Shown piece after piece: positions 1 to 36,778 of a stretch of DNA of 36,778 nucleotides. A program made the position numbers and the translations under genes. The DNA lies in the IMG/VR virus record IMGVR_UViG_3300007512_000103, positions 1 through 36,778 of that record; one strand, 5' to 3'. Position 1 is the stretch's first letter, and every line of letters starts with the position of its first letter. The stretch comes from a virus. The notes beneath the pieces are model-generated. The model worked only from the letters and a program-made list of their open reading frames with translations. It was not told where the DNA came from and made no database searches.

Positions 1-295
1 CATCATTCTCCTCGCGTGTGATCGCTATGATTACCAGGTAGTTCAGCGCGTCAATTATGGTGTCATGCATGCGTTCGCCAGTCACTACTGGGTCACGCTG
101 TAACAGGTTCGCCATCCGACTGATCTTGTCGCACAGGCGTATGAATGTTGCTTGGTCAGTGGGGCACACACCTAGAATCGCAGGCAGTTCAAAGTTGCTG
201 AAGGGTGCGCCAGTTCTTGCATAGTCTGAGTTCTTCTTGATAAAGATCTCAAGCGCTTCAGCGCATAGGGCCTGATGCCTCTCCTTGATTTTCAT
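1..295 (-). CDS. DUF1599/Nmad1-like protein, 3' end cut by window edge
   Basis: Partial gene: ATG at 295, 98 codons visible, no stop before the window edge. The start overlaps the exonuclease stop as ATGA, so the two are translationally coupled. The visible protein has a short N-terminal helix, a 'KKNSDYARTG' segment, then 'FIRLCDKISRMANLL' and 'MHDTIIDALNYLVIIA', the order and spacing I know from DUF1599, also called nucleotide modification associated domain 1 (Nmad1). That family is small, all-helical and common in phages; it has been linked by genomic context to modified DNA bases, but no reaction is established that I can cite. Lying after the exonuclease, it occupies the place of T7 genes 6.5-7. 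The assignment is by motif recognition only. If the window is circular, the reading frame continues into the proline-rich gene at the right edge (see findings). Confidence 0.7.
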   Translation of the reverse strand, partial: MKIKERHQALCAEALEIFIKKNSDYARTGAPFSNFELPAILGVCPTDQATFIRLCDKISRMANLLQRDPVVTGERMHDTIIDALNYLVIIAITREEND

Positions 296-1038
296 GGTGT
301 CCACAAGATCACCTCCTTCTTGCGACTGTTCCAGTCAGACTTGCGAAGGATCCGAGCGCACCTGGCCTGCACCAGAGCCTCCTGCTCCCCAAGCCCTGCT
401 TTGTCATAGGCAGCGAGGACCGTAGCCCATGTTGCACCGTCCTCATCGAGCATACGCGCGGCACGGGTGTTCCCAATTTTAGGGCAGCCGCCATACCCGT
501 CAGTTGTGTCGCCGGCCAGCGTCTGCTTGAGATGGTTGTAATCTGCCTGCTCGACAGTCACATCGTACACCTCAGCGTCATCCTTCCATGGGTTGTAATG
601 TAGCCCAGGAATGGTGTCCAGGTCCTTGTCGATGCTCACGATGATCTTCTCCCCCTTGATCCGCGGTGAGGTCTGGAGGATGCCCAGCACATCATCAGCT
701 TCGAGTTTGGGCATGACCCTTGATCGATACACATCGAGCACATACTCGCGCACCTCTGCGTAGCACAGGGGCTTGCGCTTCTTCTTACGATGAGACTTGT
801 AAGTGGAGAGGATACCCTTGCGGAAGTTCTCCTGATCAGATACGCACATCACCACATCTGTAGCCTCGAGTTCATCTTTCAACTCGCAGACCTCCAGGTC
901 TAAACGCTCCTTAGCCTCGCCCCCTTCGCTGGTCAGCGTGAAGCGATCTGGTGCCCACTCCGTACACACCTCTACAGCTATGGAGTATTGGTAGATCAAT
1001 ACATCGGCGTCAATCAATAGGGTTCGTCTCTCGCTCAT
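292..1038 (-). CDS. T7 gp6-like 5'-3' exonuclease (FEN family)
   Basis: A 248-aa FEN/5'-nuclease family protein that in T7 relatives degrades host DNA, removes RNA primers and processes recombination ends. Acidic metal ligands are visible in the family order: Asp10 and Asp12 (LLIDADVLIY), Asp68 (VSDQENFRK), the EADD cluster at 113-116, Asp137/Asp139 (SIDKDLD), and Asp177/Asp180 in the helix-3-turn-helix segment (GDTTDGYGGCPKIGNTRA). The basic arch is KSHRKKKRK near residue 81. The length is somewhat below T7 gp6 (about 300 aa). ATG at 1038 is preceded by a GAGGAGG Shine-Dalgarno about 12 bases upstream, inside the 3' end of the homing endonuclease gene. The stop overlaps the next start. Position after DNA polymerase is as in T7. 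Confidence 0.93.
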   Translation of the reverse strand: MSERRTLLIDADVLIYQYSIAVEVCTEWAPDRFTLTSEGGEAKERLDLEVCELKDELEATDVVMCVSDQENFRKGILSTYKSHRKKKRKPLCYAEVREYVLDVYRSRVMPKLEADDVLGILQTSPRIKGEKIIVSIDKDLDTIPGLHYNPWKDDAEVYDVTVEQADYNHLKQTLAGDTTDGYGGCPKIGNTRAARMLDEDGATWATVLAAYDKAGLGEQEALVQARCARILRKSDWNSRKKEVILWTP

Positions 1039-1543
1039 CTTCTGTGTTTCCCTCCTCAGGGTCGTAACAAATCCGTTTCGCTGCTCGAAGTTCTTTGATC
1101 AATCTCTCCCGCCGAACAGAACGCGGTTGAGATTTGTAGATGTCTATCAGCAGCTGCGCTTGCTGCTGCTTCTCATGCAGATAGGGGAAGACGCGCAGAC
1201 TAAAATCAACTGCTTCCTGCCCGTAGACTGCCCACTCGTATGCTGAACGCCAACTCTTCTTCTGCGATGTCCTCGATGAGAGCATGCCCCCGTAGCGCTC
1301 CATCAGATTGAAGAGCACAAACGGGAATGTGCTCCAGACTACGACTTTGACCCCTCCGCTCGGAGATGCGTACCAGCAACCTTCACCGTCTGCATATCCT
1401 GCAGCGTAGATCTCATATTCCCTAGTGCGTGTCGGCCCATGTATCTCCGATAGAGTAGTCGCCGGCCATTGGGCACGGAAAGCACGCGGCTTCCGCTGAA
1501 TTAGAAATTGCCTGCACTGCAGCTTGCGCCAGGTCTTGGGCAT
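1010..1543 (-). CDS. LAGLIDADG homing endonuclease, single motif; true start uncertain
   Basis: The reading frame holds 'EIYAAGYADGEGCWYA', a clear LAGLIDADG helix ending in the catalytic acidic residue, followed by a beta-strand-like stretch, 'LMERYGGMLSSRTSQKKSWRSAYEWAVYG' and a helical basic C-terminus, as in single-motif enzymes that act as homodimers and nick or cut a long DNA site. The only ATG start (1543) lies 122 bases inside the DNA polymerase gene, in its +1 frame, giving about 40 extra residues before the motif; such proteins normally start 5-15 residues before it. No ATG, GTG or TTG exists in frame close to the polymerase stop, so initiation at 1543, a rare start codon or a +1 frameshift must be considered. 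The 3' end overlaps the exonuclease start by 29 bases. The gene is free-standing: the polymerase C-terminus is intact, so this is not an intein or group I intron ORF. Confidence 0.75.
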   Translation of the reverse strand: MPKTWRKLQCRQFLIQRKPRAFRAQWPATTLSEIHGPTRTREYEIYAAGYADGEGCWYASPSGGVKVVVWSTFPFVLFNLMERYGGMLSSRTSQKKSWRSAYEWAVYGQEAVDFSLRVFPYLHEKQQQAQLLIDIYKSQPRSVRRERLIKELRAAKRICYDPEEGNTEDERETNPID

Positions 1544-3182
1544 GGTTTTCGATTACCTCCATCTGAATTTCGTCATGGACATGAGCAACCATTGCCCACT
1601 GAATGCCATAGGCCAACCGGGTTGACATATGCCTATGCAGCAAGACGGTTGCGTATTTGCACAGTATGCTTGCCCCTGATTGAAGGAGCAGATTCACCGC
1701 ACTGTGCTTGGATCTAACTGGCATCTTCCTGTGATCGATGCCGCGCAGGTAACCTCTACCTGCAGCTGCAGTCACATCTTCTTTGAATCGCTTGAGTGCA
1801 GGCATCTTTGCATACCAGCGCTTCTGCAATTCGGCACCTTCCTTTGCACCCCCTCCAACTACCTCACCTAGCAGTCGAGCTGATCCCCCGTATAGCCAGC
1901 AATAGACTGCGCGTTTCGCTTGGGCTCTCGTGATTTCCAAGGCATCAGCATTAGCCTGGTGCACATCAGAGTTCAGTACCGTGTCAATGTATTTGCCACC
2001 GTCATAACGCTCGAGGTAGCCGGCGAGAACGCGCAGCTCTGCTGACTTCAGGTCAACACCTACGAGTTTGTACCCAGCAGGAACGCAGAACAACTCACGA
2101 AATTCCTGACCGTACTCAGAACTCAAACTTGGCAATTGCGCCATGTTCGGCCTGATATGAGCGCAACGCGATGATACTGTTCCGATGTGCATGACATGAC
2201 CGTGGATGCGCGAGTCTCTACGCACAAGTTTCGTCAACGCATTCTTCCCGTGCGCCAACTGCCCCAAGCGCTTGTCGAGCAGCAGGGATTTCAGCAGCAC
2301 CTTCGCCTCTGGGTAGGGCATCGCAGACAGCACTGCCTCATCGATACGAGGTCTGCCATCAGGCGTGAATAGCTCAGGCTCCCAGCCCATAGACTTGAAA
2401 CGCTCTGCGATCTGCACTCTGGAGGACGGATTGAAAACGACAGTGCGCTCCTTCTTGATTTGCTTCTTAGGTGTCAAGTAGGTCTCTACCAGCGGAGGGA
2501 ATGCAGCTTGGAGTTCATCACTGAGCCCAGCTCTGTCTGCTGTCAACCTGTTGACCAATGCGTCAGCTTTGACCTGGTCGAACAGGAAACCGTGCTGCTC
2601 CTGCAGCACTAGCGTGCCTGCGAACTGCTGCTCCAATGCCAGGGCAGCGTCAGGGATGTCCTGTTTGAGCAGGTAGTCAAAGAGTGCGGCTGTAGAGCGG
2701 CAGTCCTGGGCACAGTACTCGGCCAGGGCCGGCGAATACTCGAGCGTCTCCCAGTCCTCATCCTCAAAGTCATCACCAAAGGTATCCTTTTGTACACCGA
2801 GTCTGTGGCCCCAAGCCTTGAGTGAATGGCTACCTACTAACTTCTTAGGCATGAACTCAGGCTCTTCAGAGAACCTGCGCCAGTCATTGTCTTTGATTCC
2901 AGGAAATGCAATGCGTGCCATCACCAGCGTGTCATTTATCACGCCTGATATTTTCGCATGGGGGTAGAGCGATTTGATGAGCGGGAAGTCGTAGGCAATG
3001 ATGCCATGACCACATATCTCATCAGCCTGCTCAATGACCTGCAGCCCAGCGTCAATACTGTTGTGCTCATCCCCTGAATAGCTATCCACCGTGCCGTCCT
3101 CGTTCAACACACACAGGACTAGCAGTTTGCTGGCAGTGTCCAGCTTCCCGTTTGCTTCACAATCAATTGTGATTCTCGTCAT
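1422..3182 (-). CDS. T7-like family A DNA polymerase with 3'-5' exonuclease
   Basis: Replicative polymerase of 586 aa (T7 gp5 is 704). The N-terminal proofreading domain keeps its acidic residues: Asp7 and Glu9 in TIDCEAN, Asp in 'VINDTLV', and 'YCAQDCRST'. Polymerase motif A is 'GVDLKSAELR' near residue 375, motif B 'RAQAKRAVYCWLYGG' near 417-432 with Arg, Lys and both Tyr conserved (Gly after the first Tyr is replaced by Cys), and motif C 'VHDEIQME' near 535. 'VVFNPSSR' near 247 matches the T7 thumb, but only about 16 residues separate it from the preceding helix, so the thioredoxin-binding loop of T7 gp5 appears absent. The C-terminus ends 'WADTH', like the T7 end 'WAICH'. ATG at 3182 has a strong AAGGAGGAG Shine-Dalgarno. 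It overlaps its upstream neighbour by 20 bases. Confidence 0.96.
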   Translation of the reverse strand: MTRITIDCEANGKLDTASKLLVLCVLNEDGTVDSYSGDEHNSIDAGLQVIEQADEICGHGIIAYDFPLIKSLYPHAKISGVINDTLVMARIAFPGIKDNDWRRFSEEPEFMPKKLVGSHSLKAWGHRLGVQKDTFGDDFEDEDWETLEYSPALAEYCAQDCRSTAALFDYLLKQDIPDAALALEQQFAGTLVLQEQHGFLFDQVKADALVNRLTADRAGLSDELQAAFPPLVETYLTPKKQIKKERTVVFNPSSRVQIAERFKSMGWEPELFTPDGRPRIDEAVLSAMPYPEAKVLLKSLLLDKRLGQLAHGKNALTKLVRRDSRIHGHVMHIGTVSSRCAHIRPNMAQLPSLSSEYGQEFRELFCVPAGYKLVGVDLKSAELRVLAGYLERYDGGKYIDTVLNSDVHQANADALEITRAQAKRAVYCWLYGGSARLLGEVVGGGAKEGAELQKRWYAKMPALKRFKEDVTAAAGRGYLRGIDHRKMPVRSKHSAVNLLLQSGASILCKYATVLLHRHMSTRLAYGIQWAMVAHVHDEIQMEVIENHAQDLAQAAVQAISNSAEAACFPCPMAGDYSIGDTWADTH

Positions 3183-3510
3183 CAGTCTCCTCCTTGAGCT
3201 GTCGTTTCACTTCTTTGTCCCAATCGCAAATCGATTGGTAGAGCTGCAACCAGGCTGCGTCAGGGTCACCCGCTCCAAACCCATTCGCGTCTGTCCAGTT
3301 GCGTGCTTGTGCTATTACCCTGAACCCTGCCAGCAGGAGCACGCGCATCTTCCGCATCCACACCTCGTTCTCCAAGCGCTCCTTTATCAGCAGCCTGTCT
3401 GATTTCCTGAGCGCCCTCTGCATTCTCTTTACCTGTGCACGCAATGCAAATTCAGCTAGAGATGCCTTGTGAGAAGGCCGCGGTTCGTCATCCATTGCTG
3501 TAAATTTCAA
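3163..3510 (-). CDS. hypothetical protein between primase-helicase and DNA polymerase
   Basis: A 115-aa protein I do not recognise. It is predicted to be mostly helical and highly charged: an N-terminal basic helical stretch (about residues 18-60, rich in Arg, Lys, Leu and Glu), a short hydrophobic patch 'VLLLAGFRVIAQA', then 'GAGDPDAAWLQLYQSI' and an acidic tail. No Cys motif, signal peptide or membrane span is seen. The longest frame starts with TTG at 3510, overlapping the helicase stop as TTGA; an ATG five codons later (3495) is the alternative start. The gene lies where T7 has small genes 4.3-4.7 between gp4 and gp5, and overlaps the polymerase start, so co-translation with the replisome genes is likely. 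Function unknown. Confidence 0.75.
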   Translation of the reverse strand: MKFTAMDDEPRPSHKASLAEFALRAQVKRMQRALRKSDRLLIKERLENEVWMRKMRVLLLAGFRVIAQARNWTDANGFGAGDPDAAWLQLYQSICDWDKEVKRQLKEETDDENHN

Positions 3511-5144
3511 AAGGGCACACCACTGTCGGCAGTTGTAGGCACAACCTTCAGCGCAGGATCAAACTCAACTAGCCTTCCAGTCTCCTCGTCATAACGCAGA
3601 TGCCCAGCTGGGCCACAGATACCTGACCAGCGATTTTTCACAATGGTCAGTTTGGTTTGATGCCTTGAGTCTTCCTCGCTAGTGATGTTGCGAGACAGTC
3701 CAATTACCCCGTCAGCGAGTTGAGCAATTCCACCAGACCCGCGGAGATGCGATAGCGCAACCTGTGCTCCGCCTTCATGATCGGTGTCAGAGACTCTGCG
3801 GAGGTGTGACACCACAATCAGACTGCAGTCTAGCTCAGAGCACAGCGTGCGTAAGGCAGTGAAGAGCACATCTAAAGCCTTGCGCTCATCATCGAGACCA
3901 AGGCCGCTGATTGCCATATGGGCATGATCGAGGACAACGAACCTAGCACCCAGAGCCTTCACCGCGTAGCGAATGCGGTTCATCAGGGGCTCCAACTGCA
4001 TGCTGCCAAAGTGCGCCCACATAATGCACTTGTCTCTGATCACCTCATCGAAGGCTGTCTGCAATTCATCTTGATCTAATTCGTTTGGCGGCAGCAGATG
4101 GATAGGCTTTGACAGGTGCAGCGCAAGCAGAGCCAGGGCTGAACGCTTCACGCTTTCCTCAAGCCCGAAGAATGCAACTTTGTGCCCCTGCTTGATCAGT
4201 GAATAGGTGACCTCTCTGGTGAACTGAGTCTTGCCAACACCTGTGCCCGCCGCAATCACATACATCTCTGCGCGCAGCCCCCCGAACATATCGTTGAGTT
4301 TTTGATAAGGCCATTCAGCAACTGTGCCTGATTCCTTCTCAGTCAGCGCATCCCAAACCTCATCGCCAACGACAATGCCGTCAGGTGAATACGCTCTAGC
4401 CTGGAAGATCGCATCAATCACCTCTTTGCTGCGCCCTTGCGCGACCATCTCGCACGCATCTTTGAGAGGCAGGCGACCGATCTTTGCACGGCCTGGACTC
4501 AGGATCTCAGCGCATTCTGCTGCAGCTTTCTGCCCACTTGCATCTGAGTCGAAGAGCAGTACTACCTCACGCCAGGTTTCCAACCACTCGAGCTTCTTGA
4601 GGAATGTCTTCTTCGCACCCCCGTCCCCGCAGGGCACGCTGACAGTCGGCCACTTCCCCCCGCTTGCCTGCCAGACAGCATGAGCATCGTGCTCACCTGT
4701 GCACACAATCAGGCGACCGAAGACACTTGGACCTGGCGCAAACAAGTGGTCCCCATAGAATCCACACTTGGACATGTTGCCTAGCACCTTGAAACTCTTG
4801 CCGGCGTACCTGAGTTTCTGCGCTACAACTGTCCCGCCTGAGTCACGGTACTGGAAGACCAGCACCCTCTGACCCGCTCTGTCTGTTGCAAAGCCACACC
4901 CAAATTTCTCGAGCGTCTCGCGGCTGAGGCGTCTGTTCTGAATTCCAGCAGCCTCACACTCCAGCAGCCCCGCGTCGCGCTTTACTACCTGACCGTTCGT
5001 AGGCACAGCGCTGCCCCCTGTGTTGGCCTTGCAGGAAAAGCAGTGCGCTGTGCCGTTGTCATACACAGCACGCGCATCGCTTGACCCGCAGTCAGGGCAG
5101 GGCTCGTGTCGCAGAAAGTTTGAAGGCTCAGAATCAAACGGCAT
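3507..5144 (-). CDS. T7 gp4-like primase-helicase
   Basis: A 545-aa bifunctional replisome protein (T7 gp4A is 566). The N-terminal zinc-binding domain has Cys16, Cys19, Cys35 and Cys38 (CPDC ... CFSC), used for primase site recognition. A TOPRIM primase core follows with 'CTGEHDAHA' near residue 150 and 'LLFDSDASGQ' near 198. The C-terminal RecA-like ring helicase has Walker A 'GTGVGKTQF' near 300, 'FFGLEES' after it, Walker B 'FVVLDHAHM' near 400 with the expected downstream 'LIVVSHLRR', and a DNA-binding loop region 'HLRGSGGIAQLAD' near 464. It should unwind the fork 5'-3' and make primers for the polymerase encoded just downstream. It overlaps the RusA-like gene by 11 bases. Unlike T7 there is no sign of the internal start that yields a short helicase-only form, but I cannot exclude one. 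Confidence 0.96.
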   Translation of the reverse strand: MPFDSEPSNFLRHEPCPDCGSSDARAVYDNGTAHCFSCKANTGGSAVPTNGQVVKRDAGLLECEAAGIQNRRLSRETLEKFGCGFATDRAGQRVLVFQYRDSGGTVVAQKLRYAGKSFKVLGNMSKCGFYGDHLFAPGPSVFGRLIVCTGEHDAHAVWQASGGKWPTVSVPCGDGGAKKTFLKKLEWLETWREVVLLFDSDASGQKAAAECAEILSPGRAKIGRLPLKDACEMVAQGRSKEVIDAIFQARAYSPDGIVVGDEVWDALTEKESGTVAEWPYQKLNDMFGGLRAEMYVIAAGTGVGKTQFTREVTYSLIKQGHKVAFFGLEESVKRSALALLALHLSKPIHLLPPNELDQDELQTAFDEVIRDKCIMWAHFGSMQLEPLMNRIRYAVKALGARFVVLDHAHMAISGLGLDDERKALDVLFTALRTLCSELDCSLIVVSHLRRVSDTDHEGGAQVALSHLRGSGGIAQLADGVIGLSRNITSEEDSRHQTKLTIVKNRWSGICGPAGHLRYDEETGRLVEFDPALKVVPTTADSGVPF

Positions 5145-5580
5145 GGGCTGCAGTGAATGGGTAGAGGTTGACGAGAACGCCAGGGGGCTCTTCAGCAGTC
5201 GCGTAAATCTTCAGCGCATTGATCGACAGCACCTGGTTGTCATCGTGCAGCAGCACTGGAACCAGCGCATCTCCGACAGCGCGAATAAGTTTGTCGAGAT
5301 CTGGTTTTTTTGTCGGCCACTTCGGTGCACTAGGGCGCAATCCTTTTGTACCCCAATGCCCCTTAGGACGCGGCAGATAGAAGATCAGGTCAAGCACCAC
5401 AGGTTCCGTAGGTGTGATCGTCCACATCCCACTCTCAGCCTGTGCTGTATTGGCTACCAACGCCCGCCACTCTTTGAGTCCCTTCGCTGCACTGGTCAGC
5501 CTTGGCTTTCCAGCGATCATGAAGGCACGCATCGAGCCTTGCGGGCGCGGCAGTCCGAATGTCCTGAACTGGACAGGCAC
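5134..5580 (-). CDS. RusA-like Holliday junction resolvase
   Basis: A 148-aa protein matching the RusA family of crossover junction endodeoxyribonucleases. The signature is in the C-terminal half: 'LPRPKGHWG' near 69-77, 'KKPDLDKLIRAVGDALV' at 91-107 with Asp94, Asp96 and Asp104, then 'HDDNQV' at 112-117 with the paired Asp, and Lys124. These correspond to the metal-binding aspartates and basic residues of RusA. In T7 this position belongs to the unrelated endonuclease I (gp3), which resolves branches before packaging, so this is a likely functional replacement. The start is GTG at 5580, directly after the SSB stop (TAAGTG). The gene overlaps the helicase start by 11 bases. Confidence 0.85.
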   Translation of the reverse strand: MPVQFRTFGLPRPQGSMRAFMIAGKPRLTSAAKGLKEWRALVANTAQAESGMWTITPTEPVVLDLIFYLPRPKGHWGTKGLRPSAPKWPTKKPDLDKLIRAVGDALVPVLLHDDNQVLSINALKIYATAEEPPGVLVNLYPFTAAHAV

Positions 5581-6264
5581 TTAGAAGTCACCGTCATCAG
5601 CAACTTCAGCGGGAGTGTTGAACACCTCATTGAATTCCTCTGCCGCGGTAAACCCGTCCTGCTTCTTGAGCCCTACAGGACCCTCCCCTCCAGGCCGCGG
5701 CACATACTTGATCAGCTGCACGCTTTGGATCTGCAGTTTCACGCCTGTGTTACCACTAGCAGTCCATGCCCAAGGCTGGGAGGTCACAATGATTTCGCTG
5801 CCGGCCCCGATGTCAATATTTTCTATCGGGTAGAGGCTTGAGTCAAAGAGTCCAACCCTGCGTACCCATTCGCCTGCATCCGTCACCGAAACCCGTTCCA
5901 ACTTGAACCTGAAATAGGTTTCACCGGTAGGCTCCCCGTTCTTGTCCATGACCAGGCCATAAGGTGGGTCTGCCCGCTTTGTGTTCTTACCTCCTGCTGA
6001 GGCTGAAGCAACTGCCTCGTCCATTAGCTCATCGATCTGTGCTTTGAAGTCTTCTGCATCGCGTCCTTCTAGGGCAAGGTCAACCTTGTAAGTGCCGTAC
6101 TGGATACCAGCGGCATGCCCGCGGGGGCCTTCCTTTTTCTGGGTGACCTTCACTGCTGCACCGTTCTCACCTTTGGGTGCGTAACGAGTGTCTGGGTGCA
6201 GTAAGGAAGGCCAACGGGCCACACCTATAGGGCTGACAAGTATTTTGGCTTTCTTCTTCTTCAT
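5581..6264 (-). CDS. T7 gp2.5-like single-stranded DNA-binding protein
   Basis: A 227-aa protein (T7 gp2.5 is 232) of the phage SSB type. It begins with a Lys-rich N-terminus, has a beta-rich OB-like body ('GLFDSSLYPIENIDIGAGSEIIVTSQ' includes the family's 'IGxGS' turn) and ends in an acidic tail finishing 'DDGDF'. In T7 the acidic tail with terminal Phe contacts DNA polymerase and helicase. The role is to coat single-stranded DNA and coordinate replication and annealing. Start choice: ATG at 6264 has AAGGAGA just upstream. It lies 14 bases after the RNA polymerase stop, one of the few true gaps in this operon, and is followed immediately by the resolvase. Confidence 0.85.
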   Translation of the reverse strand: MKKKKAKILVSPIGVARWPSLLHPDTRYAPKGENGAAVKVTQKKEGPRGHAAGIQYGTYKVDLALEGRDAEDFKAQIDELMDEAVASASAGGKNTKRADPPYGLVMDKNGEPTGETYFRFKLERVSVTDAGEWVRRVGLFDSSLYPIENIDIGAGSEIIVTSQPWAWTASGNTGVKLQIQSVQLIKYVPRPGGEGPVGLKKQDGFTAAEEFNEVFNTPAEVADDGDF

Positions 6265-6278
6265 ATTCTCTCCTTTGA

Positions 6279-8696
6279 CTAATGGAAAAAGTAGGGTGAG
6301 TCCTTAACGGACTCAACAGGGAAATCGCCTTGCGGCGGGGGAGGAGGACACTCGACACCAGCAGGTAGCATTGCATCTACCTCGGCTTTGAATGCCTCGA
6401 AGGGATTGCCTGAGAAGATCTCAGCCCAGGCAGAACGGAGTGCCTTATGCAGGCGGGGGATGTTGGCCGCGTGCACTCCGTACGAATCGTGGACGCATGA
6501 CCAGGCAGTGATTGCATCATCACCCTTGCTGGCCTGGGCTACGGTGAGCTGACACGCAGCAGCATCGTAGGAATGGATGAGGTTAGCCGGCGTGGCTTGG
6601 CGCACTCGGCGTCCGTTGATCTCGTCTTGATCTACCCTATAGAGGTGCTTGCGGCATACCTCACCTACTGAGCTCTTGATCCTCACCGTCTCCCACTTGC
6701 TGTAGCGCTGAACAACAGGGAATCCTACAACAGGGGTTGTCCAGCGCAGCGCAATCCCATGACTGGTGCATAGGTCTGCTACCCCGTGGAGCCAAGCCAT
6801 AGCAACCTTTGCTGCGACCACTGTCTCGCCTATCGCGTCCCACATGATCTGCGCCAAGAATGTGCAATGATCATAGGTGTCTAGCGTGAACGGTGTAGGT
6901 TGACCGCCTAAGCGCAGATCGTCATACCAGGCAGTGATTGAGCGCTGGCATGAATAGATCGTGCTTCCATAGCACAAGGTCATCGTGGGTTTTTTAGCGG
7001 CAGATCTTGGCATCTCACCATCAACAAACTGCAGCCAGCCCTTCGCATGCGGGTGGTCTGAAGCCTCGAGTTTTTGAGTCACAAGATCGGAGACCTCCTG
7101 ATAAATATCCGCAGGTCTATCAGCTGGCGCAACACTCACAGATGCTGCTGTCTCTGCGTGTCTCATCGCAAGAGCGAAACACTGAAGACCATTGTTCACC
7201 CCATCCACATGCACAGGCAGATGACTCACGAACCCTAGCCCCTTGTCAAGGAATTCACCGTACTCCAAACACCATGCGAGGAATTCCCAAGCGCTCCCCT
7301 CTGCCTCTGTCCACCAGGTACATGAGATCGGGTCAGAATAGACCTCATAGATCGCTGACCTATTGTCATGCACCCACTGAATTCGTTCAGCGAATGAGCA
7401 CTTGTCAATGCCAAAGTGGTTGGCACCTGAGATGGCAAACGCATCAGCCTGCTCTTGATTTGTGATTGCCATCCCATCCCAGAATTCAAGCAGGGATCGC
7501 GCCTTCTCATCTCCCTGCGGCTGAAGGAAATAGGGAACAGGGTAGAGGCGTGATCGGAAGTCAGCGCTCATCGGGAAGTAGAAGGGAATGAACTCGAACT
7601 TCTCTGCCATGTATAACAAGCGTGCGATTTGTACACGCTTGCTCTTCAGCTTGAGATTGCGCTGGTGTACAGCTGCCGCGGTGCGCTTCCACTGCTTGAG
7701 GATGACCTTGTCTTCAGCCATTCCCGGCAGTGGGGGAGGGAGCTCAAGATCATTACGCGAGGGCAGGCCGGCGATCTCTGAGGACTCATCCCAGAAATGC
7801 TTGAGCACAGTCAGCACATTCTGATTGACCCTCCACTTAGTGCGCTGCAATGCGTTGACCGCATCGTAGAACAGCGGCATCTCGGTTGAGTCAAGGTCAG
7901 CCAGGTATGCGTTCCTCGTGGTCTTCACCAAGGGCTTGCGTAGGATCTCGTTTGTGTGATAGCCCCCGCCCCTCATTGCAAGGTGATCGAGAGGTATTGC
8001 AACAGTAGGCAGCCAGAACGGCATCAGCACCTCATGCTGTGCATGCGCCGAGTGCAGCCAGTCTTCTGTGGCTTTGGTTGCTGCTAGCATTGTCTGCTTG
8101 CGACCGCGGTGATTGGTTTGAGTGCAGACAGTGATCACTCCCTCTGCTGCACATGTCATGCCTATTGTTGCCTGCCGCATCAGCTCGATTGCAGCCAAGC
8201 CAACCTTGATGCGTTGCTTCTTAGGCATCGCTTCGACTTCAGTCTTGTGCCACACCGCACCTGAGTGCAGAGCCCTGCGTACAAAGTGCCTGCTGCTCAA
8301 CTTGTGTCGGCGCAGGATGCGATTGAATTTGACAGGGTGCTCCTCTTTGAACCTGGAGAAATTGATCTCGTCCTCAATCGCTGCACCGATATGCTCTGCT
8401 GCGCTGATCATGCTGCGCCTCAGGCAGATGTCATCTAGCACTGCACGCGCAATGATGTGCGCGGCGATGTTAGGATCCAGGCGCTTGAGAGTTTTGACCG
8501 CGGGCCTCGTATGAGCGTGAGGGTCTGATGTCCAGCGCTCGATAGCGTCAGCGAGAACTGCAACGCATTCACGCAGCAGATGCTGACCTGGCGCAGTCAC
8601 TGTCTCACGCCGGCCAGCGCGTGCTGAAGCTACCGTCTGCCTGTACCGAGTGATGCCTGCGTTCAGCATCTCGATTTCTAGTTCAGCTTGACGCAT
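6279..8696 (-). CDS. T7-like single-subunit DNA-directed RNA polymerase
   Basis: An 805-aa phage RNA polymerase (T7 gp1 is 883) that should transcribe the middle and late genes. Landmarks: 'ADFRSRLYPVPYFLQPQGDEKA' near residue 380 (T7 'DWRGRVYAV...NPQG'), motif A 'LPVHVDGVNNGLQ' near 497 with the metal-binding Asp, motif B 'KKPTMTLCYGS' near 570-580 with the Lys and Tyr that position the nucleotide, and motif C 'CVHDSYGVHA' near 735 with the second catalytic Asp. The expected specificity-loop region ('WETVRIKSSVGEVCRKHLYR') does not carry the T7 promoter-contact residues in obvious register, so promoter preference may differ. The C-terminus is 'SPYFFH' instead of T7 'DFAFA'. The start shares one base with the methyltransferase stop (TAATG). 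Confidence 0.97.
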   Translation of the reverse strand: MRQAELEIEMLNAGITRYRQTVASARAGRRETVTAPGQHLLRECVAVLADAIERWTSDPHAHTRPAVKTLKRLDPNIAAHIIARAVLDDICLRRSMISAAEHIGAAIEDEINFSRFKEEHPVKFNRILRRHKLSSRHFVRRALHSGAVWHKTEVEAMPKKQRIKVGLAAIELMRQATIGMTCAAEGVITVCTQTNHRGRKQTMLAATKATEDWLHSAHAQHEVLMPFWLPTVAIPLDHLAMRGGGYHTNEILRKPLVKTTRNAYLADLDSTEMPLFYDAVNALQRTKWRVNQNVLTVLKHFWDESSEIAGLPSRNDLELPPPLPGMAEDKVILKQWKRTAAAVHQRNLKLKSKRVQIARLLYMAEKFEFIPFYFPMSADFRSRLYPVPYFLQPQGDEKARSLLEFWDGMAITNQEQADAFAISGANHFGIDKCSFAERIQWVHDNRSAIYEVYSDPISCTWWTEAEGSAWEFLAWCLEYGEFLDKGLGFVSHLPVHVDGVNNGLQCFALAMRHAETAASVSVAPADRPADIYQEVSDLVTQKLEASDHPHAKGWLQFVDGEMPRSAAKKPTMTLCYGSTIYSCQRSITAWYDDLRLGGQPTPFTLDTYDHCTFLAQIMWDAIGETVVAAKVAMAWLHGVADLCTSHGIALRWTTPVVGFPVVQRYSKWETVRIKSSVGEVCRKHLYRVDQDEINGRRVRQATPANLIHSYDAAACQLTVAQASKGDDAITAWSCVHDSYGVHAANIPRLHKALRSAWAEIFSGNPFEAFKAEVDAMLPAGVECPPPPPQGDFPVESVKDSPYFFH

Positions 8697-9643
8697 TACC
8701 TGATCCTTGCCCAGAGATCTCTGAGTGCGAGGGCTGCTTGTTGGGGGACAACGGCATTGCCGAGGGCTCTAAGCTGATCCACCCGCACGGGAACCCCATC
8801 AACCACTCCACGAATAGAGGATTCAGTCGCAGGCCAGAGGTCCTCTGGGACATTTGACCAGTCTCCTTCGGGACCTGGTGGGAAGGTGGCGTCTGAAACC
8901 TCTGCTCTGCTGCCTCGTCTAGCTGCCCTTGGCGTTGGTCTAGTTGAAACGATCCCTTGTGGTCGTTTGCTCCTGGTGTCGGCCAAGCCTTTGCCTCCTT
9001 GTCCTGAGTTACACCCTTGTGGTCTCTCTCTGCGGGAGTGCGCCACTGCCTCATCGAGTCGGTCAATGTTGTCCCTGGATGCATCACCCCCGTCTTGGTC
9101 GAGTGCCTGCCGCTCGAACGGGAATCCCCTGCCACAGCGGTAGGCCAAGACGAACACTCTGTTTCTGCGCTGAGTAGATCCGGCTTGGGCTGCGGAATAA
9201 ACTCCCCACTCAGCATCGAACCCCAGTTCCATGAGATCTTCGAGGACTTGACGAAGTCCCTTGGAGATATGTCCTTGGACATTTTCGAGAACAACGAGAG
9301 CTGGCCCACATTCTCTGATGATTCGCTTGACCTCAGGCCAGAGGTGTCGAGGGTCTTCAACTCCTTTGCGTGCTCCTGCACAGGAGAAGGGTTGGCATGG
9401 GTATCCCGCAGAGACAATATCCACGCATCCACTCCACGCTGCGCCATCGAAGGATCTAAGATCCGTCCACACAGGAGCGGGAGCCAGCCTCCCTTCCTCC
9501 ATGCGCGATACCAGGACTTGGCAGCACGCGGCTTCCCTCTCCACGAAACAGACTGTTCGAGCGCCTGGAAACGCCAATTCGATTCCGAGATCGAGTCCTC
9601 CGATTCCTGAACAGAGGCTGAGTACCCTGGGACAACTATCCAC
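8696..9643 (-). CDS. DNA (cytosine-5-)-methyltransferase
   Basis: A 315-aa C5-cytosine methyltransferase with the motifs in order: I 'LSLCSGIGGLDLGIE' (residues 8-22, AdoMet binding), IV 'GYPCQPFS' with catalytic Cys83, VI 'LENVQG' at 119-124, VIII 'STQRRNRVFVLAY' at 156-168, a variable target-recognition region, and X 'ALGNAVVPQQAA' near the C-terminus. It transfers a methyl group to carbon 5 of cytosine. No restriction enzyme gene is adjacent, so it is probably an orphan enzyme protecting phage DNA from host restriction, or acting on gene expression. Start is GTG at 9643, three bases after the lipoprotein stop, with TGGGGG about 11 bases upstream. It ends on the RNA polymerase start, an unusual place for a methyltransferase. 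Target sequence cannot be read from the protein. Confidence 0.93.
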   Translation of the reverse strand: MDSCPRVLSLCSGIGGLDLGIELAFPGARTVCFVEREAACCQVLVSRMEEGRLAPAPVWTDLRSFDGAAWSGCVDIVSAGYPCQPFSCAGARKGVEDPRHLWPEVKRIIRECGPALVVLENVQGHISKGLRQVLEDLMELGFDAEWGVYSAAQAGSTQRRNRVFVLAYRCGRGFPFERQALDQDGGDASRDNIDRLDEAVAHSRRERPQGCNSGQGGKGLADTRSKRPQGIVSTRPTPRAARRGSRAEVSDATFPPGPEGDWSNVPEDLWPATESSIRGVVDGVPVRVDQLRALGNAVVPQQAALALRDLWARIR

Positions 9644-9646
9644 AAC

Positions 9647-9862
9647 TCAGCGCACCCCCAGATCTGTCAGCTTGAGTCTGCCTGATTGAGATGTACGCAT
9701 CTTGTGGTGATGCAGCTGCAGACCATCAGCGGTCAAGACAATCACTCCATCGATTCCTTCCCCAGGCTTAGGCACCTGGTGTGTGCGGTAGGAACGACAG
9801 GCAAGCGTGAGCAGACTCAAGCTCAGGGCTGTGAGGATCACAACCTTGCACGGTAATTTCAT
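9647..9862 (-). CDS. small predicted lipoprotein
   Basis: A 71-aa protein with a lipoprotein signal peptide: positively charged N-terminus, hydrophobic stretch at residues 7-20, lipobox 'LTLAC' with Cys22 as the predicted lipidated residue. The mature part is about 50 residues, mildly basic, with 'LQLHHHK', and shows no recognised domain. Its start overlaps the stop of a 41-aa membrane protein (ATGA), so the two are made together. A one-membrane-span protein plus an outer-membrane lipoprotein could be an inner/outer spanin pair for lysis, but the mature part is not proline-rich and the partner is too short for a typical i-spanin, so this is only one possibility. A superinfection-exclusion lipoprotein is another. 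Confidence 0.7.
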   Translation of the reverse strand: MKLPCKVVILTALSLSLLTLACRSYRTHQVPKPGEGIDGVIVLTADGLQLHHHKMRTSQSGRLKLTDLGVR

Positions 9863-9984
9863 TTGCAGATCCTCCAGAGAATGTAGGGCACACCTAGGAT
9901 CAGCGCTGAGATTAGCAGCATCCGCAGCACACCCCAGCTGAACATCACCAGGTAGATCAGGAAGTCAATGAGTGGCTCAACCAT
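9859..9984 (-). CDS. 41-aa single-span membrane protein
   Basis: A short gene between larger ones: ATG at 9984, stop 9859-9861, 41 residues. The protein begins 'MVEPLIDFLIYLV', is almost wholly hydrophobic (roughly residues 5-36) with one Arg in the middle, and ends 'WRICK'. It could span the membrane once, or as a tight hairpin. It overlaps the 68-aa gene upstream by 8 bases and the lipoprotein gene downstream by 4 (ATGA). The coupling on both sides and lack of any other use of this segment support it as a real gene. A small holin, a spanin component or a membrane-active host-takeover peptide are all possible; sequence alone does not decide. Confidence 0.6.
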   Translation of the reverse strand: MVEPLIDFLIYLVMFSWGVLRMLLISALILGVPYILWRICK

Positions 9985-10183
9985 CAGAATTTCTCCTTGC
10001 TTGCGTGGCTGTGCGATCTTGTTGGATCGCGTGAAAGATGCGCGTCAACGCACTAGATTCAGTGGCGATTGCAGCGAGTCTGTTCTCGTTCGCGCACCCT
10101 TCAGCCTGCTGCTCTCTGTCTGCTGATTTGCGCCAGTTCCAGTTATGCGCTTGGCATTGCGCGTAGAAGAGGCGGGGGTTCAT
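9977..10183 (-). CDS. 68-aa hypothetical protein
   Basis: A small unrecognised protein. It starts with ATG at 10183 overlapping the upstream stop (ATGA) and its last 8 bases overlap the 41-aa membrane protein gene. The sequence is polar and helical in appearance, with 'YAQCQAHNWNWRKSADREQQAEGCANENRLAAIATES', no signal peptide and no membrane span. The pattern 'CQAHNWNWRK...ADREQQ...NRLAA' resembles the small helical proteins sometimes found next to spanin genes, but I cannot make that identification. Support comes from gene packing and overlaps, not homology. Confidence 0.5.
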   Translation of the reverse strand: MNPRLFYAQCQAHNWNWRKSADREQQAEGCANENRLAAIATESSALTRIFHAIQQDRTATQARRNSDG

Positions 10184-10632
10184 GCCTGCCTCCTGCGCTC
10201 TGATGGGGGAGATGCCTCGCCTCTCCGCTGCAATGCTTCAGAGCACGCCGCGTGCAAGCATCTCTCTCGCAAGATGTCAGCGGCATAATCATGGCTGCCA
10301 TCGAACACATTTTCTGCTGCTCGAAGTGTCAGCGTGAACTCGCATGGCTCGCCGGCCAAGGTGATTGAATCCCTGAGCCTGTCCAAGTACCCCGCGAAAC
10401 ATGTCACGCAGAGAGACAAACTGGATCGTTCTGTGCGAGGAGTGGTCCCTTTAGGAACACAATATTCAGCCTGTCCCCAGCAGTGCGGATGCTCACATCT
10501 CTCGCCCTTAGGAGGCAGAGATGAGCGTGGGGGGCGCGGCACCTCTGACTCTATCCCATGATTGCACGGCAAGGGCAGGCATTCCCAACCCATTGTGTCG
10601 GATAATGTATGTCGTGTTCCCTTATCAATCAT
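10180..10632 (-). CDS. Cys-rich hypothetical protein, possible zinc-binding
   Basis: A 150-aa protein without a recognised family. Cysteines are clustered: 'RCEHPHCWGQAEYC' around residues 45-58 followed by 'SLCVTCFAGYLDRLRD' about 16-20 residues later, which gives CxxxxC...C and CxxC pairs plausible for one zinc ribbon or treble clef. The C-terminal third is helical and ends in a basic stretch. ATG at 10632 overlaps the integrase stop (ATGA), placing it directly downstream of the integrase, where excisionase or small regulatory proteins often occur; that role is a guess. It overlaps the next gene by 4 bases. Confidence 0.65.
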   Translation of the reverse strand: MIDKGTRHTLSDTMGWECLPLPCNHGIESEVPRPPRSSLPPKGERCEHPHCWGQAEYCVPKGTTPRTERSSLSLCVTCFAGYLDRLRDSITLAGEPCEFTLTLRAAENVFDGSHDYAADILRERCLHAACSEALQRRGEASPPSERRRQA

Positions 10633-11684
10633 GACTCATCCCCCTCAGGCGCATATCTGCGTTCCATCGCATCCCTTGCACCTGTCAAGTGGTCTGGTGC
10701 CAGATGTGCATAGGTGTGCGTGACCTGCACGCTCGAATGCCCAAGCCATTTGCTCACTTCGTAGAGCGAGATCCCGCTCATGACCAGGCGGGAGGCACAG
10801 GTATGCCTCAAGGTATGCGGGGTGATGCCAGCAGGGTCAAGGCCGGTCTTCAGCTTCGCTCGATTCCACTGCTTGCCAAAGGTAGCCTGATTGATTGCGA
10901 AAGGCACAGGCAAACCATCAGCGTGCCTCGTCTTCATCACATGCAAGGCACGCTCAGGAATAGGAACGCTCCTGTTCTTGTTTGACTTTGTACGAGTGAA
11001 GGTGACCTGGCCGCGGTCGAGATCAACATTGTCCCAGGTTAGACTCAATGCCTCACCTACTCGACACCCTGTCCACAGCAGGAAGACTGCCAGGTCATGC
11101 GCTGCCTGCGAGATAGTGAGCAGAGCCTGGAACATCTCAGTCAATTCATCCTCGCTCAAGAATCGCGCTTCCTTCGCCGGCTCATGCACATGAGGCAGCT
11201 TGGGACGGTCGCTGATCCAGCGCTCTTCCAGGGCTACAGTGAGCATGCGCCCAAGCGTAGACACAATGCGCTTCACCGTGCTAGGTGCCAGGTCAGCCTG
11301 TTGCAGCGAGGTGATCAACTCACGCACGCTGCCTGTTGTGATTGACTTGATAGGCGTGCTCTCACCCATCTCTTCTATGATCCTGCCTGTTGTGCTTGTG
11401 ACCGTGTCCTCTGAAGGAGATCCAGCCCAGACATGATCAAGGCAGTAGGTACGCAATTGCTCGAGCGTCTCAGGCGCTGCACCCTTAGACAGTCTGCGGC
11501 CTGACGCACGACGCGGGTCTGACCCTTCGAGAATTGCAGCACGCATCCTGAGCTGCGCCAGCTCTGCCTCCTGCTCTGTCGGATAGCTGCACCTGATGCG
11601 CTTCTGCACACCGTGCACATCTTTGAACGACAGGTCTACCTGCCATGAATCAGCTCTGCGCTTGATCACTCCTGAACTTGTCAT
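10629..11684 (-). CDS. int: tyrosine recombinase / phage integrase
   Basis: A 351-aa integrase catalysing site-specific recombination between phage and host attachment sites. The N-terminus 'SSGVIKRRADSWQVDLSFKDVHG' looks like an arm-binding beta domain; a SAM-like core-binding helical domain follows (about 75-165, 'LRTYCLDHVWAG...TVKRIVSTLGRML'). The catalytic domain shows Arg near 208 in 'WTGCRVGEALSLTW', a Lys in 'TKSNKNRSVPIP', His290 and Arg293 (HTLRH), His316 (WLGHSS) and nucleophile Tyr325 (THTYAH), so the active site is complete. ATG at 11684 has AAGGAGG ten bases upstream. It is the first gene of the leftward operon leading to RNA polymerase, the arrangement seen in temperate T7-like phages. 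No CI-like repressor was recognised nearby. Confidence 0.95.
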   Translation of the reverse strand: MTSSGVIKRRADSWQVDLSFKDVHGVQKRIRCSYPTEQEAELAQLRMRAAILEGSDPRRASGRRLSKGAAPETLEQLRTYCLDHVWAGSPSEDTVTSTTGRIIEEMGESTPIKSITTGSVRELITSLQQADLAPSTVKRIVSTLGRMLTVALEERWISDRPKLPHVHEPAKEARFLSEDELTEMFQALLTISQAAHDLAVFLLWTGCRVGEALSLTWDNVDLDRGQVTFTRTKSNKNRSVPIPERALHVMKTRHADGLPVPFAINQATFGKQWNRAKLKTGLDPAGITPHTLRHTCASRLVMSGISLYEVSKWLGHSSVQVTHTYAHLAPDHLTGARDAMERRYAPEGDES

Positions 11685-11742
11685 CTCCTCAATTCCTCCT
11701 TCGGCAGCGCCTGGGCTGACTTGCCCAAATACTCTGCTTACC

Positions 11743-11793
11743 CTTTTATATCGGCAGGGCTCTCAGGGTTCAACCCCCTAGTCCATATAAAAG
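11743..11793. repeat. 9-bp inverted repeat upstream of the integrase
   Basis: CTTTTATAT at 11743-11751 is exactly inverted as ATATAAAAG at 11785-11793, 33 bases apart. Each arm contains a TATAAA -10-like box pointing outward, leftward to the integrase and rightward to the GP88-like cassette. The centre holds AGGGTTCAACCCCCT, which resembles a tRNA T-arm. It could be an operator, a pair of divergent promoters or part of attP; the sequence does not distinguish these. Confidence 0.45.
11745..11773 (-). promoter_or_regulatory. candidate sigma70-type promoter for the integrase operon
   Basis: On the minus strand there is TTGAAC (11773-11768), a 17-base spacer, and TATAAA (11750-11745), about 60 bases before the integrase start. 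Spacing is ideal; the -35 matches 4 of 6 and the -10 matches 5 of 6 consensus bases. It is the best host-type promoter in the window and would let host polymerase transcribe the integrase and then the phage RNA polymerase gene. It lies inside a 9-bp inverted repeat (11743-11751 and 11785-11793). Confidence 0.55.
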
Positions 11794-12011
11794 TGTGCCA
11801 TACCCTCCGTGCCATCAAGATGGGTTAGCCTCTGGGATCTTGGGTTAGCCCTAGACAGCCAGGAAACCCAGTTCTAGGTGCCTGGTTTGGGGTTTGTTTG
11901 GGGTGTGCTGTCCTGCTCTTGGGGCGCAAGAATGAGGGCTGTGCTCTTTCTCTTTGTGCCGATAGGATAGGGATTCAGGCAATGGTGCCTGTCCAAACAA
12001 CGGACAAGACA

Positions 12012-12896
12012 ATGACAACCAGAATTGAACTAGAGCGCGATATCCAAGAGCGATGGACCGCGATACAAGACAAAGCCCGCACAATCAGGGTACCGCTCCC
12101 AAAGAAATTGACCCTATTAGGCTCGAGCCGAAAGGTAGCGAAGTCAGACAAAACCTTCCCGGACACTAGGTCAAGGATCCTATACCTATCGCCGGCGCAT
12201 GAGGCATTCTCTGACGGGGCAGACGATGGGCGCACGCTTTGCCCTTGGGCTACTCCACAGTGTGCTGCTGCGTGCCTAGCCCACAATGCCGGACAACTGG
12301 CGCTGCCCCATTCAAAGATGGCGCGCATTTGGAAGACCACTCTATTTCTCGGTGACCGACTCGCTTTCCGCGCTCTGCTCAAGAGTGAGCTCGAGGCATT
12401 TCAGGCGGCATGCGAAAAGGCTAGTCTAAAGCCAGCTGTCCGCTTAGACGGAGGCAGCGATACTGGGGAGGCTGCGGTCTGGTTTAGGAATTACCCAAAA
12501 ATTCAGTTTTTTGATTACACGAAAAGTTATCTGCGCGCACTAGTTCACAGCGCCTGGCGGGCCTCGAGAACTGACGGAGTGGAAGGCAAAGACTCCAATT
12601 GGACGGTGTGCTTTTCATTTGATGGGACCGAAACCGGCCACCGTAATGCAAAGCGTATTCTCAAAGCCGGCGGGACCGTATCAGTTGTCTTCAATGTGCG
12701 TCCAGAGACAAGACACCGCACAGCCGATCTTCTACCAGACTCTTGGAACGGGTTCCCAGTTTTTGACGGTGATGAGCATGACTTTCTACCCGCTGATCCA
12801 ATTGGAGCGGTACGCGGGCTGAGGTTTAAAGCCCTACGGGACCGGGCCGGCATGCTCAAGGCAGCGGGCTCATTTGTGCAGGAGGTACAGTCATGA
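12012..12896 (+). CDS. GP88/DUF7227-like protein
   Basis: A 294-aa protein read opposite to most other genes. It matches the pattern I know from the gene product 88 (GP88/DUF7227) family found in phages and mobile elements: 'LCPWATPQCAAACLAHNAG' with Cys77, Cys84 and Cys88, then 'AVRLDGGSDTGEAAVWFRNYPKIQFFDYTKSY' (family theme R-L-N/D-G-x-S-D ... F-x-D-Y-T-K), 'TVCFSFDGTE', 'GGTVSVVF' and a C-terminal 'FDGDEHDFLPADPIGAVRGLRFK'. Its biochemical function is not known to me; the conserved Cys and Asp residues suggest a metal or nucleic acid site. ATG at 12012 is chosen as the conserved part starts soon after; an in-frame ATG at 11982 is an alternative. The stop overlaps the next start (ATGA). 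Confidence 0.8.
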   Translation: MTTRIELERDIQERWTAIQDKARTIRVPLPKKLTLLGSSRKVAKSDKTFPDTRSRILYLSPAHEAFSDGADDGRTLCPWATPQCAAACLAHNAGQLALPHSKMARIWKTTLFLGDRLAFRALLKSELEAFQAACEKASLKPAVRLDGGSDTGEAAVWFRNYPKIQFFDYTKSYLRALVHSAWRASRTDGVEGKDSNWTVCFSFDGTETGHRNAKRILKAGGTVSVVFNVRPETRHRTADLLPDSWNGFPVFDGDEHDFLPADPIGAVRGLRFKALRDRAGMLKAAGSFVQEVQS

Positions 12897-13174
12897 AGGA
12901 AGTACACAATACCGCGCCAGGCTTGCGGCCATTCAACACGAAAGCACGCTATAGGGTATCGGTAACAGGTGAGCTGGCCAGACGCTACCAACAGGCTGAG
13001 TATGGACGGGTCTTAGGGGTTGCGGTACTATTCTCAACTCGGACAGTCAAAGAATCTTGGGAAGTAGCTATGCGAGTCGTGGAGTGTGCTGCGGATATTC
13101 AGCAGGAAGGAATGATGTTCGGCATGATGGTTCGCATCGACACACTGCGGGAAACAAGGACGGTGCTCCGATGA
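12893..13174 (+). CDS. 93-aa hypothetical protein, second gene of rightward cassette
   Basis: An unrecognised protein beginning with ATG at 12893 that overlaps the GP88-like stop (ATGA) and ends overlapping the next start (ATGA). The middle reads 'ARYRVSVTGELARRYQQAEYGRVLGVAVLFSTRTVKESWEVAMRVVECAADIQQEG', alternating strand- and helix-like segments as in a small alpha/beta fold. Two Met-rich turns, 'GMMFGMMVRID', follow. There are no Cys clusters, signal peptide or membrane span. Context says it works with, or is regulated with, the GP88-like protein. Confidence 0.65.
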   Translation: MKEVHNTAPGLRPFNTKARYRVSVTGELARRYQQAEYGRVLGVAVLFSTRTVKESWEVAMRVVECAADIQQEGMMFGMMVRIDTLRETRTVLR

Positions 13175-13269
13175 GCTGGCGCGATATCCTAGGCACCGTT
13201 TGGATGATCGGGAGCGTGCTGCTGTTTGCAGTTGCCGCTACACTTCCTATCTGGCATAAAAGGGAATAA
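13171..13269 (+). CDS. 32-aa single-span membrane protein
   Basis: A very short gene: ATG at 13171 (ATGA with the preceding stop), stop at 13267-13269. The peptide starts 'MSWRDILGTVWMIGS', has one hydrophobic span at about residues 8-26, and ends 'PIWHKRE', so the basic C-terminus probably stays in the cytoplasm or interacts with lipid head groups. It is the last gene of the rightward cassette, and a terminator-like hairpin starts 24 bases after it. Its function is unknown; small single-span proteins in such positions can be holin-like, membrane-targeting or toxin-like. Confidence 0.55.
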   Translation: MSWRDILGTVWMIGSVLLFAVAATLPIWHKRE

Positions 13270-13292
13270 GCGCGCGCTCTTGAGCCCTTGGC

Positions 13293-13328
13293 AGCCCTAC
13301 AGCTCTTGCGAGTTGTGGGGCTTCTTCG
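13293..13328 (+). terminator. rho-independent terminator of the rightward cassette
   Basis: A hairpin with a 13-bp stem (two G-T wobbles): the left arm is AGCCCTACAGCTC at 13293-13305, the loop TTGC, the right arm GAGTTGTGGGGCT ends at 13322, followed by a short pyrimidine tail TCTTCG. It lies 24 bases after the last cassette gene and is oriented to stop rightward transcription before the leftward genes. The T tract is weak but the stem is long and tight. Confidence 0.65.
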
Positions 13329-13351
13329 TAGGCATGCGGCATGCGCGGGAG

Positions 13352-13420
13352 TGCTGAAGCGTCTAGAGCGTGCTCAAGCGTGCTCAAGCGTGCTGAAGCG
13401 TGCTGAAGCGTGCTCAAGCG
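13352..13420. repeat. 10-bp direct repeat array A (TGCTSAAGCG)
   Basis: Five head-to-tail copies of TGCTCAAGCG or TGCTGAAGCG cover 13371-13420, with a further copy at 13352-13361 separated by one degenerate 9-base unit. Units differ only C/G at position 5. No spacer separates the five, so this is not CRISPR. A 10-bp period puts every copy on the same helical face. Confidence 0.9.
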
Positions 13421-13518
13421 TGGGCAATCACAGAAAAAAAGCGTCACGGGGTTCCAGCCTCGCAAGGGCACACAATGTGGACGCCAGGTGCCTGCAATGG
13501 GGGCTGATCGGGTGCCAC

Positions 13519-13541
13519 AGTCCCTATAGGGAATCGGAACC
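13519..13541 (-). promoter_or_regulatory. candidate phage RNA polymerase promoter, leftward
   Basis: On the minus strand a 23-base segment contains CCGATTCCCTATAGGGAC. Compared by hand with the T7 consensus it matches 15 of 23 positions, including the whole TATAGGGA initiation region and the C-G-A and T-C contacts of the recognition part. TCCCTATAGGGA is itself a perfect palindrome, so a rightward reading is also possible but its upstream half fits less well. Transcripts would run leftward, antisense to the rightward cassette and then into the integrase operon. Confidence 0.4.
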
Positions 13542-13721
13542 CTAGGCTGGACAAGAGTTTGCGTCAATCCGCGCCCAATCAGTGTGCCCGCAGGAGTCGA
13601 GAGGGTAGGGGATCGCCCTAACGCAGCGCGGGAAGACCCTCCCCCCCCTAGGACATACCCACGGGGGGCGCTGACGGGTTAGCCCTGCGTATGTTGCCTG
13701 CTCATAATTTGTGAACTGAAA

Positions 13722-13976
13722 TCATCGAGGCATCAGATCTAGAGCCGCTTCCACATCATCAAGATTCCTGAACGACCTACACAATGTAGCGCCTCTGGCG
13801 TTGAAGCTGATGCCCCAGCCTAGCCCCTTCGCATACATCGCCAGCGCTTCAGTCCTAGTCAGTTCAGGTTTCCTCTCCAGCTCTTCGATGCGCTCAAGCA
13901 GCCTGTCAGTCTCTGTACGCACTTGAGCAGCTAGGTGAGGATCATGCTTCGCAATCCAATCAAAGTACTTGCTCAT
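13722..13976 (-). CDS. 84-aa hypothetical protein, coiled-coil N-terminus
   Basis: An unrecognised protein. Residues about 15-40 ('HLAAQVRTETDRLLERIEELERK') have a heptad-like pattern of Leu, Ile and Val, suggesting a coiled coil. The C-terminal half 'YAKGLGWGISFNARGATLCRSFRNLDDVEAALDLMPR' looks like a small alpha/beta unit. ATG at 13976 lies at the end of a perfect 20-bp tandem duplication that repeats its own ribosome-binding site and start codon (AGAGGCGGCAG then ATGAGC), with the stop of a 7-codon mini-ORF overlapping the start. Confidence 0.7.
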   Translation of the reverse strand: MSKYFDWIAKHDPHLAAQVRTETDRLLERIEELERKPELTRTEALAMYAKGLGWGISFNARGATLCRSFRNLDDVEAALDLMPR

Positions 13977-14009
13977 CTGCCGCCTCTAGTGCTCATCTGC
14001 CGCCTCTAG
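13970..14009. repeat. 20-bp tandem duplication of a stop/start junction
   Basis: TGCTCATCTGCCGCCTCTAG occurs at 13970-13989 and again, without a gap, at 13990-14009, base for base. On the minus strand each copy carries a purine-rich ribosome-binding segment and ATGAGC. The outer copy contains the end of the preceding ORF; the inner copy contains the start of the 84-aa gene. Confidence 0.95.
13973..13996 (-). CDS. 7-codon mini-ORF MSTRGGR created by the duplication
   Basis: ATG at 13996 opens a frame encoding MSTRGGR, stopping with TGA at 13975-13973, which overlaps the 84-aa gene start (ATGA). The upstream ORF ends SRGGR with TGA overlapping this mini-ORF's ATG. It is probably a by-product of the duplication, though it may act as a translational-coupling leader. 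Confidence 0.35.
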   Translation of the reverse strand: MSTRGGR

Positions 14010-14220
14010 AGGGTGGGGGACCTGCCCCGCGTACCCCGGAGCCTATCCTAGCAATTGACCACGATCTGCCTGCTGATGTAGACATGTAAGCACCTGGCCT
14101 GTCAGTCTGTCTCATACTCGGAGCTAGCTCACGCTGAGGAACCTTGAGGCTTGCTCTGCGCCTTGAAGCACCCCCTCCACCAATCCTGAGATCAGCTCGA
14201 GGTGCAATCAGGTGGCTCAT
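13993..14220 (-). CDS. possible 75-aa basic, Gly/Arg/Ser-rich protein
   Basis: Frame from ATG at 14220 to a TGA at 13993-13995. The sequence is low in complexity and basic, with 'GGGGASRRRASLKV' and a C-terminus 'GPPPSRGGR'. It resembles in composition the small basic virion proteins of podoviruses but no family is recognised. In its favour, the stop overlaps an ATG inside the tandem duplication exactly as expected for a coupled gene, and the region is otherwise empty. Against it, composition is unusual, the Shine-Dalgarno is weak and it overlaps the metallopeptidase gene by 29 bases. An in-frame ATG at 14268 would extend it further into that gene. Confidence 0.4.
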   Translation of the reverse strand: MSHLIAPRADLRIGGGGASRRRASLKVPQRELAPSMRQTDRPGAYMSTSAGRSWSIARIGSGVRGAGPPPSRGGR

Positions 14221-14554
14221 GCTGATCTCTGAATCGTGTGGATATTTCATGCTTTTCTTCGGGGTCAAATGCCTGAACCCAGCCTAGCGCCAGGTTGTAA
14301 TTGTCTCTTACTATAAGTGTCAAGATCTGCTCTAAACAACGCACATCCTGCTCACTGAGCTTGATGCCTAGCATGTCATCTACAGCGTGCAGGAGCTCAT
14401 GCAGCACGGTCAGCTGCAGTTCAGGGAACCTCAGTGTGCTGATATTGATGCTTTGCGTTTGAGGATCGTATGCCCCCCAGCCATCTAGATCAGGGTCATA
14501 GACCACCTTCAGCTGTTGCACGCCTACCTGGAGTGTACAGAGCGTGCGTTGCAT
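14192..14554 (-). CDS. small HExxH metallopeptidase-like protein
   Basis: A 120-aa protein with a zincin motif 'VLHELLHAVDD' around residues 50-60: the two His and Glu match HExxH. The surrounding 'SINISTLRFPELQLTVLHELLHA ... EQDVRCLEQILTLIVRDN' is the pattern of short phage metallopeptidase-like proteins (distantly SprT/ImmA-like), in which a strand and helix precede the motif and a C-terminal 'V/I-R-D-N' helix follows. It may cleave a host or phage protein, but the substrate is unknown and activity is not shown. ATG at 14554 is the first gene leftward of the repeat-rich gap after the terminase, so it may be the first gene entering the cell if the genome end lies nearby. Confidence 0.75.
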   Translation of the reverse strand: MQRTLCTLQVGVQQLKVVYDPDLDGWGAYDPQTQSINISTLRFPELQLTVLHELLHAVDDMLGIKLSEQDVRCLEQILTLIVRDNYNLALGWVQAFDPEEKHEISTRFRDQHEPPDCTSS

Positions 14555-14630
14555 ATGAGGAAGTGGAAGGGGCTAGGTGTCTAGAGATCTCGGCAAATGT
14601 GGCACACCAGGCCCCCTCCTTTCTTCTTCC

Positions 14631-14660
14631 CTTCTTAAGAAGTCTTAAGAAGTCTTAAGA
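14631..14660. repeat. 10-bp direct repeat array B (AGTCTTAAGA)
   Basis: Three head-to-tail units: CTTCTTAAGA at 14631-14640 and exact AGTCTTAAGA at 14641-14650 and 14651-14660. A fourth exact copy stands alone at 14824-14833 beside array C. Each unit includes the palindrome CTTAAG. Confidence 0.85.
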
Positions 14661-14671
14661 TGGCTTGGGTC

Positions 14672-14688
14672 GGGGATTTAAAATCCCC
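14672..14688. repeat. perfect short inverted repeat GGGGATTT / AAATCCCC
   Basis: GGGGATTT at 14672-14679 and AAATCCCC at 14681-14688 are exact inverses around a single A, directly after repeat array B. With one central base it is better read as a protein-binding palindrome than a hairpin terminator. Confidence 0.6.
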
Positions 14689-14723
14689 TCCCCTGTTCTT
14701 AGTCCTAGTCTGGGGAGTCTTTT

Positions 14724-14743
14724 TATATATATATATATATATA
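14724..14743. repeat. (TA)10 dinucleotide run
   Basis: Twenty bases of uninterrupted TA, preceded by TTT and followed by GGGGG, in otherwise GC-balanced DNA. Such tracts melt easily and could serve as a DNA-unwinding element or set the reach of a promoter; it is also a mutation-prone microsatellite, so its length may be inexact. Confidence 0.9.
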
Positions 14744-14756
14744 GGGGGTCTTTCCC

Positions 14757-14779
14757 TCTCCCTATACTGGTCCCGCATG
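14757..14779 (-). promoter_or_regulatory. candidate phage RNA polymerase promoter, leftward
   Basis: On the minus strand the segment ends ACCAGTATAGGGAGA; TATAGGGAGA is identical to the T7 initiation region, and by hand count 14 of 23 positions match the T7 consensus, though few of those are in the upstream recognition half. It lies just upstream, in the leftward sense, of the (TA)10 run and about 200 bases before the metallopeptidase gene, which it would transcribe. Confidence 0.35.
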
Positions 14780-14836
14780 TCCTAGGGCCTTAGAACAGGG
14801 GTATTTGAATTTGTCATCACAGCAGTCTTAAGAGGG

Positions 14837-14876
14837 CTTGTGATCTCTTGTGATCTCTTGTGATGCCTGTGATGCC
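14837..14876. repeat. 10-bp direct repeat array C (CTTGTGATCT)
   Basis: CTTGTGATCT at 14837-14846 and 14847-14856, CTTGTGATGC at 14857-14866 and CTGTGATGCC at 14867-14876 run without spacers. The unit is unrelated in sequence to arrays A and B but has the same 10-bp period. Confidence 0.85.
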
Positions 14877-14911
14877 TCTGACCAGGTGTCTTTCGTGATC
14901 GTCCCTGTCCG

Positions 14912-14929
14912 GCTCTCTAAGAGCTTTTT
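14912..14929 (+). terminator. weak rightward terminator-like hairpin
   Basis: GCTCT (14912-14916), loop CTA, AGAGC (14920-14924), then TTTTT. The stem is only 5 bp, but the T run follows directly. It points rightward, toward the 3' end of the terminase gene, and would prevent antisense transcription into the structural operon. Confidence 0.35.
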
Positions 14930-15015
14930 GGCTTGACGGGTGTGTATATGTGGTTTCTGTCCAAAACGCAGCCCAGCGCTCTCTCCTTGCCTGTGAGAGT
15001 ATCCGTGTGTTGTGA

Positions 15016-16719
15016 TCAGGTGTGGAGTGATGTTGTGGTCATCCAGTTTGGTCCCTGCGGGCGTGAGATGCCGTCAGCGTCAGCGAGGAACTTCTCGATT
15101 GCGATGTCTGTCAGTTCCTCTTTGCGTCTTACCATTTGTGTCGCAGCATCTTTGGCGAGTTGATCGATGAAGTGTGTGCAGGCTTGAGCAAGCACATCAA
15201 CCCTGTCATCATTTGGCAGGCATCCCTTTGAGCGATTGATCCTTGAAATCTGGTAGGCGAGTGAGTAATGCGCTGCCCTCTCACCGCGGTCAGAGCTCTG
15301 CACAGAGTTGTAGTCTTTTGCCAGCACCTTCTTGTCAACAACTAGACGATGAGAAGAGAGGATAGGCTCAAGCGATTGATCAATGATCCTGACCTCCTTC
15401 TGTCCTGTGCTCCTAGATTCGCTGATCACGCAGGGGTAGATCTCGCGCATCACAGGACGCATCAGCTCTGTCACAGCGCCATCCCCGAAGTTGTTCTCAA
15501 TGATGATCTCATTCACTTCCCAGCGCTTGCAGTATTGAGCAATTGACCTGAGCGTCTTCTCTGAGTATCCGTCTAGCCAACCCTCGACCTGGCGTATGAA
15601 GATATACCCATTCAGTACTTGCGCGATGCAGATAGCTGACTCATCTTTGCCGCGTCCACTTGGGTCAAATGCACAGATTGTCTTCTCAGGCTCGAGGTGA
15701 TCGCCTTCAACCTTGAAAGGTCTGTAGTACCTGTCCCCGCTGAATCCTATGCAGGGCAGGTCTTTGATCTCTAGATCAGGGTCAGCAGCCCAGATCAAGC
15801 GCTCAGGCAGCAGGGTCTTGTCAAGACTATGCACGATCATGTCACTCAACTTCAGAGGCCAACGGTCAGCGTCTGTTGTCGTAGTGTTCAGCTGATACTG
15901 CAGCTTGAAGTTCTGCGTACCACTCGAGGCTTGTCTCTCGGCTAGATCTAGATCTGTGAACCTGCCTGGATCAGTCGCGCTGCCTTCGATTTTAGGATTG
16001 TCCAACAGCGCCTGGTGAATCGATGGAGCCAACCCACCATCGTAGTGGTTGATGTCCTCCTGACTGGGGTAACGCGCCGGCCAGTAGCGGGTTGAGAAAC
16101 CCTTCGACTTGAGTGACCTGTAGATCGATTCATGTGATTGAGGTGTTCCTAGGATGATCTGCCTTCCCCCGGCCTTCATCAGGTTCTCGAACTCTGCGAT
16201 GCGATGCAGCAGGCGCTCGCGCATCAGGGGGCTGATTGAATTGTTGAGGCTTTCAGCATCATCAGCAATCAAGATGTCAGAGCGCATGCCGGTGAGCTGG
16301 CCCGTAGCACCTGAAGAATACACAGAAGGCTGATGTGCGGCCGGTGCGCCGGCAACATCGAAGGCAACCTTAGCATTGCGTTGGTCAGGCCCAGGATACA
16401 TATGCTTGAAGATCTCCATCTCCTGCATCAGCCGCATGCAGAACCCACTGAAGAGGTCAGCTCGAGCTCTTGAAGCGCTGACAATCACGCAGTTGAGAGC
16501 AGGATTGTGCAGCAATGAGTGCAGGATGAACGCTGAAGTCAACAGACTCTTTCCGATCCCCCTGTAGCCGCATATGAAGATCCTCTGATCCTCTGTTTGC
16601 AGGAAATCTGCTAGTTCGTACTGCAGCGGGGTAGGGTCAAACCCCAGATGAGTGAAGACCAGGTACGCTGTGTTACGAAAGTCCTTGAGTCTTGGGTCAA
16701 TCTGAGGCGCTTTTGTCAA
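15016..16719 (-). CDS. terminase large subunit (T7 gp19-like)
   Basis: A 567-aa packaging motor and nuclease (T7 gp19 is 586). The ATPase domain has Walker A 'GYRGIGKS' at residues 51-58, Walker B 'DILIADDAE' near 148-154 and a coupling motif 'ILGTPQS'. The RNase H-like nuclease begins 'ICAFDPSGRGKDESAI' near residue 350, with its metal-binding Asp, and includes a second acidic segment 'IIENNFGDGAV' later. It translocates concatemeric DNA into the prohead and cuts it. The start appears to be TTG at 16719, overlapping the small-subunit stop as TTGA; no ATG lies near the conserved N-terminus. It is the last gene of the structural operon before the repeat-rich gap. Confidence 0.95.
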   Translation of the reverse strand: MTKAPQIDPRLKDFRNTAYLVFTHLGFDPTPLQYELADFLQTEDQRIFICGYRGIGKSLLTSAFILHSLLHNPALNCVIVSASRARADLFSGFCMRLMQEMEIFKHMYPGPDQRNAKVAFDVAGAPAAHQPSVYSSGATGQLTGMRSDILIADDAESLNNSISPLMRERLLHRIAEFENLMKAGGRQIILGTPQSHESIYRSLKSKGFSTRYWPARYPSQEDINHYDGGLAPSIHQALLDNPKIEGSATDPGRFTDLDLAERQASSGTQNFKLQYQLNTTTTDADRWPLKLSDMIVHSLDKTLLPERLIWAADPDLEIKDLPCIGFSGDRYYRPFKVEGDHLEPEKTICAFDPSGRGKDESAICIAQVLNGYIFIRQVEGWLDGYSEKTLRSIAQYCKRWEVNEIIIENNFGDGAVTELMRPVMREIYPCVISESRSTGQKEVRIIDQSLEPILSSHRLVVDKKVLAKDYNSVQSSDRGERAAHYSLAYQISRINRSKGCLPNDDRVDVLAQACTHFIDQLAKDAATQMVRRKEELTDIAIEKFLADADGISRPQGPNWMTTTSLHT

Positions 16720-16967
16720 CCTACCATCTCGCTAGGTCCATCAGTCACACTCTTGTGCTCAGGGTCAACGAAAGGCAGGCGCTCAGAGATCTCAAGAATA
16801 GGTGTCTCGTTCAGCAGGACACGCTCGAAGAAGTTCGCGTCTTTCATTAGAGAGCGGAACTCCTTGATTTCCTGAGCTGTAGCCTCACCCGCTTTGATGC
16901 GGTCAAGCAATGTCTCGATAGAGGCGTGAAAGCCCTCCTCGAATAGATCATCGAATGAAGTCTTCAT
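16716..16967 (-). CDS. terminase small subunit (T7 gp18-like)
   Basis: An 83-aa helical, acidic protein directly upstream of the large terminase, the T7 gene 18-19 order and size (T7 gp18 is 89 aa). It reads 'SFDDLFEEGFHASIETLLDRIKAGEATAQEIKEFRSLMKDANFFERV' and then a polar tail; the 'ATAQEIKEFRSLMKDANF' helix resembles the DNA-recognition part of small podoviral TerS proteins. The start is ATG at 16967, overlapping the preceding stop by one base (TGATG); a longer in-frame start at 16982 is less likely. It recognises concatemer DNA and stimulates the motor. Confidence 0.75.
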   Translation of the reverse strand: MKTSFDDLFEEGFHASIETLLDRIKAGEATAQEIKEFRSLMKDANFFERVLLNETPILEISERLPFVDPEHKSVTDGPSEMVG

Positions 16968-17296
16968 CACTCCACCAACCACGCACCGAGTGTCGCGCTT
17001 GAAATGGCTTTGATTACGCAGCGCATCTCAGGGAAGATTACAACAACAGACGCAATTGTAGTGTCACCTGAAAGAGCTAGGTTGTTGTGGTCATCGATGG
17101 AGGTTTCAGTGAATTGTTCAATCACATACCAATCTGCTTCAGATGAGGCACGCCCCTCGAGATTGATTGTGAAGGTGCCTGATTCGTCCCAGTCTATTTG
17201 GAAGATGCCTGATTCGTCCCCGCTGCGCTGGGGGTAGATTGGAAGAGTGGTTACTGTTCCAGTTCGATCTGTGAAGAAGGTGTTTATCTGTCCCAT
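16967..17296 (-). CDS. 109-aa hypothetical, probable beta-rich virion protein
   Basis: An unrecognised protein located between the holin-like gene and the terminase. It is rich in short alternating hydrophobic strands, 'GTVTTLPIYPQ', 'GTFTINLEGR', 'ADWYVIEQF', 'SVVVIFPEMRCVIKAI', without membrane span or Cys clusters, and looks like a small beta-sandwich. Two 15-bp direct repeats (17176-17190 and 17206-17220) encode the paired motifs DESGIF and DESGTF. It is probably a small structural or head-decoration protein by position and composition only. Confidence 0.6.
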   Translation of the reverse strand: MGQINTFFTDRTGTVTTLPIYPQRSGDESGIFQIDWDESGTFTINLEGRASSEADWYVIEQFTETSIDDHNNLALSGDTTIASVVVIFPEMRCVIKAISSATLGAWLVE

Positions 17297-17303
17297 GGTG
17301 TTG

Positions 17304-17522
17304 TTAAGTCAAAAGGTTGAAGATGAGGGCGATGCCACAAGAGCACGCGGCAGAGAGTCCGAGCACCCAGGACTTGCTTTTTTCAAGTTCTCGAATGCGC
17401 GTCTCATGACCACGAAATGCCCTGTTCAGGTTTGATGTCTGGGAGATGAGTGCGTCCACTTTCCCCTCGAGCCTACCAAGAAGGAAGTGCACATCATGGT
17501 CATCCCCAGCGCTAGGACTCAT
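17304..17522 (-). CDS. holin-like / XhlA-like membrane protein
   Basis: A 72-aa protein with a coiled-coil N-terminal two thirds ('LLGRLEGKVDALISQTSNLNRAFRGHETRIRELEKSK') and one C-terminal membrane span ('WVLGLSAACSCGIALIFNLLT'). This arrangement is that of the haemolysin XhlA-type family of phage membrane proteins. In T7 the class II holin gp17.5 lies at the same place, between tail fibre and small terminase, so a lysis role is likely. The ATG start at 17522 overlaps the fibre gene stop (ATGA). Confidence 0.65.
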   Translation of the reverse strand: MSPSAGDDHDVHFLLGRLEGKVDALISQTSNLNRAFRGHETRIRELEKSKSWVLGLSAACSCGIALIFNLLT

Positions 17523-19258
17523 GCGACAGTGATTGTGTGCGTGCCAGGTGCAGCAGTATTCAGTACTGCATTACCCCTGGGAGACCAATGAATGCCCGCC
17601 TTAGGCCAATGTGTAGTTGGCGCAGGAGGTGCTGTAGACGCGGTGAACTGCTGGAACTCAACGCTGTGCATCAGCACGCCTTCCTTGTTCTGTGCCATCT
17701 CCACAGGTGTACTGCCGTGAGTGGCTGAATCGTATGCGATGGGGTACTGAATAGGATTGACTGAGTCAGTTCCTTCAACCTCTGCCCCAATCCCATCCGA
17801 GTAGACGAAACTCGAGTCGATCTTGTGACAGTAATAGTACCCCACACCAAACGCATCTTCGAACACACCGTAGGTGTCGTCATCATGCCCTGAGTGCTGC
17901 TCCCAAAACCAGTGCTTAACTCCTGACGAGTCGGGAAAGACGCTGACTGAAGCACCGTTCTTGGCAACACCTGGCGTGAGCCCGGTAACATCAGTTGCAA
18001 ATGTAGCACCGTGATTGCGGTCCTGCGTGCGTACACGCATCCCTACCCTATGCAGTGCAATGTTCCGATTGAGCACCTCGTTCTCAGTCCAGTGAGCAAT
18101 GCGGTAGACACTCCTTGACCATGCTTGCGTGATGTGGCCTGTGTCAGGCCCTCCACCCCAGACCACATCGAAGCTCTGGCGAATATAAGGCAGCGCCCCA
18201 GCATCGGTGTAGTTGGCGTTGGGCGTGAACGCAGATAGGGCCGTTCCTGTGACGGGGTCAGTAGCTTTTGAATCTGTCGTATTCTGCGGCTCCGCAGTTC
18301 CAATAGGCAGTGACTTGTCATCCTGATCAACGCCGCCTAGCAATGTGTTCCTAGGGTCAGCCGGAATGCGAGGCCAATCTGTTGTCAGAGGCCACCACTC
18401 TGTACCTGCACCCATTGTATCTGTGCTGTGACACCAGAGATTCTCGTCAGCGTGGACAGGCTTTGCGCCAGTCACCCAGGCTTGAGTGTCAGGATCCCAA
18501 AGCCTGTCAGAGTACGCTACCTGGTCGCTCTCATAGTCAGCGACAATAGTGCCTGATGTTCCTGAAGCCATGCTGCCGTCATGCTCAACGGTGAAATTGC
18601 GAGATTGCGTACCGGCCGCAAATACGAGAGAGCCCGACGCGGTGCCTGTGATCGCTGACGCTAGGTCCCCTTCAGCCTTCCAGTAGATCGTAGGCTCTTC
18701 GCCGGCCAGAGGTATGTAGCTGAGGTGGACCCCAACAACTTGAGCAGTTTCTGCAGCAACTGACCCTCCTGGTGTGCTGATGTCCACCAGAGGAGGATCT
18801 GTTGAAGGGATGATCACTACCTGGCAGTGATTTGTTGCTGCGCTCAAGACCGCACCATCCACTGCTGTGATGGTGATGTTTAAGAACTTCTCGAAGAACC
18901 ACTTCTCCTGGTCAATCAGTGTGATCTGAATAATAGCAGAGCTGTTGCCTTGCCTAATCGTGAGCGGGCTAGGTGTCGAGCTTGACCAGAGCGTGTCCTC
19001 TAGAGCAGCCGCGGTGCCCGTTGCTGCCCAGGTAACAGTTACATCATCATCAGCGCCACCTTGACCACTACCTGAGGGCAGACTCAGTTTGAGCTCAATG
19101 TCAAAGGTGCTCGAATCGTCTTTGACATGACGCTGCCAGAACTTTTTGACGATGTGCGATTTAGGCGCTGTCGCATCGAAGGCTGCTGAACTGGTGTAGG
19201 TCGCGAGAGGGTCAATTGTGAGGGTGGGCAAGCGCCCCTGGTTAGTTGTAAACACCAT
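17519..19258 (-). CDS. tail fibre-associated / receptor-binding structural protein
   Basis: A 579-aa protein following the T7-type tail fibre gene. The N-terminal half contains two Calx-beta-like or Ig-like beta-sandwich segments, roughly residues 45-155 ('VTVTWAATGTAAALEDT...AIIQITLIDQ') and 155-245 ('PPLVDISTPGGSVAAETAQVVGVHL...GSLVFAAGTQSRNFTVEHD'). The C-terminal part is Trp/His-rich ('TEWWPLTTDWPRIP', 'HWFWEQHSGHDDDTYGVFED', 'HWPKAGIHWSPRG') and unrecognised; it may be the receptor-binding or enzymatic end. There is no collagen-like or chaperone region. A second adhesin subunit or fibre tip is the best reading. It ends by overlapping the holin-like gene. Confidence 0.7.
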   Translation of the reverse strand: MVFTTNQGRLPTLTIDPLATYTSSAAFDATAPKSHIVKKFWQRHVKDDSSTFDIELKLSLPSGSGQGGADDDVTVTWAATGTAAALEDTLWSSSTPSPLTIRQGNSSAIIQITLIDQEKWFFEKFLNITITAVDGAVLSAATNHCQVVIIPSTDPPLVDISTPGGSVAAETAQVVGVHLSYIPLAGEEPTIYWKAEGDLASAITGTASGSLVFAAGTQSRNFTVEHDGSMASGTSGTIVADYESDQVAYSDRLWDPDTQAWVTGAKPVHADENLWCHSTDTMGAGTEWWPLTTDWPRIPADPRNTLLGGVDQDDKSLPIGTAEPQNTTDSKATDPVTGTALSAFTPNANYTDAGALPYIRQSFDVVWGGGPDTGHITQAWSRSVYRIAHWTENEVLNRNIALHRVGMRVRTQDRNHGATFATDVTGLTPGVAKNGASVSVFPDSSGVKHWFWEQHSGHDDDTYGVFEDAFGVGYYYCHKIDSSFVYSDGIGAEVEGTDSVNPIQYPIAYDSATHGSTPVEMAQNKEGVLMHSVEFQQFTASTAPPAPTTHWPKAGIHWSPRGNAVLNTAAPGTHTITVA

Positions 19259-19262
19259 TGCC

Positions 19263-20627
19263 TCAGAGCGCTATTCCTGTGAGTGTGGATTTCGATGCCA
19301 TATAACTGAAGTCAGAAGAGCCCCCTGTCACACCTACGATCAGCGCCGAATTCAGAGCCATATTGAACGAGTACCCTATTGAGATGGACGCTTCTTCATC
19401 ATCAGCCACTGTCACAGTGCTCCGGCCTGCGGCGAGAGATGGTACGGTGGTGGTCCCGTCTGTCGCACGGTAGTAAGCGAGAAGCGTGAACTCGGCTGTG
19501 GCCCCGCTGATATTCTTGATCCCCACCTGAATCTGGAAACTGTAGTAGCCAGCTTCATCAACTTGTATTGCTGCAGATGTTGTGGCTGCGCCTGCTGAAC
19601 CTATCATTCCAGACTCTACTGTGAATGGCCCATCCAATGAATACGGTTTGTCCCACTTGACAGGAATGCCCGTTCCGCTTGTTATCTCAGTGTCGGGACC
19701 ATACCTATGTATTGATCCGCGCACGCCCCCGCTTGCTGCTGCTTGCCACTGAAGACCTGATGTCGTTGAGGTGAGCACTTGCTGATCAGCCCCTTTCGCC
19801 AGAGGAGTGTACTGCGTGCCGTTTGCTACCCAGATCTTTCCAGCCTCGTAAGGTGTCAGAGCAGTAGCGATGTCTGTCTTGACAGTGGGGGATGGACCCC
19901 AGCCTGTCTCAGGCCCAGATGAATAGACAAGCGCATCTCCATCAGAAGCAGGTTCATCATCCCGCACATCGTCAAGACTATCGAGTGCCCCGATGAAACT
20001 GGTGAACTCAAGGGCTGTGCCCTCCTGGTCAACCTTGACGAATTTAGTCTTGTCCCCTGCGTTGCTTGCGAATTGCGCCGGTGTGTCAGTAAGACCTACG
20101 AAGGTGCTTGAGCCCCCGCTACCACTACCAGTTCCAGGGGGTTCCTGCCAGGTGCCATCAGATCGTAAGAACTTCTGAGCAGTAACTTCTGCAGGCGTAG
20201 GCGCAGGAACAGCCCCGTCCTCGTTTGTTCCAGTTGTTTCGTGCGTGAACGGGACAGTTGCTGCTGTTGCAGCAGTCAAGGCAGACTCAGCGTCATCGAG
20301 CGCCTCCTGCGAGACATACAGATTCTGCAGCGCACTCTCATCCAAAGCGCTCTCGCTCAGGATACTGCCGTCTGCGAAATCAATCACTCGCCCAGTCTTT
20401 GCAGCCGGCGTAGTTCGCGTGAGTACAACTACATCAGATTCCTCGAGCGTTGTGCTTGCACCAAATGTGAGGACACCTGACGCTGAGTCAAGAGTGAAGT
20501 CTGTATTGGCAACACCTTCGACTGTGGCTGTGACATGTACTGCTCTCAGGTAGTCAAACCCCAGGGTGAAGGTCTTGCTCGTTGCCTGGGAAGCAGTGAC
20601 GGTATGGGTAGATGTGCTGTATGCCAT
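19263..20627 (-). CDS. T7-like tail fibre protein with TNF/C1q-like tip
   Basis: A 454-aa protein. Residues about 1-140 match the N-terminal domain of T7 gp17 that anchors fibres to the tail ('FDYLRAVHVTATVEG', 'LTRTTPAAKTGRVIDFADGS', 'LSESALDESALQNLYVSQEALDDAES'). A Gly/Ser linker follows, then repeats common in marine phage fibres ('FVGLTDTPAQFASNAGDKTKF', 'QVLTSTTSGLQW'). The C-terminal 130 residues ('IQVDEAGYYSFQIQVGIKNI...AISIGYSF' type strands) look like a trimeric TNF/C1q jelly roll. It is shorter than T7 gp17 (553 aa). The protein trimerises to bind the host surface. It starts 3 bases after the gp16-like stop. Confidence 0.88.
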   Translation of the reverse strand: MAYSTSTHTVTASQATSKTFTLGFDYLRAVHVTATVEGVANTDFTLDSASGVLTFGASTTLEESDVVVLTRTTPAAKTGRVIDFADGSILSESALDESALQNLYVSQEALDDAESALTAATAATVPFTHETTGTNEDGAVPAPTPAEVTAQKFLRSDGTWQEPPGTGSGSGGSSTFVGLTDTPAQFASNAGDKTKFVKVDQEGTALEFTSFIGALDSLDDVRDDEPASDGDALVYSSGPETGWGPSPTVKTDIATALTPYEAGKIWVANGTQYTPLAKGADQQVLTSTTSGLQWQAAASGGVRGSIHRYGPDTEITSGTGIPVKWDKPYSLDGPFTVESGMIGSAGAATTSAAIQVDEAGYYSFQIQVGIKNISGATAEFTLLAYYRATDGTTTVPSLAAGRSTVTVADDEEASISIGYSFNMALNSALIVGVTGGSSDFSYMASKSTLTGIAL

Positions 20628-20630
20628 GGC

Positions 20631-23600
20631 TTAGTTGTTGAGTGCCTCAGACACTAGTTGCTTCCTGCTTTTGATTCGCATTTCGCGCTGGGCCTCTCTG
20701 ATTTCGGGGAATTCGCGTAGGAGGCGATTTCTCGCTGCCCTGCGGAAGATGTTGATGTATTTCTTGATCATCTCAGCCCGCGGTGAGGGGACACCAGGCA
20801 GGGTTTCAGGAGATGCACGCAAGTACGCTTCAGTCTTGAAGAGCTTCTTTAGCGCCTGCTTCAAGTGCATTCCTTCAACTGTCACCACACCATGCAGCTC
20901 CATGAACCTGTCGTAGGCATCTTGACCCTCTGCGTTCTCAAACTCGCGATAGTCGATTCCACCAGGTCGTACCTGCGGTGGGTAGAACGCTGTGCCTTTC
21001 AGAGAAGCGAATTCACCGAGCACAGACTCATCGTTGGTCTCTGTGTACTGGATAGGCAGGAACATGGACTCAATGATTGAGAGCCCAGGGCGCTTCGACA
21101 TTGTGCCCTTGCGCTTCACAACCTCACCTAGCACATTGCGTTGTGGCGGGAGTGTCTTAGAGAAGTAGGGCACTCGAGCTAGAGCGTATTCTAACAGTCC
21201 ACCAACTTCGCGCATTGTATCGTCACCTGTCAGTGGCATCGCAGGCACGCCTAATGTACGCGGTAGAATGTTAGGGACAAACCCTCCGAAGATTGGGCGC
21301 ATAGCTTTCAATGCTTGTTCGCTGTCAGCGCCCCCCATCTCCATCATAGCCTTGAGTCCCTTCATGTAGGACTTCTCGGTGAAGTTGTTCTGTGCAGCAG
21401 CCCAGAGCCCAGAGGCAACTGCCTCAAGTTTAGAGGTGTCATCTGTCCCTGTCTGGCTTAGAGCTGCCACTACATCCGCTACCGTCCCGAGCATGGTCGC
21501 CAGCGGGTCCAGGCGATGGAACGAATAGGCTTTGCCACCTATGAGGAACGAGTAAGGTTGCCAACCTGTCTCTGACCTCTCCAGCAGTTTCCGCTCTTGC
21601 AAGTTCGCCGGCCCGCGCCCCGTGATCTTGCCCTGCATCGCCAGGTTCCAAGCAGTGACAACCAACGCGTTACCTAGCATGACCCGTCCAACAGCTTCAC
21701 GCTGAATGATCACATCTCCACTACGCAGTTCTTTGACAACGCGACTCCTGATCTCGTTCAGGGCTGGCGTGCTCCTCCTGAAATTGATGGGCTCTGCAAC
21801 CATCTTTGCCATCTCCATCGGATTCATCCTGTCTGCCGCATAGAGCAGGAGGTTCGTTGGCGTACCTACAAACGGGATGTAGAATCTCGCCGGCCAGAAA
21901 TCTGCTGTGAAGGATTGAAGTCCAGCCGCGATGCCTGACAGTGTCCCACGCTCCTTGGAGTGCTTTTTGGTGAAGGTGTTCTCTTCAGCGAATCCCATAG
22001 CCTCATCCACAAAGGCGCGGTTTTCCTTGTACTGTTTCCGAGCGTAACGCTTTGCGAATGGCAGAGCTTTCGCCTTGTCACCTTTGAAGTGCTTCAGGCC
22101 CATCGCTAGACCGCGTTTGAAGAACTCTTCAGACGCGATGATCTGACCGTTGTCCACGATGCGATCCATCTCCTTGACAACATACTCAGCAGCCTCTGCC
22201 CCTTGCATGCCTAACTCTGTCATCCCTTTGTCGAAGAGACGCATCTTGATGCGTGAGCGGAAGTTGATCTGCTTGAAGAAGTTGTCCATGTTCTCCAGCA
22301 GAGTGCCTGAGATGTTGACCATCTTGCCTACACGCTCAACCAGCGCTGCCCCACCTGGGTGCTTATCAATGAAATCCTGGGAGAGGGTATGTTGCCCAAT
22401 TGATCTGTTGCGCCCAATAGCCTGCCACTTGGTATTGCCTATCGGGCGCAGGAACTCGTTCCTTTCAACAGACAGTCCTAGGGACAGAGCATCGAGGGTG
22501 TCGCTGGTGATGAACTTGATCTGCTCAAACGCAGCACGCATGCCTCGCGAGTTGAGATTCACCAGGCTACCTGCGGCGAGCTCGACAGGACGCAGCGCAA
22601 GCGTCATCGAGTTGCCAATGATGTTCGCCACATGCGTGGCGGGGGCGCTCAAAATGGCATTCACCCAGCCTTCTGTGACTACATCACCCCAACGGAACTT
22701 CTTGCCGCGGAGCATCTTTGCAACGCCGGCCATCTTCTCAAAGTCAGACAGGTGGGGGTTCTGCTTGAGTGCAGCTGAGACACGGTCAAGCTGGCGCTGG
22801 ATAGCTTTTGTGTCCAGCCCCTGCTCTGCCAAGATCTTCTTGAGTTGGGATGGCTGCAGCCCTCCTAGGGGCGTCTGCATGAAGCGACCCTGGCGGCCCC
22901 ATTCTCCCCTGAAGTCCCGCACGCCACTCGAGGCTGTAGTGAAGTTGTCTACCGCCTTCATCGCGTCCATCATGTCACCGAGGCTGCCTGTCTTTTCAGC
23001 CTTCTTCATCAGGCGCGTGAACTGATCAAACAGGGGTGCCATCGTCATCTCGTGAGCCATGGCACTCTGGCCTAATTCACGCAAGATGTCTGCGTCACTC
23101 ATGCCTGCACCAAAGCGGCCCGTCAGGGAAGGGTTCAGCTTCTGGATGAGGCCGGCGTCATCCACATTGTAGAAGTCTTTCATCTTCTGCATCGCAGAAC
23201 TGAGTTGCTCCTCAGTGACGAGTTCGCGCCCTTTGATCATCTTGGAGTGCTTGAGATCTAGCGCTCTGATCAGGTTGACCATGTCCTGGGGGTTTGCAGT
23301 TGAGAGCAGAGTGTTCTGTACATTCAGACCCTTGCGTAGAGTGAGCCTGCGGTACAACTCAGAAGTGGAGTATCGATAGCTCCCATCCTCCAGACGCTCT
23401 CTAGGGTTCAATATCTCGCCGCGGCCCTCTCCATGAGCCCAATCACCAGGGTTGCGTCTCTCGGCAATGTCAAGGATCTCCTGAGCATTGTCAGGCATGA
23501 ACTCATCAACTTGAGAATCAGCTCTTGCTACTGCCTCTTCAGCGTCATCAATGAGACCGCGTGGGATGGCACTTTCAGGCACATCTCCTGCTGTCCTCTC

Positions 23601-24422
23601 TCCTGTCTCTTCAACAACATCATCAACCTTAGACGCAGGTACGATGCCATCACGCTCAAGCGCAGCACCTAGTTCGTCTTGATCAATCAGTCTTTCAGCA
23701 AGCTCATCGATCTCTTCAGGTGTCATGTCAGGGTTCTTGCGCTGTGCAGCACGCACACCCCTCATGCCTCTGAAGACAACTACTGCTGTTTCTATCATGC
23801 CTCCGAAGAGAGCATCCTCTAGCCCTGCTTTGAGACGCAAGACAGCCTCACCGTCATCTGGATCAGTGTCAAGAAAGTCAGGCACCAGGTCGCCCAAGTA
23901 GGGGATACGCTGGAGGGCCTCGGTAAGTGACCCTTCCTGCCTCTCGTACAGTGTTGCTGTTGTAAGCCCTGCAGCCATATTTGCCCTGCCGATGCGTAGA
24001 GCAGCCGCACCTTTGATGTTCCCGCGCCGCGCCAGCACTTTCTGAGAGGTCTCTGAGAGACCTTTGAGGTAGCGAGTCTTCCCGATCTTTGCGCCTGCCC
24101 CTAAGAATTTCGACACCTTGCTGAAGGTGAACAACCAGGGGATCATCTCCTGCGTGATGTCGCCCATGGTGGAGGTACGCTCACCAATCAGATCACTCGC
24201 CTCCCAGTCTGGCAGAGAATCAAAGGCAAGTGCATCAGCGAAACCGTAGAGGTCACTTGCCATCTCGACAGGTGCGCCGATGATACCCATGCCAAGATCA
24301 CCCCAATCGAAGAACTCATGCACATCGGCAGCGCCTGAGGGGGGCGGGGTATAAGGTGGGCTATCTGCCCCGAATCCGCTCATCCAGGGCTGCTTCCCAT
24401 ACACGAAGTTGTCTTGCGGCAT
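20631..24422 (-). CDS. gp16-like internal virion / DNA ejection protein
   Basis: A 1,263-aa protein (T7 gp16 is 1,318) in the gp16 position. It is Ala-rich and mostly helical, with several amphipathic segments ('GIIGAPVEMASDLYGFADALAF', 'AAALRIGRANMAAGLTTATLYE', 'GLEDALFGGMIETAVVVFRG', 'WVNAILSAPATHVANIIGNSM'), consistent with a protein that leaves the head and forms part of a channel across the envelope. The N-terminal lytic transglycosylase domain of T7 gp16 is not recognisable; the protein instead starts with a Pro-rich 'DSPPYTPPPSG'. ATG at 24422 shares a base with the upstream stop (TAATG). Confidence 0.8.
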   Translation of the reverse strand: MPQDNFVYGKQPWMSGFGADSPPYTPPPSGAADVHEFFDWGDLGMGIIGAPVEMASDLYGFADALAFDSLPDWEASDLIGERTSTMGDITQEMIPWLFTFSKVSKFLGAGAKIGKTRYLKGLSETSQKVLARRGNIKGAAALRIGRANMAAGLTTATLYERQEGSLTEALQRIPYLGDLVPDFLDTDPDDGEAVLRLKAGLEDALFGGMIETAVVVFRGMRGVRAAQRKNPDMTPEEIDELAERLIDQDELGAALERDGIVPASKVDDVVEETGERTAGDVPESAIPRGLIDDAEEAVARADSQVDEFMPDNAQEILDIAERRNPGDWAHGEGRGEILNPRERLEDGSYRYSTSELYRRLTLRKGLNVQNTLLSTANPQDMVNLIRALDLKHSKMIKGRELVTEEQLSSAMQKMKDFYNVDDAGLIQKLNPSLTGRFGAGMSDADILRELGQSAMAHEMTMAPLFDQFTRLMKKAEKTGSLGDMMDAMKAVDNFTTASSGVRDFRGEWGRQGRFMQTPLGGLQPSQLKKILAEQGLDTKAIQRQLDRVSAALKQNPHLSDFEKMAGVAKMLRGKKFRWGDVVTEGWVNAILSAPATHVANIIGNSMTLALRPVELAAGSLVNLNSRGMRAAFEQIKFITSDTLDALSLGLSVERNEFLRPIGNTKWQAIGRNRSIGQHTLSQDFIDKHPGGAALVERVGKMVNISGTLLENMDNFFKQINFRSRIKMRLFDKGMTELGMQGAEAAEYVVKEMDRIVDNGQIIASEEFFKRGLAMGLKHFKGDKAKALPFAKRYARKQYKENRAFVDEAMGFAEENTFTKKHSKERGTLSGIAAGLQSFTADFWPARFYIPFVGTPTNLLLYAADRMNPMEMAKMVAEPINFRRSTPALNEIRSRVVKELRSGDVIIQREAVGRVMLGNALVVTAWNLAMQGKITGRGPANLQERKLLERSETGWQPYSFLIGGKAYSFHRLDPLATMLGTVADVVAALSQTGTDDTSKLEAVASGLWAAAQNNFTEKSYMKGLKAMMEMGGADSEQALKAMRPIFGGFVPNILPRTLGVPAMPLTGDDTMREVGGLLEYALARVPYFSKTLPPQRNVLGEVVKRKGTMSKRPGLSIIESMFLPIQYTETNDESVLGEFASLKGTAFYPPQVRPGGIDYREFENAEGQDAYDRFMELHGVVTVEGMHLKQALKKLFKTEAYLRASPETLPGVPSPRAEMIKKYINIFRRAARNRLLREFPEIREAQREMRIKSRKQLVSEALNN

Positions 24423-27400
24423 TAATTGTTCTCCTGGCTCCTGCCGAGGTATTTGATGAACTGGGCAGTGAGTGCGTCATCGCGTTCTATGCGTTCCCAG
24501 ATAAATTCTGGAGTAGCAAATCCACTCTTGGCCCAGGCTTGATCCTGCTTCTGAGCGAACTGCAGGAATGCCCCAAGATCTTTAGTTGTTGGTGCGGTGA
24601 CCAGCGTCTCCCCGAGCGACTTGGAGAACTTCCTGAAGGAGTCCAATGTAGGGCCTACCAGCTCAACCTTTGGTTTCTCTGGCTTCTTCATAGACTCTTG
24701 GAACTTAGTGCCTGGGACCAAAGCCCAGCTCTTGCCTAGTTTATTCCGCTCACCTGGTGTCATAGGACCAGAGACCGCCCAATTAATGCTAAGAGCAACC
24801 TGCTGTTCCGCAATGTCTTTGATCCAGTCACCTAAGTCTCCAGCTTCCAATTTGTTTGCCACAGACTTCTCCGAGATGCCAAACGCACCAAGCAGTCTCC
24901 GCTGTGCTTCTTCAAGTGGAACAGCAACACCATCCACGCTGACCTCAGTTACAGCTGCACCCTGACTGTCTTCACCTGTAGCAAGTATATTGAGCAGGAT
25001 ACTGTCCTCCTCGCTGTGTACAAAGAGATTGGACTTAGGGGAGAATGACGAAAGGCCGATAGCTTTCAAGTGCTCTGGTGAAATGTTGACCTGGTGATCA
25101 GATTGAATCCCCCTTTTCCACGGGGCAGCGTCTCCCCGCCCGGTAATGGTCATTGTCCCACTCACCAGGTTACCAATGCTTATGTTTCGCGTGCGTGCTA
25201 CGGCGATCACTAAAGAGTCACGCTGGTCACTAGATAACCCAGCAAGCGCTTGGCGGTCTACGAGAAAGATACGCAGATCGCGCATGTCTCGCGCACGCTC
25301 AAATGCAAGACTGCCCAGGCTATTGGGATCCATAGCAAATTCTGTCTGCCTTTGAAGGATGCGCCGCGGCGAGTAAGTCATTTTTCCTGCCCTCTCAGAG
25401 ATCTGCAACGCCTCGGCAATGTTAGGATCAGAGACAGCGCCGTGTGGAGTAGACCCCTGTTGGTCTTCCAGCAGTGCAGGGGTTACACCTTTCATTACCA
25501 CAGTCCTTAATGTTTCCGTGTCCGTCCCAGTGGTAGTACTCGCACTCTGATACCAAGTTGAGAACCTCTCTTCAGCAACTGGCTCTAGTTCGTTGGTGAT
25601 GCGGTTGATGAGTTCAGCCGGCGGCATAGTGCCCCGTAACTTCTTCCACATATCATGTGCCCTTTCCTGCAAAGAAGCCTCAATACTCCCAGCATCCTTG
25701 TTAGCCTGGATAAATGCGTCATCGTCGTTGAATACGCTGTTCTTATCTGATGCGGCCACAAACAACGCATTCCTCCCCTTGTGCACCTTTACCTTGTTAG
25801 CAATATCCCCTAGAAGCGCCGTGCGCCACAACTCTTCGGGCTTGAACCTCCCGAGGCGCTCATTCAATTGCGTTTCAGTGCGGCGCGTTAATGTGCCTTG
25901 CTCCTGCTTGAGGAGGGCGCGTGCGTCTTCGGGCTCGAACTTATCAAGGTGCCTCTGAAACTTTTCTTCAATACCTCTTACACGATTGCGCTCCGCAGTG
26001 GTGGCCTCCTCGAATTTAGTACCGTACACATTTGCGATCTTTACCGCCTCGACCGCAGTATCCGCTTCAGACATGAGTTGAGTCAATTGAGTCCGTAAGA
26101 CACCCATGTCTTTCATGTATTTAGGCCCGTAATCAGGAGATATTTGAGCGAGTGCTGCTGCCCTCGCATCCACTATTTGGGGGTGCTTCTGAGCCTGCGC
26201 GGAAAAGCTAGCGCTCTTCATATTCCTAAGGATGGGACCATAGAAATCTGGGTCCCCTCTAAGTGCACCAGTGCTGACCATCCATTCGATTATCTCTGAT
26301 TCAGAGGCACCAGCAATCAGCATTGAATGATATTCAAATTTCATATCAGCCGCCTTAGTCGGCTCCCATTTGCCTGCGTCTTTAGCGTCAGTAAACACTG
26401 CACTAAGGCGCTCCAGTTGCGCCACAACTATGGCATCATTAGGGTCTAGCCCGTCTTGCGCGAGGGCATCTGTGGCAGCCTTAAGCGCCTCGTCTTCGGT
26501 GCCCCCGGCTGCCTGCACTTCGAGCATAATGGCAGCGGCCTGGTCGTAGATGCGCTTCCTCTTCCGCTTATCGCGGGTCTCGTTGTTCTTTTCTGCTGTA
26601 GCCTCAATCTCAGATTTCAAGTCTGAGATCTGTGCCTGCACGATCTCATCGTACTTGATGCTCGTTCCCAGGATCAAACCCTTGCCATCCTCGTCACCAG
26701 AAGGTAGCAGAGTCTCAAGCATTTCAAGAGCCATCCTTTCCCCTTCACCTTCTGGCAATTCCTTATCGCGCTCTTTCTGCAAGAGGATGTGCGCGGCCGC
26801 CTTTATGTGCGCGGGAATAGCCTCACGCAGATCATCCACATTGTCCCATGCGGCCTTGTAGAACTCCGCAATCTTCTTGAGTTGCTCAGGGTCAGCGTAA
26901 TCCACCTGGCCGAAATCATCAGTCACGCCAGCGACAGGGCCTAGGGCCAGCTCAACCATCATAGTTGTGGCTGCGACTGCAGTCTCCCGCGTTGCCTGAT
27001 CATCCTCTCGGGCGTTGATCTCCCTGATTGCTCGATCTGCGAGTTCAGAGTCTTTCACACCCTTCAGAGGGGCGAAGGCTTCCTCGCCATGAATGCCTAG
27101 CTGACTGACGAGCCCTTCGTACTTCCCGTAGATCTCCTGCGCCAGGTCACTGTAGTCAAGCGCAGGCTCACCAGTGTCTGGGTCGAGCTCATACGCTTCC
27201 TTCAGCCTGATCTCAACATCTGAACCGTATTGACGAGCGAGGCGTGACGCTAGTATCTGCGACCTCCACTTGCGATAGAACGGATCTGCGTTCTTTGCCA
27301 ATCCCTTGCTACGCATGTCAAGGAAGTTGGCGCGCAGTTCTTTATGTCGCGCACGGTCTTCTGCTTCCTTAGCTGCAGCTTCAGCAGTGATAGCAGCAGG

Positions 27401-27700
27401 AGCAGGATCAGGCCCATAAACATCAGGAGTGTCAGGCGCAAGGTCTGCTTCAACTAACTCCCTCAGGTCGCTGTCGGAGATGTCCCAGGCAGACTTGATA
27501 GCCGCAGCCTTAGCCTCCTCCTTGTCGTCCTTCCATTGCAGCAGGCCCCACTTGGAGAGGCTGTCAGCGAATTTCTGGAGCTCACCCGCAGTAGGGTCAG
27601 CTTGGGGCAGAGGGAGGCGGGGATCGTAGTAGGTTGAAACTGGTGCAGCCTGCGGGGACGGAATAGCGCTAGGCAGTTGTGCAGCAGGTTTGCGGGGCAT
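24422..27700 (-). CDS. gp15-like internal virion protein
   Basis: A 1,092-aa helical, charged protein (T7 gp15 is 747) between the gp14- and gp16-like genes. 'LDMRSKGLAKNADPFYRKWRSQILASRLARQY' near residues 125-160 resembles the conserved N-terminal part of gp15-type core proteins. Long stretches rich in Ala, Glu, Lys and Leu suggest helical repeats that stack in the core and form the periplasmic tunnel during ejection. The N-terminal 40 residues are Pro/Gln-rich and probably disordered. No enzymatic motif was seen. Its extra length relative to T7 is notable. Function is assigned mainly by order and composition. Confidence 0.78.
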   Translation of the reverse strand: MPRKPAAQLPSAIPSPQAAPVSTYYDPRLPLPQADPTAGELQKFADSLSKWGLLQWKDDKEEAKAAAIKSAWDISDSDLRELVEADLAPDTPDVYGPDPAPAAITAEAAAKEAEDRARHKELRANFLDMRSKGLAKNADPFYRKWRSQILASRLARQYGSDVEIRLKEAYELDPDTGEPALDYSDLAQEIYGKYEGLVSQLGIHGEEAFAPLKGVKDSELADRAIREINAREDDQATRETAVAATTMMVELALGPVAGVTDDFGQVDYADPEQLKKIAEFYKAAWDNVDDLREAIPAHIKAAAHILLQKERDKELPEGEGERMALEMLETLLPSGDEDGKGLILGTSIKYDEIVQAQISDLKSEIEATAEKNNETRDKRKRKRIYDQAAAIMLEVQAAGGTEDEALKAATDALAQDGLDPNDAIVVAQLERLSAVFTDAKDAGKWEPTKAADMKFEYHSMLIAGASESEIIEWMVSTGALRGDPDFYGPILRNMKSASFSAQAQKHPQIVDARAAALAQISPDYGPKYMKDMGVLRTQLTQLMSEADTAVEAVKIANVYGTKFEEATTAERNRVRGIEEKFQRHLDKFEPEDARALLKQEQGTLTRRTETQLNERLGRFKPEELWRTALLGDIANKVKVHKGRNALFVAASDKNSVFNDDDAFIQANKDAGSIEASLQERAHDMWKKLRGTMPPAELINRITNELEPVAEERFSTWYQSASTTTGTDTETLRTVVMKGVTPALLEDQQGSTPHGAVSDPNIAEALQISERAGKMTYSPRRILQRQTEFAMDPNSLGSLAFERARDMRDLRIFLVDRQALAGLSSDQRDSLVIAVARTRNISIGNLVSGTMTITGRGDAAPWKRGIQSDHQVNISPEHLKAIGLSSFSPKSNLFVHSEEDSILLNILATGEDSQGAAVTEVSVDGVAVPLEEAQRRLLGAFGISEKSVANKLEAGDLGDWIKDIAEQQVALSINWAVSGPMTPGERNKLGKSWALVPGTKFQESMKKPEKPKVELVGPTLDSFRKFSKSLGETLVTAPTTKDLGAFLQFAQKQDQAWAKSGFATPEFIWERIERDDALTAQFIKYLGRSQENN

Positions 27701-27702
27701 GA

Positions 27703-28224
27703 TTAGCTAGTTAGTCCTTTGTTCAAGAGGGCGGTGTCGGCAGCAATGCGACCGAGTGCGGCCAGGAAATTAGGAGTTTGTAATGGGGTGTAGACACCTC
27801 GCAACTCCTGTGCTGCGCGGCCGGCGCGGAGCCCCTCCATCTGCCTGCGTCTTTGAGCAGCCCCAAATTGCAAGGTGCGCTCTGTCCCAAATCTGTAGTC
27901 TAATTCCTGTCGTTGTACATCTTGATACGCAGCCTCGAGTGCTCCACCACTCATGCCGCCGGCTGCAGCTCTGAGCGTTCCTGCTGCCTTCATGCCTCGC
28001 CTGCTCACCTCTGCGAGTTTGGACGCTGCAGCTTCACGCTCCTCCATCTCTCGCGCATTCAGAGCCTTTGCCTGGTTGTTGAAACTCATCTGGGCGATCT
28101 GAGCATTACGCTTCTGAACTTCACTCTGCTGCTCGTTCACCTTGCGTGCGTAGTTGTGCTGGGAAATTATACCTAGAACACTGGACCCAGCGCTGATGGC
28201 TAGGATTGCGGGTACTCCACACAT
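27703..28224 (-). CDS. gp14-like internal virion protein
   Basis: A 173-aa protein (T7 gp14 is 196) with the typical layout: an N-terminal hydrophobic helix 'AILAISAGSSVLGIIS' followed by 'QHNYARKVNEQQSEVQKRNAQIAQMSFNNQ', a long helical region and 'GTERTLQFGAAQRRRQMEGLRAG'. In T7 the protein enters the outer membrane during DNA ejection. Its start overlaps the gp13-like gene by 25 bases, and the gp15-like gene begins 3 bases after it. Confidence 0.85.
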   Translation of the reverse strand: MCGVPAILAISAGSSVLGIISQHNYARKVNEQQSEVQKRNAQIAQMSFNNQAKALNAREMEEREAAASKLAEVSRRGMKAAGTLRAAAGGMSGGALEAAYQDVQRQELDYRFGTERTLQFGAAQRRRQMEGLRAGRAAQELRGVYTPLQTPNFLAALGRIAADTALLNKGLTS

Positions 28225-28715
28225 TTTAGGATGAATTCCAAGAAGGGTTTACGGGCAACACCAAAGTGTGTATGCCGATGAATGAATATTGCGCCAATCG
28301 AACGCAGCCAACGGATAGATTCCCGATGGCGCTCATCGACACAATTTGTAACGATCTGATAACCGTTGCACAGTTCAGACAGGTAGTCTTGAGAATGCCT
28401 GACAAAGTGCTTTCGGAAATGCCTGACCTCATCTGTGCCTAAGAGCCAGATGCCCCCTGTCCCTGGCTCAGAAGGCATGTCAGCAATACCGAACATCAGC
28501 GCAGGCACTTGTTTGTAGAGCACGGTAAACGCAGCCTTTGACTGCTGCCTCGAGTGTTCCACTGCCTCCAGAGGACCCCAGCCATATGCAGCCTTGACCT
28601 CAATACAATCAGCTGCACGCAGATTCAGAGCAAGCTCAAGCGAGTCCTCTGCCCTCGCCGGCCTGATCTCTATATCGCGTATCTGGCGCTCTTTGAGTTG
28701 TACCTGGCTGTCCAC
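28200..28715 (-). CDS. gp13-like internal virion protein (GNAT-like fold)
   Basis: A 171-aa protein matching T7 gp13 / DUF2833-type proteins: 'IEIRPARAEDSLELALNLRAAD' at the N-terminus, 'ALMFGIADMPSEPGTGGIWLLGTDEVRHFRKHFVRHSQDYL' in the middle (T7 has 'WFVTSDQVWRL...KFRKLIMEYRDKML') and 'ESIRWLRSIGAIFIHRHTHFG' near the end (T7 'IRFLKTIGAVFHEEYT'). The pattern is acetyltransferase-like but in T7 it is an assembly-linked virion protein without shown activity. The start at 28715 overlaps tail tubular protein B by 46 bases; no better start is present. Confidence 0.85.
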   Translation of the reverse strand: MDSQVQLKERQIRDIEIRPARAEDSLELALNLRAADCIEVKAAYGWGPLEAVEHSRQQSKAAFTVLYKQVPALMFGIADMPSEPGTGGIWLLGTDEVRHFRKHFVRHSQDYLSELCNGYQIVTNCVDERHRESIRWLRSIGAIFIHRHTHFGVARKPFLEFILKCVEYPQS

Positions 28716-31700
28716 TCGATGCCTAGAATGTTAGAGGGGAGGGGCGAGTCGTTCTCAATACTGATCGTCAGGTCTTTTGCATTGCCTATTGCGCTGAATC
28801 TCTCGCGCCCACTACGCAGACCTATGTCCCCGCCTAGTACATTTGAAGTGAACTGCTGTACTGTGGCAGCACGGTACTTAGGCTGCACACTGAGCTTGAA
28901 ATAACCAGTCTCATCGAACAAGACAGTAGCGTGTCGCAGGTAATACTCTGCTGTTGCTACGATACCCTTGCGCCCCTGACGCCCTGAGTTCTCCTTGAGA
29001 TTGATCTCAGAGAATTCGTATTTCATTGCATACTGTTCGCCTAGCCACAGAGGAGTCGTTGTCCAATCCCCGCGCAGCACAATGGTGTTTGTAGTCTTTG
29101 ACTCTTGAGGTACAACTACGCCTCCAACCCTTGTGTAAGGTTCAGCAAGATCGTTCTTAACGAGTTGAGCTCCCCAGACAGTTATCGACCTGATGGCAGT
29201 GCCTGAAGTAGGGCGCAAACTTATGCGTGCGCGATCAACCACATTAGCACCAGAAGGTGCGTAATAAGTGAGCGTTGCAGACACTCTCCACCAGTCACCA
29301 TCTTGCAGGCTCGAGGTGATGCTTGACGCGCTATAGGCACCAAGCGGGCCCTGTGAGACTGAGGAGTCGTAGGTCACCAGGCCAGTCGATGTGTCTAAGG
29401 CGAAAGCTATCTGCTCCCAGGGGGAGACTGACGCGGGGTAGAGATCGAGCACAAAGTGCATTGTGTCTTCTACCTGATCTTTCTTGACGAATATCGACCA
29501 GGTATAACTGTCGCCCACAACTGGAGCAATAGGATTAGCGCCCCCGCCAACCGTTTGGGACAGGTCATGCGTTGAATCACCTAAGCCTGTCAGCGTGTCA
29601 GCAGTCAGTTCACCATCTGGGGCTGTGTGGGTGTTACGGCTAATGCTTATATCCGCGCCACCACCAGGATTCAGCGTTGAACTGACCCAACCCCCGCCCT
29701 CGAATGCCTCAGTTCCACCCAGGAGGTTGAAGGGATCGTTTTTGCCATTCAGCGTGCGAGTGACAACCTGATACTCGGCGCTGTTGTCCAAATCGTAGGG
29801 AAGCGTCAGCGTTGTTTCATGATCGTCAGCAGAGTATGCGACAGAAGTCAAGTCTGCTTCAGTGATACGCCTATCTAGCGCTATCCTGTAGGTGCTGTCT
29901 GTGTCAGATTGCCCGCTTCCAAATGTGATTGATTCAAGAAAGAGCCCTTCTGTGCGCTTGACCGTGAGGTAGAGCACCTCTTCGATAAAGCCGGCCCCTA
30001 TGATTTCTGAACCTGCTCCAAGCACAAACCGCTGCCAAGCTGATTGCAAGCGCTCACGGCCCTGCTGCAAGAACGAGAGCACATAGATCGCATTGGTGTC
30101 AGTTGTGCTTGTAGCGGCAAGTATAGACTCAGTCGTTGATCCTGTCAGCGCACTGATAGCACCTGGCATGTATTGAGGGATGTGCTGCGTGGAGTCAATG
30201 ATATTGACCTGGGTCCCATCTGTTGAGTTTGGGAACATCTCAAGTATGCGGCCAAACCCGTCCGTGCCGAATGGGAAGAAGATGCTGCTGCCTACCAGCA
30301 CACCACCTACATCTGCGCTGTTCTCATACTCGGCGGCTGTGACAATGGTTGCCGTAGAGGGGGTGATCACAGACTGAGGTATTACAAACTGTGTCCTGTC
30401 ACTGAACAAGTACAGCCGCTCGTTGAATGGGATTGCGTGATTCAGGAGCGACACGCGGGTGTGCCCAACACCCAGATCTACAGGTTCAGAATCAGGCAGC
30501 GTGAGCACAGTGGTGCGCCAGAAATTCCCATAGAGTCCCGTCTCGCTCATGATCACATTCTGATCAGCAAGGAATCCAAGACGATTTCCGTGGAAGAAGA
30601 TGCCTTTTATCTGCTTCCCGACAAAGCTAGGGCTGGGGTTTGTTTCAGCGCTACCCGCGACGCGGTCTGTCCATTCAAAACTCGCGTATGACTCTGGGTT
30701 AGTTCCCGCTGCGAAGTAAGGATCACCCTCATTGAGTGCGCTGGGAAATGTATCTGTTGCAATCTTACGCACCAGGACCAGCGGCATAGTCAGCGTGTCT
30801 AGCCCTTGTTCAATTCCAGGCTCAGGGGCCTCCTCCCAAACGCCAGGTCCGAAACTGCCTGTAACCTCAGCCGCAAACTTCAGGAAATAGTCATCCTGAT
30901 TACTGGACTGGTCACCGTTGATACGGATGACATGACCGTCTTGGCAATTGAGCGGGAGGTCTGAGATCGAGCTGACGCTCTGCCAAACCCTTTTCAGGTA
31001 GGTGCTGCCTACTGAGTCCTCTACTTCAAGGAGGTCAATTGTCTCACCACTGGCAGGCTCAATCTTGACCGTTGATCCAATCGAAGACGCTGTCCAGTTA
31101 GTCAGTGCGCTGATTTCTGTTGCCAGCCTTGTCGCCAGGTCTGTGGTCTTTAATGATTGCTCCTCAGTAATCGTATCGTCTACAATCGTTCCCAGACTCC
31201 AGCTGCCCCCTGTTGGAGCCGCATCAATAGTAAAGCGCTGGTCAAGCCCAGGGTGATCGCATGTTATGTCGACCGCACCATTATGGTATTCAGCAGTGAC
31301 ACCCTGCACTGCACTGATGTTAGATGCCAATTGTATTTCGAATGGCCCTGTGGAGTAACTCAGACTCCAAGTGGTGCCCAGCACTGAACCAGACCAGGTG
31401 CCAACGGCAGTTACAATAGAGCTGATCCGCATGACCTCCTTTAAATTACCAGAAGTGTTATCTCCATCCCATGTGCTGAGTGATACCAGTTCGGGGGCTG
31501 CATCAGCAGAAGACTGCAGCCTCACCTTGTAGTCAACTTCATAAGCTGACTGCTGTACGAACAGGAACGCTGCTTCTTGCGCGTCAGGGTTTGTCTGCGT
31601 GTTGAGCTCAACAGTCTTGCTGCCGTTCGCTATGAAGGTGTAGTCAGCTACAGTCACCGCATTGAAATCAGAGACAGGGTCAGCGCTTGCCAGGTACGCT

Positions 31701-32029
31701 AGATCTGCAGCGTCTGCTAGATTGCCGCTCGAGTCATACACACCTAACTCCACACCAGTAGTCAGGTCGAAGACATTAAGCGCCTTGTCCCGCATGATCA
31801 CCGCGTAGCGCTCGCCTACACCGCGGTCAATGATATGGACCTTTGCCAACCCCAGAGTTCCATCAATGATCTTAGCAATGTGCTCAGTGTGCGGTCGCTT
31901 GGTCAGGCCTTCAACAACTGAAGCTAAGGCATTGTCGGATACAGCGCACTGGTTGGGGAATCTGACAGATGTCGGTTGCTGACTCACTCCACCTAGAAGG
32001 CTAGGGACTGAGCTGGCAATGAGCGTCAT
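28670..32029 (-). CDS. tail tubular protein B (T7 gp12-like) with an inserted beta-sandwich domain
   Basis: A 1,119-aa tail nozzle protein, much longer than T7 gp12 (794). The N-terminus 'LIASSVPSLLGGVSQQPTSVRFPNQ...EGLTKRPHT' is the gp12 signature, and the C-terminus 'YLRHATVLFDETGYFKLSVQP...ILGIEWTARYNSKSARYAI' is also gp12-like. Between about residues 765 and 970 (nucleotides roughly 29,125-29,735) lies a segment that looks like a carbohydrate-binding jelly roll: 'SRNTHTAPDGELTADTLTG', 'SYTWSIFVKKDQ', 'DGDWWRVSATLTYY', 'RSITVWGAQLVKNDLAEPYTRV'. Such modules are common in phage tail proteins and bind surface glycans. The protein forms the hexameric nozzle to which fibres attach. ATG at 32029 overlaps the gp11-like stop (ATGA). 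Confidence 0.92.
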   Translation of the reverse strand: MTLIASSVPSLLGGVSQQPTSVRFPNQCAVSDNALASVVEGLTKRPHTEHIAKIIDGTLGLAKVHIIDRGVGERYAVIMRDKALNVFDLTTGVELGVYDSSGNLADAADLAYLASADPVSDFNAVTVADYTFIANGSKTVELNTQTNPDAQEAAFLFVQQSAYEVDYKVRLQSSADAAPELVSLSTWDGDNTSGNLKEVMRISSIVTAVGTWSGSVLGTTWSLSYSTGPFEIQLASNISAVQGVTAEYHNGAVDITCDHPGLDQRFTIDAAPTGGSWSLGTIVDDTITEEQSLKTTDLATRLATEISALTNWTASSIGSTVKIEPASGETIDLLEVEDSVGSTYLKRVWQSVSSISDLPLNCQDGHVIRINGDQSSNQDDYFLKFAAEVTGSFGPGVWEEAPEPGIEQGLDTLTMPLVLVRKIATDTFPSALNEGDPYFAAGTNPESYASFEWTDRVAGSAETNPSPSFVGKQIKGIFFHGNRLGFLADQNVIMSETGLYGNFWRTTVLTLPDSEPVDLGVGHTRVSLLNHAIPFNERLYLFSDRTQFVIPQSVITPSTATIVTAAEYENSADVGGVLVGSSIFFPFGTDGFGRILEMFPNSTDGTQVNIIDSTQHIPQYMPGAISALTGSTTESILAATSTTDTNAIYVLSFLQQGRERLQSAWQRFVLGAGSEIIGAGFIEEVLYLTVKRTEGLFLESITFGSGQSDTDSTYRIALDRRITEADLTSVAYSADDHETTLTLPYDLDNSAEYQVVTRTLNGKNDPFNLLGGTEAFEGGGWVSSTLNPGGGADISISRNTHTAPDGELTADTLTGLGDSTHDLSQTVGGGANPIAPVVGDSYTWSIFVKKDQVEDTMHFVLDLYPASVSPWEQIAFALDTSTGLVTYDSSVSQGPLGAYSASSITSSLQDGDWWRVSATLTYYAPSGANVVDRARISLRPTSGTAIRSITVWGAQLVKNDLAEPYTRVGGVVVPQESKTTNTIVLRGDWTTTPLWLGEQYAMKYEFSEINLKENSGRQGRKGIVATAEYYLRHATVLFDETGYFKLSVQPKYRAATVQQFTSNVLGGDIGLRSGRERFSAIGNAKDLTISIENDSPLPSNILGIEWTARYNSKSARYAI

Positions 32030-32628
32030 CTAGATGTCACTCCACTCAATGGCCCGCGGAAGATCGTCTTAGCTACATCAGGTGCCTGAAGCATCGTGTA
32101 ATCACCTGTGTCACCCTCGAATTCTCGCAGAGACACTAGAGCAGTGTACTCATCGCGACTTGCGTAGGCATTCTGAGCTTGCGATCCGATCACTCTGTCT
32201 TGCAGGATTCTTCCAGCTCTGACTGTGATGTACCTGGCAGCAGGCTCTGGTAGGTCATCCCAAGCCCTGTGGTAGATAGCGTCTATTTTGATAGGTGTGG
32301 TGAATGTGTAGGTATGTTCTTTCAGGTCATACAAACGATTACCGCGTAGGACGATGTCCATCGCTGAATGATTGCCTGCCTTCACATCGAGACGCACAAT
32401 CGTAGTAGGGACAAAGATATCACCATTAGAATCGAAGGCCAGCTCAACATCCTGCTCTGTGTTGTAGTGCCAACCCATGCTGTCCACTTCTATATGGACC
32501 TCGTCAAGCACATTCTGAGCCATGATCACAGCGGGTACTGCAGCTTCTGCGTCAAGACTCGACACAGGCATCTCTCCTAATATGGAGAGCATCTGATTGA
32601 GCGCTGTGAGTTTGCTTGTGATTGCCAT
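32026..32628 (-). CDS. tail tubular protein A (T7 gp11-like)
   Basis: A 200-aa gatekeeper/adaptor (T7 gp11 is 196) connecting portal and nozzle. 'SKLTALNQMLSILGEMPVSSLD' at the N-terminus, 'WHYNTEQDVELAFDSNGDIFVP' and 'RGNRLYDLKEHTYTF' are characteristic, and 'AARYITVRAGRILQDRVIGS' forms the usual long helix. It is the first gene after the capsid terminator. No convincing Shine-Dalgarno precedes ATG at 32628, so translation may depend on the short untranslated leader following the terminator or on readthrough from the capsid transcript. Confidence 0.93.
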   Translation of the reverse strand: MAITSKLTALNQMLSILGEMPVSSLDAEAAVPAVIMAQNVLDEVHIEVDSMGWHYNTEQDVELAFDSNGDIFVPTTIVRLDVKAGNHSAMDIVLRGNRLYDLKEHTYTFTTPIKIDAIYHRAWDDLPEPAARYITVRAGRILQDRVIGSQAQNAYASRDEYTALVSLREFEGDTGDYTMLQAPDVAKTIFRGPLSGVTSR

Positions 32629-32640
32629 GTTCAGAGTGGA

Positions 32641-32683
32641 TAAAAAAGAGGGGGACCACTGACCCGAAGATCAGCAGCCCCCC
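32641..32683 (-). terminator. rho-independent terminator after the capsid gene, UUCG loop
   Basis: Read on the minus strand, a 13-bp stem opens with GGGGG (from 32683) and closes with CCCCC (ending 32650), with several G-U pairs and a loop TCTTCGGG containing a C-UUCG-G tetraloop. A TCTTTTTTA tract follows to 32641. It lies 34 bases after the capsid stop, the position of the T7 terminator T-phi after gene 10. Confidence 0.92.
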
Positions 32684-32716
32684 AGGAGGAGAGAACTACA
32701 AGGAGTCCTACTCAGT

Positions 32717-33727
32717 TTAAGTGAACGCAACTTTGTTGAGTTCGATAGCGCAGTTCGCACGCAGGTAATGGTGGCCCACGCAGAACTTTGCAACAAGAAG
32801 AGTACCGAGGTTCTGCGGGATGTAATCAGCAGACACGGTCAAGTCTCGGAGCATGGCCGTTCCTACTGCCTGCTCATGGAAGACATAACCAGCAGTATCA
32901 CCTGATACAGACGCATTGTAGTTGGTGTTCGTTCCAGTTTCCTGCCCGGTGCCGCCAGTGGTGGTTATGTGGTTAGACATGATCACCTTGATGCCTGCAA
33001 TAGTGATCGGAGCGTTGCCGCCCTGAGTCACGCTTGCCATGCCACCGATCCGCGAGTCAACGGGGTTACCCCCTGCCGTAGGAGCAACTTGGAGCAAGTT
33101 GTAATACATCGCAGGAGTAACGATTGCCCAACGGCGGCCATCACTCGAATCAGGCACATTCATCGTGTCGAGCTTCTCAGCCGAATCGAAGAGCGCTGCA
33201 ATCAGGGTAGCCCCATCGGTCAGCATACTGGAATGAGTCACCTGTTTGTCAGTGTTAGCAGTCAGTCCACCAAACTCACCAGCAACAGTTTCGGCTGCTC
33301 GAGCGCAAAGACCAACAGTCTTGATGACTTGTTGGTCAAATTTGGTGCTTAATGCAAACCCCAGCTGGCGGCTATATTCCTGCCTTTCGCTCCAGTGGTT
33401 CTTCAGTTCCTGAATCTCAGGCACGAATGCACTTGAGGTCAAGATCGAGTCCATCGTGATGACGCGCTCGTTGTGCGGAATCTCGCTGAGATAAGTGCCG
33501 GCCAGCAAATTTTCGCCTTCAGAATGATACGAACTGGATGCCCGTCCCACAGCGGGGAAAGTTACGGACTTGCCTTGCGAGACCTGCTTTACCATGTGAC
33601 GCTCTCGCATCACACTTGCTTCTTCAAAACTGGACAGGACCTCATTTCCGAAGACCTTGACAAAGAGGTCATCTGTTGTCCCCCCGACTGCGGTGCCTGG
33701 AGTGGTTAATCTTGTAATGTCAGTCAT
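32717..33727 (-). CDS. major capsid protein (T7 gp10A-like)
   Basis: A 336-aa protein (T7 gp10A is 345) with the HK97-type layout of podovirus capsids: an N-terminal arm, 'LFVKVFGNEVLSSFEEASVMRERHMVKQVSQGKSVTFPAVGRASSSYHSEGENL' (the gp10 signature), spine helix 'SERQEYSRQLGFALSTKFDQQVI', and C-terminal strands ending 'GHHYLRANCAIELNKVAF'. Proheads of this protein assemble on the scaffold encoded upstream. ATG at 33727 has a good AGGAG seven bases upstream and a small GGTGC/GCACC hairpin just before it, which could influence initiation or mRNA stability. A strong terminator follows. No slippery site for a gp10B-type frameshift product is evident. Confidence 0.95.
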   Translation of the reverse strand: MTDITRLTTPGTAVGGTTDDLFVKVFGNEVLSSFEEASVMRERHMVKQVSQGKSVTFPAVGRASSSYHSEGENLLAGTYLSEIPHNERVITMDSILTSSAFVPEIQELKNHWSERQEYSRQLGFALSTKFDQQVIKTVGLCARAAETVAGEFGGLTANTDKQVTHSSMLTDGATLIAALFDSAEKLDTMNVPDSSDGRRWAIVTPAMYYNLLQVAPTAGGNPVDSRIGGMASVTQGGNAPITIAGIKVIMSNHITTTGGTGQETGTNTNYNASVSGDTAGYVFHEQAVGTAMLRDLTVSADYIPQNLGTLLVAKFCVGHHYLRANCAIELNKVAFT

Positions 33728-33846
33728 TGCTGACTCCTGGTGCTATTGCACCCCTGTGTGTGTAAATGAAAAGGACAGTTACCTTCTTCACTTGCGCCAC
33801 AGGTTGCCCACCCGTAGATGGACCTGCCGTCAATGTAGACGGTGTT

Positions 33847-34131
33847 CTATTGCTCGACTTTAGCCGCTTGCTTTTTGCGGCGTGCGCTGCCGAATAGCGC
33901 TGTTGCTGCCCCGCCTGCAAGCAGTGCTGCTAGGGGGGAGATGCCATTCAATGCTGAAGAGATCAGCGTGCCTAGACCATCAGCGTTGTCTGCGATGCTG
34001 TCGCCTACAGTTGTAGAAACGAGCTCACCTGTTGCCTGGTCAGCCACAGTCACGGTTGTGCCTAGAAAGGGATCAAGCACAGAGCAACTGACGAATGCTA
34101 GGCATGCGATGACAATGAGGCTACTTCGCAC
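33847..34131 (-). CDS. small predicted lipoprotein with C-terminal hydrophobic segment
   Basis: A 94-aa protein, start GTG at 34131, overlapping the holin-like gene by 11 bases. The N-terminus is a lipoprotein signal: 'SLIVIACLAFVSC' with Cys16 as likely lipidation site. The mature part is Ala/Gly/Thr-rich, with a second hydrophobic stretch 'ISPLAALLAGGAATALFG' followed by a basic tail 'SARRKKQAAKVEQ'. The gene lies between scaffold and capsid, where T7 has nothing comparable. An outer-membrane partner in lysis (o-spanin-like) is possible because the upstream gene is holin-like, but no spanin family is recognised. Confidence 0.7.
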   Translation of the reverse strand: MRSSLIVIACLAFVSCSVLDPFLGTTVTVADQATGELVSTTVGDSIADNADGLGTLISSALNGISPLAALLAGGAATALFGSARRKKQAAKVEQ

Positions 34132-34333
34132 GCTTCACCATTCCACGCGCAACTGCGTAAGCGCCCATCGCTACACCCATGGAGACAATTGCCGCCATTT
34201 GCAGCTGCATGGGGTAGGACCCTGTGCAGATAGTTGTGACCAGAGTCAGCATACCAGCGAGGGCGAGACCCTCAGAACTGGTGAGCAGGCTCCCAGTAGA
34301 AATCGGGCCGATTGTCAGAGGTTCTTTTTCCAT
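34121..34333 (-). CDS. two-span membrane protein, holin-like
   Basis: A 70-aa protein from ATG at 34333 with a GGGTG ribosome-binding segment. Two hydrophobic spans are visible, about residues 24-41 ('LALAGMLTLVTTICTGSY') and 46-64 ('MAAIVSMGVAMGAYAVARG'), and the C-terminus is basic ('RGMVKRAK'), the layout of a class II holin. It begins 4 bases after the scaffold stop and overlaps the lipoprotein gene by 11. The longer frame (from 34459) would lie inside the scaffold gene and is rejected. It is placed unusually between scaffold and capsid genes. Confidence 0.6.
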   Translation of the reverse strand: MEKEPLTIGPISTGSLLTSSEGLALAGMLTLVTTICTGSYPMQLQMAAIVSMGVAMGAYAVARGMVKRAK

Positions 34334-34337
34334 GTGT

Positions 34338-35099
34338 TCACCCAAAGATGTTAGTGACTGCCAGTCGCCTTTCCACTTCCTTGCGGTAGGCTTCTGATGT
34401 TCTGTAGCGAGGATCCCGCATGGCTGCAGTGACCTGGCTGCGGTCCTCGAATGGTGCAACCCCAGGGAACTGGGGCGCTTGCCCTGTGATCATTTCAGGA
34501 TGGGCTGCAGTTGCCTGCTTGTATTGAGCATAGAGGCCCCTGATTGCCATCAGAGCCGCTGGAGCATCTCCTTGATCAACGACTCTGTTGTGCGCTTCCT
34601 GATCGGCCTGACTCATGGTCTTGCCTGCCCACTCCATCATTTGACTGTAATTCTCCTCGCCGCCTACAGACTCATAGACCTCCCGCTCCTGTCCTTTGAT
34701 GATGGCATCGAGGCCAGCCATGTATGTTTTGATCATGGGCTCAGGGATACCCAGATCTGTGATCGTCTTGAGCTGATCAGCGCTCACCTCACCAGTTTCC
34801 GTATAGGAAGCAGCAGCCTGATCCCAGAAGCCTTCAGGCACCAGAGAGTCCTCTGTAGGCGCTGTGGCCGGCGCAGGCTCTGGAGCGGGCTGTGCGCCCA
34901 TCTTAGCCTCAAGCGCTGTGTACGCCTCAGCCAGGGCCTCTGCGCTCTGGAACTTCTCTGGAAGCCACTCAGGGCGCTCTTCTGTGGCCCCATCAGCCGG
35001 CGCTGCCTCAAGGGACTCGAGATCTTGTTTACTGAAAGGCTCAACCTCTGCTGGGATCGGTGCCTGGAAAGTGTGTTGGCTATCTAGTGGGCTATCCAT
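34338..35099 (-). CDS. scaffolding protein (T7 gp9-like)
   Basis: A 253-aa acidic, Ala/Glu/Pro-rich protein (T7 gp9 is 307) between portal and capsid, the canonical position. It has 'ERPEWLPEKFQSAEALAEAYTALEAKMG', a motif typical of podovirus scaffolds ('W-L-P-E-K-F/Y ... Y-x-x-L-E'), a Pro/Ala-rich linker, 'VPEGFWDQAAASYTETGEVSADQLKTITDLGI' and a basic C-terminal helix 'YRTSEAYRKEVERRLAVTNIFG', which usually binds the capsid protein. It shapes the prohead and leaves before packaging ends. It overlaps the portal gene by 8 bases. Confidence 0.9.
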   Translation of the reverse strand: MDSPLDSQHTFQAPIPAEVEPFSKQDLESLEAAPADGATEERPEWLPEKFQSAEALAEAYTALEAKMGAQPAPEPAPATAPTEDSLVPEGFWDQAAASYTETGEVSADQLKTITDLGIPEPMIKTYMAGLDAIIKGQEREVYESVGGEENYSQMMEWAGKTMSQADQEAHNRVVDQGDAPAALMAIRGLYAQYKQATAAHPEMITGQAPQFPGVAPFEDRSQVTAAMRDPRYRTSEAYRKEVERRLAVTNIFG

Positions 35100-36627
35100 T
35101 TTCGTCTGCCGGCGGTTGTAGTTGCGCCGAAATCTCCTCCTTGAAGTTACTCATGACGCTGGGACCGAGTTGCCCCGTGAGTTGTTGCTGCTGCGCTGCC
35201 TGGTCCATTTGGGATACCTCCTCCTCGTTTCGTACCAGGCCAGCAGCATTGATTGAGAGTGCAGCTGCAGACCTGCGTAGGTATTCAGGCACTTGTATGT
35301 AGCGATCTACTGCCTGAGGCCCAAGTGTCTGTGCGGCGTTTTGCACGAACATGGCGAGGCGCTGAAGGTCTGCCTGCCTGCCAAGGTTAGGGAGCCCTGT
35401 GATCACCTGTGCCTTGACAAGGTTAGGAGGCAGCGAGGGCATCTTGCCTGCTTGAGACATGCGCGAGAGCAGTATCTTGACGATAGGTTGCATCAGCTCC
35501 TGCGCTAGATTCGAGTACACCCCGCCTAGCGTCTCCTCAAGTTGCTGCGCTACAAGCTCAACCTCGCGTGCTGTCGTTCTTTCGCTGTCTCGGATGAGGC
35601 CAGCAGTCAGCATGAAAGCCTGCGCGAGTCTTTCTTCAGCAGAGCGCAAGACCTGGTAAGCAATCTGCAGGTCGTTCTGCTTCGCTGTCTGGAGGACACT
35701 CACATCTCCAGCGTTGCCTTCAATGATCGCACCATTCTGCGCCTTACTCAGCGCCCGAGCTCGAGTTGTGCCTGTGCCCGAGACAAGGAATATTGTGCGT
35801 GCGCTGATAGCAGCAGCCTCTGTCACGCTTTGCGAGATTGACTCAGCTACGCGCAGGTCACCTAGATGCTCCTCGCATAGGGATCTGCCCATTGACTCAG
35901 CACTGTTAGCTCTGATGAAGCGCAGAGGAATCCAAGGAAGAGTCTCTGCATCGTACTCACCCTCTGTGCCAGGGATAGCGTTCCCGTACATCTCTTGGAA
36001 TGCCATGTACTTGCCGCCCTCTTGCAGTTTCACGCAGGTGTACACAGGGACTTCTTTGCGCCCACTCTTGCAATAGGCTTTGAGCTCATCCGTCAGCGCT
36101 TCGTAGGCCACATCTTCTTTGATAACCAGAGTCAACAAGGTCCCGTCTGCAGCACGGTCGCATACATACTGGTTGAGATGGTAGACCTGAGCAGTGCCGC
36201 TTGGGCTGAGGTACAGGCAGGAGTTACCTGTGACAATCAGGTGCCTGAGCACCTGGAAGAGTTGGATACGGAAGTTGCTTGCATCTACCTCCTGATGCAC
36301 CTGCTCCTCAATCAGAGCCAGGGCTGAGTCCATCTCACCAAGCAGGTCATCCATACCTGTAGCCTTAGCCAGTTCGACAGAGTCGTACTGCAGCCTGAAG
36401 AATCGCCCACCTGGCGGGAGCAAGGTCATCAGAATGCGGCTTGCCAAATGCGTGCATCCGCGGGAGCCGGTCGAGTTGTAAGGCTGCGGGAATGTATCTG
36501 CACCTGAATGCATCTCGGCAGGCATTACTGACGGTATCGTCAGGCGTGAGCAATCCCTAGCGCGATCAAGAAAAGGCCGCCGCCGCGTCTCGAGCTTGGC
36601 ATACATCTTCGCGGCAGTGGTGTGCAT
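35092..36627 (-). CDS. portal protein (head-tail connector, T7 gp8-like)
   Basis: A 511-aa protein (T7 gp8 is 536). 'KLETRRRPFLDRARDCSRLTIPSVMP' at the N-terminus and 'QPYNSTGSRGCTHLASRILMTLLPPGGRFFRLQYD' shortly after are strongly conserved in this family. The wing and clip regions follow with 'LIVTGNSCLYLSPSG', 'WIPLRFIRANSAESMGRSLCEEHLGDLRVAESI' and a long C-terminal helical barrel. Twelve copies form the packaging channel where the terminase docks. ATG at 36627 shares one base with the upstream stop (TAATG). Confidence 0.95.
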   Translation of the reverse strand: MHTTAAKMYAKLETRRRPFLDRARDCSRLTIPSVMPAEMHSGADTFPQPYNSTGSRGCTHLASRILMTLLPPGGRFFRLQYDSVELAKATGMDDLLGEMDSALALIEEQVHQEVDASNFRIQLFQVLRHLIVTGNSCLYLSPSGTAQVYHLNQYVCDRAADGTLLTLVIKEDVAYEALTDELKAYCKSGRKEVPVYTCVKLQEGGKYMAFQEMYGNAIPGTEGEYDAETLPWIPLRFIRANSAESMGRSLCEEHLGDLRVAESISQSVTEAAAISARTIFLVSGTGTTRARALSKAQNGAIIEGNAGDVSVLQTAKQNDLQIAYQVLRSAEERLAQAFMLTAGLIRDSERTTAREVELVAQQLEETLGGVYSNLAQELMQPIVKILLSRMSQAGKMPSLPPNLVKAQVITGLPNLGRQADLQRLAMFVQNAAQTLGPQAVDRYIQVPEYLRRSAAALSINAAGLVRNEEEVSQMDQAAQQQQLTGQLGPSVMSNFKEEISAQLQPPADENG

Positions 36628-36778
36628 TAATAGTTCAATTGAGGGATTCGATACAGAGATGTGCCGCGCCGCGCTGCCTGTGCTTGTGCTGCAGCCTGAT
36701 CCTTGGGCCTGTTAACGATCTTCGCACTCTTGGCCGGCGCAGGGGGAGCAGGAGGGGGCGGGGGCGGGAGTTCAGGCA
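36627..36778 (-). CDS. gp7.3-like proline-rich protein, 5' end cut by window edge
   Basis: Partial frame of about 50 codons upstream of the portal, open to the window edge. It begins 'PELPPPPPPAPPAPAKSAK', has a Gln/Ala-rich middle and ends 'RRGTSLYRIPQLNY'. Short proteins with a Pro-rich start and a basic 'R-R-G-T/S-x-x-x-R-I-P-L/Q' C-terminus occur just upstream of portal genes in T7-like phages and correspond to T7 gp7.3, a small virion protein needed for tail assembly and adsorption. The ATG or GTG start must lie at or just past the edge. The assignment rests on position and the C-terminal motif. Confidence 0.6.
   Translation of the reverse strand, partial: PELPPPPPPAPPAPAKSAKIVNRPKDQAAAQAQAARRGTSLYRIPQLNY

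Follow-up and report, generated by a model that had tools for sequence, protein, structure and literature searches.

The window analyzed here is the 36,778-nt stretch of the viral contig IMGVR_UViG_3300007512_000103, in whose coordinates all positions are given. On its minus strand, a gene for a T7 gp5-like family A DNA polymerase (1422..3182; DNA_pol_A, E = 7e-37; phrog_17, E = 2e-116) is followed by a LAGLIDADG frame and then by a gene for a T7 gp6-like 5'-3' exonuclease (292..1038; 5_3_exonuc_N, E = 1.6e-9; phrog_107, E = 6e-56). The LAGLIDADG frame is open from 1552 to its stop codon at 1012-1010, and the gene within it (1010..1543) encodes 177 aa when read from ATG 1543. It is in the +1 frame relative to the polymerase, overlaps the 3' end of the polymerase gene by 122 nt (1422..1543; polymerase stop codon at 1424-1422) and overlaps the start of the exonuclease gene by 29 nt (1010..1038; exonuclease ATG at 1038). 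A frame with these two overlaps, its phase and its sole ATG 122 nt inside the polymerase gene had been described in a first-pass annotation of this DNA, and the coordinates agree. The same region is present in a second contig, IMGVR_UViG_3300007760_000088, which differs over 2,826 nt by 5 substitutions without any indel; this rules out an assembly or sequencing indel in a GGG run as the origin of the frame.

The phage is T7-like, with a T7-type RNA polymerase, a primase-helicase, and T7 SSB-like and gp13-like proteins. In the second contig, 206 additional bases (its positions 2827-3032) connect the ends of the window (1 and 36778); the genome, ~37.0 kb in length, is therefore either circularly permuted or incomplete at its termini. 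Several other features of this genome were observed. A tyrosine integrase gene (10629-11684, minus strand; Phage_integrase, E = 8e-30) suggests, at the sequence level, a temperate member of the T7-like phages. A 315-aa C5 cytosine methylase gene shares its stretch of the minus strand with a second open frame of 320 aa that covers it (8683-9645 and 8696-9643) and for which no family match was found. A RusA-type endonuclease gene (5134-5580, minus) adjoins the SSB gene, whereas the other T7-like phages examined have endonuclease I in this place.

The protein encoded by the LAGLIDADG frame matched PHROG 5046 (phrog_5046, E = 1.1e-16) and, searched alone, had no match in Pfam, including the curated LAGLIDADG models. 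Among 64 relatives from the same junction, LAGLIDADG_3 was matched by 27 and LAGLIDADG_1 by 14 (E ≤ 0.01). An alignment of these 64 junction proteins was used both as a profile query and for AlphaFold. Against PDB sequences the profile detected I-MsoI (1e-15), I-CvuI (2e-10) and I-CreI (1e-6), and the best Foldseek matches were I-CvuI and I-CreI (E ~1e-6, TM by target up to 0.72). The AlphaFold model (mostly pLDDT ~95-98 in the domain) has an alpha-beta-beta-alpha-beta-beta-alpha order of elements (H37-54, E55-59, E65-71, H74-84, E87-91, E101-107, H108-121), and residues 1-40 at the N-terminus, which are encoded by the overlap with the polymerase, are of low confidence (pLDDT 48-64). The LAGLIDADG helix had been placed about 10 residues after the polymerase stop; in the model it begins ~4 codons before the stop instead, and the motif itself, AAGYADGEG (1379..1405, minus strand), is encoded ~6-7 codons past it. 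The motif contains the acidic residues of this family: A48, D52, E54 and G55 are invariant in the 64 relatives, and E54 would, by analogy, occupy the position of the catalytic acid. Judged from the profile and the model, the domain is of the I-CreI/I-CvuI-like, single-motif LAGLIDADG endonuclease type, and both family match and predicted fold support the earlier view that such a protein is nested between polymerase and exonuclease. I-CreI and I-CvuI are single-motif homodimers, and a dimer is therefore probable for the window protein as well.

Two other assignments were considered and rejected. The label of phrog_5046 is "HNH endonuclease"; however, HNH Pfam models matched neither the window protein nor its relatives, and the predicted fold is that of LAGLIDADG proteins, so that this label looks wrong from the sequences. 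It is shared by many GenBank records (e.g., loci L012, L017, L019 and L020), which match Pfam models for LAGLIDADG but none for HNH. An intron- or intein-encoded endonuclease was also not supported, since Rfam intron families had no match in positions 1-5200 of the window and the polymerase frame is uninterrupted to its conserved C-terminal WADTH.

To find relatives, viral contigs were scanned with a polymerase profile and then with LAGLIDADG profiles. A LAGLIDADG gene lay directly behind the polymerase end in 173 loci of T7-like viral contigs, 85 after de-duplication, and the gene holds this site in many lineages. The phase relative to the polymerase was +1 in 64 of the 85 loci, 0 in 10 and +2 in 11. 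Genes in frame 0 start with GTG or TTG at +3 or ATG at +9 past the polymerase stop, those in frame +2 start mostly with ATG at +2, GTG at -13 or ATG at -52, and the +1 genes reach back into the polymerase. The nearest relative of the window gene is ~43% identical. In a related clade, dN was 0.02-0.45 and dS, where estimable, was mostly above 1, a pattern from which we infer purifying selection on the LAGLIDADG proteins. The match to PHROG 5046, the 85 de-duplicated contigs with the same junction and dN well below dS together indicate that this is not a chance open frame. Degradation of the frame by stops in relatives, which the first-pass annotation had named as evidence against a working gene, was not seen. 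Among the isolate matches to the queries tried, no T7-like phage, as annotated, had a LAGLIDADG gene at this junction; these matches were mostly Gordonia, Streptomyces, Mycobacterium, Pseudomonas and Caulobacter phages, as well as cyanophage PP, where the gene lies between terminase and portal.

The frame had been described as lacking a proper start codon. This description does not hold: ATG 1543, the sole ATG, GTG or TTG in frame upstream of the LAGLIDADG motif, is preceded by the Shine-Dalgarno sequence GGAGGT (1555..1560, minus strand), which lies inside the polymerase gene with an 11-nt spacer, at the long end of the range. The duplex energy of -10.7 kcal/mol is on a par with those of the polymerase (-11.4 kcal/mol) and the exonuclease (-10.3 kcal/mol; AGGAGGG at 1050..1056, minus strand, inside the LAGLIDADG gene), and only 0.9% of 649 minus-strand ATGs have a Shine-Dalgarno sequence as strong. 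It should be noted, however, that GGAGGT is also the product of conserved polymerase codons (Met-Glu-Val) and could be coincidental in this single genome.

Free-standing homologues begin just ~5-15 residues ahead of the motif, a short lead consistent with initiation close to the polymerase stop. Use of a rare start codon there (ATA 1444 or ATC 1411), or re-initiation after termination of polymerase synthesis, was therefore considered. We regard it as unlikely, because no in-frame ATG, GTG or TTG is found near the polymerase stop, a GGAG directly abuts the ATA with zero spacer, and the frame-0 and frame-+2 relatives that do start near the stop use ATG, GTG or TTG. An out-of-frame ATG with GGAG upstream (1438..1440, minus strand) also lies where homologues start. 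It opens a frame of only 33 codons that ends without reaching the LAGLIDADG domain; a single added base would connect the two, as if the gene were a decaying or unexpressed remnant whose original start had been lost by a one-base deletion. Such a history is very unlikely: the second contig carries the same sequence without an indel, the remaining frame and the catalytic residues are intact, this ATG derives from the conserved polymerase codons ACA TGG, and a start at that point is also absent in most +1 relatives.

The relatives offered a more general test of how +1 genes start. In every +1 member, the part of the open frame that lies inside the polymerase contains an ATG, GTG or TTG, in most cases behind a strong Shine-Dalgarno sequence. 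Frame-0 and frame-+2 members lack this pattern and mostly begin at the polymerase stop or close to it. None of 63 +1 members lacked a start before the upstream in-frame stop, compared with an expectation of 5.4 when the far halves were reshuffled among loci (P = 0.0006). Since these loci are relatives of each other, this and the following P values are optimistic in that they overstate independence. The same test on the +2 frame of these genes showed no effect. When the +1 frame was closed within 59 nt, a near start was present in 17 of 17 cases, versus 31 of 46 with a long-open frame (P = 0.004). A TTG at -26, seven bases after polymerase Gly-Glu codons reading GGNGAR, was found in 14 of the 17 short-open and 12 of the 46 long-open frames (P = 8e-5), and comparison polymerases showed no association of this TTG with a short-open frame.

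Start codons near the polymerase stop were not enriched overall relative to "gene-free" polymerases, most of which carry other +1 genes. A later comparison partitioned the polymerases into those with a +1 LAGLIDADG gene, another +1 gene, no +1 gene, or a LAGLIDADG gene in another phase. At equal GC, an upstream start was present in 62 of 62 +1 LAGLIDADG loci and in 16 of 21 frame-0/+2 LAGLIDADG loci (P = 0.0007). Shine-Dalgarno sequences of -6 kcal/mol or stronger occurred in 53/62 and 8/21 of these, respectively (P = 7e-5), in 28/43 loci with another +1 gene and in 2/16 loci without a +1 gene, and the best in-frame Shine-Dalgarno sequence of the +1 loci exceeded that of gene-free polymerases in strength, with matched GC as well. 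The presence of an upstream start thus tracks the position of the in-frame stop, a dependence that neither frameshifting nor rare-codon starts would produce, and this favors ordinary internal initiation, as far as sequence comparison can tell, over a fusion made by +1 frameshifting.

The latter, i.e., a +1 ribosomal frameshift at the polymerase stop yielding a polymerase-LAGLIDADG fusion, is the least probable of the alternatives, even though the phase is +1 in most loci, UGA stops are commoner in +1 members (20/27 vs 21/62) and CATTGA, which superficially resembles prfB and antizyme sites, is found in 14/27 vs 4/62. A fusion of the prfB or antizyme type requires no downstream start, yet each +1 member has one, near starts appear exactly when the upstream frame is closed, and frame-0/+2 members have weaker Shine-Dalgarno sites. 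In addition, the Ile/Thr-Asp/Glu residues that the LAGLIDADG frame encodes at this point account for the UGA/CAT enrichment, the window has CAC UAG G, which is no known slippery site, and unrelated genes in the same slot are likewise +1. Thus, of the three ways of starting proposed in the first-pass annotation, the internal ATG is the best supported, and the fusion is disfavored as every +1 relative keeps a canonical start.

We therefore consider it likely that a free-standing I-CreI-like LAGLIDADG gene is expressed by internal initiation at ATG 1543 as a separate protein, presumably a dimeric homing nuclease. The intact conserved frame, its fold and position, and the pattern of starts and Shine-Dalgarno sequences across relatives were established computationally; from these we infer actual use of the start, dimerization, cleavage and homing. 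Specifically, a single-motif gene of this type would occupy the polymerase-exonuclease slot of a T7-like phage, and ribosomes would initiate in the ordinary way at ATG 1543 in the +1 frame, on the polymerase-containing mRNA, using GGAGGT. The 177-aa product, with a probably disordered N-terminal tail, would presumably act as a dimer, cutting in or near the junction of phages that do not have the gene, and repair after the cut would copy the gene across.

We also searched for signs of such mobility. No gene-free relative above ~64% polymerase identity that could represent the empty homing site was found, and a clade search for complete relatives at 70-100% identity returned occupied junctions only. 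The correlation of LAGLIDADG and polymerase distances was weak (0.27, compared with 0.65 for polymerase and exonuclease); no transfer events were clear from these distances, nor did LAGLIDADG similarity clearly exceed that of the polymerases.

I-CreI, I-CvuI and I-MsoI are products of group I introns within the rRNA genes of algal organelles. The window protein shares with them the fold, the single motif, the acidic catalytic position and a PYLxxKxxQAxL helix segment, but its gene is free-standing in a phage, has no detected intron and starts inside its neighbor. By profile, the phage endonucleases of phrog_5046 belong to the same family; those seen match Pfam LAGLIDADG models and none matches HNH. 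Several of them overlap their neighbors by a few to ~40 nt, e.g., next to thymidylate synthase, but in isolates none is located between polymerase and exonuclease, unlike the window gene. Homing-type genes beside a phage DNA polymerase are known from T3 and its relatives, where HNH genes in this position are mentioned in connection with "collaborative homing" (PMC10448857). The T3 case involves an HNH gene that goes with a polymerase intron, whereas the window has a LAGLIDADG gene and no intron. A further parallel is the ShiLan domain, an HNH endonuclease "hidden" out of frame in phage DNA methylases, whose translation start was left open (PMC11855218). It is similarly a mobile nuclease read in another frame of an essential-type gene, but it lies wholly inside the methylase, whereas the LAGLIDADG gene of the window overlaps the polymerase gene by 122 nt only and has a Shine-Dalgarno sequence and an ATG. 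We also observed a LAGLIDADG gene out of frame and wholly within a DNA methylase gene in Mycobacterium phage DotProduct and Gordonia phages Bibwit and Whitney (L014, L015 and L021). The methylase frame stays open in these phages, which resembles the published hidden HNH case but involves the LAGLIDADG family.

The preference for the +1 phase may have a simple basis. The +1 frame stays open over 41 nt or more ahead of the stop in 75% of gene-free polymerases, compared with just 34% for the +2 frame; a downstream gene that loses its own start could therefore extend back into the polymerase most readily in +1. In keeping with this, the other genes in the slot are +1 too; they encode PD-(D/E)XK proteins (PDDEXK_5, Hjc-like), GIY-YIG-type T5orf172/MUG113 proteins and the uncharacterized phrog_13596. 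The slot thus serves nucleases in general. It is possible, although we hold this only tentatively, that the conserved polymerase 3' end, with built-in ribosome-binding sites and +1 starts, serves as a landing pad for successive unrelated nuclease cassettes (LAGLIDADG, PD-(D/E)XK, GIY-YIG-like) that are expressed from polymerase-internal starts. If so, an incoming mobile gene would need no start of its own and would be hard to separate from the polymerase. Synonymous change was near nil at polymerase codons 26-37 from the end in two LAGLIDADG-bearing clades. The same scarcity was seen in a clade with a +1 PD-(D/E)XK-like gene (L038, L056, L070, L081, L083, L100 and relatives), and it was consequently dropped as proof of the LAGLIDADG start; the stretch may hold a start region or else a nucleic-acid element of another kind.

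These data document a widespread LAGLIDADG lineage in T7-like phages, so far from metagenomes only, and indicate the polymerase-exonuclease junction as a site common to several nuclease families. Gene callers will mis-start or miss such overlapping genes. By placing the start within the 3' end of an essential polymerase gene, the analysis suggests a way in which a gene with no obvious start can be expressed, and it opens the translation of out-of-frame homing genes, a question not yet settled, to direct tests.
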